A stretch of 47,832 bases of DNA from an uncultured Alphaproteobacteria bacterium (GTDB taxonomy: Bacteria; Pseudomonadota; Alphaproteobacteria; Rs-D84): positions 1 to 47,832 of the forward strand of contig CAMORN010000004.1 in assembly GCA_946623825.1 (NCBI GenBank). Direction: 5' to 3'. Positions 1 to 47,832 of this stretch are shown here, piece after piece (within the stretch, counting starts at the first letter, position 1; every line of letters starts with the position of its first letter). The notes beneath the pieces are model-generated. The model was not told the DNA's origin and did not search any database. It was given only the letters and a program-made list of their open reading frames with translations. The position numbers and the translations under genes are program-made.

Positions 1-396
1 GGTATGGCTTCTGGCTATGGTAAAACATCTGGTCGTGGTAACAAAGGTCAAAAATCACGTTCTGGATCACGCAAACAGGCTACATTCCAAGGTGGACAAA
101 TGCCAATTTTGCGTCGTTTCCCAAAATTTGGTTTCAACAATCCATTTGCTAAAGAATATGCAACAATCAATTTATGCGATATTGAAAAATTCATTGCTGC
201 TGGCAAAATTGATGCGAAGAAAGAAATCACATTGGATTCTTTGTTTGAAGCAAAAATTTTGAATCGCAAAATGGATGGATTGAAAGTCTTGGGCAAAGGC
301 GAAATTAAATCTGCTGTTAAAATTATTGCTGATAAATGGTCAAAATCCGCAGAAGCAGCAATTGTTAAAGCAGGTGGTTCAATTCAATCTAAATAA
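1..396 (+). CDS. rplO: 50S ribosomal protein L15, 5'-truncated by window edge
   Basis: The reading frame is open from base 1. Its first residues, GMASGYGKTSGRGNKGQKSR, match the conserved Gly/Lys/Arg-rich part of L15 that normally follows about 20-25 N-terminal residues. The gene therefore starts upstream of the window, and the ATG at base 4 is internal. L15 is a late-assembling protein of the large ribosomal subunit. The C-terminal half (KVLGKGEIKSAVKI, then AEAAIVKAGGSI) is the usual L15 globular domain and the stop is intact. secY follows 62 nt later, the standard spc-operon order. Confidence 0.95.
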   Translation, partial: GMASGYGKTSGRGNKGQKSRSGSRKQATFQGGQMPILRRFPKFGFNNPFAKEYATINLCDIEKFIAAGKIDAKKEITLDSLFEAKILNRKMDGLKVLGKGEIKSAVKIIADKWSKSAEAAIVKAGGSIQSK

Positions 397-408
397 TCAA
401 ATTAAACA

Positions 409-438
409 ATACACCCACGGTTTATCCGTTGGGTGTAT
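409..438. other. Hairpin in the rplO-secY gap
   Basis: An inverted repeat pairs ATACACCCACGG (409-420) with CCGTTGGGTGTAT (426-438), leaving one bulged base and a 5-nt loop. No T-run follows on the plus strand, so it does not look like a standard terminator. It could stabilise or process the rplO end of the operon mRNA. Function is not shown. Confidence 0.5.
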
Positions 439-458
439 AAAATAAAAGATTAAAACGC

Positions 459-1772
459 ATGAAATTTTTGAGAAATATTTTTAGCAATTTAACAGATTTA
501 CAAAAACGTATCTTGTTCACATTGGGTGCGTTGATTGTTTATCGTGTTGGTTCTTTTATTCCATTACCTGGTGTTAATGCAACTGCTGTATTGCATTTGT
601 TTAATGGCGATAATGGTATGATGGGAATGTTTGATATGTTTTCGGGTGGTTCTTTGTCCCGTATGTCAGTATTAGCTTTGAATATTTTCCCATATATTTC
701 AGCATCAATCGTTATACAGTTATTAACTGCGACAAGCAAATCTTTGACAGATTTAAGAAAAGAGGGCGAATCTGGCCGTATAAAAATCAACCAATACACA
801 CGTTATTTAGCGGTTGTTTTGGCGATTGTTCAGGGTTGGGCTGTTGTTCGTGGTCTTGAATCTATGGCACCAGTTAACGGATTGTCTGCTGTTGCTAACC
901 CTGGGTTTGCGTTCGAATTATCTGCAATTGTTGCGCTGGTTGGTGGTACCGTGTTTATCATGTGGTTGGCTGAACAAGTAACTGCACGCGGTATAGGTCA
1001 GGGTGCATCTTTATTGATTTTTGCAGGTATTATCGCAGAAGTACCAAGTGGTATCGCTAAATTATTATCATTGGCACGCGTTGGTCAAATGTCCCCAGCA
1101 ATGATTGCTTTGGTATTGGGTTTTGTAATCGGTATCGTTGCATTGATTGCGTTCATGGAACAGGCACAACGTCGTATCCAAATCTTGTACCCACGTCAGG
1201 CGATGGCAAATGGTGTTATGAATACCAGTGCATCTTATTTACCAATCAAGGTTAATATGTCTGGTGTTATGGGACCTGTGTTTGCTGCATCTATTATGAT
1301 GTTGCCTGCATTTATACAAAGATTTGTACAAAGTGATAATTTGACTGTGCAATATGTATTGGGATTCTTTACATATGGAACATGGTCATATATGATATTG
1401 TACACAGTATTGATTGCGTTTTTTGCTTATTTCCAAACTGCGGTTGTATTCAATTCAGAAGAAACAAGTACAAACTTGAAAAATATGGGCGGTTATATCC
1501 CTGGGGTTCGTCCGGGCGAACAAACCATGAAATATTTAGATGGTGTTGTATCCAGAACAACTGCAATTGGTGTTGTTTATTTGATAGTAGTTTGTGTTTT
1601 GCCAATTATATTAAATACACATGGTGGAATGCCATTGATGATTGGTGGAACCAGTGTTTTAATCGTTGCTGGTGTTGTATTAGATACAATGAACCAAGTA
1701 AAATCTTATTTGGTTGAAAAACAATACAGTGGCGCTGTAAAAACACAAAAGAAAGGTCGTTTCCGCAACTAA
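459..1772 (+). CDS. secY: Protein translocase subunit SecY
   Basis: At 437 aa this is the normal length for SecY, the channel of the inner-membrane Sec translocon. The N-terminus (TDLQKRILFTLGALIVYRVG) is the cytoplasmic lead into TM1, followed by the conserved FIPLPGVN. The plug region (MFDMFSGGSLSRMSVLALNI) and ten hydrophobic segments can be followed through the protein. The C-terminal IPGVRPGEQT loop is the conserved cytosolic loop that contacts SecA and the ribosome. No strong Shine-Dalgarno precedes the ATG, so coupling to rplO is possible. The many large secreted proteins in this window depend on this channel. In most alphaproteobacteria adk follows secY; here it does not. Confidence 0.97.
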   Translation: MKFLRNIFSNLTDLQKRILFTLGALIVYRVGSFIPLPGVNATAVLHLFNGDNGMMGMFDMFSGGSLSRMSVLALNIFPYISASIVIQLLTATSKSLTDLRKEGESGRIKINQYTRYLAVVLAIVQGWAVVRGLESMAPVNGLSAVANPGFAFELSAIVALVGGTVFIMWLAEQVTARGIGQGASLLIFAGIIAEVPSGIAKLLSLARVGQMSPAMIALVLGFVIGIVALIAFMEQAQRRIQILYPRQAMANGVMNTSASYLPIKVNMSGVMGPVFAASIMMLPAFIQRFVQSDNLTVQYVLGFFTYGTWSYMILYTVLIAFFAYFQTAVVFNSEETSTNLKNMGGYIPGVRPGEQTMKYLDGVVSRTTAIGVVYLIVVCVLPIILNTHGGMPLMIGGTSVLIVAGVVLDTMNQVKSYLVEKQYSGAVKTQKKGRFRN

Positions 1773-1795
1773 ACGGAAATCGGGTTAAACAAGAT

Positions 1796-1823
1796 TTGAT
1801 TTTTTGTTTGTCGGGTATATAAT
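1796..1823 (+). promoter_or_regulatory. Predicted promoter for rpsM
   Basis: TTGATT (1796-1801), a 16-nt spacer and TATAAT (1818-1823) lie in the 159-nt gap between secY and rpsM. That gap is where adk would normally be. The rpsM-rpsK unit may thus have its own start. Confidence 0.55.
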
Positions 1824-1931
1824 AGATGGCGAATAAAAAATCAGAGTGCATTTGAAAAACGTGTGGATTTCATATGCGCGATAAACGGATGGCGACATCC
1901 AAATAAAATAACAAAAAAAGGAAAATAAAAG

Positions 1932-2309
1932 ATGGCACGTATAGCAGGTGTTAACATTCCTATGGAAAAACGCATTGAAATTGCGTTGCAATACATTCAT
2001 GGTATTGGTCCGGCTAAATCAGCACAGATTTGTTCTGCATTGAAATTGAAAGACGGTCTGCGTGCAAAAGATTTAACAGACGAGGATGTTATCAAAATTT
2101 CAAATTACATTGAACAAAATTTCAAAGTAGAAGGTGATGTTCGTCGCGAAGTTGCAATGAATATTAAACGTTTGCAAGATTTGAAAACATATCGCGGAAT
2201 TCGTCACCGTAATCGTTTACCAGTTCGTGGTCAACGCACACAAACTAACGCTCGTACTCGCAAGGGTAAACGCGTTGTTGTTGCAGGTTCTGCGACCAAG
2301 GGTAAATAA
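1932..2309 (+). CDS. rpsM: 30S ribosomal protein S13
   Basis: This 125-aa protein starts [20 protein letters not shown], the canonical S13 N-terminus, followed by the helix-hairpin-helix [13 protein letters not shown]. It ends in the basic [15 protein letters not shown] tail that reaches towards the decoding site. S13 lies in the small-subunit head and contacts the large subunit and P-site tRNA. An AAAAGGAAAATAAAAG stretch just before the ATG supplies the ribosome-binding site. rpsK follows 63 nt downstream. Confidence 0.97.
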
Positions 2310-2372
2310 AGTTTAATTGGGTAGAGATTAACACGATAGTTAATTGAAGACATCTAAATAAGGAAAACACAA

Positions 2373-2756
2373 ATGGCAGTTACAAAATCAAAAAAGAAAG
2401 TAGTTAAAAAAGTATCACATGGGATTGCTCATGTTGTTGCTACAAACAATAATACACGTATTACAATCACAGACCAAAGCGGTGCAGTATTAACATGGGC
2501 AACCGCAGGTGCTAATAATTTCAAAGGTGCAAAAAAATCAACACCATACGCAGCAACAGTTGTTGCAGATGCAGTTGGCAAAAAAGTTGCTGAAATGGGT
2601 ATGAAAACAGTTGATGTTTTGATGCGCGGTATTGGTCAGGGTCGTGAATCTGCTGTTCGTGGATTAGCAAACGCAGGATTGATAGTTCAATCTATTACAG
2701 ACACGACACGTATTCCACACAATGGGTGCCGTCCAAAGAAAGTTCGTCGTGTTTAA
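2373..2756 (+). CDS. rpsK: 30S ribosomal protein S11
   Basis: The 127-aa product has the S11 core: GIAHVVATNNNTRITITDQSG, then WATAGANNFKGAKKSTPYAA, and the C-terminal RIPHNGCRPKKVRRV. S11 forms part of the platform of the small subunit. The start is preceded by AAGGAAAACACAAATG. A strong intrinsic terminator comes directly after the stop. In nearly all bacteria rpsK is followed at once by rpsD or rpoA in the same transcript; here the transcript appears to end. Confidence 0.97.
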   Translation: MAVTKSKKKVVKKVSHGIAHVVATNNNTRITITDQSGAVLTWATAGANNFKGAKKSTPYAATVVADAVGKKVAEMGMKTVDVLMRGIGQGRESAVRGLANAGLIVQSITDTTRIPHNGCRPKKVRRV

Positions 2757-2773
2757 TTGCGAAAAAAATACAA

Positions 2774-2802
2774 AAAACCATCCCGTCGGGGTGGTTTTTT
2801 TT
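2774..2802 (+). terminator. Intrinsic terminator after rpsK
   Basis: A CCATCCC/GGGGTGG stem with a tiny loop is followed by eight T residues. It splits the alpha ribosomal operon between rpsK and rpoA. Confidence 0.85.
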
Positions 2803-2824
2803 ATATGAAAAAATAAAAATATTC

Positions 2825-2853
2825 TTGACCAAAGTTATAAGTTTTTTTACACT
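2825..2853 (+). promoter_or_regulatory. Predicted promoter of the cysteine-rich gene at 2.9 kb
   Basis: TTGACC (2825-2830), a 17-nt spacer and TACACT (2848-2853) would start transcription near 2860. That falls within the upstream TTG codon at 2859 and so supports the later TTG start at 2883. Confidence 0.5.
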
Positions 2854-2882
2854 ATGTTTTGAATAAAAAAGGAAAGGTTATT

Positions 2883-5195
2883 TTGATACTGCAAAAATCA
2901 GCAAGATTTTTGATGATTTTCATATGTGCCATAATGGTTCATGGCAATGTTTTTGGTGTTAATGATTCATCGTGCGTGAATGGCGACAGTCACATAATAG
3001 GACATGGAATGAATACCGATTCTGGTGCAGATAGCCCTACATGTTCGCTGTGTGGGGGTGACAGGTATGCGATATTAAACAATGGGAATTTCACCGATTT
3101 TGATACAGGTTATTATGTGTGTATCAATGATTGTTCTGATCCTACGTATTGTATAAAATCAGAAGGAACAGGAAAAGATTGCGTAAAAATGAATAATGAC
3201 TATGAAAGGGGGGATAATGATGAATGTGTTGTAAAAGATCGATGCGCGTCTTTGTCCCCTTGTACCGCGGGTGGTTGCGGGGTAGATGATAGTACTGGTA
3301 CATGTAAAACATGTGATGGCTATTCTTTGTTTATTCCAGCAGAAGGTTTAAAAGTTGGGCATAATGTTTGTGTAGCAAGTGAAATTGATAATGCGACATG
3401 TGAAAACGGTGTTTGTACTTGCAACGGCGGGTATTTCTCAATAGAGGGGTATAGTAATAGTTTTGTTACACGAGAAACTGAATGTTCACCATGTGCTTTT
3501 TTGGGTATAACACAAAACAATGAATGTAAGGAATGTACAGGTGGAAAGATTCCGAATGCAGCAAAAACTGAATGTGTGTGTCCTGAAGGGATGGTTGACT
3601 CTAATGGTGGATGCGTTTGTCAAACCGGAGTAATCAATTTGGCTGGTGATTCTTGTGTTTCAGAATGTGAGTCAGGTCAAGGTTATGATTCAAATTCTGG
3701 CAAATGTTCTGTGTGTTCTGCTAATAATTATTCACAACCAAGGGCGAATGCGACGGGGGGAAGAGTATGTGTTAGCGGTTGTGATAATGGTTATGGGGCA
3801 GCAGAAGACGGAAATTGTAAAACTTGTTCAGAATTGGGGAAAATCACGGGGCCAAATGGTGGCTGTGTAGACTCTTGTCCTCGGGGAACCAAGGAAGATG
3901 AAAATAATAACTGTAGGCCTTGCAAAGATCTTAACAAGGTTAATCAAAATGGTGGTTGTAAAGAAAAGTGTAATATGGGGTATGTCCCAGATGCTGATGG
4001 TGTATGTGTTACTTGTTATAAAAACGCTCAACCCGACAAAACCAAATATATTGATTACAATGGTGGTGTTTTTGATGAACTTGTTAATGAAGGGTTAAAT
4101 ACGGATGACTGTAAAGAATGTCCGACTAATTTTATATGTAACGGTGCAAAAAAAATTAAATGCCCGTTTGGAACAACCAGAACTGGTAATAGCACCGAAT
4201 GTACAGGTTCTACAGATGATAACAAAGGCTTTGTTTATGCCCCAGGGAATGATTCTGCACAATGGGAAATAAGGACGGAAAATACTTATTTAAGCTTGAA
4301 TGAGGATCAAGTAAAAGATTTTAAATATAAATCTTGTAAGAATTTTGCCGCTGTTGCAACCAAAGGTACAATAGAAAATTTAGCACCTACTTATTACAGC
4401 GATAGAGCGAGATATGAAGATTTCGGAATGCAAGACATTGGCAATATAAATATTGCTGTTTGTGAAAGTTGCGGGGTCGGACATCATGTAGCTTCTAATA
4501 CTTGTTATTGCGGTGATCTTAATTCTAATTACGGGGTGGTAAAAGATAGTTTAGGACTTGGATTTACAGAAACATGTCAGATTTGTCCAAATGATTATGA
4601 AAACCCTTTTGATAATAACCAAGGGGATTATGTTTGCAAACCGTGTTCAGATGGTAAGGCTTTTTATCTTGATACAGATGGAAAGTTTAGTTGTAAAAAA
4701 TGTGTATTTGAGGGGCACGCATCGTATAAAAAAGACAATGAAGATTGGTGTTTGTCATACGATCAATTAACTAGTGCTTTAAACAATACCGACGATAATT
4801 CAGACAGATATTACAGAAAATCGGAAAAAATTGATAATATACCTGTGTATAGTTGGGAATTGTGTCCTGCTGGTTATTGTTGTTATGGTGGAAAATCGAC
4901 ACCTTGTATCAGGGGAACCTTTTCTGGTGAAGGAACTGTATGTGAAGGAAACTCTTTGTCTGGTGTATGTACCGCTTGCACCAACGGTAAAACAACAGCA
5001 AGTACAGGAACCGAATGTAATATTAAAAATAACAATCAATCAACCAACTATGCCAGTGTTTGCAGTAATGAAGTGTGTACCTCAGATGTTGAAGCAACCA
5101 AGTTCTGTATAGATAGAGATAATAAGATATGTTTTGATATTGACAAGATAAAAATGAGTGCTTCTGGGTATTACAACATAAAATATTCAGATTGA
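2883..5195 (+). CDS. Large secreted cysteine-rich repeat protein, unknown function
   Basis: The frame gives 770 aa from a TTG at 2883, which has GGAAAGG five bases upstream. A TTG at 2859 is in frame but lies at the predicted transcription start. The N-terminus (RFLMIFICAIMVHGNVFG) looks like a Sec signal peptide. I count about 70 cysteines, mostly in short repeats of the form CxxC...NGGCxxxC (for example CKTCSELGKITGPNGGC). These resemble EGF-like, furin-like or Giardia VSP-type disulfide modules in spacing only. A CPAGYCCYGG motif near residue 670 recurs as CPAGYICMGG in the minus-strand protein at 21.6-23.9 kb. No membrane anchor or catalytic motif is visible. It is most likely an exported disulfide-rich surface or periplasmic protein. 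Its place between rpsK and rpoA is highly unusual. Confidence 0.8.
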   Translation: MILQKSARFLMIFICAIMVHGNVFGVNDSSCVNGDSHIIGHGMNTDSGADSPTCSLCGGDRYAILNNGNFTDFDTGYYVCINDCSDPTYCIKSEGTGKDCVKMNNDYERGDNDECVVKDRCASLSPCTAGGCGVDDSTGTCKTCDGYSLFIPAEGLKVGHNVCVASEIDNATCENGVCTCNGGYFSIEGYSNSFVTRETECSPCAFLGITQNNECKECTGGKIPNAAKTECVCPEGMVDSNGGCVCQTGVINLAGDSCVSECESGQGYDSNSGKCSVCSANNYSQPRANATGGRVCVSGCDNGYGAAEDGNCKTCSELGKITGPNGGCVDSCPRGTKEDENNNCRPCKDLNKVNQNGGCKEKCNMGYVPDADGVCVTCYKNAQPDKTKYIDYNGGVFDELVNEGLNTDDCKECPTNFICNGAKKIKCPFGTTRTGNSTECTGSTDDNKGFVYAPGNDSAQWEIRTENTYLSLNEDQVKDFKYKSCKNFAAVATKGTIENLAPTYYSDRARYEDFGMQDIGNINIAVCESCGVGHHVASNTCYCGDLNSNYGVVKDSLGLGFTETCQICPNDYENPFDNNQGDYVCKPCSDGKAFYLDTDGKFSCKKCVFEGHASYKKDNEDWCLSYDQLTSALNNTDDNSDRYYRKSEKIDNIPVYSWELCPAGYCCYGGKSTPCIRGTFSGEGTVCEGNSLSGVCTACTNGKTTASTGTECNIKNNNQSTNYASVCSNEVCTSDVEATKFCIDRDNKICFDIDKIKMSASGYYNIKYSD

Positions 5196-5225
5196 TGATT
5201 TTCAAAATAAAAATTGCGATTTTAT

Positions 5226-5254
5226 TTGACTTTACCTGTTTTTTGAATTAGAAT
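5226..5254 (+). promoter_or_regulatory. Predicted promoter for rpoA
   Basis: TTGACT (5226-5231), 17 nt, TAGAAT (5249-5254). Both boxes are near consensus at ideal spacing. rpoA-rplQ can therefore be transcribed independently of rpsM-rpsK, as expected if the inserted gene broke the operon. Confidence 0.75.
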
Positions 5255-5329
5255 TTTCGGGCATACTTGAGAAATTGGGTATGTGCCGTGTGGCGAAAAT
5301 AATAAACTAAGCCTTATGGAGTTTTTAAA

Positions 5330-6358
5330 ATGATTGAAAAAAACTGGATGACTTTGATTAAACCAAAAAAATTAAATATCAAAGTCGATGAACATAATCC
5401 TAATATTGCAACATTGGTCGCTGAACCTTTGGAAAAAGGTTTCGGTTTAACTTTGGGAACCGCTTTGCGTCGTGTGTTGTTGTCTTCATTACAGGGATGT
5501 GCGCCTATCTATGTAAAAATTGAGGGTGCTCAACACGAATTCACTTCTTTGTCTGGTGTTCGTGAAGATGTCACAGATATCCTGTTGAATTTAAAGGGTG
5601 TTTATTTCAAAGCCCTGACAGAAGGTCAACACAAGGCCGAATTAAAAGTCAAAGGTCCTGCTGTTGTGACTGCTGGTATGATTGAAACATCTGGCAATGT
5701 TGAAGTTATGAACAAAGATGCTGAAATCTGCACTTTAGACGAAGGCGCTTCTTTGGATATGGAAATAACTTTGAATTCTGGTCGTGGATATGTACCTGCA
5801 AATATCAATGCTGTAGATTTACCATTGGGAACAATCCCAGTAGATTCAATTTATTCACCAATTTTAAATGTTGCGTCCGCAGTTTCACCAACTCGTGTTG
5901 GACAAAACACAGATTATGATAAATTGGAATTGACTGTTAAAACAAATGGTTCTGTATCACCAGAAGATGCAATCGCTTTTGCAGCACGTATTTTGACAGA
6001 CCAATTGACAGTGTTTATTAATTTTGAAGATCCTGCTTTGTCTTCTGTTGAAGATGATGATGAAAAATCAAAAGACACATTGCCATTTGATCCAAAATTA
6101 TTGAAACGTGTTGATGAACTTGAATTGTCTGTTCGTGCAACAAATTGTTTAAAGAACGACAAAATCAACTGGTTGGGCGAATTGGTTCAAAAGACTGAAA
6201 ATGATATGTTGAAAACACCTAATTTCGGCCGTAAATCTTTGAACGAAATCAAGGCTCAATTGGAAGCAATGGGATTGTCATTAGGTATGGAAGTTCCAGG
6301 TTGGCCACCAGAAAATATTTCTGAATTGGCAAAAAAATACGAAGATCCTTATAAATAA
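5330..6358 (+). CDS. rpoA: RNA polymerase alpha subunit
   Basis: The 342-aa protein has the dimerisation domain ([20 protein letters not shown] at about residues 33-52, then [14 protein letters not shown]). The C-terminal domain ([17 protein letters not shown], then [19 protein letters not shown]) contacts UP elements and activators. The ending [12 protein letters not shown] is typical of alphaproteobacteria. GGAG (5318-5321) sits eight bases before the ATG. Length and both domains are complete. It is transcribed from its own promoter and followed by rplQ across a structured 114-nt gap. Confidence 0.97.
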
Positions 6359-6376
6359 TAATGGTCTTCATAAATT

Positions 6377-6447
6377 CCATAATACTGGGGAATAAACCTC
6401 AGGTTATGGTGTCTCAAATGAATCCCTGATGTAATTAAATATCAGGG
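6377..6447 (+). promoter_or_regulatory. Two tandem hairpins in the rpoA-rplQ leader
   Basis: The first hairpin (6377-6409) has a two-part stem, CCATAA/TTATGG outside and CTGGGG/CCTCAG inside, with loop AATAAA. The second (6424-6447) pairs CCCTGAT with ATCAGGG. Neither has a T-run. They sit directly before the rplQ ribosome-binding site (AAGGAG at 6461-6466). They may control L17 translation or mRNA processing. That is inference. Confidence 0.5.
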
Positions 6448-6472
6448 CAGAAGCAAACAAAAGGAGTAATCA

Positions 6473-7024
6473 ATGAGACATATGAAAGCAGGTCGTACTT
6501 TCAATCGCGACACAAATGCTCGCAAAGCCATGTTTGTTGGTTTAGCAAAAAATTTGATTGAAAAAGAACAAATTAAAACAACTTTGCCAAAAGCAAAAGA
6601 TTTGCGCAGTGTGGTTGAAAAATTGATTACCCGCGCAAAAGATGATACTGTTGCAAATCGTCGTTTGACTGCATCTGAATTGGGTAACAATTCTGATAAA
6701 ACAGTTAAAAAATTATTTGCTGTATTGGGACCACGTTATGCAAAACGTCCGGGTGGTTATACTCGCGTTTTGAAAGCAGGCTTCCGTTATGGTGATGCGG
6801 CACCAATGGCAATTATTGAATTGGTTGACCGTGACGAAAATGCAAAGAAAGTTGCACCAAAGACTGTTGCTGCTGAAAAAGCAGAACCTGTTGCAAAAGA
6901 AGAAACAAAAACTTCTGCACCAAAAACAGAAAAGAAAGCAACTGCTGAAAAGAAAGTTTCTGCACCAAAGGCTGCAAAAACTACTAAAACAGTAGCTGTA
7001 AAACGTCGTGCAACTGGAAAATAA
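6473..7024 (+). CDS. rplQ: 50S ribosomal protein L17 with long basic C-terminal tail
   Basis: The first ~120 residues are standard L17: [20 protein letters not shown], the [12 protein letters not shown] helix, and [20 protein letters not shown], ending near ELVDRDEN. About 60 more residues follow, made almost only of Lys, Ala, Glu, Thr and Pro (KKVAPKT, EEKTSAPKT-like units, KRRATGK). Such low-complexity tails occur on some alphaproteobacterial L17 proteins; here it takes the length to 183 aa against about 120-140. L17 binds near the exit tunnel of the large subunit. AAGGAG precedes the ATG by six bases. A terminator follows. Confidence 0.96.
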
Positions 7025-7040
7025 TTTTTCAGTACTATAA

Positions 7041-7071
7041 AAAAATACCACCAATCGGTGGTATTTTTTTT
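7041..7071. terminator. Bidirectional terminator between rplQ and a convergent gene
   Basis: AAATACCACC (7043-7052) pairs with GGTGGTATTT (7057-7066) around an AATC loop. T-runs follow on both strands, so it can end rplQ and the minus-strand gene at 7.1-7.5 kb. Confidence 0.9.
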
Positions 7072-7084
7072 ATTTGATGTTTTT

Positions 7085-7468
7085 TTATTTTGATAATGCG
7101 TTTCGACGCAAAGCAATTTGATATATTAAATCACGTTTGATTGCGCTGGTGGTTGGTCTTTTTGTGTAAGATACCGTACCATTTGGAAATAAATATGCGA
7201 TAGGTTCATATTTTCTGGTGTGGTATTCAACAACCGTCAAAGAATATTTTGTGTGTGTTTTTTTGTTGTAATAGTAATCAGCTAACATTCTGGCTGTTTC
7301 AAATGATGGTAATAATTTAGTCGGTATTTCAGAAGTTGGTCTTGGTATTTTTTGACCATTAATGGATAATATTGTTACCGGCATATAAATATGGTCTGAA
7401 TAACGATCACAAAAAATTTGTGGAAAAGATTTTATATCTATTACATATGTACGTTTTTTTAATTTCAT
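7085..7468 (-). CDS. Small basic hypothetical protein
   Basis: I do not recognise this family. From the ATG at 7468 it gives 127 aa, beginning MKLKKRTYVIDIKSF and rich in Lys, Tyr and Thr. It has no signal peptide or membrane segment; the middle (TILSINGQKIPRPTSEIPTK, then ETARMLADYYYNKK) looks like a small alpha/beta fold. A TTG at 7519 would add 17 residues, but a predicted promoter places transcription initiation near 7513, so the ATG is preferred. An AAAGG about ten bases upstream is a weak ribosome-binding site. Coding status is supported by frame length, its own promoter and a shared terminator. Confidence 0.6.
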   Translation of the reverse strand: MKLKKRTYVIDIKSFPQIFCDRYSDHIYMPVTILSINGQKIPRPTSEIPTKLLPSFETARMLADYYYNKKTHTKYSLTVVEYHTRKYEPIAYLFPNGTVSYTKRPTTSAIKRDLIYQIALRRNALSK

Positions 7469-7519
7469 TTTTTTTATAGCCTTTATTTTTTTGTCTGCTT
7501 TTTTAGGGCAAGCCGACAA

Positions 7520-7548
7520 AAACTAGCACGATAAAAATCGTTTGTCAA
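7520..7548 (-). promoter_or_regulatory. Predicted minus-strand promoter with palindromic spacer
   Basis: On the minus strand TTGACA (7543-7548) is followed by a 17-nt spacer and TAGTTT (7520-7525). The spacer holds the palindrome ACGAT-TTTT-ATCGT (7528-7541), an arrangement typical of a repressor operator. No regulator is identified. Confidence 0.45.
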
Positions 7549-7611
7549 ATATAAGATAAAAAATTTTTTATAAAAAATAGAATTTTTTTCTTTGTTTTTA
7601 TAAAAATGTGC

Positions 7612-7640
7612 TTGTTAATATTTTGCAATTATGATAAAAT
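7612..7640 (+). promoter_or_regulatory. Predicted extended -10 promoter of the 1008-aa protein gene
   Basis: TTGTTA (7612-7617), 17 nt, TAAAAT (7635-7640), preceded by TG at 7632-7633. The downstream leader carries AAGGAG before the ATG at 7666. Confidence 0.7.
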
Positions 7641-7665
7641 AACCACAAAGGTTAAGGAGTAATTT

Positions 7666-10600
7666 ATGAAAAAACTTTTGATTTTACCAATGATTATGGC
7701 TTTGTGTGCCGCTGAAACAGGCGCTTTCGCTGCAAATGCGCGTAGTACGCGTGGTGGTGGAACTGCGAATACATCAAGTGCTGCTTCTGCACCAAAGGCA
7801 AATAGTTATCGTTCTGCAACTACTCAGAAAGCTGTACAAAAACCAGCTAGTAACTCTGCTGTTACAAAACCGGGTGTTGGAAAGGCTGCACGTGCTGCTG
7901 CTACCCAGAAAGCTATCAAGGTTGGAACAAAAGTTGCTGTCGCAACAGAAAACACAGCTATAAGTACAGAATGTCAAAACGCATACTATGGATGTATGGA
8001 TGCGTTCTGTATGATGGATAATGCATCTGGTGGTCGTTGCCAATGTAATGACAGAATTACAGAATTGGATACTGTTTTGGCAGAAATCATGAAACTGGAA
8101 GACGAAATTTTGAGAATCGAATCGGAAGGTGTAGAAAAAGTTGAAATGGGTGAATATGCAGACCAGGTTGCAGCCCGTACAAAAAGTATAACTGATGAAT
8201 TTTCAGGTTCAGGCGAAGGCAATGTTGTTTCTTTGTCTGGTGAAAATGTAAAACAAGTAAAAAAATCAAGAGTTTTGGATTTGTCTTCTATCAAGACATC
8301 AAGTATGTTTGATGACGATGATGAAGATATTTTTGCAGGCTTAGAAAATAAAGAAGCTGAAATAAAAATTGCCGATGATATGGGTAATAAAAAGGGTGAT
8401 GAATTACATAAATCTGCTGCAAAAATTTGTACACAACAAATTCCAGAACAATGTAAAGCTTCGGCGGCTTTGTTGCAACAGACATATGCTCAAAGAATCC
8501 GTTCTGATTGTACGGGTTACGCAAATGCTTTGACACAGAGCAAACAGGAAACATCAAGAAAATTGATGGCTGCAAAACAAAAAGTTCGTGAAGCTGTTTT
8601 GGACGCTGTAAAAGAACAAAATAAATATGCAACACAGGGTGAATGTGTGGCTGCATTCGATAAATGTATGCAAACAACAGCCGGTTGTGGTGCAGATTAT
8701 TTACAATGTATTGCTGACGATACTGTTTTAACAATGGGAACAGACGGCAGCAAAGGTGCAGCAACAAGAGCAGATGTTCAAACATCCGCGTCTGCAATTG
8801 GTATTTCTGCGAATACATTGGCTATGTTGACAGACAGAGCACCAATGTGCGAAAGCGTTTTGAAACAATGTCAAAATGTTCGTTCAGGTGTTTGGAATGC
8901 ATATCTTAAAATGATTGTTCCAACATTGAAAGTTGCAGAAGTGAACGCAGAAGAAAATCGTCGTATGGATTGTATTGGTAATATCGTAAATTGTTATACA
9001 AAGGCTTGTGCTGCAAAATGGCCAGATCAAGAAAGTGCAGAATACGATATGTGTTTGTCAAATCCAGACATTGTTGGAAATTTGTGCCAAACACAAATCA
9101 ACAGATGCAGTACTGGTGATACAGGTGAACAAGTTATGGAATATGTAAAAGCTAAATTACAGGCTTTGCGTGTTGATGCTTGTACAAATGAAGTTAAACA
9201 ATGCTTGCAATCTGAAAATAACTGTGGCGAAGGTTATGTAAATTGTATTGGTTTGGATAAAGACACAATTGTAAAAATGTGCACAAACAGTGCTACAAAC
9301 TTCAAATTGATGGCTTGCCAATCTAAATTCAATAATAACCAATATGAAGTGCAAAATTATGTAGCTCAGGTTGCACAGGGAATTGTCTTGAATATGGATA
9401 ATGCTGCTTTGAAAGCATGTCAAGAAGCTGGAAAGAAGGCTATGACTACTTTCTGTGGCTCTGATTCAAAATGTGAAAGTGAAAAGGCAAAATCTGCTAT
9501 GACATTTATCAATGCTGATTCTTTGACATCTCAGTTGATGTACACAAATTGTCCAGCTGATGCAAAGACAGGCGTTATAAATTATTCAAAATGCCGTCAA
9601 AATCTTAATTCTTTGGTTTATGACGATTTGAAATATAATGGCTGGCAGGCAGAATTGGTTGGTCAATTGAATTTTGGTTGCTTTGATTTCAAAGATGGTT
9701 CTATTGATGTTAATGCTGAAAGTGTAATTGATATAGCTCAATTCAGCACTGAAATAGACGAAGCTGATCGTAAGAAAATGGAAGCAACAAAACAGAAAGA
9801 ACAAAGACTGAGAGAAGCCCAAGCACAACCTGAATTCTTGGTAAGATGGAATTCATACAATTGTAATTGGGGTTCTCAAGGAACATCAAAGTATTCTGAA
9901 GCATACAGAATTGCTGATATCTTGAACCAAAAACTTAAATCTATCTTGGGCAAGATTGAAACAGATACAACAGTTCAACACTGTGTAATTGGTCGTGATT
10001 TGAAGGGAATTACAACATATGTTGACAGTTCCGCAACAGATGCTGATGCTGGTGTGAAGGCATACGATGAAATGTGGACTATGAAATCTTCATCTGGTGT
10101 TGGTAAAGGTGCTTTCCCTAACTTGATGACACAATACAGATTGATTGTTGCTGATGCTATATTGCAAGCGGCTGAAGAAAAGTATTCAGAAGAATATGAT
10201 GCTTTCGTTGCTGCAAACGAAGCAAAAGCACAAAAAGATTTGGAAAAACGTGTTGAAGAAATCATCAAGGAAGCTAAGACTGTTGAAGCTAAGAATGCTC
10301 TTCTTGAAACTTCACAAGCCGCCAATTGTGCAAATATGCAATACCTTGGTGCAGATTTGGCTAATAATTTGATTTTAAATCAAGGTTGGTCAAACGAACA
10401 CCCAAGATATTATGATGCAACAGTAGGAGCAGTTAAAACCAAAAGTATATCTCAGTTGTGGGAAAAAGGTTTGATTGGTGGTGCAAGAGGAAAGAGCGTC
10501 AATAATATTAAAACATATTATGAGAAAAATAATAATCGTTGCAGAATTGTGACAGAAGTTTATGAATGTTCTAATTTCCATTATCTTTCTATCCATAAAT

Positions 10601-10692
10601 GTCGTGGAAAGTATGAAAAGAAAGAAACTAGAACAGATTATAAGCAGTATGCAAAATCTCAAAAAATAGATAATACACGTCATTATAACTAA
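7666..10692 (+). CDS. Giant secreted cysteine-rich protein (family member 1), unknown function
   Basis: The 1008-aa product starts with a clear signal peptide (MKKLLILPMIMALCAAETGAFA). A Ser/Thr/Ala-rich stretch follows, then C-x6-CMDAFC-x9-C-x-C starting at Cys103. After an acidic patch (DDDDEDIFAGLEN) come cysteine blocks shared with the proteins at 21.6-23.9, 24.4-26.6 and 26.6-29.1 kb. These include LHKSAAKICTQQ, a coiled-coil-like KQKVREAVLDAVKEQNKY, GECVAAFDKCM, CESVLKQCQNVRSGVWNAYL, RVDACTNEVKQC and CVIGRDLKGI. The cysteines look paired for disulfides. No transmembrane helix or enzyme motif is seen beyond the signal. It is probably periplasmic or surface-located. The gene is monocistronic, with its own extended -10 promoter and a terminator. 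It is closest to the 834-aa member, with which it shares the GRDL block and a FPxLxxQYR segment. Confidence 0.85.
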   Translation: MKKLLILPMIMALCAAETGAFAANARSTRGGGTANTSSAASAPKANSYRSATTQKAVQKPASNSAVTKPGVGKAARAAATQKAIKVGTKVAVATENTAISTECQNAYYGCMDAFCMMDNASGGRCQCNDRITELDTVLAEIMKLEDEILRIESEGVEKVEMGEYADQVAARTKSITDEFSGSGEGNVVSLSGENVKQVKKSRVLDLSSIKTSSMFDDDDEDIFAGLENKEAEIKIADDMGNKKGDELHKSAAKICTQQIPEQCKASAALLQQTYAQRIRSDCTGYANALTQSKQETSRKLMAAKQKVREAVLDAVKEQNKYATQGECVAAFDKCMQTTAGCGADYLQCIADDTVLTMGTDGSKGAATRADVQTSASAIGISANTLAMLTDRAPMCESVLKQCQNVRSGVWNAYLKMIVPTLKVAEVNAEENRRMDCIGNIVNCYTKACAAKWPDQESAEYDMCLSNPDIVGNLCQTQINRCSTGDTGEQVMEYVKAKLQALRVDACTNEVKQCLQSENNCGEGYVNCIGLDKDTIVKMCTNSATNFKLMACQSKFNNNQYEVQNYVAQVAQGIVLNMDNAALKACQEAGKKAMTTFCGSDSKCESEKAKSAMTFINADSLTSQLMYTNCPADAKTGVINYSKCRQNLNSLVYDDLKYNGWQAELVGQLNFGCFDFKDGSIDVNAESVIDIAQFSTEIDEADRKKMEATKQKEQRLREAQAQPEFLVRWNSYNCNWGSQGTSKYSEAYRIADILNQKLKSILGKIETDTTVQHCVIGRDLKGITTYVDSSATDADAGVKAYDEMWTMKSSSGVGKGAFPNLMTQYRLIVADAILQAAEEKYSEEYDAFVAANEAKAQKDLEKRVEEIIKEAKTVEAKNALLETSQAANCANMQYLGADLANNLILNQGWSNEHPRYYDATVGAVKTKSISQLWEKGLIGGARGKSVNNIKTYYEKNNNRCRIVTEVYECSNFHYLSIHKCRGKYEKKETRTDYKQYAKSQKIDNTRHYN

Positions 10693-10693
10693 A

Positions 10694-10726
10694 GAAAAAA
10701 CCACCCAAACGGGTGGTTTTTTTTAT
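10694..10726 (+). terminator. Intrinsic terminator after the 1008-aa gene
   Basis: AACCACCC and GGGTGGTT pair around AAAC, followed by eight T residues. Confidence 0.92.
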
Positions 10727-10752
10727 GTAAAGATTCAGGGTTGTCTGGTAAG

Positions 10753-10785
10753 AAAAACGGCGGTCTTTTGATTGCCGTTTTTTTA
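10753..10785 (-). terminator. Intrinsic terminator overlapping the stop of the minus-strand membrane gene
   Basis: AAAAACGGC and GCCGTTTTT pair across a 12-nt loop. On the minus strand a T-run follows. The stop codon of the gene (10783-10785) lies inside the hairpin. Confidence 0.75.
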
Positions 10786-11736
10786 ATCCAATTCTTCTAA
10801 GCTTTTAATTACACGGACACCACTGTTTTCAAAATTAGATATTGTTGTTTCTATATCCATAATGTTTTCAGATTGTAAATATATTATTGGTATCAAGCTG
10901 TTCATTTTTGCAATTTGTAAAAGTTCAGGAACCGGAGAATCTATTTGTTTGCCGGCTGCAAACCATGATTCATCATCCATTATCCAAAAATCACCATCAT
11001 TATGTTCATATATTACATATTTATTTGTGATAACAAAATTTTTATTTGTTTCGTATTCTATTTTTTTATTATCAAAATATTTTGTTGTTTCGTTTTCTAA
11101 TTTTTGTTCTGTCATAATTGGGGTGTCAAAATTTATATCTTGGAATACAGGAATATCATTTAATGATTGTGTGTCATCTTCATCAAATGTGTCTGATATA
11201 TCAAAATCTGATGGGATAGGGAACGAATCCGATAAATCGTTTGTTGGTGTTTCCGATGTTTTTTCTGTGTAAATTTGATTGTATATGGATACAGGACCCC
11301 TTATGCCAATTCTTTCTTTTGCACGTTTAAATGGAATACGCAATTCACGTGGTAAATCTTCTGGATAAATATCCGGTTGTTCCGATTCGTTTTCGTCAGA
11401 TGTTTCTTCTGCTGGTTCTTCGGTTGGTGTGGCTTTCAGGTTGTTTATATATTCTTTGATTTTATCAAACAATGTTATTTTTATAATCGGTTCTTTTGTT
11501 CTGTATATTGTTATAACGGTTGCAATAAATATTGGCAATGCAGAATACATAATTATTTGAAATACAAAACCTGCAAAACCATGAAAACTGGCATGAAAAA
11601 ATTTGTGCCAATGTTGCGAAGATAACAAATTAAAACCAAATAAAAATTCCAATATGCACCACAAACCAATGAAATAGTATGCACACCATTTCAATACAAT
11701 TAAATTTGTTTGCAAGAATTCTTTTATTTTATTCAT
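10783..11736 (-). CDS. Two-TM membrane protein with acidic linker and unknown C-terminal domain
   Basis: This is a 317-aa protein that I do not recognise. Two hydrophobic segments lie at about residues 10-35 and 53-78. A long acidic, Pro/Ser/Thr-rich linker (EEPAEETSDENESEQPD and DTFDEDDTQSL) runs from about 95 to 210. A folded C-terminal domain of ~100 aa follows (KNFVITNKYVIYEHNDGDFW, then ESWFAAGK, PIIYLQSENI). The domain has alternating beta/alpha character with a D..W.AAGK pattern, which loosely recalls restriction-endonuclease-like folds, but the match is too weak to name. The C-terminal domain is probably cytoplasmic. It is transcribed alone, between two secreted-protein genes. Confidence 0.7.
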   Translation of the reverse strand: MNKIKEFLQTNLIVLKWCAYYFIGLWCILEFLFGFNLLSSQHWHKFFHASFHGFAGFVFQIIMYSALPIFIATVITIYRTKEPIIKITLFDKIKEYINNLKATPTEEPAEETSDENESEQPDIYPEDLPRELRIPFKRAKERIGIRGPVSIYNQIYTEKTSETPTNDLSDSFPIPSDFDISDTFDEDDTQSLNDIPVFQDINFDTPIMTEQKLENETTKYFDNKKIEYETNKNFVITNKYVIYEHNDGDFWIMDDESWFAAGKQIDSPVPELLQIAKMNSLIPIIYLQSENIMDIETTISNFENSGVRVIKSLEELD

Positions 11737-11835
11737 ATATAAATTATAGACAATATATCTGCTTTGTCAATATTTTATATAAATAAAATCTTTACAATAT
11801 TATTCTAAAAAACTCTTTTTTTTATATGGTTTCTG

Positions 11836-11865
11836 TGATATAATAATTTCATAGGAATCTAGGGG
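11836..11865 (+). promoter_or_regulatory. Extended -10 promoter and RBS of the 755-aa secreted protein gene
   Basis: TG (11836-11837) plus TATAAT (11839-11844) form a perfect extended -10. No good -35 is present at the expected place. AGGGG (11861-11865) lies eight bases before the ATG at 11874. A GAATC (GANTC) site at 11855-11859 lies in the leader. Confidence 0.7.
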
Positions 11866-11873
11866 AAAATAGT

Positions 11874-14141
11874 ATGAAAAAATTAAATTATTTTGGAATA
11901 ATGCTTACGAGTTTCGCAGTTATGCTGGCTTTCAGTGGGGCAAATGCCGCCGATAATGGTCGTCCAAATCGTAGTGCAATGACAGCACGTATGCCGACAA
12001 TGCCGGTTGTTTCTTTGAATACTGTTGGAAATCCAGCTGTTCAGAATATTGATTTATCTGGAAATTTGAGTGTTTCTGAGGGCAGTATTGTCCCAACACC
12101 AGTTGTTCCAACGCCAACCCCAGATACACCAAAATCTGAATGTGAAGATGGCGGTGTTAAAAATTCCACATACACAACAACTATGTGTATGAATGATATT
12201 TTGCAATGTATCAATGGTGGTGCATTACAGGGCGGTTTAAACGATATGTTTAATGACGAAGTTCGCAATTCTATCATGGGCGGAATGAGATTGTGTCAGG
12301 CTCAGATTGACAAATGTATCAGGGATGTTCGCGTAAATTGTAAAAACTTTTATTCTTCAAACGCTGATGTTTGGATGAATTTCAATTGTTCTATCGTTCA
12401 ACCTGAATATTATAATTTCGTTTTGCGTAAAACAGGTTTGACACCTAATCAGGCTGAAAATACTTGTTTGTTGATTGACAGAAATACATATGGTTCTTCA
12501 TTTGCTGCTGTGTCTGATACAAACGCTGTAAATACAGAATATAACAACGGTGTTGGCGCTTATAATAAATCTGGTAATGGCAATTTATCTAAATTGAATC
12601 CTCAGGGTGTTATTGTGAATACGGTTGGATATGATGGAAATCGTGGCCATTATGCACGTTGGGACGCATCAAAGGCTGAATGTTTGGTCCGTGTTGCTGC
12701 GTATAACAAAGATAAATTGATTACAAACAGTTGGTTGTTCGGCGCGGTTGGTAATAATAATCCAGCAGAAGTTTGGGAAAAAGCCGGTTCAACATTTACA
12801 TGTAATAAAGAATTGTTTGATTTTTCATCTTTGTTAAATGATACAAAAACTGCCGCGGTTATCGGTGTTGGTGGTGGTACTGTTTTAGGGGCTGCAATTG
12901 GTGCCGGTGCCGGTGCTGCTGTGTATAACAAAAAATTAAAAGCTCAAAATGCTGCTGACGAAGAATTGGCAGGGCAAAGCATGAATCCTTGTGCAGATGA
13001 AAATTATGTAAAAAAATTATCCTATCAAATTGCAAATGGAAACAAAAAATATGTCTTGCAAAATTATCTGTATGAAAATGTTAAATTGAAACAGGGGGCA
13101 GATGGTAAAACTTTGACCGAAGTTGAAGAAGCATCATCTAACAAATTGTTTAACGAACGTACAGATTGGTATAATTTGAATCAAAAACAATGTGAAGCAA
13201 TATTAGATTTGTATGCCAAGGCTGAATTTTATGATTCTGCAATACGCAGTTGCCGTGATAATCCTGTAAACAGAAAAATTTTGGGTAAATTGCAAACACA
13301 AAGCAGAAGTGCGTATGAAAGATTGGAAATTGGTGCACCAGATGGCAGTGTAGCAATTATGTCTGGTTCATATAACTGTGGTCCTGCAGAAGATATCACA
13401 AGTGCTGATATAAACACATTTAATGGTACTTGTTTGTTTGTTCCTTTGCAGTTAGGTTTCGCAGTAGAAAATAACAACAGTCCATTCTGTAATCATAATG
13501 GATTGTGCAGAACTGTGGATCAGATAGATATTGAATTAAATGATATGAGAAGATTGCTTAGTGAAATTAAACCTGTCGTTCCAGCATCTGTTGCAGACGG
13601 TTCTGCTAAGAAATTAAGCAAGGGTGCTGAAATCGGCAAAGGTTTGGCAATCGGTGCTGTTACTGGTGCCGCCGCTGGTGGTTTGGCAACTGGTATTACT
13701 GCTCTGATTGAACGCAGTAACATCACTTGCAAGGTTGGTGATGGTTTGAATTCTGTCGCATTGGGTAAATCGCACAGCATAGATTCTTTGAAAGATTTCT
13801 ATGTAAAATGGAATTTACATTTACCAGATTCTGCCGTGTCAACAACTGGTGCGTCAAACGCAACATACAGTGGCAGTTTAGAACAGATGTGCTATGATTA
13901 TTTCAACAAAGCACAACCATCTGAAGAAACACGTTTGGTCAGAGATGAAAGAGAGTGGGGCCAATATTGCAGTTCAATTACAGATTTAAATAAATGCGTA
14001 AGTGCGAAAATTTATTACACTTCTATAGATTTTTTGGTAAATAATCCGTGTGTTGTATCTGAATATTCTGGCAAATGTACGATGAATCAAGCTGTATTTA
14101 ATGAATATTATAATACATATACAAACCCACACACAAAATAA
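11874..14141 (+). CDS. Large secreted protein with two glycine-rich hydrophobic segments
   Basis: The 755-aa product has a signal peptide (MKKLNYFGIMLTSFAVMLAF ending GANA) and a Pro/Thr/Val-rich spacer. Cysteine-bearing blocks follow (CMNDILQCINGG; RLCQAQIDKCIRDVRVNC). Two glycine-zipper-like hydrophobic segments follow at roughly residues 324-346 (AVIGVGGGTVLGAAIGAGAG) and 582-606 (GLAIGAVTGAAAGGLATGIT). The stretch between them includes NLNQKQCEAILDLYAKAEFY. The C-terminus has several more cysteines. It lacks the CMDxFC motif of the other family, though both share a signal-spacer-Cys-block layout. The glycine segments could insert into or associate with membranes. No known function was recognised. 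Confidence 0.82.
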   Translation: MKKLNYFGIMLTSFAVMLAFSGANAADNGRPNRSAMTARMPTMPVVSLNTVGNPAVQNIDLSGNLSVSEGSIVPTPVVPTPTPDTPKSECEDGGVKNSTYTTTMCMNDILQCINGGALQGGLNDMFNDEVRNSIMGGMRLCQAQIDKCIRDVRVNCKNFYSSNADVWMNFNCSIVQPEYYNFVLRKTGLTPNQAENTCLLIDRNTYGSSFAAVSDTNAVNTEYNNGVGAYNKSGNGNLSKLNPQGVIVNTVGYDGNRGHYARWDASKAECLVRVAAYNKDKLITNSWLFGAVGNNNPAEVWEKAGSTFTCNKELFDFSSLLNDTKTAAVIGVGGGTVLGAAIGAGAGAAVYNKKLKAQNAADEELAGQSMNPCADENYVKKLSYQIANGNKKYVLQNYLYENVKLKQGADGKTLTEVEEASSNKLFNERTDWYNLNQKQCEAILDLYAKAEFYDSAIRSCRDNPVNRKILGKLQTQSRSAYERLEIGAPDGSVAIMSGSYNCGPAEDITSADINTFNGTCLFVPLQLGFAVENNNSPFCNHNGLCRTVDQIDIELNDMRRLLSEIKPVVPASVADGSAKKLSKGAEIGKGLAIGAVTGAAAGGLATGITALIERSNITCKVGDGLNSVALGKSHSIDSLKDFYVKWNLHLPDSAVSTTGASNATYSGSLEQMCYDYFNKAQPSEETRLVRDEREWGQYCSSITDLNKCVSAKIYYTSIDFLVNNPCVVSEYSGKCTMNQAVFNEYYNTYTNPHTK

Positions 14142-14146
14142 ATGAT

Positions 14147-14179
14147 AAAAAAAACACCGATTTAATCGGTGTTTTTTTA
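14147..14179. terminator. Bidirectional terminator between the 755-aa gene and ccrM
   Basis: ACACCGAT (14154-14161) and ATCGGTGT (14165-14172) pair with a TTA loop. A-run and T-run flanks allow use on both strands by the two convergent genes. Confidence 0.92.
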
Positions 14180-14200
14180 TAAATTTTTTTATTTTGTTTT

Positions 14201-15301
14201 TTAAGCGGCTTGTTTCATATTCTGTTTTATTTCACGCAGATATTTTCTTAAATCATCTATTGCCACCAAAGAGCCGTCTTGTTTTTGTGCAGACCAATAA
14301 TCCCAACCGTTAAAACTGACACTGTGTTGAATTCGTGCAGACATAACATGAATTGATGCTTTGCCGTACAAAGAATGTGATAATTGTCCGTCGTGTGTTA
14401 TCATAACGCGGTCGCCATGTGGTCCAACCAATGTTTGACCGACATATAATAATCCAGATTCTATCAATTCTTTGAATGCAATCTTGATTTCTTCGCGTTT
14501 TGGTTTTGCAACCTCAATTTCGGATAAATCAATTGGTTTTACATTTTCAACGCGTTCACGCGCCGCGTTCACATAAGATTCTTCACGATCTATACCAATG
14601 AAATTACGTCCTAATTCTTTTGCAGCAGCGGCGGTTGTTCCAGAACCAACAAATGGGTCCAAGATAACATCACCCGCCTTGGTAGAAGCAAGAATTACAC
14701 GACGCAACAAATCAAGTGGCTTTTGTGTGTTATGCAAACTTTTTCCGTTTTTATCTTTTACGCGTTCTTCGCCCAGACATATATTTATATCCCAATCTGA
14801 ACGCATTTGTTTGCCACCATTTAATTTTTTCATGGTTTCATAATTGAAAGTGTATTTTCCGGTTTTTGTCGGGGTTGCCCAGATTAAAGTTTCGTGTGCG
14901 TTTGTAAAACGTGTGCCACGAAAATTAGGCATAGGATTTGTTTTTACCCATACAATATCATTTAATATCCAAAAACCAAGATCTTGTAATATAGCGCCAA
15001 CACGGAATATATTGTGATAAGAACCAATAACCCACATCGCACCATCTGGTTTTAATATGCGTTTACATTGTTCCATCCATTGGCGCGTGAATTCATCGTA
15101 TTGTTTTGGTGATTCAAATGCGTCCCAATTATCACGAACTGCACGGGCGGCTGTTTGATCTTCTGGTCTGTAAAGTGTTTTTTCACCCAATTGTAAATTA
15201 TACGGAGAATCTGCAAAAATAGCATCAACAGATGCGTCTGGAATTTTGCGCATGATTTCTATGCAATCACCACACAAAATTTGATTAAGGTATTTTTGCA
15301 T
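14201..15301 (-). CDS. ccrM: CcrM-type adenine-N6 DNA methyltransferase (GANTC)
   Basis: The 366-aa length and the beta-class order of motifs fit CcrM: catalytic ADSPYNLQL at residues 30-38 first, then the SAM-binding DPFVGSGT at 215-222. The block GAMWVIGSYHNIFRVGAILQ, then NPMPNFRGTRF and HNTQKPLDLLRR, is characteristic of CcrM. So is the C-terminal extension ending near FNGWDYW, which helps recognise DNA. In alphaproteobacteria CcrM methylates GANTC and times the cell cycle. The catalytic tetrad reads DSPY here instead of the usual DPPY. A GAGAGA ribosome-binding site precedes the ATG. A minus-strand extended -10 lies about 48 nt upstream. Confidence 0.93.
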   Translation of the reverse strand: MQKYLNQILCGDCIEIMRKIPDASVDAIFADSPYNLQLGEKTLYRPEDQTAARAVRDNWDAFESPKQYDEFTRQWMEQCKRILKPDGAMWVIGSYHNIFRVGAILQDLGFWILNDIVWVKTNPMPNFRGTRFTNAHETLIWATPTKTGKYTFNYETMKKLNGGKQMRSDWDINICLGEERVKDKNGKSLHNTQKPLDLLRRVILASTKAGDVILDPFVGSGTTAAAAKELGRNFIGIDREESYVNAARERVENVKPIDLSEIEVAKPKREEIKIAFKELIESGLLYVGQTLVGPHGDRVMITHDGQLSHSLYGKASIHVMSARIQHSVSFNGWDYWSAQKQDGSLVAIDDLRKYLREIKQNMKQAA

Positions 15302-15348
15302 TTTTTCTCTCTCGGGTTATGGGAATAAAAATCCCTTTATTTAGTAAT

Positions 15349-15357
15349 ATTTTACCA
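15349..15357 (-). promoter_or_regulatory. Predicted extended -10 for ccrM
   Basis: On the minus strand TGGTAAAAT (TG-n-TAAAAT). A GAATC (GANTC) site lies upstream at 15387-15391, compatible with, but not proof of, methylation-sensitive autoregulation. Confidence 0.5.
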
Positions 15358-15453
15358 TAAAAAGGGGTAATAAAAAAGCCATGAACGAATCGGTTTGCAA
15401 AAAAAACACTTGATTTTTATAAAAAAGCAATTTTTTTTAATATTAATTTCTGC

Positions 15454-15482
15454 TTTACTTATGCATGAATTTTTTCTATCTT
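15454..15482 (+). promoter_or_regulatory. Possible promoter of nrdR
   Basis: TTTACT (15454-15459), 17 nt, TATCTT (15477-15482). Initiation would fall at about the ATG (15491), implying a leaderless or near-leaderless mRNA. The -10 match is moderate. Confidence 0.35.
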
Positions 15483-15490
15483 TAAGAATT

Positions 15491-15991
15491 ATGAGATGTC
15501 CTTATTGTAATTCTACAGATAGCAGAGTGGCGGATTCCCGTCCCGATATTGAAGATGCGATTATTCGTCGCAGACGTGTTTGCAATCAATGTGGTGCAAA
15601 ATTCACGACTGTGGAACGTATTCAGATGCGTGATTTAATTGTTATTAAAAATAATGGGAAAACAGAACCTTTCGATAGGGATAAATTATTTCGTTCTATC
15701 AAATTGGCGTGTCGCAACCGTGATGTGAAAGATGACCAGATTGAAAAATTGGTTGCTTCTATTCAAAGACGTCTCGAAACAGAAAGTGCAGATGACACTG
15801 TGACAAGCGCTCAGGTTGGACAAATGGTTTCTGATTCTTTGTTAAATTTGGATCCAATTGCGTTTATAAGATTTGTTTCTGTCTACAGAAAATTTAGCAA
15901 GGTTTCTGACTTTAAAAAAATAATCAACCAAATCCCAGAAGACAAGGATGATGCGGTTGTATGTAAATTACCAAAGACATCTTTGTTCTGA
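15491..15991 (+). CDS. nrdR: Transcriptional repressor NrdR
   Basis: From the ATG at 15491 the 166-aa product begins MRCPYC, the invariant NrdR start. An in-frame upstream ATG at 15395 would add 32 hydrophobic residues not found in the family and is rejected. The zinc ribbon uses Cys3, Cys6, Cys31 and Cys34 (RRRRVCNQCGAKFTTVE). The ATP-cone domain runs from about residue 46 (LIVIKNNGKTEPFDRDKL). NrdR senses ATP/dATP and represses ribonucleotide reductase genes, none of which lies in this window. The stop is only 2 nt before the next start, so it is probably coupled to slt. Confidence 0.95.
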   Translation: MRCPYCNSTDSRVADSRPDIEDAIIRRRRVCNQCGAKFTTVERIQMRDLIVIKNNGKTEPFDRDKLFRSIKLACRNRDVKDDQIEKLVASIQRRLETESADDTVTSAQVGQMVSDSLLNLDPIAFIRFVSVYRKFSKVSDFKKIINQIPEDKDDAVVCKLPKTSLF

Positions 15992-15993
15992 AT

Positions 15994-17718
15994 ATGAAAA
16001 AATTATTAGCTTTTTTATTTGCGATATTTTGTCCGCTGTCTGTGATGGCGTTGGAATCTATTGATATTTTATCTGATGAAGATGCTGCCGTTTATCAACA
16101 GATATTTTTGTTGCAAGACAAAGAAAAAATTGATTCAGCAAAAAAACTTGAAAGTAAATTAATGGATAAATCTTTAATGCACGAAGTTTTATATCAAAGA
16201 TTTATTTCAAAAACATATCATACCCGCGGCACAGAATTACAAAGTTGGATGAACAAATATTATGATATGCCGGGGGCAGAAAGATTATCAAAAATAGCAA
16301 AGATAAAACAAGTATCTGTAAAAAAACCTGATTTGCCAAATGTTTTAACGGGTAAAGAATATATTGAAACAGCACAATCTGAAACATGGACTGTGAAAAA
16401 TTATACTGGAAATGCAGCCAAAAAAATTGACAAGTTTAAAAAGGCTATTCGTTCTGGTTCGTCCAAAAGTGCGCGTTTGATATTGGAAGACAGATTTTTT
16501 AAAGCAAAAATAACATCTGCTGATTATGGTCGTTTGGCGGGGCGTTTATCATATTTATATTACACAAATGGTGAATATGAATTAGCAAAAAAATGGGGTT
16601 TTGTTTCTTCTGATGAAAAATCTGAATATGGTTTATGGACAATGGGATTGGTCTATTTCAAGGAAGCTAAATACAAAGAAAGTGAAAAATATTTTGCACA
16701 AATATTGAATCTGAATCAGATAAATAACGCCCGTAAAACAGAGGCTGCTTTCTGGGCTGGTCGTGCCGCATATGTAAGTGGTGAAAAAAGTGAAGCAAAA
16801 AAATATTGGAAAATTGCTTCCTCTTATCCGATGTCTTTTTATGGCGCACTTGCATCCAGTATGTTAGATGATGGACCAGATTATGTTTTTTATGACCAAG
16901 AATGTTCCGATGAAGATATAATTGAATTACGCAAAAATAAATATGGAAAACTTGCACTTGAATTAATTCAAGTTGGGCGTAAGGAAAGGGCTGAACAATA
17001 TTTAAAATACCTTGTTACATCTAAATCATCTGATCAAACATTGCATGCTGTGAATGCAGTATCTTCGTTGTATGGTTTGCCACGTGTTTCTATATTGGTT
17101 TCGGGTGTTATGCACGACAGGGGTGTTTTAGAAATAAATGATGATATTATTTATTCTGCACAATATCCATTACCAGATTGGGAACCAATGGGTGGTTGGT
17201 CTATTGATCGTGCATTGTTATTGGCAATCACAAAACAGGAAAGTGGTTTTAAAACAAATGCTAAATCTGGGGCGGGTGCAAATGGTTTGATGCAAATCAT
17301 GCCAAATACCGCAAAACGTGTTGCACGTAAAAACGATGTTAAAATGTCTGAAATTGATATGTCTAATCCGGAACACAATATGTTTTTGGGACAACAATAT
17401 ATTGTTGATTTATTACAACACCCAATGATTCAAAATAATATTATAAAAATGTTGGTTGCATATAATGCAGGTATGGGTCATTTGGTTAAATTTGAAAAAA
17501 CATTTAATACATCTGATCCTTTGTTGTTCATAGAAAGTTTTCCTATATATGAAACAAGAAATTATATTAAACGCGTTATGTCTAATTTATGGTTGTACCG
17601 TGCCAGATTAAATCAACCTTTGACGGCATTGAAAGAATTGGCAGATGGTGAATGGCCTCTTTACAACAGCGAAGATGAATATGTTCAAAATCAAATAATA
17701 AACAGATTATCTTTGTAA
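15994..17718 (+). CDS. slt: Soluble lytic murein transglycosylase (Slt70-like)
   Basis: The 574-aa product has a signal peptide (MKKLLAFLFAIFCPLSVMAL) and then an alpha-helical solenoid. TPR-like pairs include YTNGEYELAKKWGF and YFKEAKYKESEKYFAQIL. A C-terminal Slt catalytic domain follows. The catalytic glutamate is Glu416 in AITKQESGF. The usual downstream motifs GLMQIMPNTAKRVA, NPEHNMFLGQQYI and LVAYNAGMG are present. The enzyme cleaves peptidoglycan glycan strands in the periplasm to give 1,6-anhydro ends. It starts 2 nt after nrdR and ends 7 nt before rnhB, so the four genes nrdR-slt-rnhB-pgk form one tight unit. Confidence 0.93.
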   Translation: MKKLLAFLFAIFCPLSVMALESIDILSDEDAAVYQQIFLLQDKEKIDSAKKLESKLMDKSLMHEVLYQRFISKTYHTRGTELQSWMNKYYDMPGAERLSKIAKIKQVSVKKPDLPNVLTGKEYIETAQSETWTVKNYTGNAAKKIDKFKKAIRSGSSKSARLILEDRFFKAKITSADYGRLAGRLSYLYYTNGEYELAKKWGFVSSDEKSEYGLWTMGLVYFKEAKYKESEKYFAQILNLNQINNARKTEAAFWAGRAAYVSGEKSEAKKYWKIASSYPMSFYGALASSMLDDGPDYVFYDQECSDEDIIELRKNKYGKLALELIQVGRKERAEQYLKYLVTSKSSDQTLHAVNAVSSLYGLPRVSILVSGVMHDRGVLEINDDIIYSAQYPLPDWEPMGGWSIDRALLLAITKQESGFKTNAKSGAGANGLMQIMPNTAKRVARKNDVKMSEIDMSNPEHNMFLGQQYIVDLLQHPMIQNNIIKMLVAYNAGMGHLVKFEKTFNTSDPLLFIESFPIYETRNYIKRVMSNLWLYRARLNQPLTALKELADGEWPLYNSEDEYVQNQIINRLSL

Positions 17719-17725
17719 AAATAAA

Positions 17726-18352
17726 ATGAAAAAAATTCCAGATTTTTCAATTGAAAAAAATTGTGGTTATAAAATCATAGCTGGTGCAGATGAAGCAGGG
17801 CGGGGACCTTTGTGTGGGCCGGTTGTTGCGGGTGCTGTTATTTTCAAGAAATATGATTTTGATGATATGCCATTAATTACAGATTCAAAAAAGATGTCTG
17901 AAAAACAACGTGAAATTGCGTATAATTGGATAACAAATAATCCAAATATTATTTGGTCTGTTGCACAATGCAGTGCGCAAGAAATAGATGAATTAAATAT
18001 ATTAAATGCGTCTATGACGGCGATGAAACGTGCAATTGAAAAATTATCAATCCAGCCTGAATATTGTTTAATAGACGGTAATAAAGTGCCAACTGGTTTA
18101 ATTGGCAAAGCGGTTGTAAAAGGCGATGCAACATCCGTTTCAATTGCTGCGGCATCTATAATTGCAAAACAAACGCGTGATAAAATTATGCGTGAATTGG
18201 CTTTGAAATATCCACAATATTGTTGGGATAAAAATGCCGGATACCCAACACAACAACATTTGCAAGCAATTGAAAAATATGGTATAAATGAACATTATAG
18301 AAAAACTTATCGTCCTGTGAAAGAAAGGATAGAAAAAAATGACAATGCGTAA
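17726..18352 (+). CDS. rnhB: Ribonuclease HII
   Basis: This is a 208-aa RNase HII with IAGADEAGRGPLCGPVVAGA (catalytic Asp22 and Glu23), DSKKMSEKQRE, LIDGNKVP and GDATSVSIAAASIIAKQTRD. It removes ribonucleotides and RNA primers from RNA-DNA hybrids. In several alphaproteobacteria rnhB lies next to ccrM; here nrdR and slt are between them and the orientation differs. The 3' end overlaps pgk by 14 nt. Confidence 0.95.
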   Translation: MKKIPDFSIEKNCGYKIIAGADEAGRGPLCGPVVAGAVIFKKYDFDDMPLITDSKKMSEKQREIAYNWITNNPNIIWSVAQCSAQEIDELNILNASMTAMKRAIEKLSIQPEYCLIDGNKVPTGLIGKAVVKGDATSVSIAAASIIAKQTRDKIMRELALKYPQYCWDKNAGYPTQQHLQAIEKYGINEHYRKTYRPVKERIEKNDNA

Positions 18353-19535
18353 AATTTCTGATTTAAACAAACAAGATTTAATTGGTAAATATGTTTTACT
18401 GCGCGATGATTTTAATGTTCAAATTGTTGATGGTAAAATCACAGATTCTTTTCGTATAGATAAATCTGTGCCAACAATAAATTATTTGAAAGAAAATGGC
18501 GCACGTGTTGTTATTTGTGCGCATCTGGGACGACCAAAGGGCGAATACAACAAAAATTTATCATTACAGATTGTTGCTGATTATATGAATATCCCGTTTG
18601 TTCATGATTGTCTTGAAAAAGATTTTTTACATGGAATGAAAAATGGTGATGTTGTTTTGTTGGAAAATTTGCGTTTCTATGATGGTGAAGAAAAAAATGA
18701 AGATGATTTTGCTAAGAAATTATCACAGGGTTTTGATTTATATGTAAATGATGGTTTTGCTGTATCACACAGAAAAGCAGCAAGTGTTTCTGGAATCACG
18801 AAATATTTACCTTCTTTTGCGGGTATGTTGTTGGTACAAGAAATTGAAAATTTAACAAACATTATGCAACACCCAAAAAGACCATTGTTGGTTTTTGTTG
18901 GTGGGGGCAAGGTTTCTACAAAATTGCGTTTATTAAAAAGGCTGGTTACCATTGCAGACAAATTGGTTATTGGTGGTGCAATGGGAACAACATTTAATTA
19001 TGCACGTGGATACAATGTTGGAAATTCTCTGTATGAACCAGATATGAAACAAGATGCGCTGGATATTATAAATATGGCCCAAGAAAACAATTGTGAATTA
19101 TATTTCCCATTAGACAAGGGTGTTGGAAAAAGTTTTTCAAGTGATGAAATCAGAATAAATAAATCAATAGATAATATTGATGATGATGATGTCATCATGG
19201 ACGATGGTGATAAAACCATATCCAGAAATGCAGAATTATTAAAAGATGCAAAAACAGTTATATGGAACGGACCTTTTGGTGTGACAGAATGGGGTGAAAA
19301 ATGGGGTAAGGCATCTTTTGAATTTGCAAAAACATTGGCACAATATACGCGTGAACATAAAATAGAAAGTATAGTTGGTGGTGGCGACAGTGTTTCTGTG
19401 TTAAACGTTTGTGATATTATGCAAGACATCAACTATGTGTCAACCGGTGGTGGTGCTTTTCTTGAATTTATCCAAGGGGATATTTTGCCTGGAATTGATG
19501 CTTTGGTGGAAAATAATATCGAATTAGACTTGTAA
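18339..19535 (+). CDS. pgk: Phosphoglycerate kinase
   Basis: At 398 aa this is full length. It has LLRDDFNVQI, the substrate-binding AHLGRPKGEYN, LLENLRFYDGEE, DLYVNDGFAVSHRKAAS, then VFVGGGKVSTKL (more often GGAKVSTK) and the C-terminal VGGGDSVSVLN. The enzyme interconverts 1,3-bisphosphoglycerate and 3-phosphoglycerate with ATP formation. The ATG at 18339 overlaps rnhB by 14 nt and has AAAGGA upstream; a second in-frame ATG at 18345 is a possible alternative. Some glycolytic capacity is implied, in line with nifJ acting on pyruvate. Confidence 0.96.
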   Translation: MTMRKISDLNKQDLIGKYVLLRDDFNVQIVDGKITDSFRIDKSVPTINYLKENGARVVICAHLGRPKGEYNKNLSLQIVADYMNIPFVHDCLEKDFLHGMKNGDVVLLENLRFYDGEEKNEDDFAKKLSQGFDLYVNDGFAVSHRKAASVSGITKYLPSFAGMLLVQEIENLTNIMQHPKRPLLVFVGGGKVSTKLRLLKRLVTIADKLVIGGAMGTTFNYARGYNVGNSLYEPDMKQDALDIINMAQENNCELYFPLDKGVGKSFSSDEIRINKSIDNIDDDDVIMDDGDKTISRNAELLKDAKTVIWNGPFGVTEWGEKWGKASFEFAKTLAQYTREHKIESIVGGGDSVSVLNVCDIMQDINYVSTGGGAFLEFIQGDILPGIDALVENNIELDL

Positions 19536-19590
19536 TTTCAGGAAAATAAACTATTTATCTTTTATAAATTTGGCGAATCGGTCATTTTTA

Positions 19591-19599
19591 TGGTATAAT
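19591..19599 (+). promoter_or_regulatory. Extended -10 promoter of clpP-clpX
   Basis: TGGTATAAT, a perfect TG-n-TATAAT. TTGGCG at 19570-19575 is a weak -35 at 18 nt. An AGAGG ribosome-binding site (19610-19614) follows. No sigma-32-like element is evident. Confidence 0.7.
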
Positions 19600-19621
19600 T
19601 TACTCAAAAAGAGGTCTTTAT

Positions 19622-20203
19622 ATGTCTTTAATCCCTATGGTTATAGAATCTTCACCACGTGGAGAACGTTCATTTGATATTTATTCACGTTTATTGCGCG
19701 ACAGAATTGTTATGATTTCTGGACCAATTGAACCTGCTATGGCAAACACAGTTATTGCGCAATTGTTGTTTTTGGAATCTGAAAACCCAAATGCAGATAT
19801 TTCATTATATATCAATACACCGGGTGGTGATGTGAATGCTGGTTGGGCAATTATGGATACAATGCAATATATTAAACCAAATGTTTCTACAATTGGTATG
19901 GGATTGGTTGCGTCTATGGGGGCTGTATTGTTGGCCGCCGGTGAAAAAGGTAAAAGATATGTTTTGCCAAATACTGAAATTATGATTCATCAACCATCTT
20001 CTGGAACTCAGGGCAAGGTGACGGATATGGAAATTTATATGAATGAAACACAACGCGTAAAGAAAGTTTTGATTAAACAAATGGCTGAATTCACAGGTCG
20101 CAAAGAAAAAGAAGTTTTTGATGCAATGGAACGCGACAATTGGATGAGTGCAGAAGATGCTAAAAAATTTGGATTAATCGACAGCATTTTAGTTCGTAAA
20201 TAA
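19622..20203 (+). CDS. clpP: ATP-dependent Clp protease proteolytic subunit
   Basis: This 193-aa ClpP has the complete triad Ser98 ([14 protein letters not shown]), His123 ([10 protein letters not shown]) and Asp172 ([15 protein letters not shown]). [15 protein letters not shown] is the oxyanion-region strand. The N-terminus ([20 protein letters not shown]) is the usual ClpP lead containing the processed propeptide and the axial-loop region. ClpP forms a barrel of two heptameric rings and degrades substrates fed by ClpX, encoded 19 nt downstream. Confidence 0.97.
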
Positions 20204-20222
20204 ATAATTCAAGGTTAAAAAA

Positions 20223-21485
20223 ATGAGTGATGATAAAAAACAGCAGACACCAGATACACCACAACAATTTTGCAGTTTTTGTGGTAAATCTATGTACGAA
20301 GTAAAAAAACTCGTTCGTGGTCGTAATGTTTGTATTTGTGATGAATGTATCAATTTATGTAATGATATTATGGCTGATGATAAAAAAAGTCGTATAAAAA
20401 CAGATGCAGCAACCCTGCCAACACCATCACAAATTTATAAATTCTTGAATGATTATGTTATCGGTCAAGATGATGCAAAGAGAACTTTGTCTGTTGCAGT
20501 GTATAATCATTACAAAAGAAATTCTGCTTCGGTTGCATCAAATGTAGAAATTCAAAAATCAAATATTTTGATGATTGGTTCAACTGGAACTGGTAAAACA
20601 TTGTTTGCACAAACATTGGCTCGCATTTTAGATGTGCCGTTCGCGATTGCTGATGCAACAACTTTGACAGAAGCGGGTTATGTTGGTGATGATGTTGAAT
20701 CTGTTTTGACCCGTTTATTACAAAACGCAAATTTTGATGTGGAACGTGCACAACGCGGAATTATTTATATTGATGAAATAGATAAAATTTCAAGAAAATC
20801 TGAAAACCCATCTTTAACTAGAGATGTTTCTGGCGAAGGTGTACAACAGGCTTTGTTAAAATTAATAGAAGGAACTGTCGCTAATGTTCCTGCTGGTGGT
20901 GGTGGCAGAAAGCACCCAGGCGAAACAACGGTTCAATTAGATACCAGCAAGATTTTATTTATCTGTGGTGGGGCGTTTGACGGTTTAAACAAGATTATCG
21001 CATCAAGAACTGCTGCACGTGCAGGAATAGGTTTTGGAGCAACTGTATCTGATAAAAAAGAACGCGAAGAAAAAGACAGATTAGATGATGTTCAATCAAG
21101 TGACTTGGTCAAATTTGGTATTATTCCAGAATTGATTGGTCGTTTGCCAATTGTAACAACATTAAAACCATTAGACGAAAAAGCATTGGTTAAAATTTTA
21201 ACAGAACCTAAAAATGCAATTGTGAAACAATACGCAGCAATGCTTGAAATGGATGGAATAAAATTAAATGTCACAAAAGATGGTTTGAATGCAATTGCGA
21301 AAATGGCAATAGACAGAAAAACGGGTGCACGTGGTTTGCGTTCTATCTTAGAAAGAATATTATTGCAACCTATGTTTGATGCGCCTGATAAAAAGGGACT
21401 GCAAGAAATAGTCATAGATGCAGATGTTGTAAATGGTAAAAAAGCACCTATGGAAATTTACGTGGAAAGCAAAAAAGCTGCATAA
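20223..21485 (+). CDS. clpX: ATP-dependent Clp protease ATPase subunit ClpX
   Basis: The 420-aa protein has the N-terminal zinc-binding domain with Cys17, Cys20, Cys39 and Cys42. Walker A is GSTGTGKT (119-126), Walker B is [11 protein letters not shown], and [11 protein letters not shown] is the pore-loop region. [17 protein letters not shown] and [14 protein letters not shown] are the C-terminal sensor blocks. ClpX unfolds tagged proteins and passes them to ClpP. In alphaproteobacteria ClpXP also drives cell-cycle regulator turnover, which fits the presence of ccrM. A terminator follows. Confidence 0.97.
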
Positions 21486-21507
21486 TTTAAATTGTAAATA
21501 TTAAAAT

Positions 21508-21538
21508 AAAAAACCGATATTATTATCGGTTTTTTTTA
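21508..21538. terminator. Bidirectional terminator between clpX and a convergent gene
   Basis: AAACCGATA (21511-21519) pairs with TATCGGTTT (21524-21532). T-runs lie on both sides. Confidence 0.9.
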
Positions 21539-21556
21539 TTTTAAATTTTAACTGTA

Positions 21557-23884
21557 TTATTCTGCCGGTTTACAGAATCCCCATAATTTACTTGCACCAG
21601 TTGTGGAATAGAATTTTTCATATAAATATGTAGTTGTTTGTATATCGTCGTGTTTGCCGTCCGTGTTTGTATCTTTCCATGGTATTTCCACCCATGAACC
21701 ACCTAAATCAGAACATTCTGTGGACAAGGCTGCAACAATTTGTTGTTGAACTGTTTTCATTGCATTATCAACATCTGCCAGTAGTGTTTTTGATAATACA
21801 CCAGAATTGTTAGATGGTCGTACGCAATTTTGTAAAGCGTATCTAACCAATTTGTGATACAGTGAACCAATATACGTTTCACCACAAGTAGAATATAAAT
21901 TTGTATTTTCATTATTGCTTGGTTCTTGGGTTCCACCCATGCAAATGTATCCAGCAGGGCATGTATGACATGATGTTGCATTGTTCGAACTATAACACCA
22001 CAGATTTTCTGCATTATATTCACTGCAATTTTCGTCGTTATACAAGAAATAATTAAAATTACAATATTTGTATCTCTTTTTTGCATCGCTTGGTATTTTA
22101 TACACATCATCTGAAGATGTGTATGCTGTTGTTGAAATGGATGAACGATCAAAAGGATTAATCGTCGCCAGATTACACATAGAATTTACAGCATAACGTT
22201 GTTCGCCCGGTGCGTATGCACGACAACCGTATGGGAAAGAGTGTTTAGAATCATTCACAGATACTGCGCAAGTTTTTTTAATAAATGTATCTAATAATTC
22301 AGGGCAAGTTTGTGCAATTGTTGAATCTGTGATTCCTTTCATTGTGTTGACTAAAATTTCAAGACCGTCAGAACCGCGTCCGTATAAATTACTGCAAGTT
22401 GTAAGTTTTTCTTTGCACATTTCTTCGGATAATTCAAGTGTTGTTCCCAATGATATTTCAGATGAATTATCAGAAAAGCCTTTTATTTGTTCTGTTTGTT
22501 TCAGATAACAATCATTTACAACCTTTAAACATTCTGATTTAACATTTTGAATTCTTTTTAATTGCCCCTGTGATATTTCAACGATGGCTTGTCTTAAAAA
22601 TTCGTCCCATACACTTGCAGAATTATCCCTGCATAAATCAAGTGATTTTTGTGCAAATGTTTTTTTGTTATTTAATACAGATAAAACAAGGCTGTTTGTA
22701 GAATTTTTTAACACATCACCCGATAAAGATATTTGATTTTCAAGTTGATAAAATTCTGATGTGTAAATTGGTTCGCCAGTTGTTGCGTTTAAATATTTGC
22801 CTGTCACATCTAAACAATGAATGTAATCTTTGCCACAGGCTGTTTCTTGTGTTAAATCATCACGAACCTTTGCAATACAATCATTCAATGACAAAGAATT
22901 GTGTGCATTATAATTTTCAAGACGTGCTTCTTGCATTTGGTGTCTTGTTGAACGAATAGAAGAATTTGCAGCATTCTTTTTGTTGGTTAGTGCGTTTTCC
23001 AATAAAGCGCAATCATTTTCAATATAAACCCCATATGCAGAAGATACCATTTTTAAATCGGATGCAGAACAACTTGGTTGAACAATTTCTGCGCATTGTT
23101 TATGGACCGCGTTATATAAAGCTTCGCCAGTTAAATCCGCAATATCAGAACCACCAATTAAATCTGTGGTACCCCAAATTGCTTTGTTGTTTGTTGATGT
23201 CGGTTCTTGTAATGATTTCTGTTTTGTGTCATTCAAAACCCCAGAAATATTTCTTAATGCGTTGGCACTACTTGATTTATCTTTTTTGATTGCGCTTTCG
23301 CCCTCAGATGCGCTGCCCATGGCTTTTACTTCTGCAGATGTTTTTGATATGGAATCAATATTTATATCTTGGAAATCTTTTAAACTGTCAGTTGTTTGAG
23401 CCAGTTTCTTTTCTGTGTCTTGAATCTTTTTTAATTTAGAAGAACAAACACATCTTCTGTATGTTTCGTTTTGTGCGGCACAAAATTGATCCATACATGA
23501 AAAATAAGCATCACGACACGCAATGTATGGTTCGCTGAAAGCGATTGTTTTTGTTGTTGATGCAGCGCGCGCAATTTTGTTTTTTGTTTGATTTATATTT
23601 CGCGCAGTTGAAATTTTCCTTGTGCCCGTAGCAGTTCTTGACATCACTGTTTTTTTGTTTGTTGCAGCGCGACCAGTATTAGACACAGTCTTTTTTGCAG
23701 ATTTGTTTGTTGTTGCCCTTGAAGATTTTGTGTCTGTTTTAACAACAGTTTTTTTTGCGGTTGATGTTTGTCGTGCGCTGGTTTCTGATTGACGGGCAGG
23801 GGATTGAGATGTACGAACAGCAGCGTCAGTATTAAAACCGACGCACAAAAACAGTACTGATAAAATCAAACTGATTTTCCTCAT
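21557..23884 (-). CDS. Large secreted cysteine-rich protein (family member 2)
   Basis: The ATG at 23884 gives 775 aa starting MRKISLILSVLFLCVGFNTDA, a signal peptide. A TTG at 23911 is in frame but sits within the predicted -10 box, so it cannot be the start. A Thr/Lys/Ser/Ala-rich spacer precedes C-x6-CMDQFC-x9-C-x-C at Cys123. Family blocks follow: ALYNAVHKQCAE, a coiled-coil-like segment, CGKDYIHC, LDLCRDNSASVWDEFLRQA and CLKVVNDCYLKQ. The C-terminal third differs: it has an array NYFLYNDENC, CHTCPAGYICMGG and CVRPSNNSG, which links it to the protein at 2.9-5.2 kb. The function is unknown. Export and disulfide bonding are inferred. Confidence 0.83.
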   Translation of the reverse strand: MRKISLILSVLFLCVGFNTDAAVRTSQSPARQSETSARQTSTAKKTVVKTDTKSSRATTNKSAKKTVSNTGRAATNKKTVMSRTATGTRKISTARNINQTKNKIARAASTTKTIAFSEPYIACRDAYFSCMDQFCAAQNETYRRCVCSSKLKKIQDTEKKLAQTTDSLKDFQDINIDSISKTSAEVKAMGSASEGESAIKKDKSSSANALRNISGVLNDTKQKSLQEPTSTNNKAIWGTTDLIGGSDIADLTGEALYNAVHKQCAEIVQPSCSASDLKMVSSAYGVYIENDCALLENALTNKKNAANSSIRSTRHQMQEARLENYNAHNSLSLNDCIAKVRDDLTQETACGKDYIHCLDVTGKYLNATTGEPIYTSEFYQLENQISLSGDVLKNSTNSLVLSVLNNKKTFAQKSLDLCRDNSASVWDEFLRQAIVEISQGQLKRIQNVKSECLKVVNDCYLKQTEQIKGFSDNSSEISLGTTLELSEEMCKEKLTTCSNLYGRGSDGLEILVNTMKGITDSTIAQTCPELLDTFIKKTCAVSVNDSKHSFPYGCRAYAPGEQRYAVNSMCNLATINPFDRSSISTTAYTSSDDVYKIPSDAKKRYKYCNFNYFLYNDENCSEYNAENLWCYSSNNATSCHTCPAGYICMGGTQEPSNNENTNLYSTCGETYIGSLYHKLVRYALQNCVRPSNNSGVLSKTLLADVDNAMKTVQQQIVAALSTECSDLGGSWVEIPWKDTNTDGKHDDIQTTTYLYEKFYSTTGASKLWGFCKPAE

Positions 23885-23901
23885 TCCTTTACTTTTTAAT
23901 A

Positions 23902-23931
23902 ATAATATCAAAAATAGATAGTTTTAAGCAA
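23902..23931 (-). promoter_or_regulatory. Extended -10 promoter of the minus-strand cysteine-rich gene
   Basis: On the minus strand TTGCTT (23926-23931), 18 nt, then TG-A-TATTAT (-10 at 23902-23907). Initiation near 23895 would leave only about 11 nt of leader before the ATG at 23884. Confidence 0.6.
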
Positions 23932-23955
23932 GGGTATTTTATAAAAAAATGAAAA

Positions 23956-23985
23956 TAAAAAAATCCACATTTTGTGGATTTTTTA
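23956..23985. terminator. Terminator downstream of infA
   Basis: ATCCACA (23963-23969) and TGTGGAT (23973-23979) pair around a TTT loop. T-runs lie on both strands. It ends infA on the minus strand and shields the promoter of the next gene. Confidence 0.85.
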
Positions 23986-24237
23986 TTATTGATGATTTTG
24001 AGTGCTTTCTGATGAATGTGGTCTTTCAACAAAAGTGATACGACCTTTGTCCAAATCATAAGGTGTCATTTCAACGTGAACCTTTTCACCAACATTGACC
24101 CAAATACGATTTTTGCGCATTTTTCCACAAACTGTTGCTAAAATCATATGACCGTTTTCAAGTTTTACACGAAACATAGTGTTTGGTAATCTTTCTTCAA
24201 CAGTTCCAGAAAAAACAATTACATCATCTTTTGCCAT
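23986..24237 (-). CDS. infA: Translation initiation factor IF-1
   Basis: The 83-aa protein has the S1-type OB fold of IF-1: [19 protein letters not shown], then [20 protein letters not shown] and [22 protein letters not shown]-1 occupies the A site of the small subunit during initiation. The last ~11 residues ([11 protein letters not shown]) extend beyond the usual 72-aa protein. AAGGA lies seven or eight bases before the ATG. It stands between two cysteine-rich secreted-protein genes with no other translation genes around. Confidence 0.94.
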
Positions 24238-24311
24238 GTATAAAATCCTTATTTTTGTACTTGAATAATATTATTCGTCATAAAAATAAAAAGCAAGAAG
24301 TTTTTATGTGC

Positions 24312-24340
24312 TTGCAAGAGTCGATGTTTTTTGATAAAAT
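24312..24340 (+). promoter_or_regulatory. Extended -10 promoter of the 24.4-29.1 kb operon
   Basis: TTGCAA (24312-24317), 17 nt, TAAAAT (24335-24340), preceded by TG. A GANTC site (GAGTC, 24318-24322) lies in the spacer, so CcrM methylation could affect it. That is speculation. Confidence 0.7.
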
Positions 24341-24366
24341 ATATACAAAATGTAGGAATGTGTCAC

Positions 24367-26589
24367 ATGAAAATAATTAAATTTTTGCCAGTTTTACTGA
24401 TGTTTCCAACAGTTGTGTTTGGGGCGGGGCGTGCTGATTCAAGTGCACGTGTCGGCATGAACAGGGTTTCACAGGCGGGAACACGTATGACAATTACGAC
24501 TGCTGATGTGAAAAAAGCATTGGCAAGTGGACCTGTTGAAAATACGGTAGAATCTGTTGAAACTGTGGCACCAACAGCGACTGTGGCACCGGTTGAGGCG
24601 TCTGCTGTTGCGACTGTTGCGAAGACTGTTTCAGAACCTGTATCCGAATCGCCAAAGAAGTCTGTGGGCAGTGGTGATTGTCGTGATGCTTATCGTGATT
24701 GTATGGACCAATTTTGTTTGTTGGACGAAAGTCAGGGTGAAAGATGTGCATGTTCTGATAATATAAATCTCGCAAAAAGCAAAATTAAAGCTGTTCTTGA
24801 TATCCAAGCAGAAGCAGATAAATTGTTCACAGAAGGTGTAGAACGCGAACAATTGGGTGCGAAAGCATCGTTGGTGTTCTCTGAAAATTCAGGAAACAAA
24901 GGTGTTTCTGGAACTAATTTCTTGGCTTGGTTGGGTACTGATGAAGATGATGAAGACGATGAAGACGATGTTGGTGAAGATGTCATAATGGGTGAAGATT
25001 TATATGGTATGGCTGTGAAATATTGTTCTGCAGAATTGGAAGCGTGCGGTTCTAAATCTGAAATGGAATCAATGTTATATACCCGTATGATTGCGCAAGA
25101 TTGTAAAAATTATGATGCTTATTTAAAAGATCAAAAATCAAATGCGGAATCAAACAAACGTATTGCTGAATCTGCGGTCAGAAAGGCACGTCTTGAAATG
25201 TTAGACACAACAAACAAATACAATCGTGGTGAATGTTTGTTGGCATATCGCGCATGTGTCGCAGATAAGGGTGGTTGTGGAACCAATTTCGAAAACTGTC
25301 TTGATAAAAAATTGTTACAACGTCGTTCTAACGCTTGTGATAATGTGTTGGATCAATGTATGGCTGTTCGTGATTATGTAAAAAAAGACTGGGAAACCGA
25401 AATGAAAACCATTTTGGCTGATGCAGAAAAGTATGCAGATAAACACAGACGTGGAACTTGCTTGGCCCAAGCACAATATTGTTTGGAAGAAAGTTGTGCA
25501 ACATCAACAAATGCTGAATGTTTAACAAATGTGAATGTAGCTGCTGGTATTTGTCCAATTATTACAGAATGTGATTCTATTATTCCGGGTTTCCAATCTG
25601 TTATAAATGATAAACTTGGATTTTTAAGAACAAAGTTCTGTGAAAATGATATTGATAAATGTTTGCAAGACAAATGTGGTCAAGATTTTTCAAAACCAGA
25701 ATGTGTTGGTAAAAAACCATATGAAATTGCGGCACTTTGTCCACAAGATATGTTCCCATCATGTAATGGGGCAACACAATATGATATAATTGTTCAATCT
25801 GCAATTTTGCAGATGGATTATCAAATGTTGCAGGGTTGTGTAAATTATTTCAGTGATCAATTATCAAAGGTGTGTGGTACAGATATGGCTTGTTTGCCAA
25901 CGGATGCGACAGTTGAATCTTTGACAGAATTGCCGGACACGGAAGAAGGTTTAACCCAATTGCGCAAGACGGTTGTTGCAAATTCTGATGCTGCTGTAGA
26001 AGAATTCTTTGTTCAATTTGAACAAGATAAGACAGTTACAGCGTGCGCTGATTCTCAGAGTGTTGCTGATAATACCAAGAAAGTGAAAGGTAAAAATTCT
26101 TTGGGAACAAGTGTGTTTATGACTGCTAAATTATTAGCAAAGATGTCTGCTGAAAATCGTAATTTGCGTGAATTAGATTCTAAAATTGCAGAATTGGCAC
26201 GTCAAAAAGATGTTGAAGAAGCAAAACAAATTTGTTTGAAAACATACAAGCCAGAAAAACCTGTGGATAAAGATGATGATGATAAAAAGGCATCAAATTA
26301 CAGCTATATCCATACTGTGTCTTTTGAACCGGCTTTGCGTAATTGTCATGTATGTCGTATGCAACAGGTTTGTGAAGAAGGTGGTGAATCCAAGGCGACA
26401 TCTGCATTAAAAGCTGCTGCGGGTGGTTTGTCTGCTGGTGCATCTGCTGGAACAATGATAAGTGCTGGTTGGGGAACCGCAATTGGTGGTTTGGTTGGTG
26501 CCGTTGGTGCCGGTATATTGGGTGCTGCATCTGGTGGTAAAAAACAATTCTGTCAAGAAATTGAATCTTGCGAAGATATAAATATGTAA
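24367..26589 (+). CDS. Large secreted cysteine-rich protein (family member 3)
   Basis: The 740-aa product from the ATG at 24367 has AGGA nine bases upstream; the in-frame TTG at 24331 is part of the -10 box. The signal peptide is MKIIKFLPVLLMFPTVVFGA. A Val/Ala/Thr/Pro-rich spacer leads to C-x6-CMDQFC-x9-C-x-C at Cys105. An acidic run (DEDDEDDEDDVGED) follows. Family blocks are DLYGMAVKYCSAELEAC, GECLLAYRACVADKGGCG, CDNVLDQCMAVRDYVKKDW and TCLAQAQYCLEESC. Near the end RNCHVCRMQQVC matches RNCHICTQITTESC of the next gene's product. A glycine-rich hydrophobic segment (GTAIGGLVGAVGAGILGAAS) may be membrane-active. It is in an operon with the next paralogue, 15 nt away. Confidence 0.85.
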   Translation: MKIIKFLPVLLMFPTVVFGAGRADSSARVGMNRVSQAGTRMTITTADVKKALASGPVENTVESVETVAPTATVAPVEASAVATVAKTVSEPVSESPKKSVGSGDCRDAYRDCMDQFCLLDESQGERCACSDNINLAKSKIKAVLDIQAEADKLFTEGVEREQLGAKASLVFSENSGNKGVSGTNFLAWLGTDEDDEDDEDDVGEDVIMGEDLYGMAVKYCSAELEACGSKSEMESMLYTRMIAQDCKNYDAYLKDQKSNAESNKRIAESAVRKARLEMLDTTNKYNRGECLLAYRACVADKGGCGTNFENCLDKKLLQRRSNACDNVLDQCMAVRDYVKKDWETEMKTILADAEKYADKHRRGTCLAQAQYCLEESCATSTNAECLTNVNVAAGICPIITECDSIIPGFQSVINDKLGFLRTKFCENDIDKCLQDKCGQDFSKPECVGKKPYEIAALCPQDMFPSCNGATQYDIIVQSAILQMDYQMLQGCVNYFSDQLSKVCGTDMACLPTDATVESLTELPDTEEGLTQLRKTVVANSDAAVEEFFVQFEQDKTVTACADSQSVADNTKKVKGKNSLGTSVFMTAKLLAKMSAENRNLRELDSKIAELARQKDVEEAKQICLKTYKPEKPVDKDDDDKKASNYSYIHTVSFEPALRNCHVCRMQQVCEEGGESKATSALKAAAGGLSAGASAGTMISAGWGTAIGGLVGAVGAGILGAASGGKKQFCQEIESCEDINM

Positions 26590-26604
26590 AATGGGAGAAG
26601 TACA

Positions 26605-29109
26605 ATGAAAAAACTGTTGAATATTGGTTTGATTTTCGGCGTGTTTGCAACGGTTGTTTGTGGGGGTGATTCTTTTGCAGCCTCATCAAAATCCGCAAAA
26701 AAGCAAGCTGCTATAGCTATCGGAACCAAAGTTCGTGCAAAAGTTGAAACCAAAGGGGTATATGATCAAGATTGTTATGATCAATATTATGGATGTATGG
26801 ACCAATTTTGCATAGTTGATAATGAAATTGGTGGTTCTTGTAATTGTCATGATGATATAAAAAAATACGAAAGTGCTCTTGAAAATATTAAAAAAATGTT
26901 AACAGAAGCAGAACGTATCAGCACAGAGGAAGTTGAAAAAGTTCAGGCTGGTGCAAATGCTGACATTATCTTTAATGGAACAAGAACTTACGATGAAAAT
27001 AATAATGTTGTTCAAACAACTGCTACAAAAGATAAATCAAAAATAGCAACAACAAAATGGTCTTCTTTGTATGATGAAGATGATGAAGAATACGATGATG
27101 AAGAATTTCAAATAGATATTTCTTCAAAAACAGGTAATGAATTATATATGGCGGCACATCAATTGTGTAAGAGCGAAATGGATGATAAATGTGCAAAAGA
27201 TATGACAATGCTTACACAAATGTATTCACGTCAAATTGTTTCAGATTGTAAGGGTCTTGGGAACAGTATTGAACAGAAAACATCTGAGGCAAAAGCTGCA
27301 CTTGCATCTGCAAATTCTGCGGTTCGTAGCGCTTTGAAAGAAAGTTTAGAAGAAGCTAATAAATATGACCGTGGTACATGTATGGTGGAATATAAAAAAT
27401 GTATGAGAAGTGAAGATGCGTGTGGTTCTGATTGGGAACAATGTGTATTCACAATTGCTTCTGAAAATATGCAGAATAATAAAGCTGATTCAGTTGCGGG
27501 AACAACAGTTAAGACTGTAAATACTTATGATATTACAGCTTCAACAATGAGCATTTTGGAATCAAAACGTTTCATTTGTGAAAAAGTTTTGAACAGTTGT
27601 GTTGCCGTTCGTGATTTAATTTGGGATGATTTCTTAAGAGAAGCAGCACCTTCAATCAGATTGGCTGAACAAAATATTGAATCTCAGAAAAGACAATCTT
27701 GTCTTGGTGATATTTCTGACTGTATCCAGAAAGCATGTAAAGACGATATTGAAGGCAAAGGCGTAGCAACAATGGATGCATGTCTTGCACGTCCAGATAT
27801 GGCTCGTTCTTTCTGTAAAATCCAAATTGATCCATGCGAAAGAATGGAACCACAAATTTGGGATTATGTTGTAAGTAAATTGGCATCTATGCGTGTTGAT
27901 GCATGTACAAAAGAAGTTAAAGATTGTATCTTCTCTGAAGATCGTTGCGGTGAAGATTTCTCTAACTGCATAGGTATGGATTTTGCTTACATACATGATA
28001 TGTGCCCAGTTGATAAATTGGTGGTATGTAAACAAACAAAACCAGATTTCAAAATATCTGATTTAGATTCTATGTTGATGGGTTTCTATCTTAACGTAGA
28101 TAACAAGGCATTAGAAAACTGTCAGAAATTAGCAGAAGAAAAAATGACAGATTTGTGTGGTTCTACAACAGATTGTAATTCTTTTGCAGGTGATAACTAT
28201 ATCGGAACAAGTTCTGTGAAATCACAAAAAGACGATACTATATATCGTGTAACAGGTATGATTTCATTTGGGTCTATCAAAATGGGTGACGCCACAGGTT
28301 CTGTGACAGACGACGGAAAAGTTCTTGCACCTGGTGAAATTGGTGTTCAAGATTATATCAAAGAAATTAAGAAAAAGAATGCTAATGTAAAGAATTCTGA
28401 AGCAATTATTTCTTCTATTGAAGATGAATTGAATAACATTGCAGGTACAATCAATAGAACAATTTCTTTGATTGAATCTGATCAACAAATTCAATATTGT
28501 ATCAACGGTCGTGATTTAAGCCAAATCAACGGTATAAAAAACAAAAATGGTAAAAACCAAACTGCGGCTCGTTTCCCAAAACTGTTGAATCAATATCGTG
28601 TTATGATTGGTATGGCTGCTCTGCGTAAGGCACAAGATAATTATAACAAGAAAGTTACAGAAGCAATAACAGATGCAACAAAAGATGCTTCTGCGGATGT
28701 GGCACAATATATGTGTAACAGAATTGCACAGAGTAGAACATCAAATGCGGCTGGTAATGTGATTAAAGAAAAAACACCTTTGACTGCTCCATATTCAATT
28801 ATGTATGAAGTTGGTATGGGTGTATCAAATAAAGATTTGATGGAAAACGATGGATCTGGTACAGCTAAATATGATGGTGCAAATTGGGCTAACGGTGGTT
28901 ATCTTGGTGGTGCATCTGGTTCAATGGGTTCTGTTTTGAAAGATGTAACAGCAACATTTGAACGCGAAACAAGAAATTGCCATATCTGTACACAGATAAC
29001 AACAGAATCTTGTAAGACAACTGGTTCTTCATCTTGGTTCCATAACAGCAGAAACAAAGAATGTAAGACAGAAGCAAAAGATGCTGTATGTGAAGATTTG
29101 AAGATGTAA
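26605..29109 (+). CDS. Large secreted cysteine-rich protein (family member 4)
   Basis: The 834-aa protein has signal peptide MKKLLNIGLIFGVFATVVCG and only a short spacer before C-x6-CMDQFC-x9-C-x-C at Cys57. The acidic patch is YDEDDEEYDDEEF. Shared blocks are ELYMAAHQLCKSEMDDKC, a coiled-coil-like EAKAALASANSAVRSALKES, GTCMVEYKKCMRSEDACG, CEKVLNSCVAVRDLIWDDF, SCLGDISDCIQKAC and RVDACTKEVKDC. CINGRDLSQI and FPKLLNQYR are shared with the 1008-aa member, and RNCHIC with the 740-aa member. GGGAG lies seven bases upstream of the ATG. It is the second gene of a tandem paralogue operon ended by a terminator. The function is unknown. Confidence 0.85.
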   Translation: MKKLLNIGLIFGVFATVVCGGDSFAASSKSAKKQAAIAIGTKVRAKVETKGVYDQDCYDQYYGCMDQFCIVDNEIGGSCNCHDDIKKYESALENIKKMLTEAERISTEEVEKVQAGANADIIFNGTRTYDENNNVVQTTATKDKSKIATTKWSSLYDEDDEEYDDEEFQIDISSKTGNELYMAAHQLCKSEMDDKCAKDMTMLTQMYSRQIVSDCKGLGNSIEQKTSEAKAALASANSAVRSALKESLEEANKYDRGTCMVEYKKCMRSEDACGSDWEQCVFTIASENMQNNKADSVAGTTVKTVNTYDITASTMSILESKRFICEKVLNSCVAVRDLIWDDFLREAAPSIRLAEQNIESQKRQSCLGDISDCIQKACKDDIEGKGVATMDACLARPDMARSFCKIQIDPCERMEPQIWDYVVSKLASMRVDACTKEVKDCIFSEDRCGEDFSNCIGMDFAYIHDMCPVDKLVVCKQTKPDFKISDLDSMLMGFYLNVDNKALENCQKLAEEKMTDLCGSTTDCNSFAGDNYIGTSSVKSQKDDTIYRVTGMISFGSIKMGDATGSVTDDGKVLAPGEIGVQDYIKEIKKKNANVKNSEAIISSIEDELNNIAGTINRTISLIESDQQIQYCINGRDLSQINGIKNKNGKNQTAARFPKLLNQYRVMIGMAALRKAQDNYNKKVTEAITDATKDASADVAQYMCNRIAQSRTSNAAGNVIKEKTPLTAPYSIMYEVGMGVSNKDLMENDGSGTAKYDGANWANGGYLGGASGSMGSVLKDVTATFERETRNCHICTQITTESCKTTGSSSWFHNSRNKECKTEAKDAVCEDLKM

Positions 29110-29124
29110 AAAGAAACCAATCAA

Positions 29125-29156
29125 AAACAACCACCAATTTGGTGGTTGTTTTTTTG
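29125..29156 (+). terminator. Terminator of the tandem paralogue operon
   Basis: ACAACCACC (29127-29135) pairs with GGTGGTTGT (29141-29149) around AATTT, followed by seven T residues. Confidence 0.92.
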
Positions 29157-29215
29157 TTTCAGAATTTATACCTGTGGTTTTGGCAATCGTTCCTAGATAT
29201 TTTTAATGCCTTGTT

Positions 29216-29224
29216 TGATATAAT
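29216..29224 (+). promoter_or_regulatory. Extended -10 promoter of the YgiW-like gene
   Basis: TGATATAAT (TG-A-TATAAT). The -35 is poor. The RBS AGGAG (29251-29255) is six bases before the ATG. Confidence 0.7.
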
Positions 29225-29261
29225 CTTTATGTGGCGAACATATAAACATAAGGAGAAAAAA

Positions 29262-29609
29262 ATGAAAAAAATATCTATGCTTGCTGTTTTAACTTTGTTG
29301 CCAGTTTATGGTTCTATGGCGGCAAACAATATGAACAATAAAACAAACCCACAACCAACATATTGGTCTGTTACCGAAGTTTTGTCTTTGCCGGATAATT
29401 CACCAGTTGTTATGCGTGGACGTATAACAAAAAATATGGGTGGTAATATGTATTTGTTTGAAGATTCTTCGGGTAATGTTGTGTTGGAAATAGACGAAGA
29501 AGATTGGAACGGAAATACAGTGCGTGTAAATGATATCGTCACGGTTTATGGCAATGTTGACAAGGGCGTTAATTATACAGAAATAGATGTTGAATCTGTT
29601 GAAAAATAA
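29262..29609 (+). CDS. YgiW/YdeI-family periplasmic OB-fold protein
   Basis: The 115-aa product has a signal peptide (MKKISMLAVLTLLPVYGSMA) and then one bacterial OB-fold (BOF) domain. Its parts are YWSVTEVLSLPDNSPVVMRG, then GGNMYLFEDSSGNVVLEIDE, NDIVTVYGNVDKG and TEIDVESV. Known members of this family are small periplasmic proteins linked to stress tolerance in Enterobacteria. A longer frame from upstream codons is ignored because the promoter and RBS sit within it. It is monocistronic with its own terminator. Confidence 0.85.
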   Translation: MKKISMLAVLTLLPVYGSMAANNMNNKTNPQPTYWSVTEVLSLPDNSPVVMRGRITKNMGGNMYLFEDSSGNVVLEIDEEDWNGNTVRVNDIVTVYGNVDKGVNYTEIDVESVEK

Positions 29610-29610
29610 A

Positions 29611-29641
29611 AAAATGCCCGAAAGGGCATTTTACTTTTTTT
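29611..29641 (+). terminator. Terminator after the YgiW-like gene
   Basis: AAATGCCC (29612-29619) pairs with GGGCATTT (29624-29631) around a GAAA tetraloop, followed by a T-rich run. Confidence 0.9.
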
Positions 29642-29654
29642 TATGCTTTTTTTG

Positions 29655-29663
29655 TGATATAAT
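29655..29663 (+). promoter_or_regulatory. Extended -10 promoter of the outer-membrane barrel gene
   Basis: TGATATAAT ends at 29663, ten bases before the ATG at 29674. There is no Shine-Dalgarno. The mRNA should be leaderless or carry only 3-4 leader nucleotides. Confidence 0.7.
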
Positions 29664-29673
29664 ATATTCAACT

Positions 29674-30648
29674 ATGAGAGTGAATAAATATCTGTTTTCT
29701 TTGATGTTATCTATCGCGACTATACCTGCGTTTGCGGGATGGCAGAATGCTGGCTATTATATGGATGATGGATATTATACTGATGACGGTTCAAGATTTG
29801 TTATTGGTTTACGTGGTGGGGTATCTTTTGCAAATGCAAAAATGAAAAATGACATGGGCAGTCTTGAATCTGGATACTATATGAATACAACCACTGGCGA
29901 AGTGATTTCTGATTTAAGATATTATTTGGCGGGTAATGGTGCAGATATTCCAGGTTGGGAATATGTTGGAACGGGTGATTTATCAACATTGCCTGTGAAA
30001 GAAAAATTTGCAAAAACTGTATTCACAGCGGGTGGCAGTATTGGTTTCACAATTCCGCATCATTCAAATTGGAGATTAGAAGCGGGATATGATCATATTG
30101 CCGAAACAGATTATAATCAAATTCCTTTGTTCGAAGGTGATTTAAATCTTTCAAGTGGTGCAACTGTTAATGTGCGCAGCAGTGGTGCAAAATCAAGCAT
30201 AACAACAGATGTTATATCTGCGATGGCTTTTTATGATTTTTATGAAGGAAAACAAAAAACAATCGGTCAGTTTATTCCATATGTTGGTTTTGGTGTCGGA
30301 TATGCAATTTCAAAAACAAAATTACATTTGACTGATATTTATGGTGATTTGTCATTAGATTCTGATTTGAAAAATTATGGAACACCTGATTCTGATAATA
30401 TTTTGCAATTTGATACACCGTCTGATGATGATTTGCCGTCTTCTACAAATATAGCTGTTTTGGGGGCGGTTGGTTTTGCATACGGTATTGCAGAAAATAC
30501 GTTTATAGACGCGGGTGTTCGTTTAATGTATGTTCCAAAAATTACATGGCAATTGGTTAATTCTGATGCAACGCATCATCGTGATTGGTTCAGTGCTGAA
30601 AATATGCTTTATACCAATGTTATGGTCGGTTTAAGATTTGAATTTTAA
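29674..30648 (+). CDS. Outer-membrane beta-barrel protein
   Basis: From the ATG at 29674 the 324-aa product begins with a signal peptide (MRVNKYLFSLMLSIATIPAFA). Alternating, aromatic-rich strands follow: FVIGLRGGVSF, FTAGGSIGFTI, NWRLEAGYDHIAE, FIPYVGFGVGYAIS, FIDAGVRLMYVP and a last strand NVMVGLRFEF ending in Phe. A terminal aromatic and this strand pattern are the usual BAM-targeting signature. It resembles porin-like surface antigens of alphaproteobacteria such as the OmpW/P44 type, but the exact family is not clear. An upstream in-frame extension from 29587 is rejected because it runs through the terminator and promoter. Confidence 0.85.
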   Translation: MRVNKYLFSLMLSIATIPAFAGWQNAGYYMDDGYYTDDGSRFVIGLRGGVSFANAKMKNDMGSLESGYYMNTTTGEVISDLRYYLAGNGADIPGWEYVGTGDLSTLPVKEKFAKTVFTAGGSIGFTIPHHSNWRLEAGYDHIAETDYNQIPLFEGDLNLSSGATVNVRSSGAKSSITTDVISAMAFYDFYEGKQKTIGQFIPYVGFGVGYAISKTKLHLTDIYGDLSLDSDLKNYGTPDSDNILQFDTPSDDDLPSSTNIAVLGAVGFAYGIAENTFIDAGVRLMYVPKITWQLVNSDATHHRDWFSAENMLYTNVMVGLRFEF

Positions 30649-30657
30649 TTAAGTATT

Positions 30658-31761
30658 TTAAATCCAAGAATTTGATTTTGGTTCATTAAATAATGCAGAT
30701 GGGTCAACCAAGTTTTTACCACGTCTGACTTCTAAATACATTTCAGGACGATTTTCATTCATGCGTCCGATTGGTTCGCCGGCTAAGACTTCTTGACCAA
30801 CCAGTGCATCTATACTACCCATATTGGTCATAACTGTATTATATCCGTTTTTGTGGGACATAATTACAACCTTGCCAAAGCCACGGAAACTGTCTGCGAA
30901 TTTTACAACACCGTCTGCCGGTGCCATAACCAAAGCGTCCCCACGTGTGCGAATTCTCCAGCCATCTGATTTAAGCCCAAGTGCTGTTTTTTCACCAAAA
31001 CGAACAACTAATTTTCCACGCACAGGTGGTGTCAATTTGCGTCTTGAAAAACGACTGTCCCCAGACATTTCAGATGAACCGACGCCTGCAGACAATTCAG
31101 AAATATTTTTTGCCTGAGCAGATAATTTTTTCAATTTTTCTTGAATTGCGATTTGTTGATTTTTTAATTTTTCATTTTGTGCAGAACGTGTCTTTAACAA
31201 TTTATCAAGACTATTTTTTTCTTCTGTATATCTTTTTGCACTGCGGTCTAATTTTTCTTTTTCAATTGCGCGCGCATCACGAATTTTATCTATTTCTTTC
31301 ATCTTGGCGGTGGCATCCATAATTTGAGTATCAAATTGGTCCGCCGCAGATGATAATATAACAGATGTCAAAACATATTCATGCATTGTTTTTGAATCAA
31401 AATTTGGGTTTTGTGATATAAATAAAATGCTGGACAATGCGTCAGATATGCCGTCATGGCTTTTTGATAAATCTTTACTGATGATATCGCGTTGTTTATC
31501 CAATTCTGCAATACGTTTTATTAAAATAGTGCGTTGTTCTTCTAAATCGCTGACTCTGTCGGCTGTTTTAACCAATTTCTTTCTTGTTTTTTCAACATCT
31601 TGCAAGGCAACTTTTAATTGTTGTTCAATCTTTTTGTGTTGTTGTTCTGTTTGTTTAATTTGGTTTTGGATTTTTATCAATTCATTATTTGCGGCAAATA
31701 CAGATGTATTGCACAAAACACCTAAAATAATGCCAGATAAAAACAGTCTATTTTTCTTCAT
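30658..31761 (-). CDS. envC: EnvC-like murein hydrolase activator with degenerate LytM domain
   Basis: The 367-aa product has a signal peptide (MKKNRLFLSGIILGVLCNTS), two long coiled coils at about residues 28-100 and 150-215, and a C-terminal LytM/M23 domain. That domain keeps the fold (PVRGKLVVRFGEK, APADGVVKFAD, EMYLEVRRGKNLVDPS). It lacks the zinc ligands: the second motif reads NGYNTVMTNMGS instead of a histidine pair. This is the EnvC pattern, in which the domain activates amidases during septum splitting and does not itself cut. The predicted mRNA is leaderless. It is divergent from ctpA, which in many alphaproteobacteria lies next to an EnvC gene in the same direction. Confidence 0.9.
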   Translation of the reverse strand: MKKNRLFLSGIILGVLCNTSVFAANNELIKIQNQIKQTEQQHKKIEQQLKVALQDVEKTRKKLVKTADRVSDLEEQRTILIKRIAELDKQRDIISKDLSKSHDGISDALSSILFISQNPNFDSKTMHEYVLTSVILSSAADQFDTQIMDATAKMKEIDKIRDARAIEKEKLDRSAKRYTEEKNSLDKLLKTRSAQNEKLKNQQIAIQEKLKKLSAQAKNISELSAGVGSSEMSGDSRFSRRKLTPPVRGKLVVRFGEKTALGLKSDGWRIRTRGDALVMAPADGVVKFADSFRGFGKVVIMSHKNGYNTVMTNMGSIDALVGQEVLAGEPIGRMNENRPEMYLEVRRGKNLVDPSALFNEPKSNSWI

Positions 31762-31770
31762 ATCAGATTC

Positions 31771-31799
31771 ATTTTATCAAAACATATTAAAATTGTAAA
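31771..31799 (-). promoter_or_regulatory. Extended -10 promoter of envC, leaderless
   Basis: Minus strand: TTTACA (31794-31799), 17 nt, TAAAAT (31771-31776) with TG before it. Only nine bases separate the -10 from the ATG at 31761. Confidence 0.7.
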
Positions 31800-31837
31800 T
31801 CGTTAGATTCGAAAAATAAAAATATAAAAAAATCGTG

Positions 31838-31866
31838 TTGCACAATATTTGGTTTTTTATTATGCT
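31838..31866 (+). promoter_or_regulatory. Predicted promoter of ctpA
   Basis: TTGCAC (31838-31843), 17 nt, TATGCT (31861-31866). AAGGAAAAGGG before the ATG at 31892 is the ribosome-binding site. Confidence 0.55.
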
Positions 31867-31891
31867 GAATTGAAAAGGAAAAGGGTAAAAT

Positions 31892-33367
31892 ATGAAAAAA
31901 TTATTGTTATTGATTGCTTTAGTAATGCCAATTTGTTCGGGTTATGGTGCTGAAAAGGCTAAAAAAGACGAACCTGTGGTGCATTTAACAGATGAACAAA
32001 TTTACAACGAATTGAAAAAATTGGCTCTTGTTTTCGAAACTGCGCGTGATAAATTCGTAGAAGAAGCAGATGAAAAAAAGATGTTAGAAGGGGCAATGAA
32101 CGGTATGTTGGCTGCGTTGGACCCACATTCTTCATATTTATCCAAAGAAGATTTCAAAGAATTTTATGATAAATCACATGGTGAATTTGGTGGTCTTGGT
32201 ATTCAGATTACAAGCGACAAGGGTGCTGTTCGTGTGATATCACCAATTGATGATACGCCGGCGGCAAAGGCGGGGATTCAGTCTGGCGATTATATAACAC
32301 ATATTGACGGTGAACAGGTTTTTGATATGTCATTAAATCAGGCTGTTAAAAAAATGAAGGGTAAGCCAGGAACAAAAGTTAAATTGACAATTGTTCATGA
32401 CGGTGAAGAACCAAAGGTTTTGACCCTTAAACGCGCAATTATAAAGGTTAAATCTGTTAAGTTTGCAGAAAAAGAAGATGCTGCTGCGAAAGACGATGAT
32501 AAAATTGCAAAGATAGGATATGTTCGTATTTCTGATTTTGGTGCAACAACAACAAAAGAATTACATGATGCGTTGAAAGATTTAGAAAAGAAAAAAGTTG
32601 CGGGATATGTTCTTGATTTGCGTAATAATCCGGGGGGGTATTTGACTGCTGCTATTGATGTGTCAGATGCTTTCTTGGACGATGGTGAAATCGTTTCTAC
32701 ACGTGGAAAAGAAAAAACAGATATCGACAGAAGTTTTGCAAAGAAAGGCGATTTGATAAATGGCAAACCAATAGTTGTTTTAATAAATCATGGTTCTGCG
32801 TCTGCGTCTGAAATTGTTGCGGGTGCATTACAAGATAATGGTCGCGCAATTGTTATGGGGTCGCAAAGTTTCGGCAAGGGGTCTGTTCAACAACAAAAAC
32901 CATTGGGCGATGGTTCTGCAATACATATAACTGTTGCACGTTATTATACACCAAGTGGTCGTTCAATCCAAAACGAAGGTATCACCCCAGATGTAGAAGT
33001 TTTGCAGAGCAAACTTGAAACAATAGAAAAGAAAGAAGCATTGTTCACAGAAGCAACCTTTAAAAATTCATTGAAAAACGATGCGTCAAAGAAGAACGAT
33101 AAATCAAAAAAGAAAGATGATAAAAAATCAAAAGATGATGATGACGAAGAAGATTTCTTGAATTTGACAGATGAAGAAAAAGATGCACGTGATTACCAAT
33201 TGCAAAGGGCAATGGATATGGTTCGCGCGTTGTCTAAATACGGAACAAAAAATCTGGAAAAAACAGAAACAAAAACCGAAGAAAAATCAGATAAAAAAGT
33301 TGAAGAAAAATCTGACAAGAAATCAGAAACAAAAACTGAAAATAAATCTGATAAAAAATCAAAATGA
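31892..33367 (+). CDS. ctpA: Carboxy-terminal processing protease, S41 family
   Basis: The 491-aa product has a signal peptide (MKKLLLLIALVMPICSGYG), a helical N-domain (GMLAALDPHSSYLSKEDFKE), a PDZ domain (GLGIQITSDKGAVRVISPID) and the S41 catalytic core. The catalytic dyad is Ser304 in HGSASASEI and Lys329 in SFGKGSVQQ, 25 residues apart as in CtpB. The periplasmic enzyme trims C-termini of envelope proteins and hydrolases. The last ~110 residues are unusual: an acidic/lysine-rich low-complexity tail with repeated EKSDKK/SETKTE units after a DEEDFLNLTDEEKDARDYQL segment. A terminator follows. Confidence 0.94.
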   Translation: MKKLLLLIALVMPICSGYGAEKAKKDEPVVHLTDEQIYNELKKLALVFETARDKFVEEADEKKMLEGAMNGMLAALDPHSSYLSKEDFKEFYDKSHGEFGGLGIQITSDKGAVRVISPIDDTPAAKAGIQSGDYITHIDGEQVFDMSLNQAVKKMKGKPGTKVKLTIVHDGEEPKVLTLKRAIIKVKSVKFAEKEDAAAKDDDKIAKIGYVRISDFGATTTKELHDALKDLEKKKVAGYVLDLRNNPGGYLTAAIDVSDAFLDDGEIVSTRGKEKTDIDRSFAKKGDLINGKPIVVLINHGSASASEIVAGALQDNGRAIVMGSQSFGKGSVQQQKPLGDGSAIHITVARYYTPSGRSIQNEGITPDVEVLQSKLETIEKKEALFTEATFKNSLKNDASKKNDKSKKKDDKKSKDDDDEEDFLNLTDEEKDARDYQLQRAMDMVRALSKYGTKNLEKTETKTEEKSDKKVEEKSDKKSETKTENKSDKKSK

Positions 33368-33400
33368 TAATGGGATTTTTTTAATCCCATTATTTTTATT
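33367..33400 (+). terminator. Terminator after ctpA
   Basis: TAATGGGATT (33368-33377) pairs with AATCCCATTA (33383-33392), followed by TTTTTATTTT. Confidence 0.85.
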
Positions 33401-33952
33401 TTAAAATTGTGTGTTGAAACCGACACGAACAGATTTTGGGTTGGCTTCTACATTTACACCATTTGGTAAATATTTATCAACAAGTACCCATGTAAAAAAT
33501 GCTGATATTGCGGCACCTGCCACAACATCGTGCCAATAGTGTGCTTTTGCTCTTACACGAGAATACCCGACAAAAGCACTCATAACATAAGGTGTGATTG
33601 CGTATCTTATGCCATATCTTTTATGAACAAACATTGCAGCAGAAAAAGCTCCAACTGCATGTCCACTTGGAAAAGATTTTTTATCTTTTTTATTTGGGCG
33701 TCTTTCAAGATTAAATGCCTTTATCCCTTCACTTGCTATTTGTCCTGCAAGTACAGATTCACCAAGTTGAAGTGCGCCTTTGTAATCTTGGGCCATAATA
33801 GACAGACCAAGTGCGTATGCTGGTGCCATAACAAGCATCATATCACCAGCCTTTTCCCAATTAGAGAACGGACCACCAAAAGCATCAGCTTTATTTGTAT
33901 TTGATATAATTGCTAAACACACAATACTTGATATAAGTAATGTTTTTTTCAT
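33401..33952 (-). CDS. PAP2-family phosphatase, secreted or membrane-associated
   Basis: The 183-aa protein has an N-terminal signal or membrane segment (MKKTLLISSIVCLAIISNTN). All three PAP2 motifs are present: KAFNLERRP, SFPSGHAVGAFSAAM, and SRVRAKAHYWHDVVAG with the catalytic histidine. Family members remove phosphate from phosphatidate, undecaprenyl pyrophosphate or lipid-A-like substrates at the periplasmic face. The substrate here is not known. The protein is shorter and less hydrophobic than six-TM family members and ends in RVGFNTQF. GGAGAG lies about seven bases before the ATG. A structured RNA with a terminator lies directly upstream, so read-through of that element may control it. 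Confidence 0.88.
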   Translation of the reverse strand: MKKTLLISSIVCLAIISNTNKADAFGGPFSNWEKAGDMMLVMAPAYALGLSIMAQDYKGALQLGESVLAGQIASEGIKAFNLERRPNKKDKKSFPSGHAVGAFSAAMFVHKRYGIRYAITPYVMSAFVGYSRVRAKAHYWHDVVAGAAISAFFTWVLVDKYLPNGVNVEANPKSVRVGFNTQF

Positions 33953-33979
33953 TTATAACTCTCCATGTTTTTGTTAAAC

Positions 33980-34167
33980 AAAAAACACCACCAAATTTGA
34001 TTGGTGGTTGGAGGTTAGTTACTATAAAGTAGAATAGTGTGCTTATTTTACGACAATGTCGTATTATTCACAGCCCTCCAACCATGAAGATTGGAGGCCT
34101 TTTTCGTCTGCCACAGACGCTACTTTCAAGGGTAACTACACCCCAACAATATAATTCATATTGTCAG
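33980..34167 (-). ncRNA. Structured RNA or attenuator-type leader upstream of the PAP2 gene
   Basis: This minus-strand unit of about 188 nt starts just after a consensus promoter and ends in ACCACCAA/TTGGTGGT (33987-33994 and 34001-34008) plus T6. Its 5' part forms CAATAT/ATATTG. A 15-nt closing stem (34132-34146 with 34008-34022, two mismatches and one G-U) is extended by AAAGTAG/CTACTTT (34120-34126 with 34026-34032). This encloses three hairpins at 34105-34119, 34075-34097 and 34049-34063. GGTTGGAGG (complement at 34075-34083) can instead pair for nine bases with CCTCCAACC (34006-34014). That partner overlaps both the closing stem and the first bases of the terminator arm. It could be a free sRNA or a riboswitch/attenuator. 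The length resembles 6S RNA, but the multibranch shape does not. Confidence 0.6.
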
Positions 34168-34171
34168 CCCA

Positions 34172-34200
34172 ATTATAAATAAGGTTATAATTTAATGCAA
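34172..34200 (-). promoter_or_regulatory. Promoter of the structured RNA
   Basis: Minus strand: TTGCAT (34195-34200), exactly 17 nt, TATAAT (34172-34177). Predicted initiation is near 34165-34168. Confidence 0.75.
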
Positions 34201-34231
34201 ATATTTTTATTTACAGTTTTGTTTTTTTGTA

Positions 34232-34260
34232 TTGCCTTAAATTTATAAAAGATGTATATT
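34232..34260 (+). promoter_or_regulatory. Predicted promoter of nifJ
   Basis: TTGCCT (34232-34237), 17 nt, TATATT (34255-34260). This gives a leader of about 35 nt before the ATG at 34302. It is divergent from the structured-RNA promoter. Confidence 0.6.
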
Positions 34261-34301
34261 TTTCTCATAATTTTAATATTGAAAAAATTGGGGTAAAAGA
34301 A

Positions 34302-37300
34302 ATGGCAAAAATGATTGTTGATGGAAACTGGGCTGCGGCTGATGTTGCGTACAGATGTGTCGATTGTGCGGCGATTTATCCGATTACACCAAGTTCTACT
34401 ATGGGTGAATTGGCAGACGAATGGTCTTTCCAACACAAGAAAAATATTTGGGGTGTTATTCCTGAAATTATAGAAATGCAATCTGAAGCGGGTGCAGCGG
34501 GTGCGTTGCATGGTGCATTGCAGATGGGGGCTTTGGCAACAACATTTACAGCGTCTCAGGGATTGCTTTTGATGATTCCAAATATGTATAAAATTGCGGG
34601 TGAACAAACACCTTTTGTTATGCATGTTGCGGCACGTGCGCTGGCCACACATGCGTTGTCTATTTTCGGTGATCACAGCGATGTTATGGCGGTTCGTCAA
34701 ACTGGGTTTGCAATGTTGTCTTCACATAATGTTCAATCTGCACATGATATGGCGGCGATTGCACATGCTGCGACATTACAAAGTCGTGTTCCTTTTTTAC
34801 ATTTCTTTGACGGATTCAGAACCAGTCATGAAGAATCTGCATTGGTCAGAATAGAAGATGATGTTTTGCGTGAAATGATACCGGCTGATTTAGTCGCATT
34901 GAATAAATCACATGGTATGAATCCTGATAATCCAAAGATTCGTGGAACTGCTCAAAATCCAGACGTTTATTTCCAAGGACGTGAAGCAGCAAATCCTTTA
35001 TATGATGAATTGCCAGATATTGTCCAAAAATGTATGGATAAATTTGCAAAATTGACTGGTCGTAAATATGGTTTGATTGATTATGTTGGTGATAAATCTG
35101 CAAAATATGTAATTGTTTCAATGGGGTCAAGTTGTGAAACAATAGAAGAAACAATTGAATTTTTACCAAAAGGTGTTGGTTTAATTCGTGTTCATTTATT
35201 TAACCCGTTCCCTGTGAAAGCATTTTTAGATGCTTTGCCAGAAACAGTCGAACAAATCGCAGTTCTGGACAGAACAAAAGAAGCTGGTTCTGTCGGTGAA
35301 CCATTATATCAAAATATTCGTTCAATCGTTGATTCCAAAATTTCTGTATTTGGTGGCAGATACGGTTTGGGTTCAAAAGAATTTAAACCACGCGATGTCA
35401 AAGCAATCGTTGAATATATGATGCAAAATAAATTACATCATAATTTCACAGTTGGAATTGAAGATGATTTAACCCATTTATCATTGGATACAGATAAAAC
35501 TTTCACCATTGAAAACAAAGATGTTAAAACCGCTATTTTATATGGTATTGGCAGTGATGGTACTGTTGGTGCGGTGAAAAACATTGTAAAAATTGTTGGT
35601 GAAAATTCTGATTTATATCCACAATCTTATGCGGTGTATGATTCTAAGAAATCTGGTGGTATAACACAATCTCATATTCGTTTTTCTGAAAAACCAATCA
35701 AAAGTGAATATTTAGTGGAAAGTGCAGATTTCATATGTGTATCTAATTTTATGATTGCACAAAGATTCGATGTGTTTGCATCTTTGCGTGCGGGCGGAAC
35801 AGTTATGATAAATACTTCTATGACACCAGACGAAGCATTTATGAATTTACCAAAATCGGCACAAGAACATTTGATTCGTATGCGTGCGAATTTATATTTC
35901 TTGGATGCAAATGCTGCGGCACAAGAATTGGGATTGGGTAACAGAATAAATACATTTATAATGTTGAATTTCTTTAATTTAACAAAAGTTATTAATCCTG
36001 ATACTGCAAAAGATGCAGCAAAAGTTGCAATTGAAAAAACATATAAAAAGAAAGGAATTGAAGTAGTACAAGCCAATTGGAAGGCTGTTGATATGGCTGA
36101 ATCATATTTGCGTAAATATGATTTCCCATCCAGTGTTTCTGAATTTGCACCTGATTTTGTTCCTGCTATGACAATGGATGCACCATCTGAAATTGCGGGT
36201 ACATTGGGTGAAATGGCTGCGGGCAGGGGTGATGAAATTCCTGTGTCCAGATTCAAGATTGATGGCACATTTGGTGGTGGTCAATATCCAGTTGGAACAT
36301 CACGTTATGAAAAAAGAGCGCTCGCAACACGCGTTGCAAATTGTGATTTAAGTAAATGTATCCAATGTGGAAAATGTTCAATGTTGTGTCCACATGGTGC
36401 GATTCGTATCAAGGTTATGAATGAATCAGAAATGGAACGCGCAAAGGCGAATGGTATAACTGTTGTTCCAATGAAGACACCTGAATTGGGTGATGGTTTA
36501 TATTACACATTGAACATTTCACCGTCTGATTGTACAGGCTGTGGTTTGTGTATGAAAAATTGTCCAGTTGGTGCATTGACAATGATTCCAATGAGTGATG
36601 GTATAAAAAATCAAAAGACATTTGATGAATCTCTGAAAATCAAAGATATTGATAAATCAAAATTAAATTTGAATATACCAAAGCATGTCGAATTGTTGCC
36701 TCATTATTTTGAATTTCCGGGTGCATGCGCTGGTTGTGGTGAAACACCTTATGTTCGTTTAATGTCGCATTTGTTTGGTGATAAAATGGTTGTTGCAAAT
36801 GCAACGGGTTGTTCATCTATATATGGTGGAAATTTACCAACAACACCATGGTGTGCAGATGCAAACGGACGCGGTCCGGCATGGTCTAATTCTTTGTTCG
36901 AAGATAACGCAGAATATGGTTTAGGAATGCGAATCGCTTTGAACCAGAAAAAATCTGCTTTAAAAAGTGTCTTGTTCGAATTGGGTATTGAAAATATAGA
37001 AAGTATGTTTAATGTCAAAGATACCGAACAACAAAGACAAATAAAAGAAACACTTCAAAAACAATTATCACAAATGGATAATGATCGTGCAAAATACGCA
37101 TTGACTTTGTTAGATGCAATTGTTGATAAATCTGTTTGGATTGTTGGTGGTGATGGTTGGGCATATGATATCGGCTATGGTGGTGTTGATCATATTTTAC
37201 ACAGTGGCGAAAATGTAAACATCTTGGTTTTGGATACAGAAGGTTATTCAAACACCGGTGGTCAGCAATCTAAATCAACACCATTTGGTGCATCTATGAA

Positions 37301-37799
37301 ATTTGCAATTGGTGGCAAAGAACATGCCAAGAAAGATTTGGGTTTAATGGCTATGATGTCTGGTGCATATGTTGCACAAATTGCAATTGGTGCAAACCAA
37401 GCACAGGCGATTCGCGCATTCCGTGAAGCAGAAGCGTTTGATGGTCCATCAATTATTTTAGCATATGCACCATGTATTGCACATGGATTCGCATTACAGA
37501 ATGGTGTTGAACATCAAATTAATCTTGTAAATACAGGCGCATGGCCTCTTTATAGATTTAATCCTGAAAATTTGGTGCGGGAACAAAACCCATTGACAAT
37601 GGATTCACATGTTGATACACCATTCCCATTGGAAGAATTTATGAAATCAGAAACCAGATTCGCAGCTGCGCGTTCTGTAAATCCAAACTTTGATAAATTG
37701 GTAGAACAAGCCAAGGCGAACAATTTATATAAAACTGAATTGAAACAGCATATTGCGAATTTCACGGTAAAGGTAAATAAAGACAACGGCGAAGGTTAA
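34302..37799 (+). CDS. nifJ: Pyruvate:ferredoxin (flavodoxin) oxidoreductase
   Basis: The ATG at 34302 (MAKMIVDGNWAAADVAYRC) gives 1165 aa, the normal size for the single-chain homodimeric enzyme. The domains are in standard order. First is the pyrimidine-binding domain (AAIYPITPSSTMGELADEW). Next comes the CoA/transketolase-like region, then two 4Fe-4S clusters (CIQCGKCSMLCP from Cys686; CTGCGLCMKNCP from Cys744). Last is the TPP domain with a cysteine-rich lead (FPGACAGCGETPYVRLMSHL) and GGDGWAYDIGYGG near residue 950. It oxidises pyruvate with CoA to acetyl-CoA and CO2, reducing ferredoxin or flavodoxin. This oxygen-sensitive route replaces or supplements pyruvate dehydrogenase and suggests anaerobic growth. 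A codon at 34227 further upstream is not the start, because the promoter lies downstream of it. Confidence 0.96.
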   Translation: MAKMIVDGNWAAADVAYRCVDCAAIYPITPSSTMGELADEWSFQHKKNIWGVIPEIIEMQSEAGAAGALHGALQMGALATTFTASQGLLLMIPNMYKIAGEQTPFVMHVAARALATHALSIFGDHSDVMAVRQTGFAMLSSHNVQSAHDMAAIAHAATLQSRVPFLHFFDGFRTSHEESALVRIEDDVLREMIPADLVALNKSHGMNPDNPKIRGTAQNPDVYFQGREAANPLYDELPDIVQKCMDKFAKLTGRKYGLIDYVGDKSAKYVIVSMGSSCETIEETIEFLPKGVGLIRVHLFNPFPVKAFLDALPETVEQIAVLDRTKEAGSVGEPLYQNIRSIVDSKISVFGGRYGLGSKEFKPRDVKAIVEYMMQNKLHHNFTVGIEDDLTHLSLDTDKTFTIENKDVKTAILYGIGSDGTVGAVKNIVKIVGENSDLYPQSYAVYDSKKSGGITQSHIRFSEKPIKSEYLVESADFICVSNFMIAQRFDVFASLRAGGTVMINTSMTPDEAFMNLPKSAQEHLIRMRANLYFLDANAAAQELGLGNRINTFIMLNFFNLTKVINPDTAKDAAKVAIEKTYKKKGIEVVQANWKAVDMAESYLRKYDFPSSVSEFAPDFVPAMTMDAPSEIAGTLGEMAAGRGDEIPVSRFKIDGTFGGGQYPVGTSRYEKRALATRVANCDLSKCIQCGKCSMLCPHGAIRIKVMNESEMERAKANGITVVPMKTPELGDGLYYTLNISPSDCTGCGLCMKNCPVGALTMIPMSDGIKNQKTFDESLKIKDIDKSKLNLNIPKHVELLPHYFEFPGACAGCGETPYVRLMSHLFGDKMVVANATGCSSIYGGNLPTTPWCADANGRGPAWSNSLFEDNAEYGLGMRIALNQKKSALKSVLFELGIENIESMFNVKDTEQQRQIKETLQKQLSQMDNDRAKYALTLLDAIVDKSVWIVGGDGWAYDIGYGGVDHILHSGENVNILVLDTEGYSNTGGQQSKSTPFGASMKFAIGGKEHAKKDLGLMAMMSGAYVAQIAIGANQAQAIRAFREAEAFDGPSIILAYAPCIAHGFALQNGVEHQINLVNTGAWPLYRFNPENLVREQNPLTMDSHVDTPFPLEEFMKSETRFAAARSVNPNFDKLVEQAKANNLYKTELKQHIANFTVKVNKDNGEG

Positions 37800-37801
37800 A
37801 T

Positions 37802-38230
37802 ATGAAAAAAATATTGTTTTTATTGGCATTGGTAATGGCGTCTTGTTCGTTGCAGACGAAACATCGTGGCTATGTTTTTCCAGAAAATCTGGAAGAAAGG
37901 CTTGCAAATATCAAAACAACAACGCAATTACAAGACGAAATTGGTGATCCACAAACCCGCACAATTTACGGGGACGAGGTTTGGGTTTATTACAGTGCCG
38001 ATGAAAACTTGCATGGACCATTTCCAACAACTTACGATAACAAAAAAGTGTTGTTGGTGTGGGTAAATGGGAAAAAAGTCCTGAAAACTAAGGTTTTAAC
38101 CGACCAAGACCTTGAAAATGTTAAGGTTGCAGACGGTGAAACCAAGATACCTGCAGCAATTGAATTAAACGCTTTCGAAGAATTGTTTAATAATATTGGT
38201 CGTTTTTCGCCTGCGGGATTGGGTCAATAA
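37802..38230 (+). CDS. bamE: BamE/SmpA-like outer-membrane lipoprotein
   Basis: The 142-aa product starts with a lipoprotein signal (lipobox VMASC, Cys15). A BamE-like core follows: HRGYVFPENLEERLANIKTT, QLQDEIGDPQTRTIYGDEVW and VYYSADE. BamE is a lipoprotein of the BAM complex that folds outer-membrane barrels. The C-terminal part is longer than usual. It begins 2 nt after nifJ, so it is co-transcribed with an unrelated metabolic gene. The symbol is by family resemblance. Confidence 0.75.
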   Translation: MKKILFLLALVMASCSLQTKHRGYVFPENLEERLANIKTTTQLQDEIGDPQTRTIYGDEVWVYYSADENLHGPFPTTYDNKKVLLVWVNGKKVLKTKVLTDQDLENVKVADGETKIPAAIELNAFEELFNNIGRFSPAGLGQ

Positions 38231-38245
38231 ATTTTCGTGATACAT

Positions 38246-38273
38246 TTGTTTTTTCATAATTTTATGTTATAAT
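38246..38273 (+). promoter_or_regulatory. Promoter of carD
   Basis: TTGTTT (38246-38251), 16 nt, TATAAT (38268-38273), with TG at 38265-38266 making an extended -10. Confidence 0.7.
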
Positions 38274-38318
38274 CACCATTGAGACGAGAGAATGGCAACC
38301 ATAAAAGGTGTGTGAAAT

Positions 38319-38888
38319 ATGCCAACAAAAAAACTTGATTTTAAAACAGGACAATATGTTGTTTATCCAACCCAAGGTGTTGGTAAATTATTGCGTGTAG
38401 AAGAACAAACAATCGGCGATCAAAAGATTAAAATGATGGTTATAGATTTCGAAAGAAATCATATGACTTTGCGTGTTCCATTGGAACGTGCTGAATTATC
38501 TGGGCTGCGCCCATTGTCCAGTGTCAAAAAAATGGACGAAGCGATTGCCTCTGCAAAGGGCAAGGCTGGTGCTAAGCGTATGATTTGGGCAAGACGCGCC
38601 GCACAATACGAAGAAAATATAAATTCTGGCGACCCAATGAAATTGGCAGAGGTGGTACGCGACCTGCAACGTCGTTCTGCGACAGATACGATGACATTTT
38701 CAGCGCGTCAATTATATTTGCGTGCATTGGAACGTATGGCGCAAGAATTCGCAGTTTTACATAAAATGGATTTAGATGCTGCATCTGATAAAATCGAAGA
38801 TATATTGGGTGTGCCAAAAGAAATAGATTTGAACGCCATCGAAGAAGACGATGAAGAAGATGATGACGGTTCGGATAATGATGAATAA
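38319..38888 (+). CDS. carD: CarD-family transcriptional regulator
   Basis: The 189-aa product has the N-terminal RNA-polymerase-interacting domain (LDFKTGQYVVYPTQGVGKLL, then MTLRVPLERAELSGLRPL). A helical C-domain follows (GAKRMIWARRAAQYEENINS, then VVRDLQRRS and LYLRALERMAQEFAVLHKMD). CarD/CdnL binds the polymerase beta subunit and stabilises open complexes, especially at ribosomal and growth genes. It ends in a very acidic tail (EEDDEEDDDGSDNDE), which is longer than usual. It has its own promoter and terminator. Confidence 0.94.
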   Translation: MPTKKLDFKTGQYVVYPTQGVGKLLRVEEQTIGDQKIKMMVIDFERNHMTLRVPLERAELSGLRPLSSVKKMDEAIASAKGKAGAKRMIWARRAAQYEENINSGDPMKLAEVVRDLQRRSATDTMTFSARQLYLRALERMAQEFAVLHKMDLDAASDKIEDILGVPKEIDLNAIEEDDEEDDDGSDNDE

Positions 38889-38924
38889 AAAGAAAGGGTT
38901 GTGCAAACCCTTTCTTTTTTTCTT
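38889..38924 (+). terminator. Terminator after carD
   Basis: AGAAAGGGTT (38891-38900) pairs with AACCCTTTCT (38906-38915), followed by seven T residues. Confidence 0.92.
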
Positions 38925-38947
38925 GTTTTTATAAAATTTTTTCGCCA

Positions 38948-38956
38948 TGATATAAG
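38948..38956 (+). promoter_or_regulatory. Extended -10 of ssb
   Basis: TG-A-TATAAG. The -35 is not clear. It lies 23 nt before the ATG at 38980. Confidence 0.5.
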
Positions 38957-38979
38957 CAGATTTAACAAAGGAAGAAAAA

Positions 38980-39435
38980 ATGGCAGGTTCTATAAATAAA
39001 GTTATTTTGGTTGGCAACATCGGTCAAGAACCATCTGTTCGTTCAACTCAAAATGGTCAAAAGGTAGTTAGTTTTTCATTGGCAACATCTGAAAGATGGC
39101 GCGACAGACAATCTGGTGAACAGAAAGAACAAACAGAATGGCATCGTGTTGTTATATTTAACCCATCATTGGTAGATATTGCAGAACGTTTATTGCAAAA
39201 AGGTACAAAACTGTATCTGGAAGGTGCACTGCGCACACGCAAATGGCAAAATCAACAGGGGGTTGATACATACACAACAGAAGTCGTTTTGAATCCATAT
39301 TCTGGCCAGATGGTTATTTTAGCAGGTGCAAAATCTGCAGACGGTTCATCTGAATCAGTTGCGGGTGGGGCACAACCAGCACACGAAGAATTTAAATCAG
39401 AAGTTGTCGATATAGATGACGAAATTCCATTCTAA
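38980..39435 (+). CDS. ssb: Single-stranded DNA-binding protein
   Basis: The 151-aa SSB has an OB fold at about residues 4-110: INKVILVGNIGQEPSVRSTQ, FSLATSERWRDRQSGEQ, TEWHRVVIFNPSLVDIAERL and LYLEGALRTRKWQ. A short linker follows, then the acidic tip DIDDEIPF, which binds DNA repair and replication partners. The linker is shorter than in E. coli SSB. GGAAG precedes the ATG. A terminator follows. Confidence 0.97.
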   Translation: MAGSINKVILVGNIGQEPSVRSTQNGQKVVSFSLATSERWRDRQSGEQKEQTEWHRVVIFNPSLVDIAERLLQKGTKLYLEGALRTRKWQNQQGVDTYTTEVVLNPYSGQMVILAGAKSADGSSESVAGGAQPAHEEFKSEVVDIDDEIPF

Positions 39436-39455
39436 GGTTTAAAAATCTGAATATA

Positions 39456-39487
39456 AGACACCGGCTGTTTGGTCGGTGTTTTTTTAA
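39456..39487 (+). terminator. Terminator after ssb
   Basis: ACACCG (39458-39463) pairs with CGGTGT (39474-39479) across a 10-nt loop, then seven T residues. Confidence 0.8.
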
Positions 39488-39495
39488 GTTTCTGT

Positions 39496-39565
39496 TTTGT
39501 AGAAAGACTATTTTATGATATAATCATATCGAGAGAATGTTTTCAGATAATCTGAAAATCAGGAG
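39496..39565 (+). promoter_or_regulatory. Promoter and leader hairpin of the 39.6-42.3 kb secreted-protein operon
   Basis: TTTGTA (39496-39501), 17 nt, TGATATAAT (-10 at 39519-39524). In the leader TTTTCAGA (39540-39547) pairs with TCTGAAAA (39551-39558) just before AGGAG (39561-39565). The hairpin could stabilise the mRNA or affect RBS access. Confidence 0.65.
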
Positions 39566-39574
39566 AATACAAGC

Positions 39575-40495
39575 ATGAATATAAAATTTATAACAGCGTT
39601 GCTCTGTGGTTGCACGATGACCGGTGGTGCATGGGCAAATGCTCAATCTTTGCCGCTTGCAATTCAAAAAGCGCGAGATTTGTGTTCTGGAATTTCAAGT
39701 TCTATGAATAATATGAAGGTAAAAGCAGGAATAAATACTGGTGTGACCGCTGTTGGTACGGTTGCGGGCGGTGTCGCATTGGGAACTGGTATTTACAAGG
39801 CAAAGGTTGATGAAGAAATTCAAAGTCTTGAAGAATTGATTAAACAATTAAACGAAATGAAATCAGAACCGGGCTTTTATGAACGAATCGAAATGTCCGA
39901 TGAAAAAATAAATAAATTATTGGAAGAACCAATGGAAGAAACGATTTCTAAATTGGAAAAGAAATCTATAACTTTGGGAAATGTCAGAACTGGTACTTTG
40001 GCGGCTTCAACCGCTACAAATGTGGTTGGAACTGTGTTGGCTGCAACAAATAAAGTAGAAGAAGATTTAGAAGAAAATATTAACAATTGTATGATTGCTG
40101 TCAAAGAATTGGCTCAGGTTAAATTGATAGCGAAAGTAGAAGATAGCGCAACCGATGTAGATATGGCAACGGCTGAAAAAATTGTGAACGGATGTCGTGA
40201 TTATGAAATTGTTGATTTAAAACCTATTAATAAACGTGCAACTGGTGCAGCGGTATCTTCTGGAATCGGTATTGGTACAGGTGTGGTTGGAACAATTACC
40301 AGTGCAGTTGCAAATTCAGAAGATGTTCGCAAAGGTGATTATAAGAAAGAAAAAGCAATAAACACAACTGCAAATGTGATGGCTGGCGCTTCAACGGTTG
40401 CCAGTGCAACTGCAACAATATTTAACGCAACACAAATTGCTGCAATCAAGAAAGTAGTGGTTGTTGCAGATTCTTGCGAGGAGGCGCTTAAATAA
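39575..40495 (+). CDS. Secreted helical protein with glycine-rich hydrophobic segments
   Basis: The 306-aa product has a signal peptide (MNIKFITALLCGCTMTGGAW, cut near ANA). It then shows glycine/alanine/valine-rich hydrophobic stretches (GVTAVGTVAGGVALGTGIY near residues 54-72; GAAVSSGIGIGTGVVGTIT near 225-245). Between them are charged coiled-coil-like helices (DEEIQSLEELIKQLNEMKSE). Only a few cysteines are present after the signal (ARDLC, NNC, GC, DSC). I do not recognise the family. The pattern resembles the glycine-rich segments of the 755-aa and 740-aa proteins. It is followed 2 nt later by another secreted protein, in one operon. Confidence 0.78.
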   Translation: MNIKFITALLCGCTMTGGAWANAQSLPLAIQKARDLCSGISSSMNNMKVKAGINTGVTAVGTVAGGVALGTGIYKAKVDEEIQSLEELIKQLNEMKSEPGFYERIEMSDEKINKLLEEPMEETISKLEKKSITLGNVRTGTLAASTATNVVGTVLAATNKVEEDLEENINNCMIAVKELAQVKLIAKVEDSATDVDMATAEKIVNGCRDYEIVDLKPINKRATGAAVSSGIGIGTGVVGTITSAVANSEDVRKGDYKKEKAINTTANVMAGASTVASATATIFNATQIAAIKKVVVVADSCEEALK

Positions 40496-40497
40496 TC

Positions 40498-42267
40498 ATG
40501 AAAAAAATATTTATATATGGTTTGGCGGCTTGTTGTGGTGTCTGTAATGCTTTTGCAGCAGAAGACAGTTTGTTAAATCCAAAGGCTGTGGCTGAGATAT
40601 TAAAAAAATATTCAACAAATATTAATCAAAATTCTACATCAAAAATAATGGTGAATTGTGTAAGTGATTACACAAATAAAAATATATTAGATTTGGAACA
40701 TTTTTTACATTGTTGTAAATCTACGATTGGACGCGAATTCACAAATATTCCAACATGTACAAAAATGGGACAAGATATACGCGCCGCACATAATAAATAT
40801 CAAGAGGCTGATGCAAATAATATTCCTGCGATTGGCAAGGTGTGTGATATTGTGTTTGATAAAACGCATACGGGAATGTTGTGTCCAAATGGAATGGATG
40901 AAAACGCTTATTTATGTACAGCAACCTGTAATTCTGGGTATCATAAATGGGATTTCAAAATTGAAAAATGTCAAGAAGGTTATAAAGTCGCACCAAATGG
41001 TTTGGTATGTATTGTAGACCCAACTGCAATGGCAGCGGCTGCAAATAATGAAACACCATATCGTGGCAAGGCCTGCGTTTCTGGTCAAGACAAACCAATC
41101 AGAAATGTCAAATGTCCATCAGATTGGGGCGCAACAACATCTTGCAATGTTGAATGTTTAGCTGGAATGTGGACTTATTCTATCAACGGATGCAAAGACG
41201 GCAATCATATTGATAAAGAATTTGGCAGTGGTATTTGCCTTGCTGATGGTGAAGATGAATATGGAACCGAACGTAAATTCCACGCATCATGTACAAAACA
41301 AGATTTGCCAAATGGTGCAACAACCGGTTGGTATATAAAAAGCAACAAGACAGCCGATGGTTTGGCTTGTGCTGCAAAAACTTGCGACAGTAAACACTAT
41401 CTTGTGCGTAATGCAAAAGGTGTTTCAATGGGGTGGTGTAAATATGGTAAAGACCCTGAAGTTATAAAACAGGAAGAAGCTGCAGAATTAGCAAGATTAA
41501 AGGCTGAAAATGCAAATCTCGAAATGTTGAGACCAGATATTAACGGTATTTCTGTGGCATCAGTCAGTGCATCAGATAGTTTGCCAGGTTCTGGAAATAA
41601 ATCTGAATCAACAACTGAACATGAAACAATAGAAATGTTGAATAATAATGTTTCGGGTCTTAATGTTGCATCAGTTAATGCTTCTGATGTAAAAATTCAA
41701 GCACCAACACCGATTGATGAAATTACAATTAAAGATTGTAAGAAATCTGATTTGAATGCTTTGCATGCAACCGCCGGAACAGAATACAGCGATGGTTGTT
41801 ATATTCAAAAATGCATGGGTGGTTATCATCTCGAATTAAATGGTAGACGTATCACATTAAATGATGATTCAAATTTGAATAAAAACATTAAATGTGTCAA
41901 AGATGTTGTGTTGCCAACCGCTGGGGCAAGTTGTCCTGATTCAAGATTTAAAGACGCAAAACATCAATTGCCTGCGAACGCGAGTGCTGGTAAATTTGTA
42001 AAGCAGGGCAATGGTTTTGTTTGTTCTGCAACCGCATGTTCGGGTTCAGATTATGAGGTTGTAACCGAAAACGGGACTGGCGTTTGCAAAAAGAAAATTG
42101 CAAAATTGCAAAACGATGTCCATGTGTTGCAAAATGACACAACATATGTTGCGCCAACTTATATTAAACAGGCACCACAAAATATGCCACAACAACAAAA
42201 TTATTTTAATATAACGGGTGTTCCATCACCAAGCGAGACACCACAATATTATTTTAAACAGGGTTAA
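40498..42267 (+). CDS. Secreted cysteine-rich modular protein
   Basis: The 589-aa product has a signal peptide (MKKIFIYGLAACCGVCNAFA), then several cysteine modules. These are GKVCDIVFDKTHTGMLCPNG, CTATCNSGYHKWD, GKACVSGQDKPIRNVKC with CNVECLAGMW, CTKQDLPNGATTGWYIK with CAAKTCDSKHY, and near the end GASCPDSRFKDAKHQLP with CSATACSGSDYEV. The last three look like repeated copies of one unit. A second repeat type is EMLRPDINGISVASVSASD against EMLNNNVSGLNVASVNASD in the middle. The C-terminus is Gln/Pro/Asn-rich. Its function is unknown. It is translated after the upstream gene with a 2-nt gap and no good RBS, implying coupling. Confidence 0.8.
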   Translation: MKKIFIYGLAACCGVCNAFAAEDSLLNPKAVAEILKKYSTNINQNSTSKIMVNCVSDYTNKNILDLEHFLHCCKSTIGREFTNIPTCTKMGQDIRAAHNKYQEADANNIPAIGKVCDIVFDKTHTGMLCPNGMDENAYLCTATCNSGYHKWDFKIEKCQEGYKVAPNGLVCIVDPTAMAAAANNETPYRGKACVSGQDKPIRNVKCPSDWGATTSCNVECLAGMWTYSINGCKDGNHIDKEFGSGICLADGEDEYGTERKFHASCTKQDLPNGATTGWYIKSNKTADGLACAAKTCDSKHYLVRNAKGVSMGWCKYGKDPEVIKQEEAAELARLKAENANLEMLRPDINGISVASVSASDSLPGSGNKSESTTEHETIEMLNNNVSGLNVASVNASDVKIQAPTPIDEITIKDCKKSDLNALHATAGTEYSDGCYIQKCMGGYHLELNGRRITLNDDSNLNKNIKCVKDVVLPTAGASCPDSRFKDAKHQLPANASAGKFVKQGNGFVCSATACSGSDYEVVTENGTGVCKKKIAKLQNDVHVLQNDTTYVAPTYIKQAPQNMPQQQNYFNITGVPSPSETPQYYFKQG

Positions 42268-42298
42268 AAAAACACCGACAATGTCGGTGTTTTTTTGT
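42267..42298. terminator. Bidirectional terminator between the secreted operon and the DUF1015 gene
   Basis: CACCGAC (42273-42279) pairs with GTCGGTG (42283-42289). A-run and T-run flanks are present. Confidence 0.92.
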
Positions 42299-42304
42299 TT
42301 GTTT

Positions 42305-43543
42305 TTATGATAACTTATGAATTACCAAACCGCTGCGCAATTTTGGTTCAAACCAAGTTGTCTTTGGTGGCATAATGTTGCCGGTGTCTGCGATATCTAT
42401 GATTTGACGCATTGTAACCGGATACAGTGCAAATGCAACCGCCATTTCACCAGAATCTACGCGTTTTTGTAATTCGCCCAGACCACGAATTCCACCAACG
42501 AAATCGATGCGTTTTGATGTGCGTAAATCACCCAAGTTTAATATTTTATCAAATACCAAATTTGATAACACGGTTACATCTAATACGCCGATTGGGTCGT
42601 TGTCGTTATATGTGCCAGCCTTGGCTGTCAAAGAATACCATTTGCCGTCTAAATACATTGCAAAATTATGCAATTTTGTTGGGTGGTAAATTTCGGCTCC
42701 TTGTTCGACAACATCAAAAGATTCAGACAATTTTGATAAAAATTCTTCTTTGCTTAAACCATTTAAATCTTTGACTACGCGGTTATAGTCAATAACTTTC
42801 AATTGGCTTTCTGGAAATATCACAGCCAAGAAATAATTATATTCTTCGTTTCCGGTATGATTTGGATTTTGTTCGCGTTTTTCAGCGCCAACACGTGCAG
42901 CAGCAGCGGTTCTGTGATGTCCGTCTGCAACATAAAACGCAGGAACATTTGCAAAAATTTCTGTGATACGTGCGTTTATTGCATCATCTTCGATTTTCCA
43001 GAATGTATGACCAAAACCGTCTTCGGCGACATAATCGTATTCTGGTTCTTGTGTTTTAACAATGTTTTCAACGATTTTATTCATTTCGTCAACATCTGGA
43101 TACGCAAAAAACACAGGTTCTAAATTTGCATTTTGAATACGAACATGAATCATACGGTCGTCTTCTTTGTCTTTGCGAGTTAATTCGTGTTTCTTGATTT
43201 TTCCAGTCATATAATCATCAACATTTGCAGCAGCAACCAATCCATATTGTGTGCGACCGTCCATTGTTTGTGCATAAATGTAATACATTTCTTTTTCATC
43301 TTGGACCAGCCAGCCGTTATCCTGCCATTTTTTGAAATTTTCAACTGCTTTGTCATAAGTTTTTTGTTCGTGTTCATCAGCAATTGGGTCAAAATCTATT
43401 TCGGGTTTGATAATGTGTAATAAAGATTTTTCACCGGCCTCATTTTTTGCTTCTTCTGAATTCAACACATCATAAGGACGCGAAGCAACTTCACTGGCCA
43501 ATTCTTTTGGTGGGCGAACGCCTGCAAATGGTTTAATTTTCAT
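42305..43543 (-). CDS. DUF1015 family protein
   Basis: The 412-aa product matches the DUF1015 pattern: MKIKPFAGVRPPKELASEVA with SRPYDVLNSEEA at the start, HELTRKDKEDDRMIHVRIQN, then PAFYVADGHHRTAAAARVG near residue 210 and RIDFVGGIRGLGELQ near the end. The ADGHHR signature is the best-conserved element. Members are common in Bacteroidetes, Firmicutes and Thermotogae, often beside serine-biosynthesis genes; no such genes are near here. The biochemical role is not established to my knowledge. It is monocistronic with an extended -10 promoter. Confidence 0.85.
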   Translation of the reverse strand: MKIKPFAGVRPPKELASEVASRPYDVLNSEEAKNEAGEKSLLHIIKPEIDFDPIADEHEQKTYDKAVENFKKWQDNGWLVQDEKEMYYIYAQTMDGRTQYGLVAAANVDDYMTGKIKKHELTRKDKEDDRMIHVRIQNANLEPVFFAYPDVDEMNKIVENIVKTQEPEYDYVAEDGFGHTFWKIEDDAINARITEIFANVPAFYVADGHHRTAAAARVGAEKREQNPNHTGNEEYNYFLAVIFPESQLKVIDYNRVVKDLNGLSKEEFLSKLSESFDVVEQGAEIYHPTKLHNFAMYLDGKWYSLTAKAGTYNDNDPIGVLDVTVLSNLVFDKILNLGDLRTSKRIDFVGGIRGLGELQKRVDSGEMAVAFALYPVTMRQIIDIADTGNIMPPKTTWFEPKLRSGLVIHKLS

Positions 43544-43589
43544 GATATTTTTCCTTTTGTTAATTTGTCTTTCTGGATTGACGTTGCGA

Positions 43590-43598
43590 ATTATAACA
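43590..43598 (-). promoter_or_regulatory. Extended -10 of the DUF1015 gene
   Basis: Minus strand TG-T-TATAAT, about 47 nt before the ATG at 43543. The leader ends in a purine-rich AAAAGGAAAAA. Confidence 0.65.
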
Positions 43599-43668
43599 TA
43601 AAAAAAATCTTTTGCACGTTCTGATTTGTCAGATTGAATTTAGAAATTAAAAATGTCATTATATACAT

Positions 43669-44415
43669 ATGAAAAAGATTTTATTTTGCATTTTGTTGTC
43701 TGCATGCGTTGGACAAAGCGTGATTGTTCCAGATAGTTTTGTCAGACATGATATACAAACAAAAAACTATGAAATTGCGACATGGCAAAAAATAAATAAT
43801 CCCAAAAATAATACATTGCATATTTATATAGAAGGTGATGGACAAGCCTTTGATGCATATGGTCGTCCAAGTTTTGACCCGACACCACAATCAACAACAC
43901 TGCGTCAGATTGCGTTCAATGACGATTTTGATATTGTGATTTATATTGCGCGTCCATGTCAATTTATAATGGATAAAAATTGCACTGTATCTGATTGGAC
44001 AAATGGTCGGTTCTCGCAAAAAATTATAGATTCTGTGTCGTCCGCAATTAAACAAATATCACGGGGCAGGGATATTATTTTAATTGGATATTCTGGTGGG
44101 GCTTTGGTTTCGGGTTTGGTCATAGAACAAAACAAAGATTTATCCATTAAACAGTGGTTCACGATAGCGGGCGTGTTGGACCATGAAAAATGGACTCAAT
44201 ATTTCGGGGACGAAAAATTAGACGCTTCGTTAAATATGAAACAAATACCGAAAATAAAGCAAACTCATTTTGTCGGTGGACGTGATGATGTTGTCCCATA
44301 CGAATTGGCAAAACAATGGGCAAATGAAAAAGACATAGTTTTGATAAAAAACGCCACACATAATAATTTTGGTAATTTGAAAATAAATATTGATAACGCA
44401 CAAATTGAAAAGTAA
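43669..44415 (+). CDS. Alpha/beta-hydrolase lipoprotein
   Basis: The 248-aa product has a short lipoprotein signal (CILLSAC, lipid Cys13). An alpha/beta-hydrolase follows: LHIYIEGDGQAFDAYGRPSF with DPTPQSTTLRQIA, then IYIARPCQF. The nucleophile Ser142 is in IGYSGGALV. The likely acid is Asp206 or Asp207 in GGRDDVVP, and the base His231 in NATHNN. The IEGDG...DPTP...RPCQ pattern belongs to a family of uncharacterised envelope hydrolases. The substrate is unknown. No Shine-Dalgarno is seen; a CATTAT box at 43657-43662 with TG before it would make the mRNA leaderless. Confidence 0.82.
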   Translation: MKKILFCILLSACVGQSVIVPDSFVRHDIQTKNYEIATWQKINNPKNNTLHIYIEGDGQAFDAYGRPSFDPTPQSTTLRQIAFNDDFDIVIYIARPCQFIMDKNCTVSDWTNGRFSQKIIDSVSSAIKQISRGRDIILIGYSGGALVSGLVIEQNKDLSIKQWFTIAGVLDHEKWTQYFGDEKLDASLNMKQIPKIKQTHFVGGRDDVVPYELAKQWANEKDIVLIKNATHNNFGNLKINIDNAQIEK

Positions 44416-44444
44416 AATAAATAGTATAGAAAAAAGGAGAAAAT

Positions 44445-44804
44445 ATGAAAAAATTACTTTTAATTTTACCTGTTATTGCGTTGGCTGCTTGCGGTCAAGA
44501 TTACAGCAAATACGATTCTATTTTTGGGGGGTGTGAAAGAATAGAAACCACCGAATTCCATTTAGTCTATAAATGTCCTGCAAATCAAGAATGGGCACAA
44601 AAAGTGAAACAGATGCAACCAAACGGTAAATTTAGAGCTGGTGGTTATCTGAATTTAGAAGAATTGTATGCTGATACAGAACATGTTTATGCGGAAGTTT
44701 CTTTTAACGATAAAAATTTCTGCAAAGAAGATTTTACAATTCGCACAATGATTGCAAAACCTGTGCAGGGTGGCGGTGATTGGGCATTCATCGGTTGTAA
44801 ATAA
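44445..44804 (+). CDS. Small lipoprotein, unknown function
   Basis: The 119-aa product has a clear lipobox (IALAAC, Cys16) with GQD after it, so it is probably sorted to the outer membrane or periplasmic face. Four further cysteines (GGC, YKC, NFC, IGC) could form two disulfides. The rest (FRAGGYLNLEELYADTEHVY, then IAKPVQGGGDWAFIGC) is not recognised. GGAG lies about six bases before the ATG. It follows the hydrolase gene by 29 nt and may be co-transcribed with it. A terminator follows. Confidence 0.78.
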   Translation: MKKLLLILPVIALAACGQDYSKYDSIFGGCERIETTEFHLVYKCPANQEWAQKVKQMQPNGKFRAGGYLNLEELYADTEHVYAEVSFNDKNFCKEDFTIRTMIAKPVQGGGDWAFIGCK

Positions 44805-44825
44805 ATCAAATTATGAAATTGTTTT

Positions 44826-44857
44826 AAAAAAAGTGGCGTGAATTCGCCACTTTTTGT
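44826..44857 (+). terminator. Terminator after the small lipoprotein gene
   Basis: AGTGGCG (44832-44838) pairs with CGCCACT (44845-44851), with an A-run before and five T residues after. Confidence 0.88.
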
Positions 44858-44896
44858 TTGATGTATCGACAGATAATTTACATTAAAACAATTTTT

Positions 44897-44905
44897 TGAT
44901 ATAAT
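44897..44905 (+). promoter_or_regulatory. Extended -10 of the NlpC/P60-like gene, leaderless
   Basis: TGATATAAT ends at 44905, seven bases before the ATG at 44913. Transcription would begin at or next to the start codon. Confidence 0.7.
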
Positions 44906-44912
44906 AAACATT

Positions 44913-45479
44913 ATGCAGGCAAACATAGATTTTTTTAATAAATTATTCAACCAAGATTTTGTTTCGGAATATAACCATTCAAATTATATTGATAAATTTG
45001 ATAATAAACAATATTTCCATATGGATTGCAGTGGTTTTGTGTATTGGTGTTTATTGCAAATGGGGTACAAACGTGCTTTGGTTGAATTACGAACATTTCT
45101 AAAACAATATGATTTTATAAAAATAAATAGATTTTTTTGTAAAGATTTTGTTTTTATTCATGAACATAAGAAAGAATTCAAATATTGGAATTTTACAGAA
45201 AAACCTGTTGTGGGGTGTATTTTTGTTGTTGTTTTTCCAGATGGTAATGGACATTGTATGTTTGTGGACAGGGTTATTAAAAATACCAAAAATAGAATTT
45301 CTTTGCGTGTGATAGATTCTACACAATATTCGCATAAAAACGATACCAGAATTTGTACAGGTATAGGTGTCGGGGAAATAGAAATTATCCATGAAAATAA
45401 TAAATGGTTGTATAATTCTAATAATGAATCTTTGCCATTAAGGGAAGCTGAAATTTATTTCGTATTGCCAATAAAATAA
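44913..45479 (+). CDS. NlpC/P60-like cysteine peptidase or amidase
   Basis: The 188-aa protein has the papain-like core of NlpC/P60 enzymes. The catalytic Cys39 is in HMDCSGFVYWCLLQMG. A beta strand (PVVGCIFVVVFPD) precedes His114 in GNGHCMFVDRV, and a third polar position may lie in LRVIDSTQYSH. Such enzymes cut peptide bonds in peptidoglycan stems. There is no signal peptide, which is unusual for a housekeeping wall enzyme and is found in phage endolysins and in secretion-system amidase effectors. The predicted mRNA is leaderless. The neighbour upstream is a small disulfide-bearing lipoprotein with its own terminator. Confidence 0.75.
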   Translation: MQANIDFFNKLFNQDFVSEYNHSNYIDKFDNKQYFHMDCSGFVYWCLLQMGYKRALVELRTFLKQYDFIKINRFFCKDFVFIHEHKKEFKYWNFTEKPVVGCIFVVVFPDGNGHCMFVDRVIKNTKNRISLRVIDSTQYSHKNDTRICTGIGVGEIEIIHENNKWLYNSNNESLPLREAEIYFVLPIK

Positions 45480-45480
45480 A

Positions 45481-45594
45481 AAACACCCGCAAGGGGTGTT
45501 TGAATCTTTGGTTGTGCTCGGTGTGCAATTCGCAAGCCGATTTGATCGAAATTGGAAAAGTGATATATAAATTAAACCTAACTAATTTATATCA
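45481..45594. repeat. Dispersed structured repeat, copy 1
   Basis: A hairpin AACACCC/GGGTGTT (45482-45500) is followed by TTTGAATCTTTGGTTG. Then comes a conserved stretch containing CTCG, TGTGCAATTCGC and ATTGG (about 45510-45556), shared with copy 2 near 46.3 kb. The unit ends in the inverted repeat TGATATATAAATTA/TAATTTATATCA (45561-45594). The first 30 bases also recur at 47754-47790. Confidence 0.7.
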
Positions 45595-45622
45595 AAAAAA
45601 CATCGTCAAAAATGACGATGTT
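45593..45622 (-). terminator. Terminator of the minus-strand hypothetical gene
   Basis: CATCGTCA (45601-45608) pairs with TGACGATG (45613-45620). On the minus strand seven T residues follow. Confidence 0.9.
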
Positions 45623-45643
45623 TCGTAATATTTGTTAATACAC

Positions 45644-46111
45644 TTATTCTCTCTGTCTCATAAAACGAGAATATTTTGATAACATTTTATCTGGTGTCAA
45701 TGTGGAATCCTGCTTCGTTAATTTATTTTCAATAAAATCTTTACTTATGCAAAAAAGACGTTCGCCATATAACCCAAGATCAAATATCAAATTATAGTAT
45801 TTTAATTTAGGAATTTTCACCTGTACATATGAAGTGCTTTTTTCTTCAGGAAGGAATTCTCTACAAGATATCACGATAGGTCCAACCGAAGATTTTTTAA
45901 TATAATAAAAATACTCTCCGTTCTGGAAAGATCCACTTTTATAACAGGCCACAGAAGCAATAAGTTTTTCTTCGCCTAATTTTTGTAACAATTCAACAAA
46001 TTTTTTATAATCTGCATACTGTTTGTTGTTTGCTTGTAAAGCCAAGTCGTTTTCCAAACGACGAAAGAACCTTTCGTGCATTTTTATCGTTTTGCTATTT
46101 AATAAGGTCAT
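45644..46111 (-). CDS. Hypothetical protein, 155 aa
   Basis: The ATG at 46111 has AAGGA six bases upstream and gives MTLLNSKTIKMHERFFRRLE. An upstream in-frame extension runs through a repeat and is rejected. The protein is Lys/Tyr-rich with an N-terminal helical part (ERFFRRLENDLALQANNKQY) and a beta-rich middle (ACYKSGSFQNGEYFYYIKK, then VQVKIPKLKYYNLIFDLGLY). There is no signal peptide. It is not a family I recognise. TTGACA at about 46173-46178 on the minus strand may be its -35 box. Confidence 0.6.
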   Translation of the reverse strand: MTLLNSKTIKMHERFFRRLENDLALQANNKQYADYKKFVELLQKLGEEKLIASVACYKSGSFQNGEYFYYIKKSSVGPIVISCREFLPEEKSTSYVQVKIPKLKYYNLIFDLGLYGERLFCISKDFIENKLTKQDSTLTPDKMLSKYSRFMRQRE

Positions 46112-46170
46112 TTTGTTTCCTTTTTTGGTTTTGATTAGGAACATTGTTGTACATTTTTTTTGTTTGTCAA

Positions 46171-46250
46171 GCATTTTGTTCGAAAATGACAAATTTTCGA
46201 CATTTTCTGAAACCCAACATTCGAACTCGATGAAAATATTAGAAAACAAA
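46171..46250. repeat. Inverted repeats plus 31-bp dispersed repeat (copy A)
   Basis: CGAAAAT and ATTTTCG form a hairpin near 46182-46200. GTTCGAA at its left pairs with TTCGAAC further right. The stretch 46220-46250 (starting TTCGAACTCGATGAAAATAT) is identical over 31 bases to 47077-47107. Confidence 0.75.
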
Positions 46251-46274
46251 AGAAAACCCGCCCTAGTGGACAAG

Positions 46275-46372
46275 TTTTGAAACTTTGGTTGGGCTCGCTG
46301 TGCAATTCGCGAACCGAATTGGTTGAGATTGGGCGAGAGATTGATAAGTTAAAAGAAAAACTTATATAAAAC
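46275..46372. repeat. Dispersed structured repeat, copy 2
   Basis: TTTGAAACTTTGGTTGGGCT begins a unit that shares TGTGCAATTCGC and ATTGG with copy 1 at 45.5 kb. A CAATTC/GAATTG stem lies within it. An inverted repeat GATAAGTT/AACTTAT follows in the same place as the hairpin of copy 1 but with different bases, so structure appears kept while sequence changed. The 46112-46433 interval otherwise holds only the promoters of its two flanking genes: TTTACA (46374-46379) with TACAAT (46396-46401) serves the plus-strand gene. Confidence 0.65.
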
Positions 46373-46433
46373 CTTTACAAACAACAATCTTATTATACAA
46401 TGTCAGCATATAACTAAATAAAACCGAACAAAA

Positions 46434-47030
46434 ATGCATTATTATTATCAAAAATATCCTTATTTAAACTATGACTATTTTGATACAGACGGTATTTGGA
46501 CTATGTTTTCAATACCGCCTAAAATGCTGATGGATGAATTTGTTAATAAATTTGGTTATAAACCTAAAACTTTCTTTGATTGTGGTGCTGCTATTGGTGT
46601 TATTGTTATGCTTGCACAAAGGTTAGGTATGAATGCGTATGGAATAGATATAAAAAAATATCCCTATCAATCCAAATGTCTAGAAAATTTGTTTGCCAGT
46701 GGTAAAATACAAATTAAATCTATCCTTGATTGTGAACCAATTGTGGCAGATATAGTATTTTGTAATGGCACTCTTACTTATTTTTCTGAAAAAGAATTGC
46801 CAAATGTGCTTGATAAGTTTAAGAAAAGTAAAATGATTTGCGCAATACATAATACAACCGAGGATGTTGCTATGGCACAAAAAAACGGTGATGAATTAAT
46901 CACCTGTAATAAAACGCGTCTTATTAAGCCACAGAATTGGTGGATAGATACATTTACAAAAAACGGTTTCAATGCAAAATACGCAGACCACATACGGTGT
47001 TTTTGTGCTGTTCCAAGTCGTGGTGCATAA
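46434..47030 (+). CDS. Class I SAM-dependent methyltransferase
   Basis: The 198-aa product has a Rossmann-type methyltransferase core: motif I TFFDCGAAIGVIVMLAQRLG (about 46-65), motif II NAYGIDIKKY (about 67-76) and IVADIVFCNGTLTYFSEKEL as the motif IV/post region. The C-terminal WWIDTFTKNGF is a common ending in small-molecule or protein methyltransferases. The substrate cannot be told. The lead sequence MHYYYQKYPYLNYDYFDTDG is Tyr-rich. No Shine-Dalgarno is evident. It lies between dispersed repeats and may be a mobile or recently acquired gene. Confidence 0.78.
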   Translation: MHYYYQKYPYLNYDYFDTDGIWTMFSIPPKMLMDEFVNKFGYKPKTFFDCGAAIGVIVMLAQRLGMNAYGIDIKKYPYQSKCLENLFASGKIQIKSILDCEPIVADIVFCNGTLTYFSEKELPNVLDKFKKSKMICAIHNTTEDVAMAQKNGDELITCNKTRLIKPQNWWIDTFTKNGFNAKYADHIRCFCAVPSRGA

Positions 47031-47033
47031 AAA

Positions 47034-47084
47034 AGTTCGAAAGTGGCGAAAAATCGCCACTTTTTTAATTTTAACTTTCGAACT
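47034..47084 (+). terminator. Nested hairpin terminator after the methyltransferase gene
   Basis: The inner stem is AGTGGCG/CGCCACT with a T-run after it (47061-47066), a normal terminator. An outer perfect 11-bp stem, AGTTCGAAAGT (47034-47044) and ACTTTCGAACT (47074-47084), surrounds it. The outer right arm is the start of the 31-bp repeat. Confidence 0.8.
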
Positions 47085-47107
47085 CGATGAAAATATTAGA
47101 AAACAAA
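47077..47107. repeat. 31-bp dispersed repeat, copy B
   Basis: Identical to 46220-46250. A degenerate third copy (TGAAAATATTAGAAA core) lies at 47558-47572. Both full copies follow an inverted repeat ending in TTCGAAC. Confidence 0.9.
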
Positions 47108-47136
47108 TAAAAAACCGGCAATCGCCGGTTTTTTAA
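47108..47136. terminator. Bidirectional terminator before the last minus-strand gene end
   Basis: AACCGGC and GCCGGTT pair around AATC, with A-run and T-run flanks. Confidence 0.92.
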
Positions 47137-47478
47137 TTATCTTGTTTTTGCCATTTCTTCTAATGCTTTTAACATTGAATCTATAGCATTAGTTGCACTT
47201 GACATTCCTTCTGGAACTGTTTGATTTGCATAACCAGTAGTTAAATGTAAATTACGCATTTGTTCTACTGTTATTTTTGGCATTTCAAAAATAGCCTTGT
47301 CAAGTAATTGAGATTCATTTTGGATAAGTTGTTCAAGCAATTGCATGCCTTGGTCAAATTCCGCACGTTTAGGAAAATTTTTTCCTTTTGTTTGTTCTAC
47401 CAAATCTTTAAATCTTTGTGCACGTGCCTTGATAAGTGCTTGTGCTTCTTGATAACGTTCGTTAACAATATCTGCCAT
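47137..47478 (-). CDS. Small helical hypothetical protein
   Basis: The 113-aa protein is almost all alpha-helix by composition (NERYQEAQALIKARAQRFKD, then QGMQLLEQLIQNESQLLDKA, ending SMLKALEEMAKTR) and may form a coiled coil. It has no cysteines, signal or membrane segment. The family is not recognised. AAGGAG lies six bases before the ATG, and TG-G-TAAAAT (47502-47510, minus) is a good extended -10. Confidence 0.68.
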   Translation of the reverse strand: MADIVNERYQEAQALIKARAQRFKDLVEQTKGKNFPKRAEFDQGMQLLEQLIQNESQLLDKAIFEMPKITVEQMRNLHLTTGYANQTVPEGMSSATNAIDSMLKALEEMAKTR

Positions 47479-47501
47479 TAAAAACTCCTTTTATCAGGCA
47501 A

Positions 47502-47510
47502 ATTTTACCA
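47502..47510 (-). promoter_or_regulatory. Extended -10 of the last minus-strand gene
   Basis: Minus strand TGGTAAAAT, about 24 nt before the start codon at 47478. Confidence 0.6.
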
Positions 47511-47557
47511 CAAAAAGTTCCAAAATTCAATAAATTTGCAAATTTTATATATTCTGC

Positions 47558-47572
47558 TGAAAATATTAGAAA
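47558..47572. repeat. Degenerate third copy of the 31-bp repeat
   Basis: TGAAAATATTAGAAA matches the core of the copies at 46220-46250 and 47077-47107. It is followed by a hairpin AACCGCC/GGGCGGTT (about 47583-47602) and then the 55-bp repeat. No gene is seen from 47479 to the window end. Confidence 0.65.
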
Positions 47573-47603
47573 CCAAAAATTAAACCGCCACTTTGGGCGG
47601 TTA

Positions 47604-47658
47604 AATCTTTGGTTGGGGCAGCTGATTCACTCGGACTTGTGTCCTGCGTGGCATTCGT
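47604..47658. repeat. 55-bp exact direct repeat, copy 1
   Basis: Begins AATCTTTGGTTGGGGCAGCT and ends GCGTGGCATTCGT. It is identical over 55 bases to 47778-47832, at 174-bp spacing. Its first ~15 bases match the start of the dispersed repeats at 45.5 and 46.3 kb. Confidence 0.93.
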
Positions 47659-47777
47659 TAGCACTCAAACTTCGCAAGGCTCGTTTTCGTTTACTCATAG
47701 TCGAACCAAATCAACTTGCGTTGAATTGTTGAACCATCGCTCGCACCAAAAATTAAAACACCCGTAAGGGGTGTTTG

Positions 47778-47832
47778 AATCTTTGGTTGGGGCAGCTGAT
47801 TCACTCGGACTTGTGTCCTGCGTGGCATTCGT
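47778..47832. repeat. 55-bp exact direct repeat, copy 2 (reaches window edge)
   Basis: Identical to 47604-47658 up to the last base, so the repeat may be longer. The hairpin ACACCCGTAAGGGGTGT just before it (about 47758-47774) matches the hairpin that begins the 45.5-kb repeat. Confidence 0.93.

Follow-up and report, generated by a model that had tools for sequence, protein, structure and literature searches.

A probable C4/sRNA-Xcc1-type antisense-RNA leader with a transcription terminator upstream of a PAP2 phosphatase gene in an uncultured alphaproteobacterium

The window analyzed in this work is a 47,832-nt stretch of DNA from an uncultured alphaproteobacterium. On its minus strand, a promoter, a structured RNA of about 185 nt, an intrinsic terminator and the start of a PAP2 gene follow each other in this order. 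The promoter (34172-34200) consists of a -35 box TTGCAT (34195-34200) and a -10 box TATAAT (34172-34177) separated by a 17-nt spacer, and the position of the -10 box predicts a transcription start at about 34165. The putatively controlled gene (33401-33952) encodes a secreted PAP2-family phosphatase of 183 amino acids (Pfam PF01569, E 4e-16), with the ATG at 33952, 28 nt past the T-run of the terminator. The minus-strand fold of the region 34200-33980 has a free energy of -73.9 kcal/mol (z = -6.1), and 0 of 200 shuffled sequences were equally stable. The parts named in the original prediction, which was made from the DNA sequence alone, are present on this strand, among them the TTGCAT-17-TATAAT promoter, the structured RNA and the terminator ahead of the PAP2 gene.

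All elements of the RNA are given here from 5' to 3' on the minus strand. According to the folds, the transcript is predicted to begin with hairpin P0 (34145-34165), followed by hairpin P1a (34130-34144; stem GGGGT..ACCC, loop G TAGTT), whose loop pentamer TAGTT (34134-34138) is the a1 target segment. The second target segment, b1 (AAAGTAG, 34120-34126), is followed by hairpin P3 (GCGTC..GACG, 34105-34120), which is missing from some copies of the leader, and by the 5' arm of P4, CCTCCAATC (34089-34097), which competes for the 5' strand of a C4-type closing stem. This stem, GGTTGGAGG paired with CCTCCAACC and then followed by ACC (34003-34005), delimits a C4/sRNA-Xcc1-like domain (34003-34083). 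Within the domain, we distinguish hairpin P5 (34039-34071) with the conserved letters GYGAAUA and AAUAAGCRC, hairpin P6 (ACTAT..ATAGT, 34021-34038), whose loop CTACTTT (34026-34032) is the b' segment, and the linear a' segment AACTA (34016-34020), which is the complement of a1. The terminator (ACCACC..GGTGGT and a T-run, 33980-34008) shares three nucleotides with the closing stem, such that the final three of CCTCCAACC are the initial three of the terminator 5' arm.

Two kinds of alternative or long-range pairing characterize this leader. First, GGTTGGAGG (34075-34083) can pair either with CCTCCAATC in its own hairpin or, over nine bases, with CCTCCAACC (34006-34014). Second, two pairings connect upstream segments with the interior of the C4-like domain, namely TAGTT of the 5' hairpin loop with AACTA, and AAAGTAG with CTACTTT of the P6 loop. 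The bases that had been assigned to one long closing stem do pair, but as these two separate pairings, which can form pseudoknots instead of one simple stem. A mutual exclusion of P2 and P6 was considered and dropped; a 1-nt 5' linker and a 0-nt 3' linker would fit a kissing or H-type geometry.

A DNA search revealed five dispersed copies of the leader in this genome; further copies turned up in 24 of 59 relatives, each of them a member of the genus. Using a covariance model built from 40 copies (R1), we identified matches in 87 of 96 genomes of the genus and, across the order, in 17 of its 22 genera; in a sample of 398 genomes of the phylum the R1 matches were confined to the genus. The host order is a single alphaproteobacterial order, Candidatus Enterousia-like. 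The copy number ranges from 0 to 50 per genome of about 1 Mb, with 25 copies in the single-contig genome G104 and 50 in G073. All counts of leader anatomy given below are based on 137 distinct copies. An open reading frame with a Shine-Dalgarno sequence lies in the same direction 3' of the leader in 127 of them, at a median distance of 49 nt. Nearly each copy precedes a different gene, and most of the products are either small HTH proteins or proteins that are secreted or located at the surface; besides PAP2, the latter include short secreted proteins, cysteine-rich ones and one resembling an outer-membrane protein. A look upstream of PAP2 orthologues, as proposed along with the original prediction, showed that in other genera, too, these genes are preceded by a leader with this architecture, which keeps the layout but differs in its letters.

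Several gene families recur downstream of the leaders. The other copies in this genome (G000) and its nearest relative (G001) are found mostly before paralogous secreted proteins of about 400 amino acids (MSQKIFLTSALAMG..., loci L032-L038), the first 60 residues of which have no match in Pfam. A family of HTH proteins of 70-90 amino acids with a start like MxVDAKYFGxxMRxAR, possibly regulators or toxin-antitoxin parts, stands behind a short leader that lacks P3 (L071, L079, L082, L085, L086, L128, L144, L160-L162). Cysteine-rich secreted proteins are found behind a second class of leader, which has the closing stem GTCAGGAGG/CCTCCTGAC (L137-L141, L152, L155-L171); CAGGAG is found before the start codon in 73% of this class versus 2% of the main class. 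Sequestration of the Shine-Dalgarno sequence by CCTCCAACC was rejected as a mechanism, as only a class-linked trend was observed and a leader's own site was no better than same-class controls. The R1 element is also present on three IMG/VR contigs (L210:12039-12174, L211:8459-8589, L212:787-922), two of which (L210 and L211) encode, as judged by eye, EcoRI-methylase-like and phospholipase-D-like proteins. Phages or prophages may therefore carry the element; a DNA search of phage and plasmid collections gave no match.

The common order of elements in the leader is P0, P1a (a1), b1, optional P3, P4, P5, P6 (b'), a', the 3' element, terminator, Shine-Dalgarno sequence and open reading frame, and a TATAAT-like box occurs 30-34 nt 5' of the P1a hairpin in 81 of the 137 copies. 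The pentamer pairing of a1 with a' is perfect in 128 of 137 copies, as compared to about 8 of 137 with shuffled partners, and 34 different pentamers were already present in the first version of this test. Altogether, 97.5% of the a1/a' cells are paired, with changes on both sides at four of the five pairs. The longest b1/b' helix has a median length of 7 bp versus 4 bp in mismatched copies, and it reaches at least 6 bp in 91% of copies versus 16% of mismatched controls. In P6, 98% of cells are paired, and the middle pair is U-A in 27 of 40 copies and A-U in 13 of 40. The local P4 stem of at least 6 bp is present in 134 of 137 copies, and the closing stem formed by the P4 3' arm and the 3' element pairs at nine of nine positions in 130 of 137, with compensatory classes including GTCAGGAGG/CCTCCTGAC and GGTTGGAGT/ACTCCAACC. 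The nine-base alternative pairing noticed in the single sequence is thus real, and comparison of the copies showed compensatory change in a1/a', P6 and the closing stem.

Like C4 and sRNA-Xcc1, the closed RNA of the leader resembles a tRNA and has RCC at its end, a signal of the RNase P type. The domain starts with GGU, and RCC or RCT follows the closing stem in 91% of copies; a T at position -1 of the expected RNase P cut is found in only 63 of 137. A terminator is present in 132 of 137 copies, and in 127 of them its 5' arm overlaps the 3' element by 3-5 nt. With pseudoknots left out of the calculation, the terminator fold beats the closing-stem fold in 128 of 132 copies, the mean margin being 11.7 kcal/mol. 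In this model ‘off’ therefore looks like the default state, and the read-through state would need help.

The Rfam search suggested with the original prediction gave no match to 6S RNA, SRP RNA, tmRNA, RNase P RNA or a riboswitch at the gathering score for the window copy, and, for the window and ten loci, it returned no family for the R1 element. A T-box was also rejected, because inspection showed no conservation of the UGGN-like letters that lie near P4. With the sRNA-Xcc1 family (RF02221), the window copy gave no match up to E 10 and lies below the 53-bit gathering score. Relatives of this copy do match. The leader of a PAP2 orthologue (L190) scored 52.7 bits (E 5.5e-9; gathering cut-off 53), and four R1 copies in same-genus relatives scored 35-40 bits (E about 1e-5). 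Two matches of 39.7 and 35.2 bits fall on R1 copies in G099, and other R1 copies are overlapped by RF02221 at G019:C40:1500-1586 and G004:C11:49088-49161. One same-genus locus above the cut-off (L244 of G020) carries the upstream segments and a nine-letter b' complement just before an ATG. The statement in the original prediction that no conserved riboswitch, 6S, SRP, tmRNA or RNase P core is recognizable thus agrees with the Rfam result for the window copy. Because RF02221 matches relatives of this copy, however, the RNA is of a kind already known.

The likeness extends to the architecture. The RF02221 model spans only the 3' 87 nt, and its nine-base closing stem corresponds to the ‘alternative’ pairing of the window. 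R1 leaders have the closing stem around two hairpins and the exposed hairpin loop and linear segment that mark RF02221 members, and the target segments a1 and b1 lie upstream in the same leader. Across Pseudomonadota, RF02221 loci precede SymE, Bro-N, P22_AR_N, Rha and KilA-N genes. In thirty RF02221 loci elsewhere, upstream complements of a'/b' measured 8.6 bp versus 5.7 bp in mismatched controls, and complements near the ribosome-binding site 6.9 bp versus 5.2 bp in controls. In loci L213-L242, the 5' half (a1/b1) lies outside the Rfam model, often together with an intrinsic terminator ACCGC..GCGGTATTTTT, and b2-like complements occur at the ribosome-binding site of SymE, Bro-N, Rha and KilA-N genes.

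The letters of the pairing segments differ from copy to copy. Within a genome, the combined a and b letters are unique to each copy (22 of 22 in G104, 30 of 30 in G073), as in the locus-specific, heteroimmunity-like code of C4. When all a'/b' were compared with all a1/b1 in six genomes, no cross-match was observed between dispersed copies (0 of 462 in G104), and cross-matches occurred only between tandem copies before one gene. Since a random match is improbable anyway, the lack of cross-matches is weak evidence by itself, and therefore the argument is carried by the tandem and paralogue comparisons. Tandem copies have the a/b code in common while the remainder is only 63-95% alike; such leaders (L153, L076, L050, L145, L147, L150) precede a single gene with one pairing code, and up to four of them occur within 1 kb on contig 2 of G073. 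Among paralogues with a scaffold at least 90% identical, the code was shared in 0 of 31 cases within the same genome and in 7 of 26 between genomes (p = 0.0025, the pairs not being independent). In L155 and L156, for example, the scaffold and tail are identical, b1 and b' are different, and the pairing is kept. Unique codes, paralogues with differing codes and code sharing in tandem thus argue for antisense pairing between RNA molecules, as a diffusible antisense RNA would need a private code per copy and a purely cis-acting device would not.

In our view, the unit is probably an antisense-RNA leader of the C4/sRNA-Xcc1 type, through which expression of PAP2 is controlled by transcription attenuation. 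Its parts, and the complementarity conserved among them, are legible in the sequence, and from these we infer RNase P release, trans action and coupling to the terminator. The ‘riboswitch or attenuator’ proposed originally is well supported in its second half, because the analysis confirmed the competing pairings, the terminator and the coupling between them, and found all of these to be conserved. In contrast, a metabolite riboswitch is unsupported because the downstream genes are unrelated and the pairing code, unique per copy and shared in tandems, is one that ligand sensing would not need; no known class was matched. The further suggestion of a free regulatory RNA is probably right as well, given that the 3' domain is built like the C4-type RNAs that RNase P excises.

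An attenuator or riboswitch acting only in cis, in which a double pseudoknot of a1/b1 with a'/b' would sense a small molecule, an ion or a protein and P4 with the terminator would be opposed to the closing stem, is in our view unlikely. Every pairing can form in cis, the covariation is strong, and the lowest-energy fold of the window unit holds those pairings together with the terminator. The conserved unpaired letters of P5 could bind a ligand, and a leader common to many unrelated genes is reminiscent of second-messenger riboswitches; however, there is no common pathway among the downstream genes. Moreover, a cis sensor does not need unique codes, recoded near-identical paralogues or code-sharing tandems, and both the architecture and the RF02221 matches tie the leader to antisense RNAs. 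A family of free-standing sRNAs that act in trans on other mRNAs, and that lie beside genes by chance or through a shared promoter, appears improbable. The element has its own promoter and terminator, sRNA-Xcc1 was described as a stable sRNA of ~100 nt on Northern blots and mapped as an 88-nt RNA (PMC2996969), and many genomic C4-type sRNAs are known in Acinetobacter (PMC5320573), but an open reading frame with a Shine-Dalgarno sequence follows 127 of 137 copies in the same direction (median 49 nt), the strongest complement of a'/b' lies within the same leader, and the PAP2 leaders are kept in orthologues. Finally, a mobile or repeat element (REP-like or a cassette) with no regulatory role, to which the copy number of 0 to 50 among relatives and the three viral-collection contigs could point, is very hard to reconcile with the directional placement before open reading frames, the conserved terminator and promoter boxes, the strong compensatory change and the per-copy recoding.

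For the antisense-RNA leader that we favor, we propose the following mechanism. The promoter would start an RNA that carries the two targets first, a1 in a hairpin loop and then b1, followed by the compact domain with a 9-bp closing stem around two hairpins, the RCC end, and b' (loop) and a' (linear) exposed. The closing stem would compete upstream with P4 and downstream with the intrinsic terminator just before the gene. A predicted RNase P cut before GGTTGGAGG, with which the GGU start and RCC/RCT are consistent, would release a C4-like RNA of ~80-90 nt, and its a' and b' would pair with a1 and b1 of newly made leader RNAs from the same locus. By way of the 3-5 nt that closing stem and terminator have in common, this pairing in trans may set the choice between the closing stem (read-through) and the terminator (stop). 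By analogy with P1/P7 C4 and P4 CI, the result would most likely be negative feedback that keeps the gene low; positive feedback is possible. Within the genus, the unit would have been amplified in front of host genes, to a maximum of 50 copies that all differ in their a/b code.

On a broader scale, and with less assurance, we lean towards the view that a phage-immunity antisense RNA has been domesticated as a general platform, providing up to ~50 orthogonal self-addressed attenuators per ~1-Mb genome for the control of secreted proteins and small regulators, with selection driving new copies to new codes, and that the sRNA-Xcc1 family at large, with its SymE, Rha, Bro and KilA-N leaders in Pseudomonadota, is the same machine. 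This view joins C4 of phages P1 and P7, integron sRNA-Xcc1 and an unannotated multi-copy leader of abundant gut bacteria, which were previously separate, and it predicts that sRNA-Xcc1 would be one half of a self-targeting leader and not a general trans sRNA. A single genome may hold dozens of these candidate orthogonal antisense regulators, a natural set in which the code and its compensatory partners are legible in sequence. They could be used to understand how RNA specificity diverges after duplication and to build orthogonal RNA controllers.

One of the closest known systems is sRNA-Xcc1, which is found upstream of symE in Xanthomonas cassettes (PMC12444791). It resembles R1 in the closing stem, the two inner hairpins, the a' and b' segments in a loop and a linear segment, the upstream a1 and b1, and the gene downstream. 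In contrast to R1 copies, sRNA-Xcc1 members have complements at the ribosome-binding site, and by inspection many of them have a terminator before the RNA domain, whereas in R1 the terminator comes after it. R1 also has the extra P4 hairpin, which occupies a closing-stem strand.

In C4 of phages P1 and P7 (RF01695), RNase P cuts at the 5' end of the closing stem and the loops bind the target mRNA, with the specificity residing in the loop letters (PMC5320573). As in R1, the a1 and b1 segments, the RNA and the gene are parts of one transcript (the annotated order in P1 is a1, b1, C4, a2, b2, icd), the target segments are complementary to a hairpin loop and a linear segment of the closed RNA, and specificity per locus lies in the letters of that loop and linear segment (PMC5320573). 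The a2/b2 segments at the ribosome-binding site are a core feature of C4, while R1 has a terminator overlapping the closing stem instead: the a'/b' complement at the own ribosome-binding site of R1 copies measured 4.95 bp versus 4.85 bp in mismatched controls. C4 controls an antirepressor operon, whereas R1 precedes host genes and is far more numerous. When six genomes of the genus were searched with the C4 model RF01695, no match was obtained (the best E values were 4 and 7.6). R1 works like C4, yet it falls outside RF01695, with the window copy below the RF02221 threshold. Given no match to RF01695, no a2/b2, the terminator after the domain, the extra P4 and the host genes downstream, R1 is therefore a variant of a known RNA kind, outside RF01695.

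The CI RNA of phage P4 is processed by RNase P, shows complementarity to segments of its own leader both upstream and downstream, and causes premature termination. Its likeness to R1 is one of description, and the termination mechanism differs. In copy number, a parallel is provided by the Group 1 C4-like sRNAs of Acinetobacter baumannii, which are also many per genome, vary only in the specificity loop and carry GGW at the processed 5' end (PMC5320573). These are viewed as trans sRNAs from phage remnants, whereas the R1 elements are terminator-bearing leaders of diverse host genes.
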